DNA from: Synechococcus sp. A18-25c
Lineage (GTDB): Bacteria > Cyanobacteriota > Cyanobacteriia > PCC-6307 > Cyanobiaceae
Reading direction: 5' to 3'
DNA: 64,000 nt
NCBI RefSeq assembly: GCF_014280035.1
Contig: NZ_CP047957.1
Span: 248,001 to 312,000 of the forward strand
Positions 1-64,000 of the stretch are shown one piece after another. Below the pieces are notes generated by a model. That model did no database searches. It saw nothing but the letters and a program-made list of their open reading frames with translations, and had not been told where the DNA came from. Positions within the stretch are counted from its first letter, which is position 1; each line of letters starts with the position of its first letter. A program made the translations under genes and the position numbers.

Positions 1-1
1 G

Positions 2-640
2 TACGCCTCAAGCAGTTCGGTCTACGGGGGCAATCGGAATCTCCCCTTTCATGAGCGACAGCCGGTGAATCATCCGGTGAGCTTGTATGCCGCCAGCAAG
101 AAGGCCAATGAGCTGATGGCCCACACCTACAGCCATCTCTATGGATTGCCGGCGACCGGTCTTCGTTTCTTCACGGTGTATGGCCCCTGGGGACGTCCGG
201 ATATGGCTCCCATGCTGTTTGCCAAAGCGATCCTGGCCGGTGAACCCATCAAGGTGTTTAACCACGGAAAGATGCAGCGTGATTTCACCTATATCGATGA
301 CATCGTCGAAGGGGTGCTGCGCTGTTGCGACAAGCCAGCAACGGCTAATCCAGCGTTCGATCCTCTGGCCCCCGATCCTGCAACGGCGGAGGCGTCCCAC
401 AGGGTGTTCAACATCGGCAACAGTCAGCCCACAGAGTTGCTGCGCTTCATTGAGGTGATGGAACAAGCGCTGGGACGCGATGCAGTGAAGGATTTTCAGC
501 CCATGCAACCCGGCGATGTGGTGGCGACGGCTGCGGACACCCAGGCATTGGAGGATTGGGTCGGATTTAGGCCCAGAACCCCGATTGAAACCGGAGTGGA
601 TCGTTTCGCCCATTGGTACCGCGAGTTCTACGCGGTCTGA
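2..640 (+). CDS. UDP-glucuronate 4-epimerase-like NAD-dependent epimerase (5' end missing)
   Basis: This is the C-terminal 212 residues of a short-chain-type nucleotide-sugar epimerase; the open frame runs off the left edge of the window. The catalytic Ser region (SSSSVYG) and the YxxxK pair (LYAASKK, window residues 29 and 33) are present. So are the substrate-loop sequence RFFTVYGPWGRPDMA, the DFTYIDDIVEG block and the C-terminal GFRPRTPIETGVDRF that is typical of UDP-glucuronate epimerases. It probably converts UDP-glucuronate to UDP-galacturonate in the cytoplasm for surface polysaccharide. The NAD-binding N-terminus is not visible, so a related UDP-glucose-type epimerase cannot be fully excluded. 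Confidence 0.88.
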   Translation, partial: YASSSSVYGGNRNLPFHERQPVNHPVSLYAASKKANELMAHTYSHLYGLPATGLRFFTVYGPWGRPDMAPMLFAKAILAGEPIKVFNHGKMQRDFTYIDDIVEGVLRCCDKPATANPAFDPLAPDPATAEASHRVFNIGNSQPTELLRFIEVMEQALGRDAVKDFQPMQPGDVVATAADTQALEDWVGFRPRTPIETGVDRFAHWYREFYAV

Positions 641-694
641 AGGGATTGGCTTGTTGCGTTCCTTTTGGCTCGATCCGTCTTAACCCCAGGCATT

Positions 695-720
695 AAAAAA
701 CCGACCCAAGGCCGGTTTTC
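695..720. terminator. Bidirectional hairpin terminator between the epimerase gene and psbJ
   Basis: An A-run leads into the stem ACCG...CGGT, which is extended by A/T pairs (AAAACCG with CGGTTTT). The structure therefore ends in a T-run when read on either strand. It lies between the convergent 3' ends of the epimerase gene and the psbEFLJ operon and would serve both. Confidence 0.65.
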
Positions 721-750
721 TTGGCGGATGCTGATGAAGAAGACCTTGTT

Positions 751-951
751 TTAGGCGGAACCCACACCGGTGTAAGAGCCGTAGAAGAACAGGCCCACCA
801 CAAAGATCACTGCCATTCCACCGGCTGTAGCCACCAGCCATAGAGGCAGAGTTCCCTCGGTCCAGCGGGAACGCCAGGCAACGGCCGGTCGACCATCGGG
901 AAGACGATCGGGGATGCGACCGTCAGGAAGACCTGATTTCTTACCACTCAT
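751..951 (-). CDS. psbJ: Photosystem II reaction centre protein J
   Basis: A 66-residue protein with a single transmembrane helix at about residues 36-57 ([20 protein letters not shown]) and the C-terminus GSYTGVGSA, both hallmarks of PsbJ. PsbJ is a small thylakoid subunit beside cytochrome b559 that affects electron flow at the QA/QB side. Compared with the roughly 40-residue plant protein it has a longer polar N-terminus containing [14 protein letters not shown], as in other cyanobacterial PsbJ. It is the last gene of psbE-F-L-J, 11 nt after psbL. Confidence 0.97.
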
Positions 952-962
952 GATTTAAGTCC

Positions 963-1082
963 TCAGTTGAAGAAGTAGCTGGAGAACAAAATGCCGGTCA
1001 CGAATACGAACAGCAGACCCAAATAGAGACTGGTTCTGTTGAGTTCAACGGGCAGGGTATTGGGGTTTTTGTTGCGCTCCAT
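963..1082 (-). CDS. psbL: Photosystem II reaction centre protein L
   Basis: A 39-residue protein that begins [20 protein letters not shown] and ends in a single hydrophobic helix followed by SSYFFN, matching PsbL in length and sequence. The ATG at 1082 is internal to a longer open frame; it is chosen because it gives exactly the family length. PsbL is a thylakoid subunit at the PSII dimer interface near the acceptor side. It is 17 nt downstream of psbF and co-transcribed with psbE, psbF and psbJ. Confidence 0.97.
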
Positions 1083-1099
1083 GGTGTTCGGTGGGGTGA

Positions 1100-1237
1100 T
1101 CAGCGGCGGATGAACTGCATGGCGGCCAGGGCGCCAAGGAAGAACACCGTGGGAACCCCCAGGGTGTGAACTGCAAGCCAACGCACCGTGAAGATCGGGT
1201 AGTTGCGCGGCGTGGACGTGGCGGGAGACTGTGTCAT
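1100..1237 (-). CDS. psbF: Cytochrome b559 beta subunit
   Basis: A 45-residue protein translated from the ATG at 1237. It begins [20 protein letters not shown] and continues [20 protein letters not shown] to end QFIRR. The RWLAVH segment holds the single His that ligates the shared b559 haem with PsbE, followed by one membrane helix. The gene is 8 nt downstream of psbE and 17 nt upstream of psbL. Length and sequence are typical of PsbF. Confidence 0.97.
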
Positions 1238-1245
1238 GGATCGAG

Positions 1246-1494
1246 TTATTTCAGGCGCAGGTCAAGGTCGGACTTGCCTTCGTAGCGCTGGCTGACGACA
1301 GGCGCTTTGCTTTCGCTGGCCTGGAAGTAAGCGTCAGGACGAGGAGTTCCAAATGCGTCGTAGGCAAGGCCCGTCGACACAAACAGGAACCCGGCCAAGA
1401 AGATGGAGGGAAGTGTGATGGCGTGGATCACCCAATAGCGAATGCTGGTGATGATCTCGAAAAACGGGCGTTCCCCGGTGGAGCCGGCAGCCAT
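1246..1494 (-). CDS. psbE: Cytochrome b559 alpha subunit
   Basis: An 82-residue protein with the PsbE signature [18 protein letters not shown], where the His ligates haem, then one transmembrane helix (residues about 20-40) and a lumenal tail containing PRPDAYF. Together with PsbF it forms cytochrome b559 in the PSII core. It is the first psb gene of the cluster and lies about 106 nt downstream of ycf48 on the same strand, an order widely conserved in cyanobacteria. Confidence 0.98.
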
Positions 1495-1600
1495 GGCTTC
1501 GGGTGTATCAGCTCGGTGATCCTAGGGGTAGGGCTTCGACCACTGCGCCAGCCCCCCGGTCTTGGTTACAGAGCGTTGTTTGCCGGGGGCTTGATTGGCC

Positions 1601-2611
1601 TCAGCTGATGGCAGACCAGCGCAACATCAGGCCGCGTTCGCCCAGTAGAAAGGCGTGGCGTTGGTTGGCGCTGTCGTCGAAGACAAAGCGGGTGAAATTG
1701 GTCGGGGCTTGAGCGCTTTCGGGGTCGCGTTCCCAGCTGTCACCGCCATCGCGGCTGACGAGCAGGGTTCCATTGCCGCCGCCGGCCCAGATGACGCCAT
1801 CGTCTGACCAGGCCATGTCGAGGTAGCCGTAACCATTGGTGATCGGGATGATTGGCTTGCTCCAGCTTTCGTTGTCGCTGGCGTTGTCGTTCAGGCGGAT
1901 CTGTGCACCGCGGGCCACCATCCAGAGGCGTCCATCCGGTTGATAGCCAATGCTCTGCAGCCGTTGGCTGCTGACCCGTTGGTGCACCTGCCACACGTCC
2001 TGACCTTTGTCCCAGGTGGCGTAAAAGTTGCCAAGGCTGCTCACACTCACGTAGGAGCCATCAGCGCTGCGACGCAGGTCGCGCACGGCCCCTGCCGCAT
2101 CACTCACCTCGGCGTCCCAGCTGCCGCCTCCGTCGCTGGTGCGATAAACGGCGCCCACGTTGGTGGCGAGCTCGGCGCTGTTGGGGCCGAGGGCGGTGAT
2201 CAGATAAGGCTCCCCGGGCAGCTTCGTGTCCAGGAACAAGCGGGTCCAGTTCTGTCCACCGTCGGTGGTGTGCATCAGCAGTCCCGGTTGGCCGGCAATC
2301 CAGCCATCGTCACCGTCGAACGCAATGCTGATCAGGCGGAAGTTCTCCTCATCAGGCAGATCGAGGCTGCGCTCACTCCAGTTGGCGCCGCCATCGTTGG
2401 TTTCCAGAATCAAACGGTTGCTGCCGACCAGGAAGCCGTGGTTGGCGTCAGTAAAGGCCACATCCAGGGGATTGGCCTCGGTGTTCAGGTCCACCACTTG
2501 CCACGGGCTGGTGGTGGCCGTCGGGACGCGCGTCGTGACGCAGCCGCTCAAGCCGAAGCCGATGAAGGCCACCAAGACCAATTGAGCAAGAGTTTTGAAA
2601 AGGGATTTCAT
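1601..2611 (-). CDS. ycf48: Photosystem II assembly factor Ycf48/HCF136
   Basis: A 336-residue protein with a lipoprotein signal peptide: a hydrophobic N-terminus, then a lipobox ending LSGC at about residue 24. It is followed by repeated propeller blades with the WxxTNDGGxxW-like pattern (LETNDGGANW, MHTTDGGQNW, YRTSDGGGSW, LVSRDGGDSW). Ycf48 is a seven-bladed propeller on the lumenal side that binds newly made D1 during PSII assembly and repair. Length and repeats match the family. It sits between rubA and psbE, so the cluster joins assembly factors and PSII subunits. Confidence 0.96.
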   Translation of the reverse strand: MKSLFKTLAQLVLVAFIGFGLSGCVTTRVPTATTSPWQVVDLNTEANPLDVAFTDANHGFLVGSNRLILETNDGGANWSERSLDLPDEENFRLISIAFDGDDGWIAGQPGLLMHTTDGGQNWTRLFLDTKLPGEPYLITALGPNSAELATNVGAVYRTSDGGGSWDAEVSDAAGAVRDLRRSADGSYVSVSSLGNFYATWDKGQDVWQVHQRVSSQRLQSIGYQPDGRLWMVARGAQIRLNDNASDNESWSKPIIPITNGYGYLDMAWSDDGVIWAGGGNGTLLVSRDGGDSWERDPESAQAPTNFTRFVFDDSANQRHAFLLGERGLMLRWSAIS

Positions 2612-2652
2612 TCCGGGATGGGGGATGGCAGGCGTGGGGCCAGTGTCCGTGC

Positions 2653-3156
2653 TTAGCGCAGGGAGTAAAGGGAGAGAAAGAAGGCGAAGCCCAGGGCAAG
2701 GCTCCCGAAGATCAACACATTCTTCTGCCCCGGCGTTAAACGGTTCACGCCCAATCCGAAATTGAGATTCTCTTCGAAGCCGCTCGCCTTAGAGCGGGGG
2801 CCAATGTCCCGGAAGGCGCCCACCTTGCTGCGGCACACAGGGCATCGGAAGGTGATCGTGTCCAGATCCTCGAAGGCCGTGCCGACAGGGATGTTCTGTT
2901 TTTTTACCCCCTCCTCGGGGTCATACACATAGCCGCAGCTCCGGCACTCAAATCGGTGGGTCCGCGGGTCGCTCGCCTCGTCCGGGACATCCTCGGTGAC
3001 TGCTTCCCCCTCGGATGAGCTGGTATCGACGGCAATGTCCTCAGCCGACTCGCTTGCCACTGCGCTGTCGTTGTGGCTGCCTTCGAGAGCTTGGCCCTTC
3101 GCAGTCGATTCTTCAATTGCTGTGTCCTGAGAGGCTTGTATCTCTTCGCTCACCAC
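2653..3156 (-). CDS. rubA: Membrane-anchored rubredoxin for photosystem assembly
   Basis: A 167-residue protein with a rubredoxin domain carrying two iron-binding cysteine pairs ([13 protein letters not shown] and [10 protein letters not shown]), and one C-terminal transmembrane helix at about residues 143-163. RubA is needed for photosystem assembly in oxygenic phototrophs. About 65 residues ahead of the domain are acidic, rich in Ser, Glu and Asp. The start is uncertain because the frame opens with two consecutive GTG codons (3156 and 3153) and has no ATG before the domain. It is divergent from ndhC and upstream of ycf48. Confidence 0.9.
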
Positions 3157-3251
3157 AATTGGGCAGGGGAGGTCACTCTATCGACGCTGCCATGGCAAAC
3201 GTCAGCCCGTGGCTGCAAATGCCAGACTGCCCGCAAATCGGATCGGCCCAG

Positions 3252-3614
3252 ATGTTTGTGCTACCGGGGTATGACGCTTTCCTCGGCTTTTTGCTGATTG
3301 CTGGAGCCGTGCCGGTGCTGGCATTGGTCACGAACAAGCTGCTGTCGCCCAGCAGCCAACTCGGAGAGAGGGAGCTCACATACGAATCCGGGATGGAACC
3401 AATTGGTGGCGCCTGGATTCAATTCAATATTCGCTATTACATGTTTGCTCTGGTCTTCGTCATCTTCGATGTGGAGACCGTCTTTCTCTATCCCTGGGCA
3501 GTGGCGTTTCACCGTCTCGGGTTGTTGGCCTTCATCGAGGCACTGGTGTTCATCACCATCCTTGTTGTCGCCTTGGCCTATGCCTGGCGCAAGGGCGCGC
3601 TGGAGTGGAGCTGA
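3252..3614 (+). CDS. ndhC: NAD(P)H-quinone oxidoreductase subunit 3
   Basis: A 120-residue membrane protein starting [13 protein letters not shown] at the ATG at 3252. That ATG is preferred over the upstream extension because it gives the standard NdhC length. It has three transmembrane helices and the conserved [12 protein letters not shown] loop followed by [18 protein letters not shown]. It is a core membrane subunit of the thylakoid NDH-1 complex used in respiration and cyclic electron flow. It starts the ndhC-K-J operon, with ndhK beginning 3 nt after its stop. Confidence 0.97.
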
Positions 3615-3617
3615 TTC

Positions 3618-4391
3618 ATGACCTCATCCATTGACCGTTCCGACATGGCAGGTGATTCCCCTTCCATTCAGGCGTTGCGCGATCTGCGCGAAGCCAGTTG
3701 TGGACCAGTTGCTGGCGCTGCAGAAGGCGCCCCCACCGTCACGCAGGACCTTAGTGAGAATGTGATTCTCACCAGTCTTGACGACTTGCACAACTGGGCC
3801 AGGCTGAGCAGTCTTTGGCCTCTGCTGTATGGAACGGCGTGCTGCTTCATCGAGTTTGCTGCTCTGATCGGCTCCCGTTTCGATTTCGACCGTTTCGGCC
3901 TGGTTCCTCGAAGCTCGCCGCGTCAGGCAGACCTGCTCATCGTGGCCGGCACGGTGACAATGAAAATGGCCCCAGCGCTGGTGCGCCTTTACGAGCAGAT
4001 GCCTGCTCCAAAATATGTGATTGCCATGGGCGCTTGCACCATCACCGGCGGCATGTTCAGCGCGGATTCAACCACCGCTGTTCGGGGGGTAGACAAATTG
4101 ATCCCTGTAGACCTCTACCTTCCCGGGTGTCCTCCACGCCCGGAAGCCATCTTTGATGCTGTGATCAAGCTGCGCAAGAAGGTTGGCAATGAATCCGTTG
4201 CAGATCGTCGTCAGCTCCTCCAGACCCATCGTTATTGCACTGTCGAGCATGCGATGACGGCAGTCGAGCCGATTGTCACTGGTGCTTACCTCAATGCTGA
4301 AACGCAGATCGCTGCTCTGAAACCTGGAGCGGGTCTGCCCATGCCTGCGCTCGAAACCGCCGAAGCTGTCACCACCCCTGACCCGTCATGA
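3618..4391 (+). CDS. ndhK: NAD(P)H-quinone oxidoreductase subunit K (NuoB-like)
   Basis: A 257-residue protein of the NuoB/NdhK family that ligates iron-sulphur cluster N2 in the peripheral arm of NDH-1. The cysteines are seen in [11 protein letters not shown], in [12 protein letters not shown] and in [11 protein letters not shown]. About 50 variable residues precede the domain, so a downstream start such as MAGDSPS is possible. It overlaps ndhJ by 4 nt (ATGA), which suggests translational coupling. Confidence 0.97.
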
Positions 4392-4936
4392 GTGCCACTC
4401 CCGATAAGCCGTCAAAAGCTGACTCACCTGTTGTCACGGCCCCTCAACCTGGTCCCGTGAGTCAGTGGTTGACCCAGCAGGGCTTCGAGCATGAGGTGCT
4501 CGAGCCTGATCATCTCAACATCGAGCAGATCGGCGTTGAATCCCTTTTCTTGCCTGTGATTGCGGCCGCGCTAAAGAGTCACGGCTTTGATTATTTGCAG
4601 TGTCAAGGGGGCTACGACGAAGGGCCAGGTGCACGTCTCGTCAGCTTTTATCATTTGGTCGCCATGGCTGAAGTGGCCGACGGTCATTCCGATGCCGTTC
4701 GCGAAGTTCGCTTGAAAGTGTTTCTTTCCCGTGAAGGCCAGCCCAGCGTGCCAACGCTGTATGGGTTGTTCCGTGGTGCGGACTGGCAGGAGCGTGAAAC
4801 CTTCGACATGTACGGGGTCAATTTTGAGGGTCACCCCCACCCCAAGCGTCTGCTCATGCCTGAGGATTGGACCGGCTGGCCGCTTCGCAAGGATTATGTG
4901 CAGCCTGATTTCTACGAAATGCAAGACGCCTATTGA
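4388..4936 (+). CDS. ndhJ: NAD(P)H-quinone oxidoreductase subunit J (NuoC-like)
   Basis: A 182-residue NuoC-type 30-kDa subunit of NDH-1. The family signature is clear: [20 protein letters not shown] followed by [16 protein letters not shown] near the C-terminus. The N-terminal 30 residues are proline-rich and variable. It is the last gene of the ndhC-K-J operon and is followed by a hairpin with a T-run at 4997-5025. Confidence 0.97.
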
Positions 4937-4980
4937 TGCATCCTGGTCATGGGTCAGATCTTGATCTGAGTGATCTGTGT

Positions 4981-6402
4981 CTAGTGCATCACATGTGAGC
5001 CGACTGATGAAGCCGGCTCTTTTTTGTGTCTGCGATAGAAGCGCATGACGGCCAGGGCCAGGCTGCGAGGATCGTGTCGCAATGTGGCTGTGGGCCTGCT
5101 GCCCTGCAAGGGGGCTTCCATCACGTCGTATCCCTCGCCTTGCAGTGAACGTCGGTCACAACGGACTGGTTCAGCCCCACGGGAGCGGTAGTGGCTGATC
5201 AATGGAGAGTCGCCGATCGGTTCCTGGGCCAGCACGGAATCAAACAGGCGCTGGCTGATGCCAAGCGATGCGAGCTGGGCTTCGATCGCTCGCAGATGCC
5301 CGCTCACATCGAGCCCATCGGTTTCACCGGGCTGGGTCATCAGGTTGCAGATGTAAAGGCGTGGTGCGCGGCTGCGTTGAATGGCCGTCACCAGTTCAGG
5401 CACGAGAAGGTTGGGCAGCAGCGAGGTGTAAAGACTGCCCGGGCCGAGGAGAATCAAATCAGCATTGGCAATCGCTTCCAGTGCTCTTGGCAGTGCCGGC
5501 GGGCGTTCTGGAATGCAGCCCAGGCGCACGATCGGGCTCGGCGCCTTGCCGATGGAGGATTCCCCTTCAATGCGACGGCCGTCCTCCAGCTCCGCCCAGA
5601 GCTTCACGTCCACATTGGTGGCTGGCACCACCTGTCCCTGAACGGCAAGCACTCGGCTGGAGGCCGTGATTGCCGTTTCCATGCTCCCCGTAATGGCCGT
5701 GAGCGCCGAGAGAAACAGATTGCCGAAACTGTGTCCCTCTAGGCCTCCGCCTGATGAAAAGCGGTACTGAAACAGGCGGGTGAGCAGCGGTTCTTCGGTT
5801 GACAGTGCAGCAATGCAATTGCGGATGTCGCCCGGTGGCTGCACGCCCAGTTCCCGCCGCAGCACGCCACTGCTGCCGCCGTCATCCGCCACCGTGACGA
5901 TGGCTGTGATGTGGCTGCTGTAACGCTTCAGGCCGCTCAGCAGGGTCGAGAGTCCGGTGCCGCCGCCGATGGCAACGATGTTCGGCCCTCGGTTCAGACG
6001 GCTTTTGGCTCGCAGGGCATCCACCAGAACGGTGTCTTTCTCCGGAGCCAGGGCCTGCTGGATCGAGCCAAAGCTCCGGCCCTGGCCCCATAGCAAGAGC
6101 CCGATGCCGATCACCAGCACCAGAGGGCCGGTGATCCCACGCGGCAGCACCCGGGTGATCCAGCTCAAGGCTTCTTGGATCGCCCACAAAGTCCAGTAGA
6201 TCGGCTGCAGGTCGGCCCAAACGGCTGCGCCGAGAAGGGCGAGCACAAGGCCGATGCCGGATGTGAGCAGCCAGCGTTTCACCACCAGACCGGGCTGCAG
6301 CCAACGCATGGCTCGCCGCGAGCGCATCATCAGATCGCGCTGCCGCTGTGCCTGCATGGCTCGGATGCGTTGACGTTGTCCGCGGCGGATGGGGGTGGTC
6401 AA
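4981..6402 (-). CDS. YvcK/CofD-like protein (gluconeogenesis-factor family)
   Basis: A 473-residue protein. The N-terminal 110 residues are basic with two predicted membrane helices (about 45-65 and 90-107). The CofD-like domain follows with GGGTGLSTLLSGLKR (about residue 146), VTVADDGGSSGVLRRELG and PGDIRNCIAALS. YvcK proteins bind UDP-sugars and affect cell-wall and carbon metabolism in other bacteria; they lack shown phosphotransferase activity. The membrane-anchored N-terminus is a cyanobacterial variation. It is convergent with ndhJ and divergent from the lipid-transport ATPase. Confidence 0.87.
   Translation of the reverse strand: MTTPIRRGQRQRIRAMQAQRQRDLMMRSRRAMRWLQPGLVVKRWLLTSGIGLVLALLGAAVWADLQPIYWTLWAIQEALSWITRVLPRGITGPLVLVIGIGLLLWGQGRSFGSIQQALAPEKDTVLVDALRAKSRLNRGPNIVAIGGGTGLSTLLSGLKRYSSHITAIVTVADDGGSSGVLRRELGVQPPGDIRNCIAALSTEEPLLTRLFQYRFSSGGGLEGHSFGNLFLSALTAITGSMETAITASSRVLAVQGQVVPATNVDVKLWAELEDGRRIEGESSIGKAPSPIVRLGCIPERPPALPRALEAIANADLILLGPGSLYTSLLPNLLVPELVTAIQRSRAPRLYICNLMTQPGETDGLDVSGHLRAIEAQLASLGISQRLFDSVLAQEPIGDSPLISHYRSRGAEPVRCDRRSLQGEGYDVMEAPLQGSRPTATLRHDPRSLALAVMRFYRRHKKEPASSVGSHVMH
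4997..5025 (+). terminator. Rho-independent terminator of ndhCKJ
   Basis: The stem GAGCCG...CGGCTC has a loop of about 11 nt and is followed directly by a run of T. It lies 60 nt after ndhJ and inside the last codons of the convergent YvcK-like gene, so the two genes share this DNA. Confidence 0.65.
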
Positions 6403-6508
6403 GTGCGATCCAGGCTGAGGGCGTCAGTTCGCTTGCGATGAGCGAACTGTACGGAAGTTGTCCTTAAAGGCCATCCCATCGTTTCAGACACGGCAGGATG
6501 GACGCAAC

Positions 6509-7336
6509 ATGCATTGCGGCCCTGTGCAGACCCGGCCGGACTTCACACCAACATCCTCCGCGTCTCCTGTCGTAGAGATGCGAAACCTCACCATGCAGTG
6601 GGGTCCGAAGCCTGTACTCGACAAAGTGTCCCTGACGATGCAACCGGGAGAGCGCATCGCGGTTGTTGGGCCCTCCGGTGCCGGCAAGTCCACGGTTTTG
6701 CGCCTGCTGGCGGGGTTGCAGCTCCCCAATGCGGGGGAACTGCGGTTGTTTGGGGAGCCGCAGACTTATCTGCGCCTGGACCAGCGTCGCCCGCCGGATG
6801 TGCGCCTCGTGTTTCAGAACCCCGCCCTACTCGCCTCACTCACGGTGGAGGAGAACGTTGGCTTCTTGCTGATGCGCTTGGGCAGGTTCAAGCCGCAGCA
6901 GATCCGCGAGCGTGTTCTGCAATGTCTGGAAGCTGTTGGTTTGAACGATGTGGCGGATAAGTACCCCGGTCAGCTCAGCGGCGGCATGCAAAAGCGCGTC
7001 AGTTTTGCAAGAGCTTTGATTGATGACCCCGACCGGGAGGAAGGGGCGATGCCATTGCTGCTCTATGACGAGCCCACCGCTGGCCTTGATCCCGTGGCAT
7101 CCACCAGGATTGAAGATCTGATCGTGAAGACCACCACGGTGGCGCGGGGCTGCTCTGTGGTGGTGAGTCATGTGCGAAGCACCATCGAGCGTTCAGCGGA
7201 GCGGATTGTGATGCTGTACGGCGGCCGTTTCCAGTGGGACGGAACGGTTGAGGAATACCGCGTCACCGATAACCCCTATGTCGTTCAGTTCAGGACGGGT
7301 AACCTGCGCGGACCGATGCAACCCTCCGACCACTGA
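6509..7336 (+). CDS. Mla-type lipid transport ABC ATPase (MlaF-like)
   Basis: A 275-residue ABC ATPase with Walker A VGPSGAGKST (about residues 54-62), Q-loop RLVFQNPALLASL, signature LSGGMQKRVSFARAL, Walker B LLLYDEPTAGLDP and a switch His (VVSHVRS). The GGMQKR form of the signature is typical of MlaF/Ttg2A ATPases. The frame opens at a TTG at 6458, but the ATG at 6509 is a better start; an ATG at 6578 is also possible. The adjacent MCE protein supports an envelope lipid transporter. No permease gene (MlaE) is present here. Confidence 0.9.
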   Translation: MHCGPVQTRPDFTPTSSASPVVEMRNLTMQWGPKPVLDKVSLTMQPGERIAVVGPSGAGKSTVLRLLAGLQLPNAGELRLFGEPQTYLRLDQRRPPDVRLVFQNPALLASLTVEENVGFLLMRLGRFKPQQIRERVLQCLEAVGLNDVADKYPGQLSGGMQKRVSFARALIDDPDREEGAMPLLLYDEPTAGLDPVASTRIEDLIVKTTTVARGCSVVVSHVRSTIERSAERIVMLYGGRFQWDGTVEEYRVTDNPYVVQFRTGNLRGPMQPSDH

Positions 7337-7339
7337 GCC

Positions 7340-8269
7340 ATGCGCCGTAGTGTCCGCGAAGCCATCGTTGGGTTCTCGATCGTTGGAGCGATCGCTGGGT
7401 TTGCCGGCACGATGCTGTGGTTAAGAGGCGTTCGGCTCGGCTCTGAAACCTGGACTGTGACGGCTGACTTTCAGAACGCCGGCGGGTTAGCGGCACGATC
7501 TCCAGTGACGTTCCGGGGAATCATGGTGGGAACAGTGCGCTCGATTCAGGTCACGCCAATGGCGGTGCGCGCCATTTTGGAAATCAATGATGAATCCCTG
7601 CAGCTTCCCCTTCCCGTCAAGGCTGCGGTGTCGTCCGCTTCCTTGCTGGGCGGCGACTCTCAGGTGGAACTCGTGACGACGGGTGTCCCTTTACCCAAAG
7701 GGGCACCAGGGCCGAAGTCACGTCGTTGCAAGGGCAGTGAAATCCTCTGCGATGGAGCGACCATTCGCGGTGAATCCGCTGCGAGTCTCGCCACGATCAC
7801 CGCCACCCTGGAACAGCTGTTGAGTGAGGCGCAAAACGCCAACCTGATTCCTGCGTTGGTGGAATCCACCAAGCAGTTCGGCATTACCAGCCAAGATGCC
7901 TCCACGTTCTTGAACACCGCCGATGAGGCGGCTGGGAATGTTGATGCGCTGGTACAGGAGCTGCGCGAAGAATTGGCTCGGGCCCAACCCACGGTTGACA
8001 ATCTCAACCGCGCTACGGCTGAGGCTGCCGCCGCCGCTGCCAATATCAACGCGCTGGCTGAAGCGTTCAACAATCCTCAGACCGTCGGCGACCTCAAGCA
8101 AACGGTGACCAATGCCCGTGATCTCACCGCTCGGCTGGATTCCGTCAGCGGTGACATCGAGCAACTCACCGACGATCAGCGCTTCATGACGGGTCTGCGC
8201 AACGTGATGATTGGTTTGGGGGCCTTCTTTGAGGAGGTCTATCCCGCGAAGACCGGACCAGCGAATTAG
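7340..8269 (+). CDS. MCE/MlaD family lipid-transport protein
   Basis: A 309-residue protein with one N-terminal membrane anchor (about residues 10-28). An MCE domain follows (VTADFQNAGGLAARSPVTFR, then GIMVGTVRSIQV) and then a long alpha-helical C-terminal region rich in Ala, Glu and Asn. MCE proteins form the substrate-binding ring or tube of lipid importers such as Mla and chloroplast TGD2. It begins 3 nt after the ATPase stop, so the two are one operon. Its neighbour chlD is convergent, 10 nt away. Confidence 0.92.
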   Translation: MRRSVREAIVGFSIVGAIAGFAGTMLWLRGVRLGSETWTVTADFQNAGGLAARSPVTFRGIMVGTVRSIQVTPMAVRAILEINDESLQLPLPVKAAVSSASLLGGDSQVELVTTGVPLPKGAPGPKSRRCKGSEILCDGATIRGESAASLATITATLEQLLSEAQNANLIPALVESTKQFGITSQDASTFLNTADEAAGNVDALVQELREELARAQPTVDNLNRATAEAAAAAANINALAEAFNNPQTVGDLKQTVTNARDLTARLDSVSGDIEQLTDDQRFMTGLRNVMIGLGAFFEEVYPAKTGPAN

Positions 8270-8279
8270 CCCTCGCCTC

Positions 8280-10457
8280 TCACGTCACAGAGTTGATGGC
8301 ATCCATGGCCACCGCGGCAATGGCCTGATCGCTCGCCTTCGGCAGCTGCACGTATTTGCCGCCCGCTGCTTCGGCAAGGTCTTTGCCCATACCACTGCCA
8401 ATGAATTTGCGCTCGGTGTCGATCACCAGCAGCTTGATTCCGAGCATGCGGTAGCGGCTGGCGACATCCAGCACCTCCTGCTTGAGGTCGGGCTTGTCCT
8501 CGCCCTCCAGTTCGGGTTGTCCTAAGGAGGTGCTGAGGGGCACATTGCCGCGTCCGTCGGTGATGGCGACCACAACCACCTGACCCAGATCACCGGTGGC
8601 GAGCGCATTGGCGCCGACCCGGGCCGCCTGGGTGAGACCGTGGGCCAGCGGTGAACCGCCCCCACAGGGCATCGACTCCAGCCGTCGGCGGGCTGCGGTG
8701 ATTGAGCGTGTTGGCGGCAGCAGCACCTCAGCCTGATCGCCGCGGAAGGGGATCAGAGCCACTTCATCGCGATTTTCGTAGGCCTCCGTTAACAGACGGA
8801 TGACCGCCCCCTTGGCGCTTTGCATTCGGTTCAGTGCCATCGAGCCACTGGCATCTACCAGAAAGATCACCAGCGCTCCAGCCTGACGCTGCAGAAGCTT
8901 GGCCCGCAGATCGGCTTCCTCGACAATCACGGTGCGGTCCGGTTGCCGTTCGCGTCTCGCCTTCTGATAAGGCGCTGCAGCACGAAGGGTGGCGTCGACA
9001 GCGATCCGACGCACCGGGCCGCGGGGCAGCATCGGCTTCACATAGCGGCCGCGGCTGTCGCTGAGCACAACGGAACGGCTGCCGCTGTTGCCGCTTTTGC
9101 TCTTGGCGGCGTTGAACAGCAGCAGGTCGGAGTCGATAGCAACGGCTTCGGGATCGAGCATGAATTCCTCAGGCACTGCCGGTGGTGCCTGGTCTTCATC
9201 CGAGTCGTCGTCGTTGTCGTCGTCGTCAGGGTTGTCGTCGCTGTTGTCTTCAGGTTGATCGTCCTGGTCCTGGTCAGACCCTTCCGGCGGGGGTGGCTGG
9301 TCCTCCGTGTTCTGTTCGCCGGCGTCCGGTGGCGGTGGTGGCGTCTCGTCTTGGGGCGGCTCCGGCGGCGGCGGCGGCTCCATCTGCTGATCCGGGGGCG
9401 GCAGCTGTGACGCCCTTGGTGCGATCACCAGGGCCACCGCCACCTGCAGATCCTCGGCGTCAACTTGATCCCGACCGCTTAGCGCGGCGTGGGCCTTGGC
9501 CACGCGCACGGCGTAGAGCTCGGAGCGATGCCCTTCAACACCGCCGCGGATCGCTTCGGTGACCAGATATTCAATTTGCTCACGGCTGATCGAGACATCC
9601 GGCAGCCATTGGCGGGCCAGCAGCAGCTGGGTGGCGAGTGCGTCGGTGTCCTCCTTCCAGCGTTCCGCAAAACTGCGGCTGCACTGGCCATGACTCAGTA
9701 CAGCGTTGGTGATCTCCACACGCTGTTCGGTGCTCACCAGCTGATCGGCCGACAGGGCGATGGCAAAGCGGTCCAGCAGGTGATCGCGGACGTTGCCTTC
9801 CTCGGGGTTGTAGGTCGCGATCAGCAGTGGTCTGCAGGGATGGCTGAGGCTCAAACCTTCCCGTTCCACCTGGTTCTCGCCTGCTCCAACGGCTGCGAGC
9901 AGCAGGTTCACGATTCCGTCGTCCAGCAAGTTCAGCTCGTCGACGTAGAGCACCCCTCGGTGAGCTTCCGCCAGTAGGCCTGGCTGGAACACGGGGCTGC
10001 CGCTCGCCAACGATGCCGTCACATCGACGGCTCCGACGAGACGATCTTCCGTGATGCCAAGGGGGACCTGGACAAAAGGAGCGGGAATCACCGCGGATGG
10101 TGGTTCAGCACTGAGCTTGTCCCTGAGGCCGCTTCCCCATTCTTCCGGCCGTTTCGGATCCAAATTGCGTCCCGGTCCAATTGGCACCGGGGCATGGGCT
10201 GGGTCAAGAATTTCAATGGGTGGGAGTAAGGCATGCAGCCCCCTTGCGAGCACCGATTTGCCGGTGCCTCGGCCTCCGGCGATGATCACTCCTCCAAGCC
10301 CTGGATCCACAGCAGCCAGCATCAGGGCGAGCTTCAGCGTTCCATGGCCGGTGATCGCCGCCAACGGAAAGGCGCGGTTGGCTTGATCCATCGCTGCTGT
10401 GCTTGCCACGCCGCTGGCGACCCCTCCACCTGAAACCATGAACGTTTGCCGGCCCAT
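8280..10457 (-). CDS. chlD: Magnesium chelatase subunit D
   Basis: A 725-residue subunit of the ATP-dependent enzyme that inserts Mg into protoporphyrin IX, the first committed chlorophyll step. An AAA+ module comes first (Walker A-like [14 protein letters not shown] at about 61; [12 protein letters not shown]), then an acidic, proline-rich linker (about 375-440), then a von Willebrand A domain with the MIDAS motif DASGSMA at about 535. The frame stays open to 10988, but that extension covers folK on the other strand. The ATG at 10457 gives the usual ChlD length. Confidence 0.96.
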
Positions 10458-10460
10458 CGC

Positions 10461-10970
10461 GTGAGCGCCAGTCTCGCTGATCAAGCTTGTTCTTTGGCAG
10501 TGGCGTTGGGGGCCAATCGTCCGAGTGTTGCGGGTAGCCCTCGACAGACGCTGATCCACGTGCGTCCGGAGCTCGAAGCGTTGATGTGCGACTGGACTCA
10601 GACCAGCCCGATTCGCCTCAGCTGCTCCTGGTCGCCCCTGCTGGAAACACTTCCGGAAGGAGGGCCGCCTGGTCAGCCGATGTTTTGCAACGCTGTGCTC
10701 TTGATCCGCGGTGTGCCAGGCACTCCAGGTTTGGAGGCGGCACTGGCGTTGCTGGATCGTCTCCAAGTGTTGGAGGCGAAGTACGGCCGTGATCGCGACC
10801 GGGAAGAGCGTTGGGGGCCCCGGTCGCTTGATCTGGATCTGCTCTTCTGGGGCGATTGGCGGTTGGAGCATCCTCGACTGGTGTTGCCGCATCCACGCCT
10901 GCATCTCCGCTCGTTTGTGATGGAACCCCTGCTCGCGGCCATGCAGCGATCCACGCCCTGGCGCTCCTGA
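10461..10970 (+). CDS. folK: 2-amino-4-hydroxy-6-hydroxymethyldihydropteridine pyrophosphokinase (HPPK)
   Basis: A 169-residue enzyme of folate synthesis that transfers pyrophosphate from ATP to the hydroxymethyl pterin. Family motifs are [18 protein letters not shown] at the N-terminus, the FCNAV segment, and the HPPK signature [16 protein letters not shown], with [15 protein letters not shown] near the end. A GTG at 10461 is the likely start; a TTG at 10446 is the alternative. It starts only 3 nt from the chlD start on the other strand, so each promoter would lie within the opposite gene or very near it. It is convergent with the ABC exporter gene. Confidence 0.93.
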
Positions 10971-10971
10971 A

Positions 10972-12705
10972 TCAGCTCTCAGATGCAACGGTTCCGAGGT
11001 CGATCACGACATCGGCCAGGCGCAACAACTCAGGGTCGTGGCTGCTCAGCAGCACCAGCCGCTGCCTGGACCGTTCCTGAATCACCTCGCGCACCTGGAC
11101 TGCGGCGAGGGCATCTAGAAACGCTGTCGGTTCATCCAGCACGTCCACCGGCCGGTCCCGTAGCCAGGCGCGCAACAGTCCGAGTCGGTGAATCTCGCCC
11201 CCAGAAAAGGGGCTCTGGGCCAAAGCCATGGGGGCATCCAGGCCGTCCGGACGATCCAGTAAGTGCTGCAATCCCAGGCGGTGCAGCCAGCTTGCGATCG
11301 TGGCGTCCGGCAGGTCGTGGCCCAGGAGAAGGTTGTCGCGCAAGCTGGCTTCAAACAACGCTGCATGCTGGGGCGCGCAGGCCATCAATGCATGCAGTTG
11401 CCTGGCGCCCGCTGATCCTGAGAGCTGCCAGCGCTCGCCGCTGCAGGTGATTGTCCAGGCACTGTGTTCTTCCTCCTGCAACCCGCTGATCTGATCCAGA
11501 AGGGTGGTCTTGCCGCAACCTGAGGGCCCTGTTACTGCGACCAGCTGGTTGGGGAGCAGGCGCAGGCTGAGGGTTCGGCTGCCGCACGTTGATGTGCTGC
11601 ACCAGTCCAGCTGCGTCCAACGGTTGCGGTCCAGTGTTGTCAGTGCAGGACCGTCCAAAATCATGCCTTTGCTCTGCTCAGGGCCTGGGCGCAGTTGCTC
11701 TCGGCGCAAGCAGAGGGCTTCATAGCCGGGGAGGTTGCCCAGGCACAGGCGCCGGGCCTGGACAACACCACTGAGTGAGGATCCGGCTCGGTATGCGAGC
11801 ACCAGGGTGGTGGTGAGTACCTCAGGGGTCAGGGCGTCACCTTGCAGGAGCAGCCAGAGGCTGGCGATCGCCACTACGAGCGTGTCGCGCCAGGCGTTGT
11901 AGCCCGCGCGGCGGCGCACCCGTTCGCGCAGCAGCCAGCGCCCTTTGGATGTTTCCTGGGCAAACCGATCCAGGAGCCAGTGTTCGGCTGCCGCTGCTCG
12001 AACAGCCTTGAGACCATGCAGGCCATCGCCCACGGTGCGCTGCAGTGCCGCATTCAGGCGGCTCTGGATGCGACCCAGACTCCAGCTTCCGGACCGCTGC
12101 AAGAGTGCGGCAATGGCGGTGGCCATCAGGGCCAGCAGCAGCGGCCAGGCGGCGGTTCGTCCCACCAGCAGCACGCTGGCCAGATAGATCACCATCGCCA
12201 GTAGAGCCTGAAGCATGCGCACCGCCTGGTCCATCCCGAGCGCGGTGCGGTTGATGTCGGCCATGAGCAACGCCAGCAAATCACCGCGGCCGAGTTGATC
12301 CAGCTGGTTCGACGATGCTGAGAACACCTGTTGCAGCAGTTGCTGACGCAGGCGATCCGTGAAACCGGAGCGCAGGCGTTCCCGGCTCACAGCCACGCGT
12401 CCCTGGATCAGTCCACGCAGGAGGATCAAAGCCACCAGCAGGGCAAGGCTTGCGGTCAGCGGCAAGCTGACGTTCAGCTCCCGGATCGCGTTGGCGTTGG
12501 ATCCATTGCCAAGCAGCAACGTGATGGCCAGACCCAGCCCTGCGATGTCCAGCACACTGCTGACCGCACTCAATCCGGCCAGGCGGCTCAGATGCCCCCA
12601 TCCGGCTTCTTGGGCCAGCGCCTTAAGCAGCTGAAGCTGTCGCCGCCGGGGCAGCACGGTGGGGGCAGCTGTTGGGGTAGCGGTGGTTCGCGCGTGATCG
12701 TGCAA
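10972..12705 (-). CDS. ABC exporter with fused membrane and ATPase domains
   Basis: A protein of about 577 residues with an N-terminal membrane domain of roughly five or six helices and a C-terminal ATPase: Walker [19 protein letters not shown], signature [18 protein letters not shown] and Walker [14 protein letters not shown], then [12 protein letters not shown]. The signature lacks the canonical Q after SGGE. The substrate is unknown. The start is not secure: a TTG at 12705 and a GTG at 12657 are both possible, and there is no ATG nearby. The longer open frame to 12921 overlaps the NUDIX gene and is rejected. Confidence 0.85.
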
Positions 12706-12756
12706 GGACAGACAGCCCGGCCGGTGATGTGCTGACGATCCTGCCGCGCAACCGCC

Positions 12757-13344
12757 ATGCTGGTGCCCGCTTTGCTCTCTCTCATGGCACCACTGCCGGC
12801 CCCGGAGCCCTATGAGCTTCTGGAGACCATCGAAGCTCTGGATGCCCGCAAGGTGCGCTTTGAGCGCAATCGCATCAAGTTGCCGATGGGCGTAGAGGGC
12901 ATCTTCGGGATCATCCGCCATCCCGGTGCATCACTCGCTGTGCCGATCACCAATGACGGACAGGTGGTGGTGCTGCGTCAGTATCGCTTCGCCGTTCAGG
13001 CGCGTTTGCTGGAATTCCCAGCAGGCACCCTGGAGGAGGGGGAAGACCCGCTGGAGTCCATGCAGCGGGAACTCGGGGAAGAGGCCGGCTACAGCGCGGC
13101 CCGTTGGGATGCCCTCGGACCGATGCTTCCCTGTCCTGGGTATTCCGATGAGGTGATCCATTGCTTCCTCGCCAGGGATCTCACGGCCTTAGAGAACCCT
13201 CCTGCAGGCGATGACGATGAAGACCTGGAGGTCGTGCTTATGCATCCAGCGGAGCTGGATGCCCGACTGGCCTCCGGAGAAGAGTGGCTGGATGGCAAGA
13301 GCGTCACCGCCTGGTATCGCGCCAAACAACTGCTCAATCTCTGA
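12757..13344 (+). CDS. NUDIX hydrolase, ADP-ribose pyrophosphatase type
   Basis: A 195-residue NUDIX protein. The NUDIX box reads GTLEEGEDPLESMQRELG followed by EEAGY, with all catalytic Glu residues in place. The upstream VVVLRQYRFAVQARLLEFPAG is typical of ADP-ribose pyrophosphatases (NudF/YqkG-like), which clear ADP-ribose in the cytoplasm. The start may be the ATG at 12757 or that at 12784. It precedes the photolyase gene by 14 nt and is probably co-transcribed with it. Confidence 0.9.
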   Translation: MLVPALLSLMAPLPAPEPYELLETIEALDARKVRFERNRIKLPMGVEGIFGIIRHPGASLAVPITNDGQVVVLRQYRFAVQARLLEFPAGTLEEGEDPLESMQRELGEEAGYSAARWDALGPMLPCPGYSDEVIHCFLARDLTALENPPAGDDDEDLEVVLMHPAELDARLASGEEWLDGKSVTAWYRAKQLLNL

Positions 13345-13358
13345 TCAAGACCACGTCG

Positions 13359-14837
13359 ATGACCGCTTCTCGCACGCTCTTCTGGCACCGCCGCGATCTT
13401 CGCCTGGCGGACAACACAGGACTTCAAGCAGCTGCAGCCCTTGGGCCTGCGGTCACCGGGGTGTATGTGCTGGACCCCGCCATCCTCAGTCCTCCCCCTC
13501 AGCTGCCGCCGATGGCACCGGCGCGTCTGTGGTTTCTGGTGGAGAGCTTGATGGAACTGCAGCAACGTTGGCAGGAGGCTGGCAGTCGTCTGCTGGTGGT
13601 GGCTGGGGATCCGGTACAGCGCTTGCCGCAGCTGGCATCGCTTCTGGAGGCCGCGGCGGTGGTTTGGAGCCGAGATGTGGAGCCCTATGCGCGTGAGCGC
13701 GACCGTCAGGTGGCGCGGGCCCTGCAGGCCTCCGGCCACAAGGTGCTGGTCGATTGGGATCAGCTGCTGGTGGCTCCGGAGCTGCTCAAGACCGGAGGCG
13801 GTGATCCCTACCGCGTGTATGGCCCCTTCTTGCGCAACTGGCGGGGACAGGTGGAGCGCAGCAATCCCTGCACCGTCGATGCTCCGACGGGGCTGATCGA
13901 TTTAGATGCTGGCTGTCTTGACGCGTTGCAGACGCCTGAGGGTGAGCTTGGTCGCCTTTGTGCTGAAGGGCAGCGAGAACTGGAGCAGCTCCGCTCCTGC
14001 CATGGCTTCCAGGGTGCAGATCTCTGCCCTTGCCGTCCCGGTGAAGCCGCAGCATCGGAGCAGTTGGCTGTTTTTGTCGCTGGTCCGCTCCTGGGTTACG
14101 AGCCGGATCGCAATTTCCCCGGGATGCCCGGCACGTCGTTTCTGAGTGCTGCCTTGAGTGTGGGCACCGTTAGTCCTCGTCAGGCTTGGTGCGCTGCGCA
14201 GGAGATGAAGGGCGTTGCGCGCAGTGATGAGCAGCGTCAGGCCATCACGGTGTGGGAACAAGAGTTGGGTTGGCGCGAGTTCTACCAGCAGGCGCTGTTT
14301 CACTTTCCCGAATTGGCGGATGGGCCCTATCGGGAGCAATGGCGTCGCTTCCCCTGGGACAACAACGAGGACTGGTTTGATTTCTGGAAGGACGGTCAGA
14401 CCGGCATGCCGATCATTGATGCGGCAATGCGTCAGCTCAACCAGACCGGCTGGATGCACAATCGCTGCCGCATGATCGTGGCCTCCTTTCTGGTCAAAGA
14501 CCTGATCTGCGACTGGCGCTGGGGAGAGCGCGCCTTCATGGAACTGGAGGTGGATGGTGACCTGGCAGCGAACAATGGTGGCTGGCAGTGGAGCGCCAGC
14601 AGCGGCATGGATCCCAAACCTCTGCGCATTTTCAACCCCGCGACGCAGTCATCGAAGTTTGATGCGGATGGTGAGTACATCCGGCGTTGGTTGCCGGAGC
14701 TTCGCCATGTGAACACCAAGGATCTGCTCAGCGGTGACATCGGCGCTCTGGAACGTCGCGGTTACCCCGAACCGCTGATCGATCACAAGAAACAGCAGGC
14801 CCGCTTTAAAGCCCTCTACGCCACGATCCGATCGTGA
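13359..14837 (+). CDS. phrA: Class I deoxyribodipyrimidine (CPD) photolyase
   Basis: A 492-residue flavoprotein that repairs UV-induced pyrimidine dimers with blue light. The N-terminal antenna domain starts MTASRTLFWHRRDLRLADNT. The FAD-binding domain shows ELGWREFYQQALFHFP, MPIIDAAMRQLNQTGWMHN and NGGWQWSASSGMDPKPLRIF. The sequence VYGPFLRNW in the linker and the overall length fit class I CPD photolyases. The ATG at 13359 is chosen because the antenna domain begins there. A second, split photolyase-like pair lies 2.4 kb away. Confidence 0.94.
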   Translation: MTASRTLFWHRRDLRLADNTGLQAAAALGPAVTGVYVLDPAILSPPPQLPPMAPARLWFLVESLMELQQRWQEAGSRLLVVAGDPVQRLPQLASLLEAAAVVWSRDVEPYARERDRQVARALQASGHKVLVDWDQLLVAPELLKTGGGDPYRVYGPFLRNWRGQVERSNPCTVDAPTGLIDLDAGCLDALQTPEGELGRLCAEGQRELEQLRSCHGFQGADLCPCRPGEAAASEQLAVFVAGPLLGYEPDRNFPGMPGTSFLSAALSVGTVSPRQAWCAAQEMKGVARSDEQRQAITVWEQELGWREFYQQALFHFPELADGPYREQWRRFPWDNNEDWFDFWKDGQTGMPIIDAAMRQLNQTGWMHNRCRMIVASFLVKDLICDWRWGERAFMELEVDGDLAANNGGWQWSASSGMDPKPLRIFNPATQSSKFDADGEYIRRWLPELRHVNTKDLLSGDIGALERRGYPEPLIDHKKQQARFKALYATIRS

Positions 14838-14840
14838 TGC

Positions 14841-16064
14841 TCAGGCAGCGATCCGGCAGGCCTGATTGCTGGTGGTGGGACTCTGCTTCAGCAGGCTGCG
14901 CAGAACGGAGATCACGCGGTTCTGCTGGTCTTCAGACAGTTCGGGAAAGATTGGCAGGCTCAGCACTTCACTGCAGAGCTGTTCGGTCACTGGGAAACTT
15001 CCGGCCGTGAGATTCAAACCTGCATAAGCCGGTTGCCGGTGAATCGGAATCGGGTAATAGATGATCGTGTTCACCCCCTGCTCCTGGAGGCTCTGTTTCA
15101 GCCAGTCCCGGCAACGGCTGCTGGGAAGACCGAACTCACTGGGTGTGTCGCTGCATTGACCAGCGCAAAGGGTTTGCCCGTCCGGACAAAGGCTCACGCG
15201 CACCACGAATTGGTTCCAGCCATGGCCGCAGCCTTCCGCTGGGTCCGGCAGCTGCAGTCCATCGAGATCAGCAAGTGCTTCGTGGTAACGCGCTGCGATG
15301 GCTGAGCGTTTGGAGACCCATGCATTCAAGCGCGGCAACTTCACGTTCAGCACGGCGGCCTGCAGCGCATCGAGGCGGCTGTTGTAGCCGAGCTCGGTAT
15401 GCAGATAGCGGCGTGGCATGCCGTGCACCGCCAGCTCTCGCATGCTCTGGGCGATGGCAGCGTCGTGACAGGTCACAGCGCCGCCATCACCGGCAGCGCC
15501 GAGGTTTTTGGTGGGAAAGAAGCTGAAGCAACCCACATCTCCCCAGCTGCCGACGGGGCGCTGATCCCACGATGCACCGGTGGCCTGGGCGCAATCCTCC
15601 ACGACTTTCAGATGGTGTTTCTGCGCAATGGCCGTCAGACGCGTCATGTCCACCGGACGTCCGAACAGATGCACGGGGATCAGCACTTTCGTTGCTGATG
15701 TGATGGCTGATTCAATCAGCTCCAGATCAATCAAATAGGTACTCGGGTCTACATCCACAAACACCGGAGTAGCCCCCACCGCACTGATCGCCTCGGCGGT
15801 GGCAAAGAAGCTGAAGGAGGCGGTAATCACCTCATCGCCAGGTCCAATACCCAGACCTCTGAGGGCCAGAATCAGCGCGTCGGTGCCGCTGTTGCAGCCC
15901 ACGGCATGGGGCGTGCCCACAGCCGCGGCGAAAGCGGTTTCAAACGATTGGATGTCGGGGCCACCGATGTACTGGCCGCTGTGCAGCACCCGCAGCACGG
16001 CTTCATCGAGTTCCGGTCCCAGATCGGCAAGTTGCTGGCTGAGACTGAAGGGAGGCACCTGCAT
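14841..16064 (-). CDS. DegT/DnrJ/EryC1/StrS family sugar aminotransferase
   Basis: A 407-residue PLP-dependent aminotransferase. The PLP lysine is Lys186 in CFSFFPTKNLGAAGDGGA. Other family blocks are GCNSGTDALILALRGL, VEDCAQATGA and YYPIPIHRQPAY. Such enzymes aminate keto-sugar nucleotides for surface polysaccharides. Odd: between about residues 291 and 320 there is an insert with four cysteines (293, 300, 304, 318) that is not usual in the family. It shares a strand with the upstream redoxin gene, 9 nt away. Confidence 0.92.
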   Translation of the reverse strand: MQVPPFSLSQQLADLGPELDEAVLRVLHSGQYIGGPDIQSFETAFAAAVGTPHAVGCNSGTDALILALRGLGIGPGDEVITASFSFFATAEAISAVGATPVFVDVDPSTYLIDLELIESAITSATKVLIPVHLFGRPVDMTRLTAIAQKHHLKVVEDCAQATGASWDQRPVGSWGDVGCFSFFPTKNLGAAGDGGAVTCHDAAIAQSMRELAVHGMPRRYLHTELGYNSRLDALQAAVLNVKLPRLNAWVSKRSAIAARYHEALADLDGLQLPDPAEGCGHGWNQFVVRVSLCPDGQTLCAGQCSDTPSEFGLPSSRCRDWLKQSLQEQGVNTIIYYPIPIHRQPAYAGLNLTAGSFPVTEQLCSEVLSLPIFPELSEDQQNRVISVLRSLLKQSPTTSNQACRIAA

Positions 16065-16073
16065 GTGGGCACC

Positions 16074-16691
16074 TTAAGCCGGTGTCCCGAACCACGGGGG
16101 TTCCTGTCCTGGATGCCACTTGATGTTGCAGCCGATGGAGGGCTGCTGAACTTCACTGACGGCCTCTCCTTTCAGGACGGCATCGAGGGCGGCTCGCAGA
16201 TCGCGACCATCCAGGGGAACCTCGTTGCCAGGACGACTGCCATCGAGTTGGCCGCGATAGCGAAGGGTCTGACGGTTGCTGAGGTCGGGGGCGAACAGAA
16301 AAAACTCAGGTGTGCAAGCGCCCCGGAGTTCCTTGGCCAGGGTCTGCTGCTCATCCAGTAGGTAAGGGAACGTCCAATGGTGTCGCATGGCTTGCTGACG
16401 TAGACCCTCAGGGCCGTCCTGGGGGTGTGTGTTGATGCTGTTGCTGGCGATGCCGAGCAGTGTCACCGCGCTGCCGAAGTCGCGTTCGAGCCGGCTCAGT
16501 TCTGGTTCCACGTGCTTCACAAAGGGGCAGTGGGCGCAGAGGAGCATGAACAGCACGGGCCTTGATGGCAGTGCCACGTGGCTCAATGTTTCTGGCGACG
16601 ATCCACCTGAAAGGCAGCCGCTCACCCGGGTCAACTGGAACGCCGGCAGAGCCGTGCCAAGCGGAAGCATCGTGGAGGGAGTGAGAGCCAT
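16074..16691 (-). CDS. Thioredoxin-fold redoxin (AhpC/TSA-like)
   Basis: A 205-residue protein with a thioredoxin fold. It has a CXXC active site in MLLCAHCPFVKHVEPELSRL (about residues 51-54), followed by LGIASNSINTHPQDGPEGLR and LLDEQQTLAKELRGACTPEF. That layout matches the family of thioredoxin-like proteins with a C(N/A)HCP motif. It is probably a cytoplasmic thiol reductase or peroxidase; the substrate is unknown. The gene lies just upstream of the DegT aminotransferase. Confidence 0.88.
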   Translation of the reverse strand: MALTPSTMLPLGTALPAFQLTRVSGCLSGGSSPETLSHVALPSRPVLFMLLCAHCPFVKHVEPELSRLERDFGSAVTLLGIASNSINTHPQDGPEGLRQQAMRHHWTFPYLLDEQQTLAKELRGACTPEFFLFAPDLSNRQTLRYRGQLDGSRPGNEVPLDGRDLRAALDAVLKGEAVSEVQQPSIGCNIKWHPGQEPPWFGTPA

Positions 16692-16784
16692 GACACCCAG
16701 CTGAGAATTGCTGCATTGGTGGTCATCCTCCGCCAGACTCCGCCTCAGCGGGTCAGTGTTCGCGTGCGCAGGCGTGCTCTGGTG

Positions 16785-17282
16785 ATGGGACTCCCAGGCC
16801 TGACCATGGTTCTGGTGCTGGTGGGCTGTTCAGCCAGGACTGGTCCCAGTTGGAAGGTGTTCCCGCTCTCCAGACGAAGTCCCCATGACGGCCTGGCAGT
16901 GGTCAGTCAGCCCGACGGCTTTGGACTTCATCTTTTTCTGGAGACAGATACCAGCGATCCGGAGCGATGCGAACCCCGCTGGTTCCCAGACGCCGCCCGG
17001 CTGTTCAACGGCAATGGCACAGCTCCATTCAGTGCTGGCTTGGCCCCTCGAGACGAATTCTTCGCAGTGGTGCGCCGCGAGGACGTGCTCGCGGCGCTGC
17101 GGACTGAATTAAAAGCGCTTTGTGAGCAACGGGCCCCGCAAGCCCTTTGGCAGTGGACTGATCCTCCGACCCAGGCCTCCGAAGTGATTCCGGTGCTGTT
17201 GCCGGCCTACGAGGGCGAAGATTTGCTTACCGATCCGGCCGAGGAACAGCAACGTGAAGAGGCGTTGCTGAGGGAGGGTTAG
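16785..17282 (+). CDS. Hypothetical lipoprotein
   Basis: I do not recognise this protein. From the ATG at 16785 it has 165 residues with a signal peptide and lipobox (MVLVLVGC, Cys about residue 15), so it is likely anchored to a membrane outside the cytoplasm. The remainder is soluble, with LRTELKALCEQRAPQ and a Glu-rich C-terminus. In-frame TTG and GTG codons upstream (16716 and 16719) would add a basic N-terminus. It is convergent with the 143-residue photolyase-like gene and overlaps it by 4 nt. Confidence 0.7.
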   Translation: MGLPGLTMVLVLVGCSARTGPSWKVFPLSRRSPHDGLAVVSQPDGFGLHLFLETDTSDPERCEPRWFPDAARLFNGNGTAPFSAGLAPRDEFFAVVRREDVLAALRTELKALCEQRAPQALWQWTDPPTQASEVIPVLLPAYEGEDLLTDPAEEQQREEALLREG

Positions 17283-17710
17283 AACCCTTCCCAGACCACC
17301 GGCTCCGCTTCACGCCAGTAGCGACTGAACCTGCCGAGGCGCGGAGGCCTTGGAAGTTGCACGAAGGGTTCTGGTTCCAGGAGGTCCAGGTCGATCTGCC
17401 CATCAATCGCAGCGGCAATGCGTTCCAGGCGCGGATCCACCGGCAGGCTGCTGATCACACCGTCGGCGTTGTGGCGTTTGGCGAATGCGATCACCTCTTC
17501 GGCGACGTCGCCTTTGCGCAACGTGAGTGGAAGGTCAAGGGCGCTCTCGTAGAGAAAACCAAGGCGCTTGCGACTGATGCTGGCTGTACGGATCCAGTGG
17601 GAGTCGAACACGAACAGCGCCGGAGCGACCGGGTGGGCCATCAGAGCGGGATTGCTGGGGCCCAGAGCTTCCTCATGCACCCAGAGAATCGGTTGTTGAA
17701 AGGTCATCAC
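17279..17710 (-). CDS. Photolyase/cryptochrome N-terminal-like alpha/beta domain protein
   Basis: A 143-residue stand-alone protein whose fold clues (ILWVHEEALGPSNPAL, APALFVFDSHWI, AFAKRHNADGVISSLP, PRLERIAAAIDG) resemble the antenna-binding Rossmann-like N-terminal domain of photolyases without the FAD domain. It starts 3 nt after the stop of the FAD-domain gene 17714-18646, so the two are one operon with the domains encoded in reverse order. It may pair with that protein in trans. The match is by sequence pattern only. Confidence 0.65.
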   Translation of the reverse strand: MMTFQQPILWVHEEALGPSNPALMAHPVAPALFVFDSHWIRTASISRKRLGFLYESALDLPLTLRKGDVAEEVIAFAKRHNADGVISSLPVDPRLERIAAAIDGQIDLDLLEPEPFVQLPRPPRLGRFSRYWREAEPVVWEGF

Positions 17711-17713
17711 GGG

Positions 17714-18646
17714 TTATCGCTGGGGGCGGGCCATGGCGGCACGGGCACTGTTGCCGCGTCCCTGCGGGCTGCGGCGGTTGTTGCTGCGACGGGTGTTGGG
17801 CACATCACGGATTGCGGTCTGTGCCGCGAAGAGTTGTGATTCCAGCTGGTCGTAGCTGCCCTCAAAGGGGCACTGATTGGCCTTAGAGCAGCGTTCGCAG
17901 AAGCGCCCGTCACTGAAACGCTCAAGGTTGCCCCTGTTGAAGAAGTAGGGCTTATGGCTAAAGCTGCTGGCCACCCATTGCCAGCTGAGGTGGTTGCTGG
18001 CGGGATCGCCGTCGATCAAATGCTGAAGAAACCAGTCCGCTCCGGCTTTCCAATGCACTCGACGCCAGTGCACCATGTAAGCGGCCATCCACATGCGGGC
18101 ATGGTTGTGCAGCCAGCCTGTGCTGACCAGCTCGTTCTGGAAAGCGTCCATGCAGGCCAGGTTGGTGCGGCCATCGCGGATGTCTTCTGGGAGTTCCTGC
18201 TGGTAGGACGCCGGGTCGTGTCCGGTTTTGAGATCCTCCTGGCTGTCATGAATGCCGTCACCAAGGTCGGCCCACATCCGCTGCCAGAAGTCACGCCAAC
18301 CCAGCTCATTGATCAGTTTCGTGCCTTCATCGCGGTTGCGGATGCGCTGAAACACGGCGTCTCGCACTTCGCTGAGAGTGAGCACTCCGTGGCGGATGTA
18401 AGGGGAGAGGCCGGTCACCGCACCCCTGAGATGGTTGCGGCTCTTGGCGTAGCGACGCGGATCGACCTTGTTGAGACGCTCTTCAGCGGCCCGGCGCCCT
18501 CCTTCCATGGGGCTGAGTGAGCCTTCAGCTTCAGGGAAGTGCTCGGCCAACAGCTGGTCGAGGGATGTTCGGCCGTGGAGTGCCCTGGGCAGATCGTCAG
18601 GTCGATCCGGCCATGGCAATGGGGCTGGGGCAGGCTGCGGCGTCAC
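17714..18646 (-). CDS. Photolyase-like FAD-binding domain protein with four cysteines
   Basis: A 310-residue protein matching only the FAD-binding half of cryptochrome/photolyase: TGLSPYIRHGVLTLSEVRDA, NELGWRDFWQRMW, NELVSTGWLHNHARMWMAAY and SNHLSWQWVASSFSHKPYFF. It has exactly four cysteines: Cys165 just before the helix that leads to the HNHARM motif, and Cys250, Cys253 and Cys259 near the C-terminus (CERCSKANQC). In iron-sulphur photolyases (the FeS-BCP/CryPro group) one Cys precedes that helix and three lie near the C-terminus, so a 4Fe-4S cluster is plausible here. A basic tail follows. The N-terminal antenna domain is absent and a separate gene downstream may supply it. Confidence 0.85.
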   Translation of the reverse strand: MTPQPAPAPLPWPDRPDDLPRALHGRTSLDQLLAEHFPEAEGSLSPMEGGRRAAEERLNKVDPRRYAKSRNHLRGAVTGLSPYIRHGVLTLSEVRDAVFQRIRNRDEGTKLINELGWRDFWQRMWADLGDGIHDSQEDLKTGHDPASYQQELPEDIRDGRTNLACMDAFQNELVSTGWLHNHARMWMAAYMVHWRRVHWKAGADWFLQHLIDGDPASNHLSWQWVASSFSHKPYFFNRGNLERFSDGRFCERCSKANQCPFEGSYDQLESQLFAAQTAIRDVPNTRRSNNRRSPQGRGNSARAAMARPQR

Positions 18647-18766
18647 CGGTTTGGACGAGATCGTGCGGCCATCCTGTCGATCCGATCGTTCAACCGCGAC
18701 TGTCTCTGGCGAGGCAGGGGCCGGGATGGGTGAGAATCCCTGGATACTTCAGTGGATTCCGGTCCG

Positions 18767-19549
18767 ATGCTTCTCGATCTCACGGGCAAGAAGATTCTCG
18801 TCACCGGTATCGCCAACAACCGATCCATTGCCTGGGGCATTGCTCAGCAGCTCAGGGCCGCGGGGGCTGAGCTTGGGATCACCTACCTCCCCGATGACAA
18901 GGGTCGCTTCGAGGCCAAGGTGCGTGAACTCACGGCACCTCTCGAGCCTTCGCTCTTCCTGCCTCTGAATGTTCAGGATGCGGCCCAGATGGAGTCGGTA
19001 TTCAGTGAAATTGAGGAGAAATGGGGGGTTCTCGATGGCCTGGTGCATTGCCTGGCTTTCGCGGGGAAGGAAGAGCTGATCGGGGATTACAGCGCTACCA
19101 CCGCTCAAGGGTTTGCCCGGGCACTTGAGATCAGTGCCTATTCCCTGGCTCCCCTGTGTCGTCATGCCAAGCCCTTGTTCAGTGAGAAAGCCGGGGTGGT
19201 CACGCTCACTTACCTGGGCGCTGAACGCGCGATTCCCAACTACAACGTGATGGGTGTGGCCAAGGCCGCTCTGGAAGCGTCCGTTCGCTATCTCTCCGCC
19301 GAGCTCGGTCCCGACAAGCAGGTTCGGGTGAATGCCATCAGTGCCGGTCCGATCCGCACTCTGGCCAGTTCGGCGATCGGTGGCATCCTCGACATGATCC
19401 ACAACGTGGAAGAGAAGGCACCGTTGCGCCGCACCGTCACTCAGACCGAAGTGGGCAACACAGCCGCTTTCCTATTGAGCGATCTTTCAAGCGGTATTTC
19501 CGGACAGACCATCTATGTGGACGCTGGCTACTGCATCAACGGCATGTGA
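18767..19549 (+). CDS. fabI: Enoyl-[acyl-carrier-protein] reductase (NADH)
   Basis: A 260-residue short-chain dehydrogenase that catalyses the last reduction of fatty acid elongation. It has the FabI-type nucleotide site KILVTGIANNRSIAWGIAQQ and the catalytic Tyr/Lys pair spaced by six residues (NYNVMGVAKAAL), plus AISAGPIRTLASSAI. The ATG at 18767 gives the usual 260-residue length; a GTG at 18752 would add five residues. It is divergent from the FAD-domain photolyase-like gene. Confidence 0.97.
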   Translation: MLLDLTGKKILVTGIANNRSIAWGIAQQLRAAGAELGITYLPDDKGRFEAKVRELTAPLEPSLFLPLNVQDAAQMESVFSEIEEKWGVLDGLVHCLAFAGKEELIGDYSATTAQGFARALEISAYSLAPLCRHAKPLFSEKAGVVTLTYLGAERAIPNYNVMGVAKAALEASVRYLSAELGPDKQVRVNAISAGPIRTLASSAIGGILDMIHNVEEKAPLRRTVTQTEVGNTAAFLLSDLSSGISGQTIYVDAGYCINGM

Positions 19550-19597
19550 TTTCGTTGTGTTGTGAGATTAGGTCCGACGCATTCAGGCCTGGGTTGT

Positions 19598-20787
19598 TCA
19601 ACGCAACATCACCGATCTGAGCAGACTTCTGACGAACCGCTCGGCGCTGCGATCGATTCCTCCGATCATGTTGTCCATTGTCTTGAAGCTTCTTCGCCAT
19701 TCAACGCAGCGACATTCGAGGTTGTTCTCGTAGGTGCGTGTGATGTGTCAATAGTGCAGTCGATTTGAAATCCTTTGCTCAGGATCTGGCCGGCCAGCCC
19801 TCCGCTGTGAATGGCGCGGTCGATCCCATGCCCGATCATGGGATCCACCCTTGAGGCTGCATCACCCGTGAGCAGAATCCCAGATGGGGATTGGAGCCGC
19901 GGATCGTCTGTCAACACCGCTATTCCCCAGGTTCTGATGGCGTCACCTCTTGGAGCATGCTGACGGGTGAGCGCCAGGAGATCGCAACCGCTGAGGGGTG
20001 AAATGTCGCGGTGATGAGACCAGTAGATGCCAGCGTTTGTTCCGCCAGTCACTGAAAAACGCCAGGCGTAGGAGGGGTTGCTAGGCCACTGATAATCCAT
20101 CAGTGAAACGTCCGGATTTTCAACTTCGTCACGCCTGGAATATCTGCGGCTCGCCAATGCAATCGGACGTGGAGCGTGTTGTTCACGCGTCAGGTTTTGC
20201 ACAACTGAGGACACACCGTCACACCCAACCACCACCTTGTCAGTGACTTCGAATCGTTCCTGCACCTGCCCTTTGCGGCTGCGAATTGTGCCTGCAACAC
20301 ACCAGGGATCAGAGGCTGAGAGACGGTGGAGCGATTGCATCTGCCAACCGAATTCGATTGGCAATCCAGCCCTCGAACAGCACTCAACCAGCCAGTTGTC
20401 GAGGTCGATGCGGCGAATGCTGTGAAAGGACGCTGTCTTCTGCCGCTGGGCAGTGCCCTGCAGAAATTAGCCACTGGCTTCGGCGAGGGCGGGCGTCAGC
20501 TCTGCTTAGCTGGGTTTGCGGGTCACGCTGACCGATCTCTGAATGATCTTGGAGGGGAGGTTGTTCTCTCTCAGGAAACGAAGCGCATCGCCTGTCAGGG
20601 CATCACCGCAGATGTTGTCTCTTGGGAAGTGGGCACGGTCAATCGCCAGCACGTCAAGTCCACTTTTCGCTGATTCCGTTCCGCAGGCTGTGCCTGCAGG
20701 GCCGAGACCCACGATCAGAACCTGAACCTTGTTGTTGGACTTGTGCCCTGCTCGCCTTCCGGTCGGTGTCAAGGGCGGGGAATGCAA
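19598..20787 (-). pseudogene. Decayed geranylgeranyl-reductase-family flavoprotein gene
   Basis: One reading frame on the minus strand encodes an FAD-dependent oxidoreductase like the geranylgeranyl reductases. It has the dinucleotide fold [18 protein letters not shown], then [46 protein letters not shown] and GILLTGDAASRVDPMIGHGI. It is broken by two in-frame TAA codons (20506-20508 and 20467-20469) with homologous sequence continuing on both sides. Near 19745 the C-terminal coding sense shifts frame: TYENNLECRCVEWRRSF is read in another frame to a TGA at 19598. Three separate lesions argue for a true pseudogene over a single sequencing error. The N-terminal limit is approximate. Confidence 0.82.
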
Positions 20788-20846
20788 CCGCTGTGGTGTC
20801 TGAATGCTTGCTAATGCGGCACGATGAACTCATTGGAAGCAATGGG

Positions 20847-21455
20847 ATGACGCGACTAGGTGAGATCCATCGAGTGACCGGTGAAACCGATGTGAAGGTG
20901 CGGCTAGGGCTGGATGGCACCGGCCAATGCCAAGCCAGCACTGGTGTGCCGTTCCTGGATCACATGCTGCATCAGATCAGCAGTCATGGTTTGATCGATC
21001 TGGAGATCAATGCGGTAGGCGACACCCACATCGACGATCACCACACCAATGAAGATGTGGGGATCGCCGTGGGACAGGCCCTGGCGCAAGCCCTTGGTGA
21101 CCGACGCGGTATTCATCGCTTCGGTCACTTCGTGGCACCCCTCGATGAGGCTCTGGTTCAGGTGGCGCTCGATTGTTCTGGTCGTCCACATCTCAGTTAC
21201 AGCCTGAGCATTCCCGGTCAGAAGATCGGCACCTACGACACCGAACTGGTGAAGGAGTTCTTCGTTGCTGTGGTCAACAACAGCGGCCTGACGCTGCACA
21301 TCCGTCAGCTGGATGGTGTCAACTCGCACCACATCGTGGAGGCCTGTTTCAAGGCCTTCGCTCGGGCCTTGCGACTGGCGACAGAACTGGATCCGCGTCG
21401 TGCCGGTGCTGTTCCCAGCAGCAAGGGGGTGTTGGAGCAGGCGGGTGCCAACTGA
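20847..21455 (+). CDS. hisB: Imidazoleglycerol-phosphate dehydratase
   Basis: A 202-residue enzyme of histidine synthesis. It carries the metal-binding His motifs [50 protein letters not shown] and [17 protein letters not shown]. The ATG at 20847 follows a GGAAGC stretch and gives the usual monofunctional HisB length. An ATG at 20814 would add 11 residues. It is the standard plant/cyanobacterial type, without a phosphatase domain. It is divergent from the decayed reductase gene. Confidence 0.96.
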
Positions 21456-21512
21456 ACGGCGTCCGCGCTTCACAGTCCGTTACGAGAGGATGGTGGTCGC
21501 TGCCACTGCTCC

Positions 21513-23000
21513 GTGACTGTTGCTCCTGCTGCTGAACGCTTCAAACGAGCGGAGTGGGCCAGCTCCTTTCGCAATGTGGAGCAGGAGCTCAGCGCGGTAC
21601 CGGTCAAGCCCGTTCGGGGCACAGTTCCCGCGGAGTTGTTAGGCACGCTGTATCGCAACGGACCTGGTCGCCTCGAGCGTGCCGGCCAGCGCGTGCATCA
21701 CCCCTTCGATGGGGACGGCATGATCACTGCCCTGCGGTTCGACGCAGGTGGTTTGTCTCTCACCAACCGCTTTGTGCGCACTGCTGGCTGGCAGGCGGAA
21801 GAAGCGGCTGGCAAGGTGCTTTATCGCGGTGTGTTCGGCAGCCAGAAGCCGGGTGGTCGTCTGGCCAATGCTTTTGACCTGCGCCTGAAGAACATCGCCA
21901 ACACAGGCGTGGTCAGGCTCGGTGATCAGCTGCTCGCTCTTTGGGAGGCGGCTGAACCCCATGCGCTTGACCCTCACAGCCTGGATACCCATGGCATTTG
22001 CCTGCTGGGTGGCGTGCTGAAAAAGGGTGAGGCGTTCAGTGCCCATCCCCGCTTCGATCCAGGTCATCACGACCGTCCACGCATGGTCACCTTTGGTGTG
22101 AATACGGGGCCGCGCAGCACCATCCGGCTGATGGAATTCGCCACGGAGGATGACGCTGCAGCCGGCATCAAGGCCGGTGATCTGCTCAATGACCGCCGCG
22201 ATACCTTCGGCGGTTTTGCCTTTCTGCATGATTTTGCGATCACGCCCAACTGGGCGGTGTTCCTTCAGAACGCGGTCGACTTCAACCCCCTGCCGTTTGT
22301 GCTCGGAGAAAAAGGAGCCGCGCAATGTCTCCGCTCGAATCCCAACGGTCAGGCCAAGTTTTGGTTGATTCCCCGTGATAGCGGCGCATTTGCTGGGCAA
22401 GCGCCACGCATTATCGATGCTCCTGATGGGTTCGTGTTTCATCACCTCAATGCCTGGGAAGAGGGAAGTGATGTGGTGGTGGACAGCATCTACTACAGCG
22501 ATTTCCCCTCGATTGGCCCGGACGTGGACTTTGCGGCTGTGGATTTCGACCTGATCCCCGAAGGTCTGCTGGAGCAGTGCCGAATCCATCTCGACCGCGG
22601 CGCGGTGGAGAGCACGCGCCTCAGCGAGCGCTGCTGCGAGTTCGCCATGGTGAACCCTGAGCGGGAAGGTCTGCCCTGTCGCTTTGCCTGGATGGCCGCA
22701 GCGGCGCGCAAGCAGGGCAATGATCCCTTGCAGGTGATCAAGAAGCTGAACCTCAGTACGGGTGAGCATCAGATCTGGAGTGCAGCACCGCATGGGTTTG
22801 TCAGTGAGCCCCTGATGGTTCCCAGGCCCGGTGCGTCCAGCGAAGACGACGGATGGATTCTGGAACTGGTGTGGAACGGTGCCAGGGATGGCTCCGATCT
22901 CGTGATCCTTGATGCGTCTGACCTGCGGGAACTGGCTGTGCTGGAGCTGCCGTTGGCCATCCCCCATGGCTTGCATGGCAGCTGGGTAGCCGCTGGCTGA
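21513..23000 (+). CDS. Carotenoid cleavage oxygenase
   Basis: A 495-residue member of the RPE65/carotenoid oxygenase family. All four iron-binding His contexts are visible: SAHPRFDPGHHD, FLHDFAITPNW, FVFHHLNAWEEG and AIPHGLHGSWV. The N-terminal LYRNGPGRLERAG and HPFDGDGMI are also family blocks. These enzymes split carotenoids or apocarotenoids, for example to retinal or apocarotenals; the exact bond cut cannot be told from sequence. A GTG at 21513 is the likely start. hisB ends 57 nt upstream. Confidence 0.94.
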   Translation: MTVAPAAERFKRAEWASSFRNVEQELSAVPVKPVRGTVPAELLGTLYRNGPGRLERAGQRVHHPFDGDGMITALRFDAGGLSLTNRFVRTAGWQAEEAAGKVLYRGVFGSQKPGGRLANAFDLRLKNIANTGVVRLGDQLLALWEAAEPHALDPHSLDTHGICLLGGVLKKGEAFSAHPRFDPGHHDRPRMVTFGVNTGPRSTIRLMEFATEDDAAAGIKAGDLLNDRRDTFGGFAFLHDFAITPNWAVFLQNAVDFNPLPFVLGEKGAAQCLRSNPNGQAKFWLIPRDSGAFAGQAPRIIDAPDGFVFHHLNAWEEGSDVVVDSIYYSDFPSIGPDVDFAAVDFDLIPEGLLEQCRIHLDRGAVESTRLSERCCEFAMVNPEREGLPCRFAWMAAAARKQGNDPLQVIKKLNLSTGEHQIWSAAPHGFVSEPLMVPRPGASSEDDGWILELVWNGARDGSDLVILDASDLRELAVLELPLAIPHGLHGSWVAAG

Positions 23001-23014
23001 CCAGATGGATCCGT

Positions 23015-23034
23015 TGATCACTTTGCGGTGATCA
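23015..23034. other. Perfect stem-loop after the carotenoid oxygenase gene
   Basis: TGATCAC and GTGATCA form a 7-bp perfect stem with a 6-nt loop, 14 nt after the oxygenase stop. There is no T-run, so it is either a weak terminator or an mRNA-end stabilising hairpin. Confidence 0.45.
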
Positions 23035-23107
23035 GTCACGCGTCAGTTACCTCTTGGCTCGCCAGTGGACCTAGACATCGGGACTTGCTCTAATTCCCCT
23101 TTTGTTG

Positions 23108-23812
23108 ATGTGCTCCAGGCTTGTCTCTGCTCCCTGTCTGGTCCTGGCAGCGCCACTGCTGGCTGGCGTCGTTGTTCCCTCTCCTTTGCGAGCGATGAGC
23201 CATGAGCCTCAGTGTCGTGGCACGTTGCTGCAGCTGCTGGTTCAGGAGCAAGGTCAAGCCCGCTCCGAACGCTTTCGCTTCAACCTGCGCTTGGAAGCTG
23301 AGGCCGCCAGCGCTGCGGCTGCGCTGGATCAGCTCAACAGTCGACTCGATGCCCTGCGCCAAGCTTTCAATCCCTTGGTGCAAGACAGCCTGGTGGTTTC
23401 GGCTCCCAGCACCTTTCCGATCGGATCGGCCGTTCCTGACAGCCGTACGCGTGCTGCGACGACAATCAGCGGCCAGGTCCGCCGTAGCGACTACGACACC
23501 TTGATTCAGCGGGCCGGTCGCTTGCCAGGGGTGCGGCTACAGGGCATGACCTCGCTGGCCTCCGCTAGCGGACAGCAGGCACTGGAAGAGCGTTTGCTGA
23601 AGCGTGCGTTGGAGCGTGGTCAGCGCCAAGCCGACCGCACTGCCTCCGCGCTGGGGCTTCGCCGCACGTCGCTGTTGCGAATTGACCAGCGCAGCAGGCC
23701 GCCGGTACGCGCACTGGCGATGGCTGCGGATGCCTCCTCTCGCTTCAGGCCTGAAGAAGCCCCATTGCCGATTGGAAGCATCAATTTGGCTCTGGATTAC
23801 TGCCTGAGCTGA
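23108..23812 (+). CDS. SIMPL domain (DUF541) protein, exported
   Basis: A 234-residue protein with an N-terminal signal peptide (hydrophobic to about residue 25) and a SIMPL/DUF541 domain: ALDQLNSRLDALRQAFNPL, TTISGQVRRSDYDTLIQRAG, and ALERGQRQADRTASALGLR. The C-terminus LPIGSINLALDYCLS matches the family's final beta strand. The function is unknown; relatives are periplasmic or outer-membrane associated and linked with stress tolerance. ATG 23108 is preferred to two TTG codons just upstream. It is convergent with the BCCT transporter gene. Confidence 0.82.
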   Translation: MCSRLVSAPCLVLAAPLLAGVVVPSPLRAMSHEPQCRGTLLQLLVQEQGQARSERFRFNLRLEAEAASAAAALDQLNSRLDALRQAFNPLVQDSLVVSAPSTFPIGSAVPDSRTRAATTISGQVRRSDYDTLIQRAGRLPGVRLQGMTSLASASGQQALEERLLKRALERGQRQADRTASALGLRRTSLLRIDQRSRPPVRALAMAADASSRFRPEEAPLPIGSINLALDYCLS

Positions 23813-23848
23813 TGTTCTGACCACACCAGGGCTCTTGCGCTGTTGGGG

Positions 23849-25387
23849 CTAGTGATGGCGCCATTCCTTCCAGGCCAGGCGCGGAGCCGTCCAGAGTGTG
23901 AAGAGCACCAGGGGGGTGACCGGCACCGCGGTGATCACGATGAAGGCCTGCAGGGCATCGATGGAGGTGCTGTCCCCCAGGCCCGAGTCGATGCGCAGCA
24001 GCACCAGGGTGAGGCTGCCGATCATCAGGGCCCAGAACAGGCGCAACAGAGCAGGGGGCTGCTTGCGACCGCTCACCACCATGGCCGCGGCGTAACTCAT
24101 CGAGTCGGCGCTGGTGCACATGAACAGCACCACCAGCACCAGGCCGATGGGGATCAGAACGCTCGCCAGGGGTAACTGACTGAGGATGGTGAGCAGTGCT
24201 GCTGCGGCGCCGTTCTGATCCAGCGCTGCACGGATGCCACCTCCAGCCAACTGCAGATACAGCCCCGTACCGCCAAGCAGGGTGAACCAGAGGTTGGTCA
24301 CGATCGGGCAGAGGATGGCCACCGCCAGCACCAGTTCACGGATGCTGCGGCCGCGGCTGACGCCTGCTGTGAACAGACCCATCAAGGGCGCATAGCCGAG
24401 GAACCAGCCCCAGTAGAACACTGTCCAGTCGTTCACCCAGTTCGGCGGCACGGTGTTGGGGGTTAGGGCCATCTGCGGCAGATGGATCAGGTAGGTGATG
24501 AAGCCGCTGAAGAAGTGTTGGATCAGCCAGAGGCCCGGGCCCAGGAGAAGCAGACCCGTCGCCAGGACCAGGGTGAGCCACACGTTGAGCTCGGAGAGCC
24601 ACTTAATGCCCTTCTGAATGCCGCTAACGGTGGAGGCCGCGAAGACGGCGGTCAGCAGCACCACCACCAGGGATTGCAGTCCTGCACTGTCGCTGAGCCA
24701 GGGCAGTCGACCTGCGGCGTTGCTGAGTTGCAGGGACAAGAACCCCAGGGGGCCAACCGTGCCGGCGATCGCGGCCACGACCGACAAGCCATCGGCCAGG
24801 TCACCGATCGGGCCATCCACCCAGCTGCGCGGCACGATGCTCACCAGGAGCGTGCGGGGACGCAGGGGTTCACCGCGTCGCTCCTGGATTGAAAAGGTGA
24901 TCGTGGTGGTGGTGGCCACCAGGGCCCAGGCCAGAAAGCCCCAGTGCAAAAAACTCACCGCCAGGGCTGGGTCGACTGCGGCCGGTGTGCTGCCTTCGAC
25001 CCCTGCAAACACCGGTGATGGGGTTTGGAAGTGATACAGCGGTTCGGCTGCCGACCAGAACACACCACCCCCCGCCAGCAGGGTGCAGATCAGCACCGCG
25101 CACCAATCAAAGAATTTGAGACTTGGCTTGGCGTCCGCTCCACCCAGCCGGAGTGTTCCGATCGGGCTGATGGCCAGGGATAGCGCGATCAACAACAGCA
25201 CCACCACCATCCACTGCCAGACCCCCCCAAGGGCATCACTGACCACGGCTTTGCCGTTGTCGGTGAACTGCTTGGCCAGGGCCAGGTCGATCGCCGACAC
25301 CAGCAGAAAGATCAGCAGAGGAATGGCGCCGATCCAAAGAGGAGGCTGGCGCCACCAGGAGCGCTGGCTCGCGGGGATGTCAGACAT
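23849..25387 (-). CDS. BCCT family transporter with an altered aromatic box
   Basis: A 512-residue betaine/choline/carnitine-type transporter with about 12 transmembrane helices. Family blocks are GGGVFWSAAEPLYHF, VSFLHWGFLAWALVA and DWTVFYWGWFLGYAPLMG with SRGRSIREL. Aligning by eye to BetP, the TM4 aromatics Trp189 and Trp194 correspond to Trp149 and Trp154 here, but Tyr197 becomes Val157. In TM8, BetP Trp373/Trp374/Trp377 correspond to Trp328/Phe329/Tyr332. The substrate may therefore not be plain glycine betaine. It is the last gene of the operon 28685-23849, 18 nt after the oxidase. Confidence 0.92.
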   Translation of the reverse strand: MSDIPASQRSWWRQPPLWIGAIPLLIFLLVSAIDLALAKQFTDNGKAVVSDALGGVWQWMVVVLLLIALSLAISPIGTLRLGGADAKPSLKFFDWCAVLICTLLAGGGVFWSAAEPLYHFQTPSPVFAGVEGSTPAAVDPALAVSFLHWGFLAWALVATTTTITFSIQERRGEPLRPRTLLVSIVPRSWVDGPIGDLADGLSVVAAIAGTVGPLGFLSLQLSNAAGRLPWLSDSAGLQSLVVVLLTAVFAASTVSGIQKGIKWLSELNVWLTLVLATGLLLLGPGLWLIQHFFSGFITYLIHLPQMALTPNTVPPNWVNDWTVFYWGWFLGYAPLMGLFTAGVSRGRSIRELVLAVAILCPIVTNLWFTLLGGTGLYLQLAGGGIRAALDQNGAAAALLTILSQLPLASVLIPIGLVLVVLFMCTSADSMSYAAAMVVSGRKQPPALLRLFWALMIGSLTLVLLRIDSGLGDSTSIDALQAFIVITAVPVTPLVLFTLWTAPRLAWKEWRHH

Positions 25388-25405
25388 CGGTTGAGGGTTG
25401 AGGGG

Positions 25406-26596
25406 TCAGGCGCGGACGGCGTCGCGTTGGTGGCTCCAGCAGGAGAGATCGACGGCGGGTTGTTCTCCGCTGGCGAGGCGTGCCAGCGAATCACCGATCA
25501 GGGGAGCAAACTTGAAGGCCTGGCCCGAGCCACCTGCGAACAGGCTCAACTTCGGGGTGAGCCGATCCAGCACGAAGTTCACATCGCTGGCCATGGAGTA
25601 GGGGCTGATGACGGTCTCCACCCGCTCCTGGACACCCTCCAGTCCGTTGAACAGAAAGCTGTCGAGTAACTCCACCAATCGGGCCGGTGGTTCGGTGACC
25701 ATCGCATTGGGAGCGGCGACGCGCAGGCCGCGCGGGGCCCAGTCGATGCCGGCCTTGATTCGGGGGCGGCCATCCGGCGTATGGCTCAGCACCGGGAAGC
25801 CGTAATACAGCCCACCGTCATCGCCCCGCTCCTGCTGGAAGCAGAACCACTGGGGGTAGCGATCGGCCAGCGCCGGGTCGACGGTGTAGTGGGCCCAGAG
25901 CATCGGCCACACCTCCAGCTTTGGAGCCAATCCAAGGGGAGCCAGCAACAGCTGGCTCCAGATGCCGCAGGCCACGACCAACTGTCTGGCAGCAAGGTGG
26001 TGGCCGCTCTCGAGGGTGACGCCTCCGCCATCGGGATCGAGGCCCGCCACAGGGCAGTGCTCGATCAGCTGATGGCCAGCGTTGCGAGCGGTGTTGATCC
26101 AGTGGGCCACCACCTTGTCGCTGCGCACGGCACCAGCGGTGGGCTCGAACAGGCCGGTGAAGTCCGCCTCGGGCTTCAGCGGGAAGCGGGCCGCGATCTG
26201 GTCGGCATCGAGGGCTTCGTAGGGGATGCCCTGATCGTCCATCACCCTTCGGGCCCCGGGGATCGACCCCTCGATCGTTTCCTCATCCCAGCTTTCGCCG
26301 TAAAACAGCAAGCCATGGGTCTCTCGCAGTTTTGCGTCGGCGTGGAGTTCCTCGTCCCGCCAGAGGCGGTTGGCCTCCTGGGCCAGACGGCAGAGCATCG
26401 GGTCGGAGTACATCTCTCGGAACATCCGGGTTTCGCCGTAGCTGCTGGCCTTGGCGTGGGCCAGAGTCTGGGCTTCCAGCAACACCACATCGTGCACGCC
26501 GCGGCGGGCCAGGGATGCAGCACAGCTGAGGCCGGCCATGCCGCCGCCAACAATGATGACTGCCGCTTGGGTCGGTAGGGATTGGAGGGGGGTCAT
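25406..26596 (-). CDS. Sarcosine-oxidase/N-methyl amino acid oxidase-like flavoprotein
   Basis: A 396-residue FAD oxidoreductase. The FAD fold is VIIVGGGMAGLSCAASLARR, followed by the SSYGETRMFREMY motif typical of monomeric sarcosine and N-methyltryptophan oxidases, and GGSGQAFKFAPLIG near the C-terminus. In monomeric sarcosine oxidase a Cys near the C-terminus binds FAD covalently; here that position appears to be Ser331 (SPYSMASDVNF), so FAD is probably not covalent. It overlaps the upstream dehydrogenase by 4 nt (ATGA) and precedes the BCCT gene. The likely reaction is oxidation of an N-methyl or other secondary amine. Confidence 0.85.
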   Translation of the reverse strand: MTPLQSLPTQAAVIIVGGGMAGLSCAASLARRGVHDVVLLEAQTLAHAKASSYGETRMFREMYSDPMLCRLAQEANRLWRDEELHADAKLRETHGLLFYGESWDEETIEGSIPGARRVMDDQGIPYEALDADQIAARFPLKPEADFTGLFEPTAGAVRSDKVVAHWINTARNAGHQLIEHCPVAGLDPDGGGVTLESGHHLAARQLVVACGIWSQLLLAPLGLAPKLEVWPMLWAHYTVDPALADRYPQWFCFQQERGDDGGLYYGFPVLSHTPDGRPRIKAGIDWAPRGLRVAAPNAMVTEPPARLVELLDSFLFNGLEGVQERVETVISPYSMASDVNFVLDRLTPKLSLFAGGSGQAFKFAPLIGDSLARLASGEQPAVDLSCWSHQRDAVRA

Positions 26597-27648
26597 TGGC
26601 TGTCTCCGAAGCTCAGTCCGATGGGGTTGCGTTCGCGTTTAGCTGCCACTTCCTCGAGGGCTGCACCCACTGATAAGCCCTGATCGCGTTGATTGAGGTA
26701 TTCACTGGCCCGCTGCCGCACTTTGCTGCGCACAAAGGCGTACACATCCTCAGCACCAGCGTGCTTCCAGGCTTCGGGGGAGAAGCGTTCGATGGAGTCG
26801 GTGATCACGGCACCGGCATTCACCAGTGGATCCGGCAGCACGCGAATGCCGCGGCGACGCAGATCACTGGCGAGTTGTGGTGTCTGAAATGGGGCATTCG
26901 CTGCCGGAACTACAGACTTCACCCGCAGGGCTGAAGCGATCTTGGCCGTGATCAGCCCTGAAATGGAGCAAGGGAGAAGCAGATCCAGTGTCAGCTCCCA
27001 CCACGGACAGTTCAGTGGCAAGGGGGTTGCACCGTCGAAGCCGGCGCGTTCGCGGTTGACATCCACGGTGAAGACTGTCCAGCCGTGATCGACGAGATGA
27101 CGGGCCACCGTCCCGCCGACAGCTCCGCAGCCGTGCACGAGGGCCCGGCCGGGGTTGGCGTCTTTGAGTTCCTTCTCCAGCACGGCCTCCACGGCGCCGA
27201 GGGTGCCGTGGGCCGTGGTGGCACTGGCATCCACTGGGCTGCCGACCGCCGCTAGCACGTGGGGGGTGAGCGCCATCAGACGCTCCATATCCTCCAGGCT
27301 GGTGTTGAGGTCGCAGCCGGTGATCATGGCGCCATCGAGCGACTCCAGCAGCTCGGCGGTGACGTGGATCAATTCATCTTTCACCGCTTGCGGCTCGGCG
27401 GCTCGGGCCACGATCTTGCCCCCGGCAAAACCGGTGCCATAGAGATCGTGCTTGTGGGTCATCAACCCCGCCAGCCGCTGTCCGTCGGCGATGCAGGCTT
27501 CGTCGCTGGGGTAGTTGAGCAGGCGCAGGCCCCCGTTGGCGGGACGTCTGGCATCAGTGTCTTCCGCCACCACGAATACCGAAAGGTGGTCGGAGACATG
27601 TTCCGCCAGCACCGACACAATCGGCGCTGTTGTCATGCCATTGCCCAT
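26593..27648 (-). CDS. Glu/Leu/Phe/Val dehydrogenase family protein
   Basis: A 351-residue amino-acid dehydrogenase of the leucine dehydrogenase type. The expected catalytic residues are present: Lys66 (GLMTHKH), Lys78 (FAGGKIV) and Asp113 (GCDLNTS). The NAD fold is ALVHGCGAVGGTVARHL. It would interconvert a 2-oxo acid and an amino acid with NAD(P)H; the substrate is unknown. Its ATG overlaps the methyltransferase stop by one base (TGATG) and its own stop overlaps the oxidase start by four, so translation is likely coupled. Confidence 0.9.
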   Translation of the reverse strand: MGNGMTTAPIVSVLAEHVSDHLSVFVVAEDTDARRPANGGLRLLNYPSDEACIADGQRLAGLMTHKHDLYGTGFAGGKIVARAAEPQAVKDELIHVTAELLESLDGAMITGCDLNTSLEDMERLMALTPHVLAAVGSPVDASATTAHGTLGAVEAVLEKELKDANPGRALVHGCGAVGGTVARHLVDHGWTVFTVDVNRERAGFDGATPLPLNCPWWELTLDLLLPCSISGLITAKIASALRVKSVVPAANAPFQTPQLASDLRRRGIRVLPDPLVNAGAVITDSIERFSPEAWKHAGAEDVYAFVRSKVRQRASEYLNQRDQGLSVGAALEEVAAKRERNPIGLSFGDSQ

Positions 27649-28685
27649 CAGGCCACCTTTTCCATCATTTGGTGGTGCTCGACATAATCGAGACTCCAGT
27701 CGCTTGGAGCGTCAGCGATGCGCTGTTGCAGCCGCTCGAACAGGGTGTCTGCAGCGGCCTCTCCGGCGGCACCGATGAAGCTGTGGCGGCTCCAGCTGCG
27801 GATCGTTGCCATCAATCCTGCGGCGAAGGTCGCCGTATCGCCGTTCTCGTTCCAGCGGCGGCGGTAAGGGCACTTCACATACACCGTGCGTTCATCCACC
27901 AGGCGCAGGCCGTTGCGGTATGGCGCCGAGCTGCTGTCGTTCAAGGGCGCCATGAACTCCTGAGGGGACTTGTAGAAGTTCAAAACGGTTCCGTTGCGGT
28001 ACTGCTCATCGCTGATCAGGCCCTCGTCCGCCATGCCACGCCAGATCTGGTGCAGTTGGTCATGCACGTTGTGGGTTTCTCCGCCGTTGTGGCCGAGATA
28101 GAGGCCCGCTTCATCACGGGAGAGATTCACGGTCAGTAGTCGGCCGCCCACCTTCAGCTCACGGCTGCGTAGCTCAAGAATGTGGTTCCAGTCCCTCATC
28201 GCCTGGGCAGTGAAGCGCTGGAGGGCCTCGGCATCACTGGAGGCCAGCACATGGGTGTGGCTGTCGAGGGGGCCAGGAGAGGTGCTCAGCCAGTGCATGG
28301 CGGTGGCGGAGAAGCCGAAACTCACGGAGTTCGGTGCCACGGTGGGCTTATAGAAGCTGCACGCACTCACCAGCACCGTTGGCTTTGGATCCCGGGGAGC
28401 TTGCAACGCCAGGTTCTTCGCCAACGCCACGTTGTCGTTGCTCGGCAGGTCGTTGCCGATCAGCGTCAGGTGCGCTTTTGGCTGGTTGGTGTGCAGGCGA
28501 TCCAGCACCTGATTCCAAAGCCCGACAGCGGTGCCGCCATCGGCCGCTCCGTAATCGATCAGAACATGGCTGTCAGCAACAGCCAGTTGATTCACACAAG
28601 TCAGGGCCCAGTCGGAGGCGGCTTCGATGCAGAGGAGAGCGCCTTCGGTCTGCGCGCTGTAACCCGTGGTCATGGCAATGGCCAT
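27648..28685 (-). CDS. SABATH-type SAM-dependent carboxyl methyltransferase
   Basis: A protein of about 345 residues like the plant salicylate/jasmonate/indole-acetate carboxyl methyltransferases (SABATH family). Motifs are VLIDYGAADGGTAVGLWNQV for SAM binding, TLIGNDLPSNDNVALAKNL, and GFSATAMHWLSTSPGPL, the SABATH substrate-pocket block. An alpha-helical cap with IWRGMADEGLISDEQYRNGT follows. It probably puts a methyl group on a small carboxylic acid, or less likely on nitrogen. Starts at TTG 28703, ATG 28685 or ATG 28673 are possible. It is the first gene of the coupled operon, 73 nt after rdgB. Confidence 0.85.
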   Translation of the reverse strand: MAIAMTTGYSAQTEGALLCIEAASDWALTCVNQLAVADSHVLIDYGAADGGTAVGLWNQVLDRLHTNQPKAHLTLIGNDLPSNDNVALAKNLALQAPRDPKPTVLVSACSFYKPTVAPNSVSFGFSATAMHWLSTSPGPLDSHTHVLASSDAEALQRFTAQAMRDWNHILELRSRELKVGGRLLTVNLSRDEAGLYLGHNGGETHNVHDQLHQIWRGMADEGLISDEQYRNGTVLNFYKSPQEFMAPLNDSSSAPYRNGLRLVDERTVYVKCPYRRRWNENGDTATFAAGLMATIRSWSRHSFIGAAGEAAADTLFERLQQRIADAPSDWSLDYVEHHQMMEKVA

Positions 28686-28758
28686 GGACCTCGTCAGCGT
28701 CAAGGTCCACCGTAAGACCGAGCTTGATCAGGCGCGTGATTCGCCTGGGCGGTTGGGT

Positions 28759-29346
28759 TCAGTGCACCGTCAGCAGTTGGCGCAGCTGCGGTTCCAGCAA
28801 GACGAAAGCTCGCCCTCGATGGCCATGACTTTTCTTCTCGATAAGTGACATCTCAGCAAAGGTGCGACCGGTGCCGTCGACTTCGAAAATCGGGTCGTAG
28901 CCAAAACCCTGGTCTCCACGTGCTGCGTGCGTGATGCGTCCTTCACAGCGGCCTTCCACCTCCAACAGCACTGAGCCGTCGGGGGCCGCCACGCAGAGCG
29001 CTGCACAGAAGTGGGCTGCACGCGCCTGCTGGTCACCCAGAGCCTTCAGCAATCGCGCAATTCGTTCGGGGTCGCTCGGGGCATAGCGAGCCGAATGCAC
29101 GCCAGGCGCCCCATCGAGGGCGTCGACACTGAGGCCCGAGTCATCCGCCAGTGCCCACTCACCCGTTGCAGTTGCAACGGCTAACGCTTTGATCCGAGCG
29201 TTGGCCGCAAAGGTGCTGCCGGTTTCCTCCACTTCCAAGCCTTGCGGTTGCGGTCGCACCAGCAGGGGCAGATCGCTGAGCAGACCTTCGAATTCCCGGA
29301 TCTTGCCCTGGTTTCCGCTGGCGATGACCAATGTGCGCTTGCTCAT
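28759..29346 (-). CDS. rdgB: Non-canonical purine NTP pyrophosphatase (RdgB/HAM1)
   Basis: A 195-residue house-cleaning enzyme that removes ITP, dITP and XTP from the nucleotide pool. Family motifs are VIASGNQGKIREFEGLL at the N-terminus, ALADDSGLSVDALDGAPG with VHSARYA, and GFGYDPIFEVDG. The C-terminus SLIEKKSHGHRGRA completes the active site. It begins 2 nt after the phosphohexomutase stop, so those two are co-transcribed; whether transcription continues into the methyltransferase is open. Confidence 0.96.
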   Translation of the reverse strand: MSKRTLVIASGNQGKIREFEGLLSDLPLLVRPQPQGLEVEETGSTFAANARIKALAVATATGEWALADDSGLSVDALDGAPGVHSARYAPSDPERIARLLKALGDQQARAAHFCAALCVAAPDGSVLLEVEGRCEGRITHAARGDQGFGYDPIFEVDGTGRTFAEMSLIEKKSHGHRGRAFVLLEPQLRQLLTVH

Positions 29347-29348
29347 GC

Positions 29349-30812
29349 TCAGGCTGCCTCCGCAAAACGGCGCGCCCAGGTCAGCACCGTTGCCACCCGC
29401 TCAGCATCGGGCGCTTCGCAGTAGAGCCGCAGCAGCGGCTCGGTGCCGGAGAAGCGCAGCATCAACCAGTGACTGGCTCCCAGCCTCAGTTTCACGCCGT
29501 CGGTGGTGATCACCTCCTGCACCGGCAAGCCTGCGATTTCCTGAGGCGGTGTGGTGGCCAGCAGCGATTCCAGACGGCGACGGGACTCCATGTCGGCCAG
29601 CCGCAGATCGAGACGGTCGTAATGGCTTGCGCCGCCGCATCGCTGCCGCAGCGCTTCCATTCGAGCGCCGAGCGGTTGACCGCCCTGCACTAGGGCTTCC
29701 AGCACCAGCATCGCTGCAAACAGGGCATCTCGTTCTGGGAGGTGCATGCCAAAGCCCACCCCTCCGGATTCCTCACCGCCAATCAGCACCTCTCCGGCGA
29801 GCATTTCAGAGGCGATGTATTTGAAGCCGACGGGCAGTTCCAGCACCTCACGGCCCAGATCCTCAGCCACAAGGCGCATCAGATCGGAACCGCTAACGGT
29901 TTTGACCACCGATCCCGGCAGGTTGCGGGTGCCTGCAAGGTGATCGATCAGTAGGGGCATCAGCTGCTGGGTGCTGCAGAAGCGGCCTTGCTCGTCCACA
30001 GCGGCGATACGGTCACCATCGCCGTCAAACACCAGGCCCACAGCGGGCTGGCCCTGTTGGCTGCAGGCCCGAATGGCTGCGATCAGCTCTTTCAGATAAG
30101 GGGCAAGCGGTTCCGGAGGGCAGCCACCAAACAATGGATCTCGATTGCCGCGGATCTCCGACACCAGACCGTCCACGTCGGTGCCCAGCAGGTCTTGCAC
30201 ACACCCCGCTGCAGAGCCGTGCATCGGATCCACAATCACCCGCAGCCCCATCGCTTTCAGCCCGGCGCGGATTGCATCCAGATCCAGCTTGCGCCGCAGG
30301 CCTTCGAGATGCTCGCTGCGGGCATCGAAGCGCTCCAATTCCCCAGCGACCGGGACGTTGAGCGCTCCAGCGGCCAGGCGCTGTTCCACAGCTGCGGTGA
30401 AGTCTCCCTCAACCGACCCTCCGAACGGACCCTTGATCTTCAAGCCAAGCCATTCCGGTGGGTTGTGGCTGGCGGTGATCACCAGGGCCCCGAGGGCTTG
30501 GCGTTCCACCGCAGTCCAGCTGCAGGCTGGCGTTGGAACGGCTGAGCTCGTTAGCAGGGGTGTGAGGCCGACACCGCGGACGGCGGATGCAATCGCTTCA
30601 GCCAGTTCCGGGGCCAGGAAGCGACGGTCGTAGCCGATCACCACGGTGCGGCTTGTCAGGCCTTCTGGTGCCTGATGGGCGAGTTCTTGCGCGGAGGCTG
30701 CCGCAACGGGCAGCAGCCGTTCCACGGTGATGTCCACGCCAAGGATTCCGCGCCATCCGTCAGTCCCGAAGCGGATGGGTGCTGCAGCCAGAGGGAGGGG
30801 AGCCGACGCCAT
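29349..30812 (-). CDS. Phosphoglucomutase/phosphomannomutase
   Basis: A 487-residue alpha-D-phosphohexomutase. The phosphoserine loop is GALVITASHNPPEWLGLKIK, the Mg-binding loop is LVFDGDGDRIAAVDEQG, the sugar-specificity loop is GGEESGGVGFG, and the phosphate-binding end is LRFSGTEPLLRLY. It interconverts hexose 1- and 6-phosphates for sugar nucleotides and glycogen. The GEESGG loop is common to both glucose and mannose enzymes, so specificity is open. Start ATG 30812 is preferred; ATG 30830 is an alternative. Confidence 0.93.
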   Translation of the reverse strand: MASAPLPLAAAPIRFGTDGWRGILGVDITVERLLPVAAASAQELAHQAPEGLTSRTVVIGYDRRFLAPELAEAIASAVRGVGLTPLLTSSAVPTPACSWTAVERQALGALVITASHNPPEWLGLKIKGPFGGSVEGDFTAAVEQRLAAGALNVPVAGELERFDARSEHLEGLRRKLDLDAIRAGLKAMGLRVIVDPMHGSAAGCVQDLLGTDVDGLVSEIRGNRDPLFGGCPPEPLAPYLKELIAAIRACSQQGQPAVGLVFDGDGDRIAAVDEQGRFCSTQQLMPLLIDHLAGTRNLPGSVVKTVSGSDLMRLVAEDLGREVLELPVGFKYIASEMLAGEVLIGGEESGGVGFGMHLPERDALFAAMLVLEALVQGGQPLGARMEALRQRCGGASHYDRLDLRLADMESRRRLESLLATTPPQEIAGLPVQEVITTDGVKLRLGASHWLMLRFSGTEPLLRLYCEAPDAERVATVLTWARRFAEAA

Positions 30813-30865
30813 GGGATGCCTGTGCTGCATGTGGATCTAGCAGCCGGCCGCCGTAACGTCGGCGG

Positions 30866-32377
30866 ATGGGTGACACCCCTCCCGCTGACAAGCCGCTCAA
30901 TGACCGACTGCTGCGCAGTTGGACCCGTTGTCGCCGCCGGGCCTGGCTGGACCGCTACGGCGACCCCGCGCTGCGCGTTTATACGGCTCATAGGACGCTT
31001 CAGCTTGACGATCAGCAGCGCAGCTTCGTGGCCTTGCTGCCCCGCAAGCCAGGTCATGGCATCGATGCCTGTGCACGCGGGGATGTGGGGGTGGTTGGCC
31101 TGCGATTGAAGGGCTTGACCGTGGATGGCCGCCGTCTTGAAGCCCATCCTGTGTTGTTGCAGCGTCAGTCAGGCCAGAGCCGATGGGGCGACCACAGCTA
31201 TCGGCCGGTGCTGGCCCGCCAGGGGCGACGCCTCACACGCGAACATCGCCTGCAGTTGGCGCTCTCCGCCCGTCTGCTGTCGGATTTTCAGCAAACTCCG
31301 GTCACCCATGGTTTGGCCCTCGCTGGAGCGGGTCGGCGGTTGGAGAAGGAAACGGTTGCTCTAGGTGACAGCTTGCAACGCCAGTTGGATGACTCCCTGC
31401 GCAAGCTGGCGGCCGACCTGGACCGGCCTACACCTCCTCCGCTCGCGGCTGATCGGCGCAAATGCACCCTCTGCAGTTGGCGGGGTGTCTGCAATGCCGA
31501 AGCCCATCGGGAGGGACATCTCAGTGAGGTCAGTGGCATCGGGGCCAAGCGTCGGGAGATGCTTCTTGATCTCGGCATCGACAGCTTGAACGCGCTGGCC
31601 GATGCGGACCCCGTTGTACTGGAAGACCAGCTGAAGCACTTCGGCGAACAGCACGGCGCGGTGGCGGCACCGCTGGTGGCTCAGGCTCGGGTGCAACGGG
31701 ATGGACTGGTGGAGTCTCTGCTTCCGACGTCTCCCTCACTGCCGGAACTGGTGGATGCTCCAGGGGTATTGCTCTATGACATCGAATCCGACCCGGATGC
31801 CCGCGACGACTTTCTGCATGGATTCGTGCGTCTGCCTCGGGATGTGAATGGCAGCTGGGCCCTGGACCGCGCCACCTATCACCCCTTGCTGGTGCTGCAG
31901 GAGCATGGTGAAGCCCGGTGCTGGAAACGTCTTAGCTGCTTCCTGGCCCGTTATCCCGATTGGCCGGTGCTCCACTACGGGGAGACGGAATCATTGGCGC
32001 TGCGCAAGATGGCGCAGCGCCAGAGTGTGCCCGAGGCGGATCAACAGGCGTTGCGGCATCGTTTGGTGGATGTGCACGCCCGGCTGCGTCTTCACTGGCG
32101 GATGCCTCTGAACAGCTACGGATTGAAAACCGTGGCGGATTGGCTGGGGTTTCGCTGGAGCCAAATCGGTGTGGACGGCGCTCGGGCTCTGCTCTGGTGG
32201 AGGCAGTGGCGGGGGACCGGTTGTCGCGATCGAGGACCGGGTCAAGCCCTGCGCTGGATTTTCTCCTACAACCGCGATGACTGCATGGCCACATGGGCGG
32301 TGGCCGCCTGGATGCTGGCTAAAGATCGCTCCCTTCAGTCCCCCATCGGTGGATCGCAGAACCCCCCGGGCCGTTGA
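30866..32377 (+). CDS. TM0106-family RecB-like putative nuclease
   Basis: A 503-residue protein of the TM0106 RecB-like family. An N-terminal RecB-type region (RCRRRAWLDRYG) is followed by a cysteine cluster KCTLCSWRGVCNAEA that resembles the iron-sulphur clamp of AddB/Cas4 nucleases. A helix-hairpin-helix (SGIGAKRREMLLDLGIDSL) and a C-terminal RNase H-like 3'-5' exonuclease domain follow (LLYDIESDPDARDDFLHGF, then YNRDDCMATWAVA). A role in DNA repair is plausible but the substrate is unknown. Its 3' end overlaps convergent ygfZ by 43 nt. Confidence 0.88.
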   Translation: MGDTPPADKPLNDRLLRSWTRCRRRAWLDRYGDPALRVYTAHRTLQLDDQQRSFVALLPRKPGHGIDACARGDVGVVGLRLKGLTVDGRRLEAHPVLLQRQSGQSRWGDHSYRPVLARQGRRLTREHRLQLALSARLLSDFQQTPVTHGLALAGAGRRLEKETVALGDSLQRQLDDSLRKLAADLDRPTPPPLAADRRKCTLCSWRGVCNAEAHREGHLSEVSGIGAKRREMLLDLGIDSLNALADADPVVLEDQLKHFGEQHGAVAAPLVAQARVQRDGLVESLLPTSPSLPELVDAPGVLLYDIESDPDARDDFLHGFVRLPRDVNGSWALDRATYHPLLVLQEHGEARCWKRLSCFLARYPDWPVLHYGETESLALRKMAQRQSVPEADQQALRHRLVDVHARLRLHWRMPLNSYGLKTVADWLGFRWSQIGVDGARALLWWRQWRGTGCRDRGPGQALRWIFSYNRDDCMATWAVAAWMLAKDRSLQSPIGGSQNPPGR

Positions 32378-33192
32378 AGATTGAGAGGGATCGCCTCGGT
32401 GCCTGCATCCAGTTTTTCAACATCAAGAGCCTGGCGTCGCACTAGGGCCAGACCAAACCATTGGCCTGACTGCGGGTCGCGCGCTGCGCTGGTGATCACA
32501 CCGGCTCGCTCGGCCTTCAGGCTCAACCGGTCACCGCTCTCTAGTCGAGGCTCCTCAAAGGCTGTGGTGCTGCGCCAGCTGCGCAGTTGCTGTTTCACGC
32601 CACCTCTGGACGCCAGCTTGGCCACGGTCTCCTGCCCGAGATAACAGCCCTTGTCGAGTTTCACCCAGTGGGCCAGGCCCAGTTCAAAGGGGTTGGTGTC
32701 TCCGTTCAGCTCGGCATCGCTTAGCGGCCAGCCTTCCCGCATTCGCCAGGCTTCCAGCAACTGCGCTGAAGAAGACGTCGGTGCCTCCCAGGTCGTCGGG
32801 GGTTCGGCGCCATCATCCAGCCAAAGCACCGCATCCGTTGCTGGCAACTGTCCTTCTTGGAGGCGCTGTAGCCGGCGCTGTTCTCGTTTCGGGCCCAGTC
32901 GCACCCGATCGGCCGGAAAGATCACCCGATCGAAGCCACGTATCACGAGATCGGCATCGCCATGCAGCACCAGCACATCGGCGCCTGCGTCATCCAGCCG
33001 AATCTCCAGCAGAGCTTGCACGCGACCCGTGGCATTCAGCCAGCACGCCGGAATCAGTTTTTCTTCGCTGGCACCGTTCACGCTTGCGCTGGTCTGGCCG
33101 TGCAAAAAGCCGGCGCAGCCGCTTCCCTCGAGCCGGAGGAGTGGGAAGGTGGCGTCCCAGATCAGGCTGTCCATCGGTGGCATCGCTGTCAT
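32335..33192 (-). CDS. ygfZ: Folate-binding YgfZ/CAF17-like protein
   Basis: A 285-residue YgfZ/COG0354 protein with the diagnostic motif LDKGCYLGQETVAKLASRG, whose Cys is essential in relatives. It resembles the T-protein of glycine cleavage and supports maturation or repair of some iron-sulphur enzymes using tetrahydrofolate. The ATG at 33192 overlaps the pyrE stop by one base (TGATG), so the two are translationally coupled; a GTG at 33195 is the other candidate. Confidence 0.93.
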   Translation of the reverse strand: MTAMPPMDSLIWDATFPLLRLEGSGCAGFLHGQTSASVNGASEEKLIPACWLNATGRVQALLEIRLDDAGADVLVLHGDADLVIRGFDRVIFPADRVRLGPKREQRRLQRLQEGQLPATDAVLWLDDGAEPPTTWEAPTSSSAQLLEAWRMREGWPLSDAELNGDTNPFELGLAHWVKLDKGCYLGQETVAKLASRGGVKQQLRSWRSTTAFEEPRLESGDRLSLKAERAGVITSAARDPQSGQWFGLALVRRQALDVEKLDAGTEAIPLNLQRPGGFCDPPMGD

Positions 33193-33773
33193 CACTGAAC
33201 CAGTTCTGAGGCTCGGGCCGCGATCTCGCTCAGGCGAAACAGGCTCTTCAACTCAAGGCCTGCGGCCTCCATCGCTTCGGCTCCACCTTCTTCTCGATCG
33301 ACGATCGTCACCACCCGCTCCACGCTGTAACCGGCCTCCTTGAGTTGGTTGACAGCCTTGATGGACGACCCGCCCGTCGTAACCACGTCTTCAAGTACCG
33401 TCACCCGCGCCCCCGCTGCTGGCAACGGACCTTCGAGCCAAGCGCCGGTGCCGTGGCCCTTCGCTTCCTTGCGAACGATCAGGGCATCCAAAGCGCGGCC
33501 CTGTTGGGCAGCGGCCATGGCGACACCGCTCACCAGTGGATCCGCACCCAAGGTGAGCCCGCCGACAGCCGCGGCGTCCGCTTCCACCAGCGCCAGCATG
33601 GCAGGGCTGAGCAACGCCAGGCCACTGCCGCTGAGGGCCACGGGTTTGCAGTTCACGTAGTGGTCGCTGCTGCGGCCGGACGCGAGGGTGAACTGTCCAT
33701 GCCGATAGGCCTCCTGGGCCAGGCGGTTGAGCAGAACATCGCGATCCATGGTCGTGTCGAAACGATCGGACAT
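33192..33773 (-). CDS. pyrE: Orotate phosphoribosyltransferase
   Basis: A 193-residue enzyme of pyrimidine synthesis making OMP from orotate and PRPP. The PRPP-binding motif is [18 protein letters not shown]. Other blocks are [20 protein letters not shown] and [19 protein letters not shown]. The length is slightly under the 200-residue family norm. It is upstream of and overlaps ygfZ, and is divergent from the hypothetical exported protein gene. Confidence 0.96.
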
Positions 33774-33832
33774 GGGGACTGGTGCACAGCGGATCCTCTG
33801 CCTAGTTTGCGCGCAGTGGTGACAGATCCCCT

Positions 33833-34342
33833 GTGAATCGGCAACGGCTGGCAGTGCCGCTCGTGTTGCTCACGCTGGGTGCAGTCCCGGCTGCGCAGTC
33901 ACGACCGGTGATCTGTTCAACGACTCTTGAAGCGCCTCCATCTGCCGAGGAGCCCGGAATGCCGGTGGAGGTGACCTCTTGCGCAGCGGTGCAGACCACA
34001 ACGGCTCTTATTGAGCGGCGTTTTTACACGTGGACAGCCCCTTTCTCCGCTGGTGTTGACCTCTTGCATCAGGTCACCGATGTGCTCGGTATCGCTGTCG
34101 GAGGGGTCCAGGGCAACCGCTTGATGGGCTTCGGCTTCCCCGATCAGACGATCATCTGGGACGGCACGGCGCTTCAGAACACCTATGCGGTTCTGCTTGA
34201 GGAGCAAAGCGACCCCGTGCCCTGGCGCACCGTCGACATCTACAACGGTTTTGATGGCAGCCTTGCGGATGAGACTCGCAGTTCCGTTCTGGTGGAAGCA
34301 ATGGCTGACACCACCTTCCCGCCGGTGCGTGCCCTGTGGTAA
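33833..34342 (+). CDS. Hypothetical exported protein
   Basis: I do not recognise the family. It is a 169-residue protein with a cleavable signal peptide ([20 protein letters not shown], cleavage after about residue 23). The mature part has two early cysteines (VICSTTLE and TSCAAVQTT) that could form a disulphide, and a C-terminus rich in Asp, Glu and aromatics. The GTG at 33833 is the likely start. It runs into the tRNA-Met gene 14 nt downstream. Confidence 0.75.
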
Positions 34343-34356
34343 GACCACCCATCAAG

Positions 34357-34429
34357 GGGGGTCTAGCAATCTGGTGAATGCAGCGAACTCATAATTCGCC
34401 TAAGGCGGGTTCGATCCCCGCGACCCCCA
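34357..34429 (+). tRNA. tRNA with CAT anticodon (elongator Met or Ile2)
   Basis: A 73-nt cloverleaf. Acceptor stem GGGGGTC pairs fully with GACCCCC, so position 1 pairs with position 72 and it is not an initiator. The anticodon stem is GCGAA/TTCGC with loop CTCATAA (anticodon CAT), and the T arm is GCGGG-TTCGATC-CCCGC. CCA is not encoded. A CAT anticodon can also mean tRNA-Ile2 with lysidine, which sequence alone cannot settle; elongator Met is the default. The next gene starts 13 nt after it. Confidence 0.9.
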
Positions 34430-34442
34430 TCATTTTGGATTG

Positions 34443-35756
34443 ATGCGCACCCTGCTGCTGATCGCGCTGCTGGTTCTTCCGGCTCTGTTCGCAGCAGCCG
34501 AGGTGGCGCTGCTGCGACTCCGTCCCAGCCAGGTGCAGGAGCTCACGGACGAGGGTCGCCCAGGTGCCCAGTCGGTGCAGCGCCTGCAGCGGCGACTGCG
34601 CATCGCGCTGTTGATGACGCAGTTCGGAGCCTGCCTGTCTCTGGTGGCTCTGGGCTGGATCGGTCGAGGGTTCGGTCAGCGCTGGTGGCCTCTGGGGATG
34701 CCCTCCGGTCGCTGGTGGGATCTGGTCTGGTTTCTCTTGCTGGTCGTGCTGGCGACGCTGGTGGCGGGGTTGTTGCCCAGAGCTTGGGTGCTCAGTCGTC
34801 CAGAAATGGCCGCCCTGCAACTCGGTCCGGTGTTGGAGGGCGCTATCCGGGTGATGCGCCCGGTGCTCTCAGCGTTGAATGCCCTGGCCTCGTTGCTGTT
34901 GCGATTGGCCGGTCTGACCCAACGCTGGGATGAACCGGTGCCTGCTCTCACAGCGGGTGAGTTGGAGTCGCTGATTGAGAGCGGTGCTGTGACCGGTCTC
35001 AAGCCGGATGAACGCAACATCTTGGAAGGTGCGTTTGCTCTTCGCGACACCCAGGTGCGGGAGGTGATGGTGCCGCGCTCGGGCATGGTCACGCTGCCAG
35101 TGGAAGTGCGCTTCGCGGAGTTAATGGAAGCGGTTCATCGAACCCGTCATGCCCGATTCCCTGTGATCGGTCAGTCGCTGGATGATGTGCGCGGTGTGCT
35201 GGATCTGCGCCATCTGGCCGAACCCATCGCCCGCGGGGAGCTGCGTGAAGACTCATGGCTAGAGCCTTATCTCACACCGGTGGAGACCGTTTCCGAGACC
35301 AGCAACCTTGCTGATCTGCTCGCGATCATTCGGTCCGGACATCCCTTCCTACTCGTGGTGGATGAGCACGGCGGCACCGAAGGTCTTGTGACGGCGGCAG
35401 ACCTGACCGGTGAGATCGTTGGCGATGAACCCGAAGATGAGACGGATGAGCCCGACTTGCTGCCGGTGGCGGAGCAGCCAGGAACCTGGTCAGTGGCTGG
35501 GGATCTTGAAATTGTCGAACTGAACCGGCAGCTGCAGCTGGATCTGCCGGAAGCCGACGACCATCACACGCTGGCCGGTTTTCTGCTGGAACGCCTTCAG
35601 CACATTCCATCCCCGGGTGAAGCACTCAGTCACGGTGGCCTCCAGTTCGAGATCGTGTCGATGGCCGGTCCAAGGATTGCACGGGTCTATCTCGTGCAAA
35701 CGGAGGAATCCGAAGCGCCTCTGGATCCTCACAATCGGGCACAGGGCTCGACGTAA
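34443..35756 (+). CDS. CorC/HlyC-type membrane protein with CBS domains
   Basis: A 437-residue protein. The N-terminal DUF21-like membrane domain has three or four helices up to about residue 130. A CBS pair follows (LREDSWLEPYLTPV; ADLTGEIVGDEPEDETDEP) and then a C-terminal CorC/HlyC domain (WSVAGDLEIVELNRQLQLDL and HTLAGFLLERLQHIPSPGE). Relatives act in Mg or other divalent-cation transport. The ATG at 34443 is 13 nt after the tRNA end; a TTG at 34440 also exists. Confidence 0.9.
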   Translation: MRTLLLIALLVLPALFAAAEVALLRLRPSQVQELTDEGRPGAQSVQRLQRRLRIALLMTQFGACLSLVALGWIGRGFGQRWWPLGMPSGRWWDLVWFLLLVVLATLVAGLLPRAWVLSRPEMAALQLGPVLEGAIRVMRPVLSALNALASLLLRLAGLTQRWDEPVPALTAGELESLIESGAVTGLKPDERNILEGAFALRDTQVREVMVPRSGMVTLPVEVRFAELMEAVHRTRHARFPVIGQSLDDVRGVLDLRHLAEPIARGELREDSWLEPYLTPVETVSETSNLADLLAIIRSGHPFLLVVDEHGGTEGLVTAADLTGEIVGDEPEDETDEPDLLPVAEQPGTWSVAGDLEIVELNRQLQLDLPEADDHHTLAGFLLERLQHIPSPGEALSHGGLQFEIVSMAGPRIARVYLVQTEESEAPLDPHNRAQGST

Positions 35757-35811
35757 ACCGCTGGGTTTCGCTGCGATCACCGATAATCAGCCGGTTCGCG
35801 TAGCCGCACTG

Positions 35812-36816
35812 ATGACCGACCCCATGGTTCCGGTGAAGGTCGGCGTGATCGGGATTGGCAACATGGGCTGGCATCACGCCCGTGTGCTCAGCCTTCTCAA
35901 GGATGCGGAGCTTGTCGGTGTTGCTGACCCAGATGCGCAACGCGGGTCCCTGGCTACCGAACAATTCGGATGCCGCTGGTTCGCTGACTACCGCGACATG
36001 CTCAGCGAGGTGGAGGCGGTGTGCATCGCGGTGCCGACGCTTTTGCATCATCCAGTTGGTTTGGCCTGCCTAGAAGCGGGACTGCACGTCCTCATCGAAA
36101 AGCCGATTGCCGCTTGTCAGGAGGAAGCTGCGGCCCTCAGTGAGGCCGCCAGTCGGGTCAGCAGGCTGCTTCAGGTGGGACACATCGAGCGTTTCAACCC
36201 CGCCTTCCGCGAGCTCACCAAGGTGGTAGCCAATGAGGAAGTGGTGGTGCTCGAGGCGCGTCGTCACAGTCCCCACGCGGACCGTGCCAACGATGTATCA
36301 GTGGTGCTCGACCTCATGATTCACGACTTGGATCTTGTGCTCGAACTCGCCGGTTCGTCGGTGGTGCATCTGGCCGCGGCAGGAGGACGCAGCGCTGAAG
36401 GGCCGATCGATTACGTCAACGCAACTCTGGGCTTCGAGAACGGTGTGGTGGCCAGCCTCACGGCCAGCAAGATGAGTCATCGCAAGATCCGAACCCTCAG
36501 TGCGCACTGCCGCTCAAGCTTGGTGGAAACCGATTTCCTCAACCACAATCTGCACATCCATCGCAGGGCCCATGAGTGGTATTCCGCTGATCATGGGGAG
36601 CTGCTGTACCGCAATGACGGATTCATCGAAGAGGTAAGCACCACCTCCATCGAGCCGCTGTATGCAGAGCTTGAGCATTTTCTCCAGTGCGTGAGGGGCC
36701 GGGAGACCCCAGCTGTGGATGGGCAGCAGGCCTCGCGCGCATTGAAGCTGGCCGATCTGATCGAACAGGCTGTTGAGCAACCCGGCGTCGGTGTACCAAT
36801 TCAGGCCCCGATCTGA
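35812..36816 (+). CDS. Gfo/Idh/MocA family oxidoreductase
   Basis: A 334-residue NAD(P)-dependent oxidoreductase. The Rossmann fold is KVGVIGIGNMGWHHARVLS, the catalytic-loop motif is HVLIEKPIAACQEEA, and the central block is VGHIERFNPAFREL with MIHDLDLVLELAG. Such enzymes oxidise or reduce sugars, nucleotide sugars or related molecules. The exact substrate is not inferable, although surface-sugar synthesis fits other genes in the window. The ATG at 35812 is favoured because the fold starts right after it; an upstream open frame overlaps the CorC-like gene and is rejected. Confidence 0.9.
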   Translation: MTDPMVPVKVGVIGIGNMGWHHARVLSLLKDAELVGVADPDAQRGSLATEQFGCRWFADYRDMLSEVEAVCIAVPTLLHHPVGLACLEAGLHVLIEKPIAACQEEAAALSEAASRVSRLLQVGHIERFNPAFRELTKVVANEEVVVLEARRHSPHADRANDVSVVLDLMIHDLDLVLELAGSSVVHLAAAGGRSAEGPIDYVNATLGFENGVVASLTASKMSHRKIRTLSAHCRSSLVETDFLNHNLHIHRRAHEWYSADHGELLYRNDGFIEEVSTTSIEPLYAELEHFLQCVRGRETPAVDGQQASRALKLADLIEQAVEQPGVGVPIQAPI

Positions 36817-36826
36817 TCCGGATCCG

Positions 36827-39800
36827 TCAGTTCAGTCCTGATTGTTCGGCCAGCTCTCGTAAAGCCTGGATCTGCCACTGACGACAGTCCGCTGGGGAGG
36901 ATCGGTAGAACTGTTTCCACGCCGCCGCCTTGTGGAGGGGATAGTCCTCTGTCTTTTGCTCAGGATGCGTGTTTCGCCAGCCCACCCGCACAGCATGTCC
37001 GATCACCACATCCAGGGCGATGTCGTCGTCGAAGCGCGTGGTCGGATTGGCCGTGGCGAAGGCCATCAGGGAGAGCAGGCTTTCGGTGCAGAGCTGGCGA
37101 TATTCAGGAGCTCCGATGCGGCTGAGCAGGTGCTCCACCTGGATGGCGAAGTTTCGTTCTCCAGGGGTTTTTTCCAGTAGCAGAGCACTGGTTAGACGGT
37201 TTCGGCGTTCCAGCTTGTCGCCAATCACCAGACCTCGGCAGTGGTGGAGGAGTGACCAGATCCCGGCATAGAACTCTTTGGGCACCTGTTGGAGGGACCC
37301 CAGTCGAATGCGGTGCTGCAGCCAGTCGCTGCCGCCGGGGCGTTCGTCCAGGGGTTCCGGAATGTTCCATTGCACCTGTCCGCTCAGGTGAAGCAGCTCA
37401 CGGCGTTGCAGTGCTGCACGGGCGTGATCGACATCAGCAAGCACCGTTCTCAAGCGCAGGCTGATTTGGTGAGGTGGCTCATCACACAGGGCCTCAAAGG
37501 CTTCGTCTTGGCTGAGCTGGCGTTCGCTGGCCAGCTCCGAGGTCAACAACAACATCAGCTGACCGAGCTGGAATGTCAGCGATCCCCGGATCATGTCGGG
37601 CTCGCGTCGCGCGATGCCGTCAAGGGCGAGCAGCAGCTCCTGCTGCAACATCCGCTCTCGGCTGTCGAGGCCGCAGGTGCGATCGATCAGGGCGGCAATG
37701 GCCTGGTTTGAGATGGGACTGACAAGCCGTGAGTCGCTGGTGTAATTGCGCCCCACCACCACTTGTTTCTGGCGGCTCAGCAGATCAATCACGGAATCTT
37801 CCAGCTGTGGATGGATCAGGCCCATCGCGCCGGCGCAGCGGCGGGCCACGTTCCAGTCCTCCTGGCTCAGTCCGCGCCGGTAGATCTCCTCCACAAGCGT
37901 GATCAGTCCGACAGGAGCGCCCTGAGGGCCCGTGAGGATGGCTTGATGCCCCAGCCGACGGGTGAGCAGTTCCAACACCTCCGCCTGTTCGCGCAGCGAG
38001 TGACTGCTCCACAGCCTGCGTCGAAGCTCCTTCAGTGGAACGTCGTCCAATTCCTGTTCCTGCGCTGCCGTGAGGTCACTCAAGTCGGTGGAGTCCTGCA
38101 GTAGCTCTGCAGCCTGGCCTTCAGCAGTCGGGCTGAAATGTTCAAGGTCAGCGGGTAGCTTTTGCCACTGGGCCTGTTGCGCCAGGGTCGCTAGGTCGCC
38201 GAACTGCACAGGCACTCCTTCCACGCAGCCGCTCTGCAGCCTTCCGATCAGCTCCAGTAGCAGGTTGCTGCTCCGCTCCAGCAGAGCGACCTGCACGGGA
38301 ATCAGCAGCAGCGGTGCGCCAGGACCTTGCCAGTGCCGTTGCAGCAGATGCAATTCATTGACGACCGTGTCCACGAAATGACATGGGTCATGACTCAGGA
38401 AGAAGGTCCCTTCCTCCAGCACGGCAGGTAAGAACCCGAGTGACAGGTCGCCTTGGCGATACAGGCGGGCCGTGACAGTGGTTTCAGGTCGGAGTGGAGG
38501 GTGTCCCGTCAGGCCAAGTGCGGCATCAGCGCCGACGCGTTCCAGCCGTTCCCTCAGGGCATCGGAGGGCAACACCTGCAGACCGGCATGCTCTGGCTGA
38601 CTAACAGGCAGCCCCAGGTTCAGCAGGCGCTGGGCGACATCTGCGTTGGCGGGGACTAGGGCCACCAGCACGGCGGGGCTCCCTAAGGCTCCCTGATGTC
38701 GCCGTCCGCACGGGTCAAGATCCTCGGCTTCGATCAACCCTTCTAGAAGCATCTCTCCAAGCCAGGCCAGGCTTTGGGTCCAGAGCAGTGGAACGTTCTC
38801 ATTGGCAACCCTCCGCTGGCTGCCGGGGTTGCGGCGTTCCAGTGCCAGCAGCTCTTCAGGAACGAGATACAGCTCTGGGAAGAGTCGCTCACCATCGCGA
38901 TCCACCTGGAGCGATTCCAGGCGATGCCGCCACTGCCTGGCGTCGTCCCAGCGTTGCTCGCAGCAGGCGGTCATCAATTCATAAGCCAGGAACAGGGGCC
39001 ATTCCGATTCGATCCCTTCGAACTTGGCCAGTTCCTCCCGCTCGTAGTGCAGACGGCTGATGTCTTCCACCACGGTCTGATGGCCGTCGCGGCGGAAGCG
39101 CTTGTAGCCGTAAACGCCACCGAGTTCGCGCCGGATGCGTGCGTTGGTGCGCTCGATCAGGCCTGGGTCTTCGACGGCCCAGGCCGGGTAGCCGATTACC
39201 GAGAGGCAGGCGCTGTCGACTTCCTTGCTGGCGGATTCTCTCGGTAGCAGGCCCTGGAGAGCGCGTCGCAGACGCACGACGGCGCCATGGGGGATCAACA
39301 CCTCGGTGCTGCCATTGCCGTGTTGGCCATAGAGATCGATGCCATCAAGGGCTTCGAGCGCCGCTTTGGCCATGCCTATGGAGCTGGCATTGCGCTCTGG
39401 CAGACCGTGATTGCCCTTGTCGCCTCGTTCCCAGATGCCGTAGTCCGGCACCCGGTAAGCCCGGGATATGTAGTACACCAGGTTCTGAACGAATGCCGCT
39501 TCGTGGCGGTTGTGGATCAAGGTGACTCCGCTGCGGGTCAGTTGCGCCAGCTGCAGCAGGAATAGGGATGTGGCATCGATCTGAAGATGCCCCCAGCCGT
39601 CATCCGGAACCACAGGCTCCCCGCTGGCGCTGTCGTATTTGGCATGTAAGGCATCGAGTGGATTCAGGCTGCGCTTAAAGCGTTCCACCTTCTCGGCCTG
39701 GCGCATCATTGCGTTGAGCAATCCGCGCATCAGGTCCACCACGCGCTGCTCCAGCTCCCAGCTGCGCTGGCAGGGGCCCTTCATTCGGCGATGCGCCATC

Positions 39801-40012
39801 GCCAGCCCCCACACACACTGGATGGAGTAAACACAGTCCCGCACCCAGGCATCGCCGTAATTGCCATGCACTGTGTGGGCCGTGCTGGCCGGCAGCAGTC
39901 CGCTGATCGGGTTTTGGCGCTGCAACACCACGGCTTCAATCGCCCGATCCAGGCTGTTCAGCTTCTCCAGTTGTTGGGCTTGGTCTTCAGCTGTCGGCTG
40001 CGACAGAACCAT
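36827..40012 (-). CDS. GH15/phosphorylase-kinase-alpha-like protein
   Basis: A 1061-residue protein with an N-terminal GH15-like (alpha/alpha)6 region (VHGNYGDAWVRDCVYSIQCV; PDYGIWERGDKGNHGLPERN; VNENVPLLWTQSLAW-like blocks) and a long helical C-terminal half. The size and sequence resemble the alpha/beta regulatory subunits of phosphorylase kinase and bacterial GH15 proteins. A role in glycogen handling is a guess; nothing here proves enzymatic activity. The ATG at 40012 is chosen because the frame further upstream overlaps the glycosyltransferase gene. It is divergent from that gene. Confidence 0.85.
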   Translation of the reverse strand: MVLSQPTAEDQAQQLEKLNSLDRAIEAVVLQRQNPISGLLPASTAHTVHGNYGDAWVRDCVYSIQCVWGLAMAHRRMKGPCQRSWELEQRVVDLMRGLLNAMMRQAEKVERFKRSLNPLDALHAKYDSASGEPVVPDDGWGHLQIDATSLFLLQLAQLTRSGVTLIHNRHEAAFVQNLVYYISRAYRVPDYGIWERGDKGNHGLPERNASSIGMAKAALEALDGIDLYGQHGNGSTEVLIPHGAVVRLRRALQGLLPRESASKEVDSACLSVIGYPAWAVEDPGLIERTNARIRRELGGVYGYKRFRRDGHQTVVEDISRLHYEREELAKFEGIESEWPLFLAYELMTACCEQRWDDARQWRHRLESLQVDRDGERLFPELYLVPEELLALERRNPGSQRRVANENVPLLWTQSLAWLGEMLLEGLIEAEDLDPCGRRHQGALGSPAVLVALVPANADVAQRLLNLGLPVSQPEHAGLQVLPSDALRERLERVGADAALGLTGHPPLRPETTVTARLYRQGDLSLGFLPAVLEEGTFFLSHDPCHFVDTVVNELHLLQRHWQGPGAPLLLIPVQVALLERSSNLLLELIGRLQSGCVEGVPVQFGDLATLAQQAQWQKLPADLEHFSPTAEGQAAELLQDSTDLSDLTAAQEQELDDVPLKELRRRLWSSHSLREQAEVLELLTRRLGHQAILTGPQGAPVGLITLVEEIYRRGLSQEDWNVARRCAGAMGLIHPQLEDSVIDLLSRQKQVVVGRNYTSDSRLVSPISNQAIAALIDRTCGLDSRERMLQQELLLALDGIARREPDMIRGSLTFQLGQLMLLLTSELASERQLSQDEAFEALCDEPPHQISLRLRTVLADVDHARAALQRRELLHLSGQVQWNIPEPLDERPGGSDWLQHRIRLGSLQQVPKEFYAGIWSLLHHCRGLVIGDKLERRNRLTSALLLEKTPGERNFAIQVEHLLSRIGAPEYRQLCTESLLSLMAFATANPTTRFDDDIALDVVIGHAVRVGWRNTHPEQKTEDYPLHKAAAWKQFYRSSPADCRQWQIQALRELAEQSGLN

Positions 40013-40061
40013 GGCGTCAAGCGCGACCAGACCTAGATTCTCTCGTGCTGGCGGTCCCTGG

Positions 40062-40808
40062 ATGGAAGCAATCACCACTGGTCCTCGTGATCGGCGCCGG
40101 TGCCGCGTGCTCGGTATCCCCATTGATGTTTGCCGGGATGTTGCCTCCGCTGCCATCGCCCTGCACAGCGATGGCGGTGGTCAGATCGTCACCCTTAATG
40201 CCGAGATGACGATGCGTGCTCGTCGGGACAGCGATTTGGGTTCTGTCATCGAAGCTGCAGACCTTGTGGTGCCTGATGGTGCTGGCGTGGTTTGGGCTCT
40301 GGGACGGCAGGGCGTGAAGGTGCGCCGCAGTCCAGGGATTGAGCTGGCCTGGTCACTGCTTACCTTTGCCGCTGCCCATGGTTGGCGTGTCGCGCTTGTG
40401 GGAGCTTCTCCTGACGTGATGGAGCGTCTATTGGATCGCCTCCGTGCCCAGTTTTCCGACCTGCAGCTGGTGTTTGCAGAACACGGGTATCAGCAGCCCA
40501 CCGACTGGCCGACGTTGGAAACACGGCTGCAAACCCTCAGGCCGGATCTTGTCCTGGTGGCACTCGGGGTGCCCAAGCAGGAGCTGTGGTCTTGCTCCCA
40601 GAGGCAAGGGTTACCAGGCATCTGGATGGGTGTTGGAGGCAGTTTCGATGTTTGGTCCGGCCTCAAGCAACGTGCACCCGAATGGACCAGTCAACTCCAG
40701 CTGGAGTGGTTTTATCGCCTCCTCCAAGAACCAAGTCGCTGGCGTCGCTACCTCGTGCTCCCACGGTTTGTTTGGGCTGTGTTGCGCTGCGGAGAACAGC
40801 GCCGCTAA
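40062..40808 (+). CDS. WecG/TagA/CpsF family glycosyltransferase
   Basis: A 248-residue glycosyltransferase of the N-acetylmannosaminyltransferase family. Motifs are VTLNAEMTMRARRDSDLG, DLVVPDGAGVVWALGR, LVALGVPKQELW and GSFDVWSGLKQRAPEW with LEWFYRLLQEPSRWRRY. It transfers a sugar such as ManNAc to a lipid-linked sugar on the cytoplasmic face. Together with the WecA-like transferase at 56.7 kb it could start a polysaccharide or glycolipid. The ATG at 40062 starts 49 nt from the divergent GH15-like gene. Confidence 0.92.
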   Translation: MEAITTGPRDRRRCRVLGIPIDVCRDVASAAIALHSDGGGQIVTLNAEMTMRARRDSDLGSVIEAADLVVPDGAGVVWALGRQGVKVRRSPGIELAWSLLTFAAAHGWRVALVGASPDVMERLLDRLRAQFSDLQLVFAEHGYQQPTDWPTLETRLQTLRPDLVLVALGVPKQELWSCSQRQGLPGIWMGVGGSFDVWSGLKQRAPEWTSQLQLEWFYRLLQEPSRWRRYLVLPRFVWAVLRCGEQRR

Positions 40809-40812
40809 AGAC

Positions 40813-40956
40813 TTAGCGGAAGCCCACCGAGGCCTGCCAAACAAAGGCGAGCAGTAGAAAGAACACCGGGATGATCGGCAGGATATCGATCAGTGGACCG
40901 AAAGCTTGATAAGCCTCAGGAAGCTGGGCCAGCAGATCGAGGGAGAGTGCAGCCAT
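40813..40956 (-). CDS. psbK: Photosystem II reaction centre protein K
   Basis: A 47-residue protein missed by a simple long-ORF search. It starts [20 protein letters not shown] and ends [10 protein letters not shown], with one membrane helix ([16 protein letters not shown]). It matches PsbK, a small thylakoid PSII subunit beside CP43. The first residues are probably removed on maturation, as in other PsbK. It stands alone between the WecG-like gene and tgt, away from the psbEFLJ cluster, and may be transcribed with tgt, which lies 29 nt upstream. Confidence 0.96.
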
Positions 40957-40985
40957 CCCGGGAAACAACAGTCAGTCTGCGGACG

Positions 40986-42104
40986 CTACCACGTGTGATG
41001 AGCAGGCGAGGCCTCGTCCCAGGGAGCGAAATCCTCTGAAAAACAGCCATCCCGAATCGCCTGGCCCATTGCCGTCGTGAAACGGATCAGATGCGTGAGG
41101 TTATGCAGGCTGAGCAGGGTTAGCCCAAGCAACTCCTCACTACGAATTAGGTGATGCAGGTAGGCACGGCTGTGCTGGCTGCAGGCCGGACAGGGGCAGG
41201 TTGGATCGAGGGGCGTGTGGTCATGGCGGAAACGGGCATTACGCAGGTTCCAGCGCTCTCCGCCCACCATGGCGGTGCCGTGACGCCCCAGTCGCGTGGG
41301 CAGCACGCAGTCGAAGAGATCAATGCCGTTGGCGACAGCCACGCTCATCTCCCGAAGTGTGCCGATCCCCATTAGGTATCGGGGGCGATCATCGGGAAGC
41401 AGCGGCGTCACCTGGCGCACAATTTTGTGCATCTCTTCAGCGGGTTCCCCGACGCTGACACCACCGATGGCGATGCCTGGAAGATCAAAGCTGGCGATGG
41501 CGTGGGCGCTGCGTTCGCGCAGGTGAGGGAAGCAACCGCCCTGAACGATGCCGAACAGAGCCTGATCATCTCGCTGGTGCGCCTGAGCGCAGCGCTCGAG
41601 CCAGGCATGGGTGCGACGGCTCGCTTCCTCCACGTCGTTTTCTGAAGCCGGATAAGGGGGACACTGGTCGAAGGCCATGGCTACATCCGCACCGAGCGCC
41701 ATCTGAATCTCCATCGAGCGTTCGGGTGTCAGCAGAATGCGGCTGCCATCGCGTGGGTTGCGGAAGTCCACGCCGTGGTCATCGATTCGATTGAGATCGC
41801 CCAGGCTGAACACTTGGAAGCCACCGGAATCGGTGAGCATTGGCCCGTTCCAATTCATGAAGCGGTGCAATCCTCCAGCGGCTTCGACCACCCCTTCTCC
41901 CGGTTGTAGATGCAGGTGATAGGTGTTGGAGAGCACCATCTGAGCGCCCGTGGCCGCGAGCTGATCCGTGGTCACGCCTTTCACCGTGGCCAGAGTGCCC
42001 ACAGGCATAAAGCGTGGTGTGTTGACGGTTCCGTGGGGCGTTGAAAAGCTGCCGCACCGCGCGGCCGTGCGCTGGCACTGATTTGTGATTGTGAAGTCGA
42101 ACAC
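40986..42104 (-). CDS. tgt: Queuine/preQ1 tRNA-ribosyltransferase
   Basis: A 372-residue enzyme that exchanges guanine-34 of GUN-anticodon tRNAs for preQ1. The active-site loop is [18 protein letters not shown], the second block is [18 protein letters not shown], and the zinc site is [18 protein letters not shown]. The GTG at 42104 ([10 protein letters not shown]) gives the exact family length, although an open frame reaches 42158. It is divergent from cobS. Confidence 0.96.
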
Positions 42105-42168
42105 CCGCTTCTCCGACCAACCTCTGAACCTACGGTGAGCGCATCCCCGTGCGGTCAACGTCCTGCGG

Positions 42169-42948
42169 TTGAGCTCTCCTTCCTGGCTGCGTGATCTGGC
42201 CGGTGCCTGGGTCTTCTATACCGTCCTGCCCGGCTGGATCTGGCCGGCGCCCCGCTTTGAGCGCATCGCTCGGTTTGCCCCCTGGATTGGTGTGGTCATC
42301 GGAGGATTAATGGCGGGTCTTTGGTTTCTGCTTTCAGCCCTGAGTTGGAATCCTCTGTCGGTGGCGCCGGTCGTTTTGGCCTTTGGCTTATGGCTCACTG
42401 GGGGATTGCATCTCGATGGCCTGATGGACACAGCAGATGGTCTGGCAGCGGGGTCGGCTCGCGTGTTGGAGGCGATGGATGACAGTCGCGTCGGTGCCAG
42501 TGGCGTGCAGGCTCTCGTAATGGTGCTGCTGCTGCAATTCGCCGCCCTCGTGCGCTTGGACGCGTGGGCGCCGGCGGTGTTGATCCTCGCTGCTGTGGCG
42601 GGGCGAGTCGCGCCGCTTTGGGCGATGGCACGCTTCCGCTACCTGCGCAGTGAGGGCACAGCTGGGTTTCATCGTCGCCATCACCGGGGACTGCGGGAAG
42701 GCCGGCCAACGCTCCTGTTGCTGGCGGTGGTGATGGGGATGGCCCTGGTGCTGCAGCCAGCTCTGCTGCCGATGCTGCTGTTGGTTGTGCTGTTGGCCCT
42801 GGGTGCTGCCGTGTTGGTGGCGGAATGGCTGGGGCGTCGCCTAGGGGGACACACCGGAGACACCTATGGCGCCAGCCTGATGGTGACGGAAACTCTGATC
42901 CTGCTCATTGCAGCTGTGTTGTTGCCTGGGATGACCGCGGCAGTCTGA
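42169..42948 (+). CDS. cobS: Adenosylcobinamide-GDP ribazoletransferase (cobalamin synthase)
   Basis: A 259-residue membrane enzyme with about seven helices joining the lower ligand to the corrin in cobamide synthesis. The metal-binding motif is [19 protein letters not shown]. Other blocks are [17 protein letters not shown] and [16 protein letters not shown]. The TTG at 42169 is the only plausible start, as a stop lies 31 nt upstream in frame with no ATG or GTG between. Its 3' end overlaps the convergent kinase by 44 nt. Confidence 0.92.
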
Positions 42949-44041
42949 GCACAAAGGCATTGCCCACGGCAGGCAATGAAGCATGCAGAGTTTTTGGGGC
43001 GGTCTGCAGTGTGAGCGAGCCGCCAAGGTTGTCCGCCAGTTGTCGTGCCAGTGCCAGACCAAGTCCGGACCCTGGCCGGTCGGTGCTGCTGCTCCCTCGC
43101 TCCCCTTTCGCGAAGATGTGTTCTCTTTCTTCAGCCGGGATGGCCGGTCCTGCATCCCAAATGCAGATGTCGTGATCGAGCAGCGTCAGGCCCAGCTCGC
43201 ATCCTGGTGGGCTGTAACGGAAGGCGTTTTCCAGCAGGTTGGCAACGATTTCCGCCACCACGGCATCGGGTGCGGCGCGGGGTGTCTGAGTCCATTCGGG
43301 CCACTGCGATGGCCCATTCCAGGGTCGGCTCTGCAGTGTTGCGGTGGCTGATGCCCTCTGAATCAGTGGAGATAACAGCTCCGCGATGGTGAGATCAGGA
43401 GCATCCGTTGGCACGGGCGGAAGCAGCAGAGGTGTCGCGTTGTCGGCTCCTAGACGTGGATCCGTCTGGCCGAGGCGATCGAGAGACTGCAGGTATAGGT
43501 TGAGCTGGGCCTGCTCCTGCATCAGGCTTTCCACCAGCGAACGATGCTGGTCGTCCGGCCCAAGGCGACGCAGCAACAGCTGGGCGTAGGTGCGCAGGGC
43601 CGTCAACGGGTTGCGCAGCTGGTGCACCACTAAATTCAGCTGATTTCGTTGCTGATCCAGCTGATCGTGCAGTCGTTGCCGGTCCAGCTCGAGGCCAAGG
43701 ATGCAGGCGAGGGTGTCTGCGCAGGCCTGCAGACGCGGCGCCTCGTGGGCTTCTCGGCTGGGCAAGGCATGCTGCTCGGCACGCAAGACGCCCAGCAGGT
43801 TCTGGTCGTAGCGCAGTGGGTACCAGCGGCGTTCCGGTGCTGCGCTGCGCAGGCTGGGATCATCTGAAATCGCAGGGGGCAGGCTCTTGTCGTGAGGCCA
43901 TTGCGCCACCAGGGTCAGCGTGGGCGTCTCATGCTGATCCCGTTCAGTGATGTAGAGCGCCAGGCGTGCGAGATCAGCATCAGCGGCCAGGAACTTCAGT
44001 TGCTGCTGCGCGAGTTCCAGAAACCGATCGGAGAGATGCAT
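42905..44041 (-). CDS. Sensor histidine kinase
   Basis: A 378-residue kinase without an evident membrane span. An N-terminal sensory, GAF-like region (about residues 20-145) precedes the H-box VVHQLRNPLTALRTYAQ. The ATPase domain shows the N-box VAEIVANLLENAFRYSPPG, the G1 box IWDAGPAIP and the G2 box GSGLGLALARQLADNLGG. No response regulator gene is adjacent. The ATG at 44041 gives the best start; the frame further upstream is random. Ligand and partner are unknown. Confidence 0.88.
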   Translation of the reverse strand: MHLSDRFLELAQQQLKFLAADADLARLALYITERDQHETPTLTLVAQWPHDKSLPPAISDDPSLRSAAPERRWYPLRYDQNLLGVLRAEQHALPSREAHEAPRLQACADTLACILGLELDRQRLHDQLDQQRNQLNLVVHQLRNPLTALRTYAQLLLRRLGPDDQHRSLVESLMQEQAQLNLYLQSLDRLGQTDPRLGADNATPLLLPPVPTDAPDLTIAELLSPLIQRASATATLQSRPWNGPSQWPEWTQTPRAAPDAVVAEIVANLLENAFRYSPPGCELGLTLLDHDICIWDAGPAIPAEEREHIFAKGERGSSSTDRPGSGLGLALARQLADNLGGSLTLQTAPKTLHASLPAVGNAFVLRLPRSSQATTQLQ

Positions 44042-44356
44042 CGGCGGAACCGTGTTGCTGAATACAGACGAGAGGTCGGCAACTGACCCGACCTGCTTGC
44101 CAATTTTGGAAAAAGTCTTAAGATCAGATGAACGACAACAAGCACGCCCCTTGGGCGGCCGTGCTTCTTCGTTGCTCCAATTGAGGTTGCGCTTTGCGCT
44201 CAACCGAGGTTACAGCAGAGGTTGATGTATCCCCTGTTGACGTCGATGTCACGTCGGCGTGAGCCATGGAGTGTGTCCATATGCGATTCAGTGCCCCTGG
44301 ATCCCTTCGATTCCAGTGCTGATGATTGCCGACGCTCGTCGCGAGGTGGTCACTGA

Positions 44357-44378
44357 AGAGCTGTGAGCAACAGCTCTG
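44357..44378 (+). other. Perfect stem-loop in the DUF3155 leader
   Basis: AGAGCTGT pairs with ACAGCTCT around a short loop, 58 nt upstream of the DUF3155 start codon. It may be an mRNA leader structure or part of a small RNA. Confidence 0.5.
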
Positions 44379-44409
44379 ACGTTCAGCGCTCCCCCGTCCT
44401 CTTTCTTCA

Positions 44410-44432
44410 CTCCCGTACGCGGGAACTTTTTT
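44410..44432 (+). other. Terminator-like hairpin touching the DUF3155 start
   Basis: The stem TCCCG-TACG-CGGGA is followed by AAC and a six-T run that ends 3 nt before the ATG at 44436. It looks like an intrinsic terminator or attenuator, although the stem is only 5 bp. If real, it would cap a small RNA or control read-through into the gene. Confidence 0.4.
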
Positions 44433-44435
44433 CTC

Positions 44436-44804
44436 ATGTCCAAGAAGCGCAAGCGGATCAGTCGTCGTCGCCTCGCCGGCCAGCGTGTTCTCGCGCATGT
44501 GCCCACCTTCAATTTGGAAACCGGCGAACATAAGCCCGTGACGGCTGCGCGCCGTTTCATTGCTGAGGGTGCCCTCGTTCCTCCGGCGCTACTGTTCGTA
44601 CGTCGTAATGAGCACACCACCGACCGTTTCTTCTGGGGAGAGAAAGGTCTGTTCAGCGCTCAATACGCCGAAGAGAACCACTTCTTGTTCCCCTCGCTCC
44701 GCAGCATTGTCGACAAGGTGGGTGAAGAGGTCATCTTCGAAGGTCTGGAGCTTGCTTCCGATGACTGGGAAGAGATGGAAGAGTACGAATACGCTTTCGT
44801 TTGA
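44436..44804 (+). CDS. DUF3155 conserved cyanobacterial protein
   Basis: A 122-residue protein of unknown function. It has a very basic start (MSKKRKRISRRRLAGQR), then the DUF3155 core PPALLFVRRNEHTTDRFFWG, then GLFSAQYAEENHFLFPSL, and an acidic tail (SDDWEEMEEYEYAFV). The opposite charges at the two ends suggest nucleic-acid or protein binding, which is only inference. No other gene is coupled to it. Its leader carries two hairpins (44357-44378 and 44410-44432). Confidence 0.88.
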   Translation: MSKKRKRISRRRLAGQRVLAHVPTFNLETGEHKPVTAARRFIAEGALVPPALLFVRRNEHTTDRFFWGEKGLFSAQYAEENHFLFPSLRSIVDKVGEEVIFEGLELASDDWEEMEEYEYAFV

Positions 44805-44853
44805 CCCAGAAACTCTGTCACTGACGAACCCCTGGGATCCCCTCCAGGCTGAT

Positions 44854-45462
44854 CTAACTCAGCCAGGAGGAGATCATCCAGACCATTGCCTGCTCCGCTT
44901 GCTGCGGGATCGCATGGCCTCCAGGAAAGTTCATCAAGTGACAGTCGACGGACGATCCCTCCTTCAGTTCCGCCTGCAGATTTGCGGATGCTTCTGGTGG
45001 AACCACCTCGTCATTCAGACCGTGCAAGAGCAGCACAGGGGGGCGCCATTGGGGAGCCTTCCAGTTCGGATGGCCGTAGGCGCTGCAACCAATCACGCCG
45101 GCCAACGGCAAGTTGCAGCCTGCGTGAACGGCCATGGCGCCTCCCTGTGAAAAACCGATCAACACTGTTCTTGATAGTGGAATCGGTGTTTGCTCGAGTG
45201 CCTCAAGACGTTGCTGTAGCTGCTCAACGGCTGGTGATACAGCCTGCCAATCGCCAGGGAACAATCCGTACCACTGTCGCCCCATGCCACCGGGATGCGG
45301 CTCGGGAGCAGGCAAGCCCAGGCAATCAATCGAGAATGGCAGTTGTGCGCTCAGTGCAGCGCCGAGGGGCATCAGATCATCTGCATCGGCACCCCATCCA
45401 TGCAGAAGCACCAGTCGTGCCGTGGCTGGAGGCATGGTGGCCTGAAGCACGGAATCGGGCAT
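44854..45462 (-). CDS. Alpha/beta hydrolase, carboxylesterase type
   Basis: A 202-residue alpha/beta hydrolase with the triad visible: Ser in VLIGFSQGGAMAVHAGC, Asp in LLLHGLNDEVVPPE and His in FPGGHAIPQQA. RLVLLHGWGADADDLMPLG forms the oxyanion side. It resembles bacterial phospholipase/carboxylesterases of the YpfH type. The ATG at 45462 is chosen, since the longer frame would overlap the purH start. It is divergent from purH. Confidence 0.88.
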   Translation of the reverse strand: MPDSVLQATMPPATARLVLLHGWGADADDLMPLGAALSAQLPFSIDCLGLPAPEPHPGGMGRQWYGLFPGDWQAVSPAVEQLQQRLEALEQTPIPLSRTVLIGFSQGGAMAVHAGCNLPLAGVIGCSAYGHPNWKAPQWRPPVLLLHGLNDEVVPPEASANLQAELKEGSSVDCHLMNFPGGHAIPQQAEQAMVWMISSWLS

Positions 45463-45520
45463 GGGGGCGTGTCCTGTTGCTGCGTAGGTTGGCCCAAGGT
45501 CTGTTCCGTGTCCTGCTGCC

Positions 45521-47107
45521 ATGGCTCCCATTGCGCTGCTGAGCGTTTCCGACAAGCGCGGGCTGGTGCCGCTTGCCGAAGCTCTGCATCACCGTTTTGG
45601 TTATCAGCTGTTGTCCAGCGGTGGCACGGCCAAGGTGCTTCAAGATGTCGGACTTCCCGTCACGAAGGTGGCTGATCACACTGGTGCACCTGAAATTCTG
45701 GGTGGCCGCGTCAAGACCCTCCATCCCCGTATCCATGGCGGAATCCTGGCCCGACGCGGCGATGCAGCCCATGAGGCTGATCTGGTCGCACAGAAGATCG
45801 ATCCAATCGATGTGGTGGTCGTCAACCTTTATCCATTTCGCGAAACTGTCGCTGATCCCGCCGTCAGCTGGGATAAGGCCATCGAGAACATCGACATCGG
45901 CGGCCCCACCATGGTTCGCTCAGCTGCCAAGAACCATGAGCATGTGGCAGTGCTCACCGATCCTGATCAGTACGACAGGGTCCTGGCAGCGTTAGAGGCT
46001 TCAGGCGGCGTTCTTAGTCCCTCCGTCCGCCGGCAACTGGCGCTTGAGGCGTTTGCGCATACAGCGGCCTACGACGCGGCCATCACCCGCTGGATGCAAG
46101 CCCGACCGGAACTGGATCTGGAGCCAGAGACGTCGGACGCGGCTCTGCCCTGGCTGGAGGCGCTGCCTTTGCGTCAACAGCTGCGCTATGGCGAAAACCC
46201 ACATCAGAAAGCCGGCTGGTTTAGCGCTGAGACATCAGGCTGGGGTGGTGCTGTTCAGCTGCAGGGCAAGGAGCTGAGCACCAACAATCTGCTGGATCTG
46301 GAGGCCGCTCTGGCCACCGTGCGTGAGTTCGGTTACGGCAGCGGGGGGCTCCATCCCGCTAGGCGTCCAGCGGCGGTGGTGGTTAAGCACACCAATCCGT
46401 GCGGAGTGGCCATCGGCGATGGCACAGCCATCGCGCTCACCCGTGCGTTGGATGCCGATCGTGTCAGTGCCTTCGGCGGCATCGTTGCATTGAACGGATG
46501 TGTGGATGCTGCTGCAGCCAAGGAGCTCACCAGTCTGTTCCTGGAATGCGTCGTTGCTCCTTCATTTGCACCTGAAGCCCGCGAGATTCTCTCTACCAAG
46601 GGCAATCTGCGCTTGTTGGAGTTAGCTCCCGAAGCCATTGATGTAGCTGGGCGCGATCAGGTTCGCAGCATCCTCGGTGGGGTGCTTGTGCAGGATCTCG
46701 ATGATGAACTGGTCACACCTGACGACTGGACCGTGGCCACTGACCGGGCACCCACTGCGACGGAGCGGGATGATCTCTGCTTCGCCTGGCAGCTGGTTCG
46801 ACATGTGCGCTCCAATGCCATCGTCGTGGCGCGCGATGGACAAAGTCTGGGGGTGGGAGCCGGCCAGATGAATCGGGTGGGCTCGGCCCGGATTGCCCTG
46901 GAGGCCGCTGGCGATCGGGCCCAAGGTGCGGTCTTGGCTAGTGACGGTTTCTTCCCGTTCGATGACACGGTTCGCCTGGCGGCTGAAAACGGCATTACCG
47001 CTGTGATTCATCCCGGTGGCAGCAAGCGAGATGACGATTCAATTCGGGCCTGCAATGAACTGGGGGTGGCAATGCTCCTGACGGGACGACGCCATTTCCT
47101 GCATTGA
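45521..47107 (+). CDS. purH: Bifunctional AICAR transformylase/IMP cyclohydrolase
   Basis: A 528-residue enzyme for the last two steps of purine synthesis. The MGS-like cyclohydrolase domain comes first ([39 protein letters not shown]) and the transformylase domain follows with the Lys-His-Cys region [16 protein letters not shown]. The terminal block [20 protein letters not shown] is complete. Length is typical. It starts 58 nt from the divergent hydrolase. Confidence 0.97.
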
Positions 47108-47186
47108 TGAAACCGTTGCTGTGCTGCCCCGGGCATCAGTCCGGGCTGCTGCAGTTCTAGGGTCATTGGAATCCATGTGATTTTTG

Positions 47187-47645
47187 ATGCCTGCGACTCT
47201 GTCTTTTGGCCTCAACTTCGTCCATCCCTTGATGATGTGGTCGCTGCTTGCCGCAGGCGGTTACGCCATGTATCTGGGCATCAAGGCCAAGAAGGTCCGG
47301 ACCGGGACGGCCGAACAACGCAAGGCGCTGCTGCCCGGAAAGTTTGCCCAGCGCCACTACCTCTGGGGGAGTGCCCTGCTTGCTTTCATGGTGTTCGGCA
47401 CCCTCGGGGGCATGGCCGTCACCTACCTGAATAACGGCAAGCTCTTTGTCGGCCCCCACCTCTTGGTGGGTCTGGCGATGACCGCCATGATCGCTGCCGC
47501 AGCGGCTCTCTCTCCCTTGATGCAACGCGGCAATCTGATTGCCCGCAAGGCCCACGTCGGTCTGAATATGGGCATGCTCACCTTGTTTCTCTGGCAAGCC
47601 GTCAGCGGCATGGAGATTCTCAACCGCATCTGGGAAAACCGCTGA
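47187..47645 (+). CDS. DUF4079 membrane protein
   Basis: A 152-residue protein with four predicted transmembrane helices and conserved His residues (LNFVHPLMMWSLLAAGGYAM, GKFAQRHYLWGS, FVGPHLLVGLAMTAM, ARKAHVGLNMG). This is the pattern of DUF4079, a cyanobacterial and plastid family that may bind haem like cytochrome b561-type proteins. That is suggested only by the spaced membrane His. ATG 47187 is preferred over TTG 47184. It is 79 nt after purH and convergent with the next gene. Confidence 0.85.
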   Translation: MPATLSFGLNFVHPLMMWSLLAAGGYAMYLGIKAKKVRTGTAEQRKALLPGKFAQRHYLWGSALLAFMVFGTLGGMAVTYLNNGKLFVGPHLLVGLAMTAMIAAAAALSPLMQRGNLIARKAHVGLNMGMLTLFLWQAVSGMEILNRIWENR

Positions 47646-47745
47646 TTGAGGCCATTTGCAGAACGTTGTTGCAAAAGCCTTTTCTTCGGAGAAGGGCTCT
47701 TGGATGGCGTTCATGGTGCATGAATGGACCCGATTCACGGCTCCG

Positions 47746-48153
47746 CTAACTGGACTCGAGGCCGTTGAAGAGTTCGCGATGCACCGCAAAGGTGTGATAC
47801 AGCGAGGTGCCATCTTCGGGCTGGAGTTTGCGGCCATCACAGGTGTAAGCGATGGAACAAATGAGATTTCCGTGCCAGGCGATTTGATCGTCACTTTGTG
47901 TTTGAGACCAAGACATCATTTCTGAAAAATCATTCGCAATGTGCGCCCCGATTTTTGTACAGGCTTTGCAGAGTTTGTAAAGAGCAGGAGGCTTGGAGGC
48001 CAGTGATAGTGACTGCCTTAAAGACAATTCATTAAACACACCGATGTAGCGAATGTGATCAATGATTTCCGCTTCATCCTCGCTGAGTTCTGCCTTCAGC
48101 AATGCCGTTTCAAAACGCTCTGGATCGAGTGCGGGTCTTGGCGCGACTGACAT
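47746..48153 (-). CDS. Conserved hypothetical protein
   Basis: I do not recognise this 135-residue soluble protein. It is rich in Glu, Asp and Leu in the first half, has a cysteine pair in YKLCKACTKIGAHI, and further cysteines in LICSIAYTCDGR. No signal peptide or membrane segment is seen. It begins 6 nt after the DUF1997 gene stop on the same strand, so the two likely share a transcript. A TTG two codons upstream is also possible as start. Confidence 0.72.
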   Translation of the reverse strand: MSVAPRPALDPERFETALLKAELSEDEAEIIDHIRYIGVFNELSLRQSLSLASKPPALYKLCKACTKIGAHIANDFSEMMSWSQTQSDDQIAWHGNLICSIAYTCDGRKLQPEDGTSLYHTFAVHRELFNGLESS

Positions 48154-48159
48154 GGGCAA

Positions 48160-48834
48160 TCAGAAGGCGGACCGACGGCGGGGAGGGCATGCCAATCCAT
48201 GGCTGGCATGAAAGTCTTCTTGGACTTTCCAGGTGAGGCGACGTGAAATTTGTCGCACAATTTGGCGCAGCAAATGATCGCCGCTGGATTGGACTAGACG
48301 GTCGGGGAGCATGGTGATCACGCGAGGCAAGGCCACCCAGACCGTGAGATCCAGAGTCCAGCTCACCCATGTCTGCGTGAGGCCTGAAGGATTCAGTTGA
48401 TCGTTCACCAGTCCAAGGCTGGCTTGGAAATCAACGTCATAGAGCTTGGCAAGGCTGGCATCCAGATTCGGCAGTGCCACCGTCTCGATGGCGTATTGGT
48501 CGTCGTTTCGTGGCAGGAGGCGCAAGCCGATGGTCGGCTCTACCTCGAATCCAAAGTTGCCGAAACGTCCCAGAGTCAGCGCATAGGCCTGAGCGTCGAT
48601 GGCGTCCACCTCCATGGGAGCTGCACAACGACGAAACCAGCCTTCATGTTGATCGAGATAGGCCGAGACCGTCCGGGGATCAGCACGCATTTCCATGCGG
48701 TCACTGAAGTGGCTGCGGTAGCAGCGCACCTGGGGATCTTGGTCCTGGCAGGAGCGCAGGGTATCGGCTGATGGTCTCGACAAGAGCAGCACGGATGGGA
48801 GTCCCTGGCGGGTCAGTCGCACAAGGTGAACCAA
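48160..48834 (-). CDS. DUF1997 family protein
   Basis: A protein of up to 224 residues of the DUF1997 family found in cyanobacteria and plastids, with DRMEMRADPRTVSAYLDQHE, ALTLGRFGNFGFEVEPTIGL and the closing QEDFHASHGL. The function is unknown; the fold resembles a START/polyketide-cyclase-like cavity protein. The start is unclear, because the frame opens with TTG at 48834 and the domain itself starts near residue 38. It forms an operon with the 135-residue hypothetical gene. Confidence 0.82.
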   Translation of the reverse strand: MVHLVRLTRQGLPSVLLLSRPSADTLRSCQDQDPQVRCYRSHFSDRMEMRADPRTVSAYLDQHEGWFRRCAAPMEVDAIDAQAYALTLGRFGNFGFEVEPTIGLRLLPRNDDQYAIETVALPNLDASLAKLYDVDFQASLGLVNDQLNPSGLTQTWVSWTLDLTVWVALPRVITMLPDRLVQSSGDHLLRQIVRQISRRLTWKVQEDFHASHGLACPPRRRSAF

Positions 48835-48852
48835 TGTAAAGCGCTTGGGTTG

Positions 48853-50052
48853 TTAGTTTTCATCGCTGAGAGCAATCAAGCGTTGAATCACGTGTTCAAC
48901 CACGCGATCGGGTGTGGAAGCGCCTGAAGTGATCCCCACGCTGATGGGGCCACTGGGCAAGAAATTGTGGTCGCGGGTCAGGTCTTCGCCCAACGGTTTG
49001 TGCTCAATGCTGTTGTCTTCGCCGATCCGTTCTGGCGTGTCGATATGGAAAGAGCGGATGCCCCGACTGATCGCAATCTCCTGCAGGTGGGTGGTGTTCG
49101 AGGAGTTGTAGCCGCCGATGACGACCATGAGGTCTAGGGGTTCATCCACAAGCGAGAACATGGCGTCTTGGCGCTCCTGCGTCGCATCGCAGATGGTGTT
49201 GAAGGCCAGGAAGTGTTCGTTCAGCTGGGTCGGGCCGAACTTGCTAAGCATGGTTCGTTCGAACAGCCTGCCGATTTCCTCGGTTTCTCGCTTGAGCATC
49301 GTCGTCTGGTTGGCCACACCCAATCGCTCCAAATCGCGATCGGGGTCAAACCCAGGCGAGCAGGCCTTGGAGAAGCGGGCCATGAAATTGGCGCGGTTGC
49401 CCTTCCCAACGATGTAGTCGGCAACGATTTGGGCTTCCTCTAAATCAAGAACCACCAAATAAGTCCCGGCAAATGAGCTGGTGGCCAGCGTTTCCTCATG
49501 CTTCACCTTGCCGTGAATGATGGAGGTGAAGGTGTGCTTCTTGTGTTTCTCGACGGTGTTCCACACCTTCGACACCCAAGGACAGGTGGTGTCGACAATG
49601 TGGCATCCCCGCTCGTTGAGCAACTGCATCTCCTGCACCGTGGCGCCGAAGGCGGGAAGGATTACCACGTCGCCGTTGGTGACGCCTGAGAAATCCTTGA
49701 CGCCATCTTCAACAGGAATGAACTGAACGTTCATCTCGCGAAGATGATCATTCACCGAAGGGTTGTGGATGATCTCATTGGTGATCCACAGGCGCTCGCT
49801 GGGGTAGTGCTTGCGGGTTTCGTACGCCATGGCGACGGCGCGTTCAACGCCCCAGCAAAAGCCGAAGGCTTCGGCGAGGCGCACACTGAGGCGGCCATGG
49901 CTGAGTTTGTAGCCGTTTTCGCGGATGGACCCGATCAGACCGCTCTGATAGGCCTGTTCAAGGCTCCCAGCCACTTCTTCGGCACGCCCGAATCCGCGTC
50001 GGTTGTAACGGTCGGAATGATGCAAGGAGCGCTTGAAGGCGTGGGTATCCAT
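48853..50052 (-). CDS. ispH: 4-hydroxy-3-methylbut-2-enyl diphosphate reductase
   Basis: A 399-residue iron-sulphur enzyme for the last step of the plastid-type isoprenoid pathway, feeding carotenoids and the phytol of chlorophyll. Its three cluster cysteines are visible: [39 protein letters not shown] and [18 protein letters not shown]. The N-terminal extension and length are typical of cyanobacterial and plant IspH, which are longer than the E. coli enzyme. It is 18 nt upstream of the DUF1997 gene on the same strand. Confidence 0.97.
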
Positions 50053-50142
50053 GGGCGCGGCGGCAATCCAGTGACTCTATGGGCTATCGGCCATGGTCGT
50101 CTTCATGGAACGACCAGAGCAGGTCATTGCCCTTAGGCGTGA

Positions 50143-50177
50143 CCAAAAGAAAACCCCGACCCATGAGGGCCGGGGTT
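50143..50177 (-). terminator. Rho-independent terminator of amt
   Basis: Read on the minus strand, AACCCCG and CGGGGTT form a strong stem with further pairing in the loop (GCCC/GGGT-like) and then a TTTTCTTTT tract. It lies 22 nt after the amt stop and ends transcription before ispH. Confidence 0.8.
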
Positions 50178-50198
50178 GATGGGTTCTCGTGATGAACC

Positions 50199-51662
50199 TC
50201 AGTTGCCGGCAGAGGCGAAGTCGGGATAAGCCTCCATGCCGTGCTCGCCGATGTCGAGTCCATTGAGCTCCTCTTCTTCGGTGACACGAATGCCTCCAAA
50301 CAGAGCGCCAATGATGCTCCACGCAATCCAGCAGGTGATCAGCGTCCAGATGGCGTAAGCAGCACAACCGACGGCTTGGATACCGAGCTGGCTGATGCCA
50401 CCACCGTTGAACAGGCCCAGGCCGGCTGCGCCGGGATCCATACCGTCAACGCCCCAAAGGCCGATCACCAGGGTGCCCCAGACACCGCACACACCGTGCA
50501 CGGAGAAAGCACCAACGGGATCGTCAATGCCGGAGGCATCCAGAGCGGCCACTGCAAACACAACGATCACGCCGCCCACAGCACCAGCGACCCAGGAACC
50601 GACAAGAGTCATGTTTCCGCAACCTGCGGTGATGCTCACCAAACCGGCCAGGATGCCGTTGATGATCATTGTCAGATCAGGCTTTCCGGAGGTGATGGTG
50701 GAAACGATGGTGGCAGCGATGGCGCCACCTGCAGCGGCCAAAGTGGTGGTAACAGCCACGTAAGGCACGTACTGGTCCATGGCGAGCTCGGAACCGGGGT
50801 TAAAGCCATACCAGCCAATCCACAGGATCAGAGCACCCAGGGTGGCGATCGCCATGTTGTGACCAGGAATGGCTTGGGTGGTGCCATTCACATACTTGCC
50901 AATCCGGGGGCCAAGAAGCATGGCGCCAACCAGGCCAGCCCATGCGCCGACAGAGTGAACGATGGACGAGCCGGCAAAGTCGATGAAACCGAGTTCGCTC
51001 AACCAACCACCATTCCATTGCCAGGAGCCGGAGATCGGATAGATGAAAGCGGTGAGGACGAGTGCAAAGATTACGAACTCACCGAACTTGACACGTTCAG
51101 CCACCAGACCGGAAACGATGGTTGCTGCGGTGCCAGCGAAGGCAGCCTGGAAGAGGAAATCAACCGTTGGAACGAGAGCGCCATCGGTGATCATCTCGGC
51201 GGTGACAGCTGGATCAAAGAACAGACCCTTGAAGAAGAACCAGCCGTTGTCGCCGTTGCCGTACATCAGCGAGTAGCCGATGAACCAGTAGGCCGTCACG
51301 GCCAGGGCAAATACAAAAAGGTTTTTGGCGAGGATGTTGACTGCGTTTTTCTGACGGCACATCCCTGCTTCGACCATGGCGAAGCCGGCGTTCATGAAGA
51401 TCACCAGGATCGTTGCGATGAACAGCCAAAGGTTGTTGGCCAGAAATACAGCGTTGAGTTCTGGAAGTTCAGCTGCGTGAACGGTCAGGTTGAAGAGGCC
51501 GAGACCCATGAGGGCGACGGGCACGCAAGCAAGCCAGGTGAGCGAGCGGTTGGTGCGGAAACCGCGAATGCTTTTCAGGAGAAGCATCGGTCCGTTCAGG
51601 AGGCTGGCCTCCTGAAGCCTTGACTTGCTCCGCCTGAAAGGCGAATGCAGAGCAGTTGTCAT
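50199..51662 (-). CDS. amt: Ammonium transporter (Amt family)
   Basis: A 487-residue membrane protein with an N-terminal signal-like region and about 11 helices. Family blocks are AELPELNAVFLANNLWLFIA, FMNAGFAMVEAGMCRQKNAV, SGSWQWNGGWLSELGFIDFA with GSSIVHSVGAWAGLVGA, and ALILWIGWYGFNPGSELAMD. The C-terminal cytoplasmic part contains NGLDIGEHGMEAYPDF. It imports ammonium. The ATG at 51662 gives a pre-sequence of about 50 residues. A candidate NtcA site lies upstream and a terminator follows. Confidence 0.96.
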   Translation of the reverse strand: MTTALHSPFRRSKSRLQEASLLNGPMLLLKSIRGFRTNRSLTWLACVPVALMGLGLFNLTVHAAELPELNAVFLANNLWLFIATILVIFMNAGFAMVEAGMCRQKNAVNILAKNLFVFALAVTAYWFIGYSLMYGNGDNGWFFFKGLFFDPAVTAEMITDGALVPTVDFLFQAAFAGTAATIVSGLVAERVKFGEFVIFALVLTAFIYPISGSWQWNGGWLSELGFIDFAGSSIVHSVGAWAGLVGAMLLGPRIGKYVNGTTQAIPGHNMAIATLGALILWIGWYGFNPGSELAMDQYVPYVAVTTTLAAAGGAIAATIVSTITSGKPDLTMIINGILAGLVSITAGCGNMTLVGSWVAGAVGGVIVVFAVAALDASGIDDPVGAFSVHGVCGVWGTLVIGLWGVDGMDPGAAGLGLFNGGGISQLGIQAVGCAAYAIWTLITCWIAWSIIGALFGGIRVTEEEELNGLDIGEHGMEAYPDFASAGN

Positions 51663-51744
51663 GAATGAAGAGCAGGGCTGCAGACACAGTGAGGATTCCC
51701 TCACCGCTTAATTAGCAATGTGCCAATCGGCGACCACCTGGCAA

Positions 51745-51758
51745 GTGTCTGTTGTTAC
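51745..51758 (-). promoter_or_regulatory. Candidate NtcA-binding site upstream of amt
   Basis: On the minus strand the sequence reads GTA-ACAACAGA-CAC, one base off the NtcA palindrome GTA-N8-TAC, 82 nt upstream of the amt start. The nearest TAN3T-like -10 box (TAATTA, about 30 nt on) is farther than the usual 20-24 nt, so activation is plausible only with caution. NtcA is the nitrogen regulator that commonly drives amt genes in cyanobacteria. Confidence 0.35.
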
Positions 51759-51812
51759 ACAATTGCTGCTGGATGTTGCCAAATGTGCATGGCTAGTAAC
51801 GGACGCTGCATT

Positions 51813-52577
51813 TCAGTTGTTAAGCGGTTTTGGAAGCCACACATCCCTTCCTCCTTCCCAAAGAACGCGATCGGCCTCAAACCGGAAACAGCAGGGGAGC
51901 ACTTCAACGCCGCAAGCCATTGCTTCGCGAAAAAGCTCTCCATAGCGCGGGTCGGCGCTGTCGCCCGGGGCGAAAGCCGTCACATCCGGCCGGCTTAGGC
52001 ACGGCACCAGCACGCCGCGGGCATCTGGCAGCACATGCATCAGCTCCTGCAAGTGCTTCTGACCCCGTTCTGTGACCGTGTCAGGGAAGAGGGCCAAGGG
52101 GCCATCGCTCCAAGTGGTGTTTTTGACCTCGAGGTAGATCGGACGCTGATCCTTGGCGCTGGCATCCGGTGTGAGTAATAGGTCGATGCGGCTGCGGCGG
52201 TTCTCGCCGTAGGCCACCTCAGCCCGGATTTCGGCGATCGCACCGAGCTGCTCCTCCAAGCAGCCGGCTTCGATCGTTGCTCGGATCAAACGGTTGGGTA
52301 GAGCGGTGTTGATGCCCACCCAGCAAGGCGTCCCATCGGCACCGGGAACTTCCGCCTGCTCCCAGGTCCAGGCCAGCTTGCGCTTGGGGGAGGGGGCGTA
52401 GCGCAGCCTTACCTTGCCACCCGGATGTAGGACACCAGTCATGGGGCCGGTATTGGCGCAGTGAGCCGTCACCACGGTCCCGTCTTCGAGTTCAATGTCC
52501 GCCAGAAAGCGCTTGTAGCGCTTGATCAGCACTCCCTCCGTCAAGGGTTTAAACGAGAGCAGCTGGGTGACGGTCAT
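51813..52577 (-). CDS. sfsA: SfsA family protein (DNA/RNA nuclease-like)
   Basis: A 254-residue SfsA protein with the blocks LIKRYKRFLADIELEDGTVV, HCANTGPMTGVLHPGGKVRL, RRSRIDLLLT and IYLEVKNTTW. The last two resemble the PD-(D/E)XK nuclease core. E. coli SfsA was linked to maltose metabolism, but the true role is uncertain. The ATG at 52577 is taken, since the longer frame overlaps the murJ start. It is 150 nt upstream of amt. Confidence 0.93.
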   Translation of the reverse strand: MTVTQLLSFKPLTEGVLIKRYKRFLADIELEDGTVVTAHCANTGPMTGVLHPGGKVRLRYAPSPKRKLAWTWEQAEVPGADGTPCWVGINTALPNRLIRATIEAGCLEEQLGAIAEIRAEVAYGENRRSRIDLLLTPDASAKDQRPIYLEVKNTTWSDGPLALFPDTVTERGQKHLQELMHVLPDARGVLVPCLSRPDVTAFAPGDSADPRYGELFREAMACGVEVLPCCFRFEADRVLWEGGRDVWLPKPLNN

Positions 52578-52659
52578 TGGGGCGGGCTGGCTGCCGCCAT
52601 CGTGCCTTGTGCATGCACCGAGAATCTCCGCATGTAATGGAGGAGGTCTGCGGGCGTCG

Positions 52660-54267
52660 ATGGCGAGATCTCTCAAGCGCATTGCCCTGATGGTCACGTT
52701 CGGCACCCTTCTGAGCAAAGGGGGTGGGTTGATTCGCCAACTGGTGATCGCTGCTGCCTTTGGCGTTGGTGCGGCTTATGACGCCTACAACTATGCCTAC
52801 GTGCTGCCCGGATTCCTGTTGATTCTCCTTGGAGGCATCAATGGGCCTTTCCACAGCGCCATGGTCAGCGTGCTGAGCCGTCGCCCTCGGGAAGAGGGAG
52901 CCCATATCCTTGCCGCGCTTAACACCACGGTGAGTGCCCTATTGCTCGCGGTGACGGCGGTTCTGGTGCTGGCGGCAGATCCGCTGATCACGCTTGTGGG
53001 ACCTGGACTGTCACCCGAGCTGCATGGCATTGCCGTGGAGCAGTTGAAGGTGATGGCTCCGATGGCTTTGCTGGCCGGCTTGATCGGCCTCGGGTTTGGA
53101 TCTTTAAACGCTGCAGATGAATTCTGGATTCCTGCCATTTCTCCTTTGATGTCGAGCCTCGCTCTCATCGTCGGGGTAGGTCTTCTCTGGTGGCAGCTGG
53201 GTGCCTCGATCGCCGAACCCATGCATGCGCTTTGGGGTGGAGTGGTGTTGGCATTGGCCACCCTTGTGGGTGCACTGTTGCAGTGGTTGCTGCAGCTGCC
53301 GGCGCTGGCCCGACAGGGCTTGGCTCGTCTGCGCCTGGAGTGGGACTGGCGTCATCCCGGTGTCCGCGAAGTCTGGCGCGTGATGGGTCCGGCAACCCTC
53401 TCGTCGGGGATGCTTCAGATCAACGTCTTTACGGATTTGTTTTTTGCGTCGGGAATCATCGGCGCAGCAGCAGGACTCGGCTACGCGAATCTCCTGGTCC
53501 AGACCCCCCTGGGCTTGATCTCCAATGCCTTGCTGGTACCGCTTTTGCCGACGTTTTCGCGCCTGACGGCTTTAGAGGATCGTCCTCAGCTGATTGCCAG
53601 AATTCGTCAAGGGGTGATGTTGTCAACAGCTTCAATGCTGCCCCTCGGAGCATTGTTTCTGGCGCTGGCGGCGCCAATCGTGGCGTTGGTCTATGAGCGT
53701 GGCGCCTTCGACCAGCAAGCGGTGCAGCTGGTGACTGGGTTGCTGATGGCCTATGGCATCGGCATGCCGGCTTATCTCGGTCGGGATGTGCTCGTGCGAG
53801 TGTTTTATGCCCTGGGTGATGCGACAACACCCTTCCGTCTTTCCGTGGCGGGGATAGGTCTGAATGTGCTCTTTGACTGGGCTCTGGTGGGCGGCCCAAC
53901 GCCTTGGGGGTCGCAGCTGCCTTTCAATCTTGGGGCGCCAGGTCTTGTGTTGGCCACCGTTTTAATCAATCTGCTCACCTGTGTGGTGCTGTTGCTGGCG
54001 CTTCAGGTGCGTCTCGGTGGGCTGCCGCTCAGGGAATGGGGCTTGGACACGATCAAGCTGATTCTGGCTGCGATCGGGGCTGGTCTTCTCGCTTGGATAC
54101 TCAGTGTTGGCCTCGCATGGCCGGAGGATCTGATCGGACGTGGTCTCCAGGTGGGTTTATCCGGGAGCCTGGGGCTGCTTCTCTTCGTCGGTTTTGGTCA
54201 GGCTCTGGCCGTTCCGGAAGTGAGCCAGATCAGTGGCGGTTTGCGACGCAGACTCATTCGTCGCTGA
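52660..54267 (+). CDS. murJ: Lipid II flippase MurJ (MviN)
   Basis: A 535-residue MOP-superfamily membrane protein with about 14 helices. It has the N-terminal GTLLSKGGGLIRQLVIAAAF, GVGAAYDAYNYAYVLPGFLL, and later VALVYERGAFDQQAVQLV and GRDVLVRVFYALGDATTPFR, the latter being a conserved MurJ block. It flips lipid II, or a related lipid-linked sugar, across the plasma membrane for peptidoglycan. An AGGAGG stretch at about 52640 precedes the ATG. It overlaps the next, convergent gene by 14 nt. Confidence 0.95.
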   Translation: MARSLKRIALMVTFGTLLSKGGGLIRQLVIAAAFGVGAAYDAYNYAYVLPGFLLILLGGINGPFHSAMVSVLSRRPREEGAHILAALNTTVSALLLAVTAVLVLAADPLITLVGPGLSPELHGIAVEQLKVMAPMALLAGLIGLGFGSLNAADEFWIPAISPLMSSLALIVGVGLLWWQLGASIAEPMHALWGGVVLALATLVGALLQWLLQLPALARQGLARLRLEWDWRHPGVREVWRVMGPATLSSGMLQINVFTDLFFASGIIGAAAGLGYANLLVQTPLGLISNALLVPLLPTFSRLTALEDRPQLIARIRQGVMLSTASMLPLGALFLALAAPIVALVYERGAFDQQAVQLVTGLLMAYGIGMPAYLGRDVLVRVFYALGDATTPFRLSVAGIGLNVLFDWALVGGPTPWGSQLPFNLGAPGLVLATVLINLLTCVVLLLALQVRLGGLPLREWGLDTIKLILAAIGAGLLAWILSVGLAWPEDLIGRGLQVGLSGSLGLLLFVGFGQALAVPEVSQISGGLRRRLIRR

Positions 54268-54517
54268 GCCGCACCGCCCGTTCCTCGCGCACGTGGATCG
54301 GTAGTTCGAGGTGTTGGCGTCCAATCACTTGCGGACCTTCTACAGAGAGAATCCGCGCCTCGATTCCGAATTCGCGGAAGGCAGTATCGATCTCCTGAAT
54401 TAAGGCTTTTTCCACCTGCGCTTCGGGATCGACAACTTTTCCAATCAGCCGTTCACCCAGCCGACCAATTCTCTGGCGCACCACCTCTCTGGCGTTGGTG
54501 ACCTCGATGATGAGCAC
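54254..54517 (-). CDS. Conserved small protein of unknown function
   Basis: An 87-residue soluble protein that I do not recognise by name. It begins MLIIEVTNAREVVRQRIGRL and contains VVDPEAQVEKALIQEIDTAF followed by REFGIEARILSVEGPQVIGR. The regular alpha/beta pattern and charged surface look like a real small globular protein. The ATG at 54517 is the only start. Its stop overlaps the end of murJ by 14 nt on the other strand. DUF3181 lies 24 nt upstream on the same strand. Confidence 0.7.
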   Translation of the reverse strand: MLIIEVTNAREVVRQRIGRLGERLIGKVVDPEAQVEKALIQEIDTAFREFGIEARILSVEGPQVIGRQHLELPIHVREERAVRLSDE

Positions 54518-54541
54518 GAGAACTCCAGGTACCTAGCAACT

Positions 54542-54832
54542 TTATCGGCAGCGGTCCTCAAGAATCTGCTCGAGTTCGCAAAGTTGAGAGGACGGCAACA
54601 GGCGTGCCAGGGGCAGACGGCTGCTGCCACCTCCAATCGGAACCTGGACGGCTTCAAGAGCACGCCTTGCACAGACGGCGGCGCCCTGGTCGAGGAAGGC
54701 GCTGCATTCAATGGCAAGGCTTTCGGCAAGCCCAGCGTCACCCAGATACAGATGCCAGCCCGCCACTTGTAAATACAGACGGTCGCCCAGGGCAGCGGTG
54801 AGGTCCTGCAGATCAGCAGCGTCCAGGGTCAT
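54542..54832 (-). CDS. DUF3181 family protein
   Basis: A 96-residue cyanobacterial protein of the DUF3181 type, with the core LGDRLYLQVAGWHLYLGDAG and LAESLAIECSAFLDQGAAV. The function is unknown. It is soluble, with no signal. It is followed by the 87-residue small protein and preceded by a 90-residue membrane protein gene, all on the same strand and probably one transcript. Confidence 0.78.
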   Translation of the reverse strand: MTLDAADLQDLTAALGDRLYLQVAGWHLYLGDAGLAESLAIECSAFLDQGAAVCARRALEAVQVPIGGGSSRLPLARLLPSSQLCELEQILEDRCR

Positions 54833-54862
54833 GGCAATGGCGAGGTTGCCGTCATGTTGCTC

Positions 54863-55135
54863 TCAGGATGCGGAGCTGTCCGCATCTCCGCTTGGACGCA
54901 ATCGCAGAACAATGACCAGATGGGTCATCAGTCCGGCGAGCCAGAGCTCGCTGAACAGGTCGAGATGATCCCAGGGGTGGCGCATTTGCTGGATAAACCA
55001 CAGCCCACTGTTCAACGCTGCGAACACCATGGCGTGTAGGACGAAATTCACCACTCGGTTGAAGTGGCGATAGGTGGGATCGGCCGGGTCAGCGGGGCCG
55101 TACCAGCGGATGGGCATGGGGATGGGCCATTGCAA
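54863..55135 (-). CDS. Small two-helix membrane protein
   Basis: A 90-residue protein with two predicted transmembrane segments (FNRVVNFVLHAMVFAALNSG and LWLAGLMTHLVIVLRL) separated by QQMRHPWDHLDLFSEL. It belongs to no family that I can name. The N-terminal IRWYGPADPADPTYRHFNRV is proline- and aromatic-rich. It precedes the DUF3181 gene by 30 nt. Confidence 0.7.
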   Translation of the reverse strand: MQWPIPMPIRWYGPADPADPTYRHFNRVVNFVLHAMVFAALNSGLWFIQQMRHPWDHLDLFSELWLAGLMTHLVIVLRLRPSGDADSSAS

Positions 55136-55209
55136 TGAAGTGATTGTGGCGTGGGGATGGACCCCAGTTGACGAAGGGCACCTCCGTGGGGTCAGATGGT
55201 CTTACGCAA

Positions 55210-55283
55210 GCGCTTGTAGCTCAGCGGATTAGAGCATCTGACTACGGATCAGAGGGTCGGGAGTTCGAATCTCTCCAGGCGCG
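55210..55283 (+). tRNA. tRNA-Arg (anticodon ACG)
   Basis: A 74-nt cloverleaf. Acceptor GCGCTTG pairs with CAGGCGC, with one G-T pair. The anticodon stem is TCTGA/TCAGA with loop CTACGGA (anticodon ACG), and the T arm is GGGAG-TTCGAAT-CTCTC. The A at the wobble position implies inosine and CGN decoding. CCA is not encoded. It is followed by a hairpin terminator and then glyA. Confidence 0.95.
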
Positions 55284-55288
55284 CTTTG

Positions 55289-55314
55289 AAACTGCCTTTT
55301 GGCAGTTTTTTTTT
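55289..55314 (+). terminator. Rho-independent terminator after tRNA-Arg
   Basis: AAACTGCC pairs with GGCAGTTT around a TTTT loop, and a run of nine T follows. It closes the tRNA-Arg transcript 6 nt after the mature end, before glyA. Confidence 0.88.
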
Positions 55315-55337
55315 GACTTTTTCGACAGACAGAGCCT

Positions 55338-55368
55338 GTTGCCTACGATTCAGGCAACGCAACGTTGC
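55338..55368 (+). promoter_or_regulatory. Stem-loop plus palindrome in the glyA leader
   Basis: GTTGCCT pairs with AGGCAAC (55338-55358), immediately followed by the palindrome GCAACGTTGC (55359-55368). The structure ends 5 nt before the glyA ATG, where a ribosome site would normally lie. It resembles a translation-control element or an operator. The sequence does not match a glycine riboswitch. Confidence 0.4.
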
Positions 55369-55373
55369 AAGGC

Positions 55374-56663
55374 ATGACGGATTTCGCTTCGGCCCCGATC
55401 AATGCATCCTTGGCCGCCAAGGATCCGGCCATCGCAGGCCTGATCGATCAGGAGCAGAGGCGGCAAGAAACCCACCTTGAGCTGATCGCTTCTGAAAATT
55501 TTGCTTCCCGCGCTGTGATGGAAGCTCAGGGTTCCGTGCTCACGAATAAGTATGCCGAAGGTCTGCCCAGCAAGCGGTACTACGGCGGTTGCGAGCACGT
55601 TGATGCCATCGAAGAGTTGGCGATCGGGCGAGCGAAAGAGCTCTTTGGTGCTGCCTGGGCCAATGTGCAGCCCCACAGTGGTGCACAGGCCAATTTCGCG
55701 GTGTTCCTGGCTCTGTTGCAGCCGGGCGACACGATCATGGGCCTCGATCTCTCCCATGGTGGTCACCTCACCCACGGCTCACCGGTCAACGTCAGTGGCA
55801 AGTGGTTCAACGTTGTCCAGTACGGCGTCGACAAGGACTCCCAGCGCCTCGACATGGAGGCGATCCGCCAGCTCGCGCTAAAGCACAAGCCAAAGCTGAT
55901 TGTCTGCGGATACTCCGCTTATCCCCGCATCATCGATTTCGCCGCCTTCCGTGCCATCGCTGATGAGGTCGGTGCCTATTTGCTGGCCGACATGGCACAC
56001 ATCGCCGGTCTGGTAGCGGCTGGTGTGCATCCCAGCCCCGTGCCCCACTGCGATGTGGTCACGACCACCACGCACAAAACGCTCCGGGGGCCTCGCGGAG
56101 GTTTGATCCTCTGCCGCGACGCCGAATTCGCCAAGAAGTTTGACAAGGCTGTATTCCCCGGCAGCCAAGGTGGCCCTCTTGAGCATGTGATTGCAGCCAA
56201 AGCCGTTGCCTTCGGTGAGGCTCTGCAGCCGGCGTTCAAGCAGTACAGCCAGCAGGTGGTTGCTAATGCCTCTGCTCTTGCGGACCGTCTGGTGGCCCGC
56301 GGCATCGATGTGGTGAGCGGTGGCACTGACAACCATGTGGTGCTGCTCGACCTGCGAGGCATCGGCATGACTGGCAAAGTTGCCGATCTCCTGGTCAGTG
56401 ATGTGCACATCACGGCCAACAAGAACACTGTGCCCTTCGACCCTGAATCCCCCTTCGTAACCAGCGGTCTACGCCTCGGCACCGCCGCGTTGACAACGCG
56501 TGGTTTCGATGTCGAGGCCTTCCGGGAAGTGGCCGATGTGATTGCTGATCGCCTGCTTAACCCTGAGGATGATGCGATTCAGAGCCGTTGCTTGGAGCGG
56601 GTGGCAAGCCTCTGCAGCCGTTTTCCTCTGTACGCCACGGCAGCTGAGCCAGCGCTTGTCTGA
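55374..56663 (+). CDS. glyA: Serine hydroxymethyltransferase
   Basis: A 429-residue PLP enzyme that interconverts serine and glycine with tetrahydrofolate. Family blocks are [35 protein letters not shown] and the PLP lysine region [18 protein letters not shown]. The ATG at 55374 fits the N-terminus of cyanobacterial enzymes; a TTG at 55365 would add three residues. In this organism it probably serves one-carbon metabolism and photorespiration. The structured leader upstream may regulate it. Confidence 0.97.
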
Positions 56664-56753
56664 CTGGACCACGGCCCCTTGGATCCCCTCCAAAGAGCTG
56701 CCTAGGATTGCCTCAACACGGTCCGTAACGGGCTGACACCTCCGGAGTTTGGT

Positions 56754-57911
56754 GTGACTCTCGCGAGCACTCCCCTCGCAGTCGCCATTGGGATCTTCGT
56801 CGTTTCGGCGATGATCACCATGGTGATTGCGCCGGTGGTGCGACGGCTCGGATTGCGCCATGGATTCACCGATACGCCTGATCCTCGCAAGCAGCACAGC
56901 GTTCCCATGGTGCGTCTTGGTGGAGTGGCCATGGTGCTGGGGTTTTGTTTGGCCCTGGGATTGACCTGGCTGTTTGGTGGATTCGGACTGCTGTCGCCAG
57001 CCCGCGATCAATTGATCTGGACGACGCTCGCGGGTTCGCTCTGTTTTTTTGTAATCGGCCTGGCTGACGATCTCTTTTCGCTCTCGCCATGGCCTCGGCT
57101 TGCCGGTCAAGTGGCTGTGGCTGTGGTGGTTTGGTCGCAGGGGGTTCAGATCGGCGCGATCGATCTTCCCTGGTTGTCGAGCAGCGCAGAGGCGGTGGTG
57201 CTGCCTGACATGATCAGTCTCCTGGCAACGGTGATCTGGCTTGTTGGCATTACCAACGCCATCAACTGGCTGGATGGGTTGGATGGACTTGCCGCTGGAG
57301 TTGCAGGCATCGCGGCCATTGGCCTCGTCTCGGTGAGCTTCTCTCTGCATCAAGTTGCCGCAGCTTTTCTCGCTGCTGCGCTCGCCGGATCCTGCTTGGG
57401 CTTTCTTCGGCATAACTTCAATCCCGCCCGCATCTTTATGGGAGATGGGGGGTCTTATTTCCTTGGTTTCAGCCTGGCTGCCATCAGCATCGTGGGCCCA
57501 GCTAAAGGGCTCACCACTGTCAGTCTGCTGCTGCCGCTGCTGATCCTCTCTCTGCCACTGGCCGACATGTCGGCCGTAATCATGGGTCGGCTTCGCTCAG
57601 GCCGGTCTCCTTTTTATCCCGATCGCCGCCATCTCCATCACCGGCTGCTGAGGGCGGGCTTCAGTCATCGCCGCACCGTTTTGCTGATCTATGTGTTCAC
57701 CCAGTGGCTGGCAGCCATCGCGATGGTGGTGGCCAACGTGGAAATGCGTTTTCTCTGGCTCGGTTTGGCTACTGCGATTCTGGTCGGAACCGTGGTGGTG
57801 ATTCAGCGTCAACGGAGCAATGATCGCGACCCTGAAGTGGAGCTCTCAGCGAGCGATTCATCAGTTCCGGAGGATTGTTCCCAGTCCTGCTGTTCCGACC
57901 CTCATGGCTGA
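56754..57911 (+). CDS. WecA/TagO-like undecaprenyl-phosphate sugar-1-phosphate transferase
   Basis: A 385-residue membrane enzyme of the MraY/WecA family with about 11 helices. Motifs are [40 protein letters not shown] and [12 protein letters not shown] with [14 protein letters not shown]. The HHRL motif is typical of WecA-type GlcNAc-1-P transferases, as opposed to MraY. It starts lipid-linked glycan synthesis. The GTG at 56754 is the likely start. It overlaps cinA by 8 nt. The WecG-like enzyme at 40 kb could act next. Confidence 0.92.
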
Positions 57912-59178
57912 GACCTCGCAGCCCTCCGGTGTGGAAATCCTCTGCATCGGCACGGAGCTTCTGCTGGGCAACATCCTTAATGGCAACGCCCGCTGGCTGG
58001 CTGAAGAACTGTCGGCTCTTGGTCTGCCGCATTACCGGCAGACCGTGATCGGTGATAACCGAGAGCGCTTGATCGATCAGGTTCAAGACATCGCTGGACG
58101 CTCTCGGGTGTTGATCACCACCGGTGGCTTGGGCCCCACTCCGGATGACCTCACCACTGAAGCGATCGCCGCAGCGTTCTCAACGCCCCTGGAGGAGCGG
58201 CCGGAGGTCTGGGCCGATATCACCGCGAAATCACGCAGTCGTGGTCGAGAGCCTAGTGCTGAGACCCGCCGTCAGGCCTTGTTGCCTCGTGGAGCTGAGG
58301 TGCTGCCCAATCCCACCGGAACCGCTGCAGGAATGATCTGGTCACCTGTTGAAGGATTCACGCTGCTCACCTTCCCTGGTGTCCCGAGCGAGATGCGGGC
58401 GATGTGGCAACAGACAGCAGCGCCTTGGTTCCGTCAGTCCGGACTGTCCCATGGCGCTTACGTCAGCCGCATGCTTCGGTTCTGGGGGATTGGCGAATCG
58501 GCGCTGGCTGCGCAGGTCGGCGATCTGCTCGATCAGTCCAATCCAACGGTGGCACCGTATGCAGGCCGCGGAGAGGTGAAACTGCGCATTACGGCACAGG
58601 CTGCGTCTCAAGCCGAGGCGCAACGTTTGGTGATGGCCACGGAAGACGATCTGCGCCGACGCACCGGCCAGCTCTGTTTCGGGGTTGATGATCAATCGTT
58701 GGCCACCGTGGTGCTTGAGCACTTGCGTCGACGCGGTCAAACTTTGTCAGTGGCCGAGTCCTGCACCGGTGGGGGGTTGGGTGCTGAGCTCACCGCTGTG
58801 CCTGGATCGTCGGATGTTCTTCTGGGCGGGGTGATTGCCTACTCCAATGCCATCAAGAACAAGGTGCTGGGTGTGCCGGAAGCTTTGCTTGAGCAGGTTG
58901 GCGCCGTCAGTGATCCCGTTGCTGAGGCCATGGCGGAGGGCGTTCGACGCCTGACAGGCAGTGATTGGTCTCTGGCCATCACAGGGATTGCAGGCCCAGG
59001 TGGTGGAACCGAGTCCAAACCGGTGGGTTTGGTGCATCTCGCGGTTGCAGGCCCGGACGGATGTGAGAGTCATCCCATCCGGCTCGGATCCAGCCGCGGT
59101 CGTGACTGGATCCGCATGGTCAGTTCCGGTGAGGCGCTCAACCGGCTGCGGCTGCAGCTGATGGCCACCGGATCCTGA
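57904..59178 (+). CDS. cinA: CinA-like protein (nicotinamide-nucleotide amidase)
   Basis: A 424-residue protein with an N-terminal MoCF-like COG1058 domain ([40 protein letters not shown]). A C-terminal PncC-type deamidase domain follows ([40 protein letters not shown]). Such proteins salvage NMN in the pyridine-nucleotide cycle; the role in competence is not general. The start ATG overlaps the WecA-like gene by 8 nt. Confidence 0.94.
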
Positions 59179-59219
59179 CGGCTGGCCATCTAGGGTTGGC
59201 TGTTCACAGCTGACCTGGA

Positions 59220-60623
59220 ATGAGCAGCGGAACCCTCTACGACAAGGTCTGGGATCTGCATCGTGTCGCAGATCTGCCTGGCGGTGCCACACAGCTGTTC
59301 ATCGGTTTGCACCTGATTCATGAGGTAACCAGCCCCCAGGCTTTTGCCGCTCTCGACGAGAAAGGTCTGCCGGTGCGCTGTCCTGAGCGCACGGTGGCCA
59401 CCGTCGACCACATCGTTCCCACCCTCAGCCAGGCTCGGCCATTCGCGGATCCTCTTGCAGAGGAAATGCTCAGCACCTTGGAGCGGAATTGCCAACGGCA
59501 TGGCATCACACTCAACGGCCTCGGTAGTGGTCGCCAAGGGATCGTGCATGTGATTGCTCCCGAGCTTGGCCTGACCCAGCCAGGAATGACCGTGGCTTGC
59601 GGTGACTCCCACACCTCCACCCATGGCGCCTTCGGGGCGATTGCCTTTGGGATCGGCACCAGCCAGGTGAGAGATGTGCTCGCTAGCCAGAGCCTGACGA
59701 TGAACAAGCTCAAGGTGCGCCGAATCTGGGTGGAGAACCGTCTAAGCGAGGGTGTGTTCGCCAAGGATCTGATCCTCCACATCATCCGCACTCTGGGGGT
59801 GAAGGCAGGGGTTGGTTATGCCTATGAATTCGCGGGACCCGCGATTGAGGCCCTGTCGATGGAGGAGCGCATGACCCTCTGCAACATGGCCATTGAAGGA
59901 GGTGCACGCTGTGGCTATGTGAATCCCGACCAGGTCACGTTCGACTATCTCAAGGGCCGCGCTGAGGCGCCTGCTGAGGAGATTTGGGATCGTGCAGTGA
60001 CCTGGTGGCGCTCGCTCGCTTCCGATTCGAATGCCTGCTTTGACGACGAGATCCGTTTCGACGCTGGCACCATTGCGCCCACGGTGACCTGGGGGATCAC
60101 CCCCGGCCAGGGCATTGGTGTGGATGAGTGTGTTCCGGTCTCCGACGAGCTCGAAGTTGCTGATCGCCCCATCGCTGAAGAGGCTTATCGCTACATGGAC
60201 CTCGCCCCCGGTCAGCCCATCGAGGGTGTTCCGGTGGACGTGTGCTTCATCGGCAGCTGCACCAATGGACGACTCAGTGATCTGCAGGCTGCAGCCGCTG
60301 TGGCCCGCGGTCGCCATGTGGCGCATGGCATCAAGGCGTTTGTGGTGCCTGGCTCAGAACAGGTGGCTCAGGCTGCGGTTGCTGAGGGATTGGATCAGGT
60401 GTTCCGTGAAGCCGGTTTCGAGTGGCGGGAACCAGGCTGCTCCATGTGTCTTGCCATGAACCCCGATCGGCTGGAGGGTCGTCAAATTAGTGCCAGCTCC
60501 AGCAACCGCAACTTCAAAGGACGTCAGGGTTCTCCCAGCGGTCGCACGTTGCTGATGAGTCCGGCCATGGTTGCTGCCGCTGCGATCGCAGGCCGAGTCA
60601 GCGATGTGCGTCAGCTGAACTGA
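59220..60623 (+). CDS. leuC: 3-isopropylmalate dehydratase large subunit
   Basis: A 467-residue aconitase-family enzyme of leucine synthesis. The cluster cysteines are in [20 protein letters not shown] and [20 protein letters not shown]. The substrate/acid region is [20 protein letters not shown]. Length and order are standard. It precedes leuD by 68 nt on the same strand and follows cinA by 41 nt. Confidence 0.98.
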
Positions 60624-60691
60624 GCCCAGCGCTCTCCAAATCCCCTCGTTTTTTCAATCCCGCTTTTTCGATCCCGTTGTCTGTTTCATTC

Positions 60692-61306
60692 ATGACTGAA
60701 ACCAGTGCCTTCCCCCAGGGTCAGATTTTGCGGGTGTCAGGCCGTGGACTGGTGCTACGGGGTGATGACATCGATACCGACCGGATCATTCCGGCCCGTT
60801 TTCTGAAATGCGTGAGCTTTGACGACCTAGGTGAGCAGGCGTTTGCGGATGACCGCACGGAGCTCGCCGGCGACCACCCCTTTGATCAAGAAGCGCATCA
60901 AGGTGCCTCGATCCTTGTGGTGAACGACAACTTTGGTTGTGGCTCCAGCCGTGAGCATGCTCCTCAGGCCTTGATGCGTTGGGGCATCCGAGCCGTGATC
61001 GGTGTGAGCTTTGCTGAAATTTTCTATGGAAACTGCCTGGCACTGGGCATTCCCTGCGCCACTGCTGGCGTGGAGGATATCCGCAAGCTTCAGGATGCTG
61101 TGGAGTCTGATCCGGCAGCTGAGTGGACTCTTGATTTGGAATCACTGACGGTCAGTGATGGGACAACGACGCAAGCAATGGCTTTGGCCGGTGGTGCCCT
61201 CGACATGCTGCGCAGCGGTCAATGGGATGCCACCGGGCAGTTACTTGCCAGGGATTTGGAGCTCAGCCGCACCATGGCAGCGCTGCCCTACCTCCATGGC
61301 TTCTGA
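60692..61306 (+). CDS. leuD: 3-isopropylmalate dehydratase small subunit
   Basis: A 204-residue swivel domain subunit of isopropylmalate isomerase, paired with LeuC. Motifs are DIDTDRIIPARFLKCVSFDD and NFGCGSSREHAPQALMRWGI with IGVSFAEIFYGN. The ATG at 60692 is taken over the TTG at 60677. It follows leuC and forms the leucine operon with it. Confidence 0.97.
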   Translation: MTETSAFPQGQILRVSGRGLVLRGDDIDTDRIIPARFLKCVSFDDLGEQAFADDRTELAGDHPFDQEAHQGASILVVNDNFGCGSSREHAPQALMRWGIRAVIGVSFAEIFYGNCLALGIPCATAGVEDIRKLQDAVESDPAAEWTLDLESLTVSDGTTTQAMALAGGALDMLRSGQWDATGQLLARDLELSRTMAALPYLHGF

Positions 61307-61361
61307 TTTCACGGCCGATCGTTGAGTGATTGTCTATGACTGAGATAGAGGCTCCTTAGCC

Positions 61362-61832
61362 ATGACTCAGTTCAGCTTTGTTTCTTTGGCCGCTGCTGTG
61401 CTGGTGAACGGTCTTTCTCCTGTTCAACTGCGTGCCGGAACGGTCGAGCCCCTGCTGGTTGAGCCCTATGGATCGCCTCAGGAGCGCTTGATTCAGTCCG
61501 GAGCTTGTGCGGGCTGTGATCTTCGTGGTGCTCCTCTGGGAGGCGCGCATCTCATTGGTGCTGATCTGCGCGACGCCGATCTCCGCGGAGCCGATCTGCG
61601 AGAAGCCAATCTTGAAGGCGCTGATCTCAGCGGAGCCCGCCTAAAGGGGGCTGATCTACAGGGCGCAAGCCTGAGCAATGCCGATCTGTCCGGAACAGAT
61701 CTTCGACAGGCTGATCTAAGAGGGGCCGTGGTGATCAATGCCTATGCACCTGATGTGCGCACGGAGGGGATGCGTTTTGCAGGAGCTGACCTCACCGGCA
61801 GTCATCTGATTTATGGAGGTGGCACGGATTGA
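61362..61832 (+). CDS. Exported pentapeptide-repeat protein
   Basis: A 156-residue protein with an N-terminal signal peptide (cleavage after about residue 25, VQLRAG) and about 15 pentapeptide repeats of the A(D/N)LxX form (GADLRDADLRGADLREANLE; GADLSGARLKGADLQGASLS), which fold into a right-handed square beta-helix. Such proteins in cyanobacteria often reside in the lumen or periplasm and have unclear roles. Two cysteines (GACAGCDL) begin the helix. It lies between leuD and the DUF3769 gene. Confidence 0.88.
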   Translation: MTQFSFVSLAAAVLVNGLSPVQLRAGTVEPLLVEPYGSPQERLIQSGACAGCDLRGAPLGGAHLIGADLRDADLRGADLREANLEGADLSGARLKGADLQGASLSNADLSGTDLRQADLRGAVVINAYAPDVRTEGMRFAGADLTGSHLIYGGGTD

Positions 61833-61844
61833 TGCTCTCAGGCA

Positions 61845-64000
61845 TCAGAACGGTCGTTCCTCGAGTTCATTAGGCAGATTTCTGGGTGTGTAAGGAATGA
61901 AGGGTCGCCCAGTTCCTGTGAAGTTGAAATCATTCAGGCGAAAGCGGAAGCCGCCGATGCCTTCGTAGGGATTGAAGTAGAACCCGAGGTCGTAGCTGCG
62001 CCGTTGCCAGCGCAGTTCAATGTTGGAGTTGATCACGTTGCCGTAGAACTCCGAGCCAGGGTCGATGTTGACTCCCACGCCTGCATTCAGCAGCAATGGA
62101 CCGGCAATTTGTTGTGTAATGCCGATGCCGAGGGTGGCGAGATCCACCGGCTGATCGAACTTGAAGGGGCTTTCGCCCTGCTTGAGGGTGCCGCCCCCTG
62201 AAACGGAGAGCTGGGTGTAGTCGAAGAATGGCTTGCTGAAGGTGCCCAGAGTCAGGGTCGGTCCACCGGTCAGGCTGATGGTGCCCTGGCTTCTTCCGTC
62301 ACCGAAGGCCGCCATGGTGGTGTTGATATTGGTGCGGAAGGTGAGGCCAGGAACGATCGCCACCGGTGAGTAGCGATAGGCTGCTTCCGGTGTGAGTGCG
62401 GCAGGCCGTCCCCGCCAGAGCGGGTAGCTGCTGTTCATCGATCCATAGAAATTGGCCCGCATGGTGTCGATGAGCGGATTGTCACTTTGGTTGGTGGCAG
62501 TGAAGCTTTCGGCCTGATAGTTGCCGACCCCGATACGCCAGATGTAGTCGTTGCTGAGCTTGCCCCAGTTCCAATTGCCTTTCTGCTCTCCGAACACACC
62601 AAGAGCGCTGTAAACGTCGGTTTCACCCAGCGAGCCGTTCCAGGTGCGATAGCGGTAGGCACTGAAGAGACGGGCTTCCACTGCTCCCAGAAGGGGAAGC
62701 TCCACAAACCGAGTCACATCGCCCCAGAACCGACTGCCATTCAAGAAATTGCTGGGATTGAGCGTGCTGATGTCGGCTTCTGCCGATGCCGACCAGCCCA
62801 TGACCTCAGCACTCAGCTCAGCTTCCAGGCCAAACAGGTCACCGAGGCTGTTCGCCTGGGTCACTTTGCCGCTGTCGATGGATGTGCCTGGGGCCACGTA
62901 GCTGGAGTTGTTTCCTTCAATGGCTCGCTGCAGCATGAATTGCGGTTCCAGCTCCAGGGTGACATCGCTGGAGAGTTCGATTGGACGGAGTAGTCGTCCG
63001 ATATAGAAGCCACTGCGGTCTTCGTCATCGATGCCAAACACCCAGCGGTTCTCCACCTCTTCTTCTTGCTGGATGCGTTGCGTCCTCGAGACGGGGATCG
63101 GCAATCGTTCCTCGACGATCAGTCGGTTGCGTGCGCTCTTAATCAGGATGTCGCCATTTTCCACTTCCGTGGCAACCACGTCTTCGGCATCGATGCGTGT
63201 CTGTGCTGGCGTGAAGGGATCATTGGTGAACCCCATCCGATCGCTCGTCCAACCCTCAGGGGTGAGTTGCACGCGGGCGGCCTGAATGCGCCAGCGACTG
63301 ATTTCACCCGTGACCAACTTTGTGTCTCCACGCTTGTTCAGTTGGGTGGGCTTCACACCGCCGTAGCGATTGGCCGCTAGCACCTCGCTGTTGCGGAGGT
63401 CGTCGGAACCTCCTTGGCTTTGTTCAATCACGAACCGTTGTTGCAACTGAATGCTGGTGATGCGTTGATCAAGGGCTGCGATGGCTTCGCTGCGCAGGCG
63501 TTCCTGTTCACCGGGTGACAAACGCGATTCGCGGGTTTGGGCGAGCGGTTCCGAAGCATTGGCTGTGGTCGCCCTGTGTGATTCCCGCACCGGGTTGCCA
63601 AGGGTCACATCCTCGAGCTGTTCGCTGAGCGTCTGTGGTGCCAGCCTCGACTCCCGATCGGGATCAGGACAGCCCAGCGGAGGCGGCACCTCCGTGCCGA
63701 CCGAAGCTGGTTGGTCCTGACCCCAGCGGTATCGCACACCCACGAGGTAGGCGTTGCTGCCTTCCTTCACGCCGTTGTAGGTGCCGAAAGCTCCGGAGCG
63801 ATGGTGGATGCGTCCCACCACTGAAAGCTGCTGTGAAACGGTGGCTTCGAGTTCGAAGCCGAGATAGTTGAGCAGTTGTGAGAAATTCTCTCGGTAGGTT
63901 TTCTCGTAGTTGCTGACGGAGGTGTTGTAGCTGATGCCTTCGACGAATCCAAAGCTCAGCCAAGGCTGCAGCCACAGGCGGGCGCCGATGCCCAGGATTC
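61845..64000 (-). CDS. DUF3769 outer-membrane protein (LptD-like), 5' end outside window
   Basis: A reading frame of at least 717 codons, open to the right edge. The C-terminal 450 residues have the alternating pattern of a large outer-membrane beta-barrel with DUF3769-like sequence (GDILIKSARNRLIVEERLPI; LGIGITQQIAGPLLLNAGVG; NSNIELRWQRRSYDLGFYFN). Cyanobacterial DUF3769 proteins are taken as LptD/Imp-like lipopolysaccharide assembly factors. The visible N-terminal 60-90 residues look like the end of a separate small barrel (GRIHHRSGAFGTYNGVKEGS, AYLVGVRYRWG). A polar linker (about residues 90-190) joins the two. The true start cannot be seen. Confidence 0.8.
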   Translation of the reverse strand, partial: ILGIGARLWLQPWLSFGFVEGISYNTSVSNYEKTYRENFSQLLNYLGFELEATVSQQLSVVGRIHHRSGAFGTYNGVKEGSNAYLVGVRYRWGQDQPASVGTEVPPPLGCPDPDRESRLAPQTLSEQLEDVTLGNPVRESHRATTANASEPLAQTRESRLSPGEQERLRSEAIAALDQRITSIQLQQRFVIEQSQGGSDDLRNSEVLAANRYGGVKPTQLNKRGDTKLVTGEISRWRIQAARVQLTPEGWTSDRMGFTNDPFTPAQTRIDAEDVVATEVENGDILIKSARNRLIVEERLPIPVSRTQRIQQEEEVENRWVFGIDDEDRSGFYIGRLLRPIELSSDVTLELEPQFMLQRAIEGNNSSYVAPGTSIDSGKVTQANSLGDLFGLEAELSAEVMGWSASAEADISTLNPSNFLNGSRFWGDVTRFVELPLLGAVEARLFSAYRYRTWNGSLGETDVYSALGVFGEQKGNWNWGKLSNDYIWRIGVGNYQAESFTATNQSDNPLIDTMRANFYGSMNSSYPLWRGRPAALTPEAAYRYSPVAIVPGLTFRTNINTTMAAFGDGRSQGTISLTGGPTLTLGTFSKPFFDYTQLSVSGGGTLKQGESPFKFDQPVDLATLGIGITQQIAGPLLLNAGVGVNIDPGSEFYGNVINSNIELRWQRRSYDLGFYFNPYEGIGGFRFRLNDFNFTGTGRPFIPYTPRNLPNELEERPF

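Follow-up and report, generated by a model that had tools for sequence, protein, structure and literature searches.

The window, a stretch of 64,000 nucleotides from Synechococcus sp. A18-25c, contains four consecutive genes on one strand, which encode three putative enzymes and a membrane carrier (Table 1). The methyltransferase and dehydrogenase genes overlap by 1 nt (TGATG at 27648) and the dehydrogenase and flavoenzyme genes by 4 nt (ATGA, 26593-26596); a gap of 18 nt (25388-25405) separates the flavoenzyme gene from that of the BCCT carrier. These coordinates confirm the layout described in the first-pass annotation, and Pfam domain matches show that its family calls for all four genes were right. 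The scores are 81.9 bits for Methyltransf_7 (cut-off 29.8), 155.5 bits for DAO and 429.1 bits for BCCT; the dehydrogenase contains both PF00208 and PF02812. The methyltransferase gene starts with an ATG at 28685, and a TTG upstream at 28703 opens the same frame. A scan for promoters and terminators gave no signal exceeding that of shuffled sequences.

Table 1. Genes of the operon, with protein families and proposed functions.
Product	Positions	Strand	Pfam family and proposed function
SABATH-type SAM-dependent methyltransferase, 345 aa	27648..28685	(-)	PF03492; proposed picolinate N-methyltransferase (homarine synthase)
Glu/Leu/Phe/Val-dehydrogenase-type enzyme, 351 aa	26593..27648	(-)	PF00208/PF02812; proposed L-lysine alpha-dehydrogenase, forming piperideine-2-carboxylate
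FAD oxidase, monomeric sarcosine oxidase/NikD family, 396 aa	25406..26596	(-)	PF01266; proposed piperideine-2-carboxylate oxidase, forming picolinate
BCCT family carrier, 512 aa	23849..25387	(-)	PF02028; proposed betaine (homarine) carrier

The four-gene order was also searched for across cyanobacterial genomes, a check which the first-pass annotation had suggested, and it proved to be conserved. It is common to 22 of the 23 loci found in a scan of named genomes, which indicates that the arrangement is not due to chance. All 22 are cyanobacterial (21 from Synechococcus and one, L005, labelled 'Cyanobacteria bacterium'); a contig end cuts the methyltransferase gene in L001 and L002 and the BCCT gene in L018. 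The 23rd locus (L023) belongs to an actinobacterium; it consists of a 31% dehydrogenase match with no partner genes, and a search of this genome for the oxidase gave no match at 1e-10. The 1-nt overlap between the methyltransferase and dehydrogenase genes is retained in a 1.7-Mb relative (L036), the dehydrogenase of which is 49% identical.

Next to gene order we considered co-occurrence in 300 genomes of the family. The methyltransferase occurs in 53 of these, the oxidase in the identical 53 and the dehydrogenase in the same 53 plus one (G030), which has the dehydrogenase alone; the other 246 contain none of the three. This strict co-occurrence indicates that the three enzymes form one unit, and it supports the earlier view of one operon serving one pathway. 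The BCCT gene adjoins the oxidase gene in 51 of the 53 genomes with the trio. The two exceptions, G229 and G270, are 1.7-Mb relatives, which have the trio without an adjoining carrier gene: G229 gave no carrier match at E 1e-20, while in G270 a copy with 62% identity is located at another site of the genome. The fact that the trio is kept in these relatives without an adjacent carrier argues against a dependence on import. A carrier match was likewise lacking in G680 and G747, two further genomes that encode the dehydrogenase.

Two scans of viral contigs, with the dehydrogenase and the methyltransferase profiles, found no relatives, and the idea of a phage-carried module was rejected. A tblastn search of the three proteins against 72,556 plasmids matched 3, 209 and 109 records; among the matches listed (the best 3 of 3, 12 of 209 and 12 of 109) no record was common to two proteins. 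The best relative of the methyltransferase among these listed matches (32.6%) is on a plasmid of Rhizobium sp. CB3171. It adjoins a gene for a different DAO-family oxidoreductase, and a search of 19 kb of this plasmid found no relatives of the dehydrogenase or of the operon's oxidase. The same cluster was thus not found outside cyanobacteria in the close-relative scan, the listed plasmid matches and the one actinobacterial genome.

The dehydrogenase is predicted to have the fold of leucine and phenylalanine dehydrogenases (LeuDH, PheDH; pLDDT 87, pTM 0.87; Foldseek E 2.1e-22). Its residues K66, K78 and D113, which correspond to LeuDH Lys68, Lys80 and Asp115, are invariant in 16/16 sequences, and the catalytic Asn251 is also kept. 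The substrate pocket is different: L40 and V294 of LeuDH are replaced by Asn38 and Asp284, again in all 16 sequences. The position of Asp284 opposite V294 comes from an ungapped alignment of the profile with 6acf, in which Glu287 also falls on Glu297, while phmmer alignments with 8gxd and 3vpx place a 2-residue gap exactly at this site. According to the accessible text of an earlier study, the LeuDH residues at positions 40 and 294 replace Lys89 and Ser380 of GluDH, with a change in pocket chemistry (PMC2723916). These two positions distinguish the enzymes of the superfamily that take charged substrates from those that take hydrophobic ones. An invariant Asn38 together with Asp284 is what a substrate with a positively charged side chain, for example lysine, would call for, so that the pocket, judged from its sequence, appears to suit such a side chain better than that of leucine. 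Scytonemin-type tryptophan chemistry was rejected, because the dehydrogenase scored 97.5 bits with the ScyB tryptophan dehydrogenase model NF035922, far under the cut-off of 600.

The best PDB match to the oxidase profile is NikD (2oln, 146.7 bits), compared with 131.2 bits for the best sarcosine oxidase (7exs) and 125.5 bits for MSOX. Five residues, which we take to form the active site of NikD (Arg53, Glu101, Tyr258, Asp276 and Lys358, the letters checked by numbering), are found in 15/15 orthologues as Arg60, Glu109, Tyr265, Asp285 and Lys362. The combination of Glu109 and Asp285 occurs in only one of 30 background proteins, all actinobacterial members of the sarcosine oxidase family; Glu at 109, which lies in a poorly aligned stretch, was present in 7/30 and Asp at 285 in 2/30. 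Since NikD mutants in E101 and D276 reportedly show a small loss of activity, the pair speaks more for relatedness than for a shared mechanism. By its overall score and this pair the oxidase resembles the aromatizing NikD more closely than the sarcosine oxidases. The first-pass annotation had named it sarcosine-oxidase-like; this holds for the family, but NikD-like is the better description.

The oxidase also departs from NikD. The cysteine for covalent FAD attachment, presumably C321 in NikD and C315 in MSOX, is present at this position in both of these and in 30/30 background proteins, whereas it is absent from the operon enzyme: position 329 is Val or Phe and position 331 is Ser in 15/15 orthologues, none of which has a Cys at 326-335; two of the 15 have one at 325. 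Gln359 (15/15) occupies the place of Trp355 in NikD, which we assume lies over the flavin, and of a His in MSOX and in 30/30 background proteins. Two residues are MSOX-like in all 15 orthologues, namely Lys281 (MSOX K265, Arg in NikD, Lys in 30/30 background proteins) and Tyr333 (MSOX Y317, Leu in NikD); we take Lys265 and Tyr317 to be active-site residues of MSOX. The enzyme remains below the curated cut-offs for monomeric sarcosine oxidase (TIGR01377, 140.6 vs 479.65) and for N-methyltryptophan oxidase (NF008425, 184.7 vs 257 bits).

The methyltransferase profile matched 11 PDB sequences, every one of them a SABATH-type O- or N-methyltransferase and the best a mycobacterial fatty-acid O-methyltransferase (5f2k), and a Foldseek search with the predicted model (pLDDT 74) gave SABATH proteins at ranks 1-29. 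His131-Trp132 and Ala16 are invariant (15/15). Ala16 stands opposite a Gln in 8wwq in the HMMER alignment and, by eye over the printed stretch, in 5f2k. The carboxylate in SABATH carboxyl methyltransferases is held, we assume, by the residue known as Gln25 in SAMT; an Ala in its place is only suggestive evidence against methylation of a carboxyl group. Where their text is accessible, published sources assign the coffee trigonelline synthases, whose substrate nicotinate is an isomer of picolinate, to the SABATH family (PMC8877179) and describe SABATH enzymes in general as methylating oxygen (PMC9822479). N-methylation of picolinate, which would follow by analogy, is the weakest step of the proposal below.

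The carrier scored 298.4 bits with the BCCT glycine betaine transporter model NF047988, far under the cut-off of 650, and uptake of glycine betaine was rejected as the sole purpose of the operon. The FYWxWWxxW stretch of 8zw8 contains four Trp, two of which are replaced by Phe329 and Tyr332 in 12/12 aligned orthologues; DddT shares the Tyr at the latter site.

Together, these data make it likely that the operon serves to convert lysine to homarine (N-methylpicolinate), a zwitterionic osmolyte. The dehydrogenase would deaminate L-lysine at the alpha position in an NAD(P)+-dependent reaction, yielding a 2-oxo acid that would cyclize to piperideine-2-carboxylate (P2C). By analogy with NikD, the flavoenzyme would then withdraw four electrons with O2 and aromatize the ring to picolinate, the ring nitrogen of which would be methylated by the SABATH-type enzyme with SAM; the BCCT protein may serve in uptake or recapture of homarine or related betaines. 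The reaction series from L-lysine via P2C to picolinate is described for nikkomycin synthesis in the accessible part of PMC4021061. Although the first-pass annotation found that the genes match no known pathway, a picolinate-forming oxidase joined to a SABATH N-methyltransferase gives homarine; its suggestion that a betaine-type solute is involved is likely to be correct. Homarine has been reported in both Synechococcus strains tested (WH7803 and WH8102), at up to 18 mM after correction; the value in WH7803, about 0.2 mM, is about 100 times below that in WH8102. All four genes are present in WH7803 (CT971583.1, L016). The fuller claim, which we hold somewhat less firmly but still consider probable, is that of a dedicated homarine pathway with a new Asp-pocket lysine alpha-dehydrogenase of LeuDH fold, a NikD-related aromatizing oxidase with non-covalent FAD, a bacterial SABATH enzyme that N-methylates picolinate and a BCCT homarine carrier.

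The oxygen preference of SABATH enzymes and the fatty-acid O-methyltransferase as nearest solved relative would also suit a pathway with the same first two steps, in which the carboxyl group is methylated to the neutral, volatile ester methyl picolinate; Asp284, moreover, should accept ornithine as well as lysine, which would lead to a five-ring analogue (a pyrrole-2-carboxylate derivative). However, homarine is a reported metabolite in WH7803 and WH8102, the site of the carboxyl-anchoring Gln is an invariant Ala, and the adjoining betaine carrier gene suits a zwitterion, so that we regard this possibility as unlikely. Quinolinate decarboxylation, a route to homarine cited by Heal et al., may be the source in WH7803, and the enzymes may make another aromatic or cyclic betaine or an amino-acid-derived signal, e.g. 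a substituted picolinate; sequence alone does not define a substrate pocket exactly. This is the least probable explanation, and we give it very little weight: the three enzymes match lysine-picolinate-methylation chemistry step by step, and if homarine were derived from quinolinate, both the dehydrogenase and the oxidase would be superfluous.

The first-pass annotation had proposed a catabolic operon, with import of an N-methylated amino acid or betaine by the BCCT protein, oxidative demethylation by the flavoenzyme, deamination by the dehydrogenase and esterification, or detoxification, by the methyltransferase. BCCT carriers import betaines, the flavoenzyme shares its family with sarcosine and N-methyltryptophan oxidases, with NF008425 as its nearest NCBIfam model (though under the cut-off), and it keeps the MSOX-like Lys281 and Tyr333. 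Against this stand the trios without an adjoining carrier in G229 and G270, the missing carrier in G680 and G747, the Gln359 and absent flavin cysteine of a NikD-like oxidase, and the cationic-type pocket of the dehydrogenase. Furthermore, the methyltransferase accompanies the oxidase in 53/53 genomes and has no evident role in demethylation. The catabolic reading was rejected as the main explanation and seems quite improbable.

Homarine is a nitrogen-bearing, common marine osmolyte, which is present in surface-ocean particles at 0.02-2.7 nM and, with correction, accounts for as much as 0.25% of particulate carbon. It also occurs in some diatoms and a haptophyte (Heal 2021). A marine bacterium drew it down quickly in one study, as far as the accessible text reports, and PMC13390433 cites Ferrer-Gonzalez 2026 on its catabolism. 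No biosynthetic pathway had been characterized (Heal 2021), genetic information was lacking (Boysen 2021) and the diatom pathway was termed unknown (ISME Communications 2022). In literature searches on homarine genes, on the genes of the operon and on SABATH enzymes in cyanobacteria, none of the titles and abstract openings listed described a homarine biosynthetic gene; the literature covered included few subscription papers and no bioRxiv preprints, so novelty is unproven. If the lysine route to homarine is correct, homarine production could be recognized in genome and transcript data, and marine Synechococcus, with a minority of Prochlorococcus-like genomes, would become genetically recognizable sources of it in the ocean. 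Three enzyme activities follow from the proposal as predictions, as does the set of picocyanobacteria that make homarine, and the operon would allow a lysine route to be tested against the quinolinate route proposed earlier.

Among the closest known systems is the picolinate module of nikkomycin synthesis, which shares the proposed series from L-lysine to picolinate and an oxidase of the same family with five matching residues. However, this module uses an aminotransferase, presumably the L-lysine 2-aminotransferase NikC, where the operon has a dehydrogenase; the operon oxidase lacks the covalent-FAD Cys and Trp355 of NikD and has the MSOX-like Lys and Tyr; and picolinate is activated for a peptide antibiotic in the one case and proposed to be methylated in the other. 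ScyB and the leucine dehydrogenases share fold and catalytic Lys/Lys/Asp with the operon dehydrogenase, in which the leucine pocket has become Asn/Asp. The carrier is similar in family and length to the BCCT transporters for glycine betaine (BetP) and trimethylamine (8zw8), but it scores under half the curated glycine-betaine cut-off and has Phe and Tyr for two Trp of the 8zw8 stretch. The plant trigonelline synthases (coffee CTgS1/2), as far as the accessible account describes them, also convert a pyridine carboxylate to a betaine by SABATH-type N-methylation. They act on nicotinate and are likened here by family, without direct sequence comparison; unlike them, the cyanobacterial methyltransferase is linked in an operon to the synthesis genes.

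The four minus-strand genes that the first-pass annotation had placed in one pathway, and their spacing, were reproduced exactly when the coordinates were rechecked. The genome around the window consists of 2,511,360 bases on a single contig. The nearest relatives with names are Synechococcus records, which appear to be marine from their strain and sample names. Phosphoglucomutase and Ham1-type genes form the usual upstream flank across the Synechococcus loci with enough contig; downstream, the usual neighbors are a SIMPL-domain gene, which varies in position or finds no match in some of these loci, and a carotenoid-cleavage oxygenase gene. The window also holds a reductase-like gene in a single frame with two in-frame stops about one quarter along, which is either a pseudogene or a sequence error.

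Features of the operon and its surroundings (window positions)
Feature	Position	Strand	Assignment
Methyltransferase	28685-27648	minus	Pfam Methyltransf_7 (SABATH)
Dehydrogenase	27648-26593	minus	Pfam ELFV dehydrogenase
Flavoenzyme (oxidase)	26596-25406	minus	Pfam DAO
BCCT carrier	25387-23849	minus	Pfam BCCT
Phosphoglucomutase and Ham1-type genes	28759-30830		upstream flank
SIMPL-domain and carotenoid-cleavage oxygenase genes	21513-23812		downstream flank
Interrupted reductase-like gene	19666-20787	minus	flavin-dependent, by eye (GxGxxG start)

A dehydrogenase scan of 84,980 genomes, which detects close relatives only, returned 23 loci. The four-gene order, whose conservation in cyanobacteria the first-pass annotation had left to be checked, is kept in 22 of them, all cyanobacterial (21 titled Synechococcus and one "Cyanobacteria bacterium"); this count includes loci in which a contig end cuts the methyltransferase (L001 and L002) or the BCCT gene (L018). 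The 23rd locus, from an actinobacterium, has a 31% dehydrogenase match and no partner genes. Twelve further regions chosen from the window's family comprised nine with four genes, two with the three enzymes and one with the dehydrogenase alone.

A fixed set of 300 genomes from this family (197 of high quality) shows the same association. At E <= 1e-30 the methyltransferase occurs in 53 genomes and the oxidase in the identical 53; the dehydrogenase occurs in these and in G030, while matches near 1e-3 with stops in G035 and G182 were scored absent. Hence 53 genomes have all three enzymes, 246 have none and one has a single enzyme, which backs, as far as comparative genomics can, the idea of a single pathway. 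In a sample of 386 genomes across the phylum the methyltransferase was found in 20, all within the window's family. The window's genus has a strong oxidase match in 30/31 genomes, the sole miss being a genome 58% complete. The dehydrogenase occurs in 28/34 genomes of genus g5 (17/19 of high quality) and in 11/200 of genus g18 (4/66 of high quality), where a twelfth match was weak and contained a stop; among the matches listed, the g18 genomes are no larger than 1.7 Mb.

Some genomes depart from this pattern. In G030 the dehydrogenase (L034, contig C23, 6573-7568) is 60% identical and has the same Asn/Asp pocket, and a genome search did not find methyltransferase, oxidase or carrier at the thresholds used; it is either a relic or an enzyme of another pathway. 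The methyltransferase match is in two overlapping pieces in G231 and G242, the oxidase match in G112 begins at position 48 without its start, and the carrier of G273 has an in-frame stop. These are signs of single operon genes decaying, or of sequence errors.

For the carrier, a search at E <= 1e-20 covered 66 selected genomes: the 53 that have all three enzymes, the dehydrogenase-positive g18 genomes G680 and G747, G030, and 10 without dehydrogenase. It was present in 52 of the 53, adjoining the oxidase by coordinates in 51; in G270 it lies elsewhere (62% identity). At this threshold it was not found in G229, G680, G747, G030 or the 10 dehydrogenase-less genomes. Two loci, L035 and L036, have the three enzyme genes in a row without an adjoining carrier. 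That the enzymes persist without an adjacent carrier is easier to explain by a biosynthetic role than by the processing of a compound taken up from outside, although this is no proof, since carrier and enzymes otherwise go together.

Among solved structures, NikD (2oln), the picolinate-forming oxidase of nikkomycin synthesis, was the best match to the oxidase, both by single sequence and by a 15-member profile. In a separate, independent MAFFT alignment with NikD, monomeric sarcosine oxidase (MSOX) and the sarcosine oxidase 7exs, Arg60, Glu109, Tyr265, Asp285 and Lys362 lie opposite NikD R53, E101, Y258, D276 and K358, and each is invariant in 15/15 orthologues. NikD R53 and K358 correspond to MSOX R52 and K348, which bind the substrate carboxylate; the Glu/Asp pair distinguishes NikD from MSOX and 7exs. 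As background we used 30 proteins obtained with the sarcosine oxidase model TIGR01377 from a sample of 198 actinobacterial genomes (30 of the 51 genomes with matches at E 1e-60), none of which attains the curated cut-off. Glu at 109, a column in a poorly conserved stretch, occurs in 7/30 of these, Asp at 285 in 2/30 and both in 1/30 (L094).

Unlike NikD and MSOX, the oxidase has no Cys at the covalent-FAD position, where the background has Cys in 30/30; two of the 15 orthologues have a Cys at 325, six residues upstream. Gln359 replaces Trp355 of NikD and the His of MSOX and 30/30 background proteins, while Lys281 and Tyr333 are MSOX-like (Arg and Leu in NikD). With these differences the enzyme is not a plain NikD, although its mechanism may be that of NikD with FAD bound non-covalently.

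In the dehydrogenase, K66, K78, D113 and N251 correspond by phmmer to K68, K80, D115 and N261 of 3vpx, a numbering consistent with the residue list of PMC8766677. The pocket-defining positions 40/294 are Lys89/Ser380 in GluDH and Leu40/Val294 in LeuDH according to PMC2723916, which warns that they are by themselves insufficient for a specificity switch. In the present enzyme these positions hold Asn38 and Asp284, both invariant across 16/16 sequences. The Asn38 assignment is unambiguous in the 3vpx alignment. That of Asp284 rests on an ungapped profile alignment to 6acf, on the pairing of Glu287 with Glu297 and on the model, in which residues 279-289 form an unbroken helix; phmmer places a 2-residue gap at this site against 8gxd and 3vpx. 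An acid at this site would fit lysine or ornithine as substrate. Lysine that is oxidatively deaminated at its alpha carbon closes to a ring, piperideine-2-carboxylate (P2C), the substrate of NikD.

The profile neighbors of the methyltransferase are SABATH enzymes, with a mycobacterial fatty-acid O-methyltransferase at the top; plant carboxyl methyltransferases come next, and xanthine/theobromine-type N-methyltransferases rank mostly below these. Foldseek with a model of moderate confidence (pLDDT 74) again placed the mycobacterial enzyme first, directly followed by N-methyltransferases. Invariant Ala16 lies opposite a Gln of 8wwq (HMMER) and of 5f2k (by eye), at the position whose counterpart in SAMT, Gln25, binds the carboxylate. 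His131-Trp132 is also invariant in the orthologues; in the plant SAMT lineage, as described in PMC10853004, His at position 150 accompanies benzoate preference and H150M alone suffices for a switch to salicylate. N-methylation of picolinate would be plausible chemistry for the SABATH fold because the trigonelline synthases of coffee, which are SABATH enzymes, act on nicotinate (PMC8877179). On Rhizobium sp. CB3171 plasmid pCB3171_3, the region L096 6226-11339 encodes a SABATH-type methyltransferase of 33% identity (PF03492, 120.6 bits). The gene after it specifies a different DAO-family oxidoreductase; before it lie an EmrE/EamA-type transporter gene and an ORF that matches B12-binding and radical-SAM domains below threshold, and transposase genes are close by. 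This is possibly another small-molecule methylation cluster.

The best reading of the operon is that it probably serves the synthesis of homarine (N-methylpicolinate). The dehydrogenase would convert L-lysine and NAD(P)+ to P2C, NH3 and NAD(P)H; the oxidase would convert P2C and 2 O2 to picolinate and 2 H2O2; and the methyltransferase would transfer a methyl group from SAM to picolinate, yielding homarine and SAH. Aromatization would pull the unfavorable deamination forward, and the BCCT protein would recapture or import homarine. Heal et al. tested two Synechococcus strains and report homarine in each, at up to 18 mM and, for WH7803, about 0.2 mM, as restated in a correction that lowered the values 25-fold; WH8102 is the stronger producer. 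The homarine values of Boysen et al. were likewise corrected. The operon is complete in WH7803 (CT971583.1, L016).

Heal et al. describe the biosynthetic pathways as not characterized, citing a quinolinate route, and Boysen et al. describe genetic information on homarine synthesis as lacking. A literature search, whose scope left out preprints and most subscription journals, found no description. In nikkomycin synthesis, as PMC4021061 states, P2C is made by L-lysine 2-aminotransferase and converted to picolinate by a monomeric-sarcosine-oxidase-type enzyme. The single parts of the operon each resemble known kinds; the combination, the dehydrogenase pocket, the missing flavin Cys and the product would be new.
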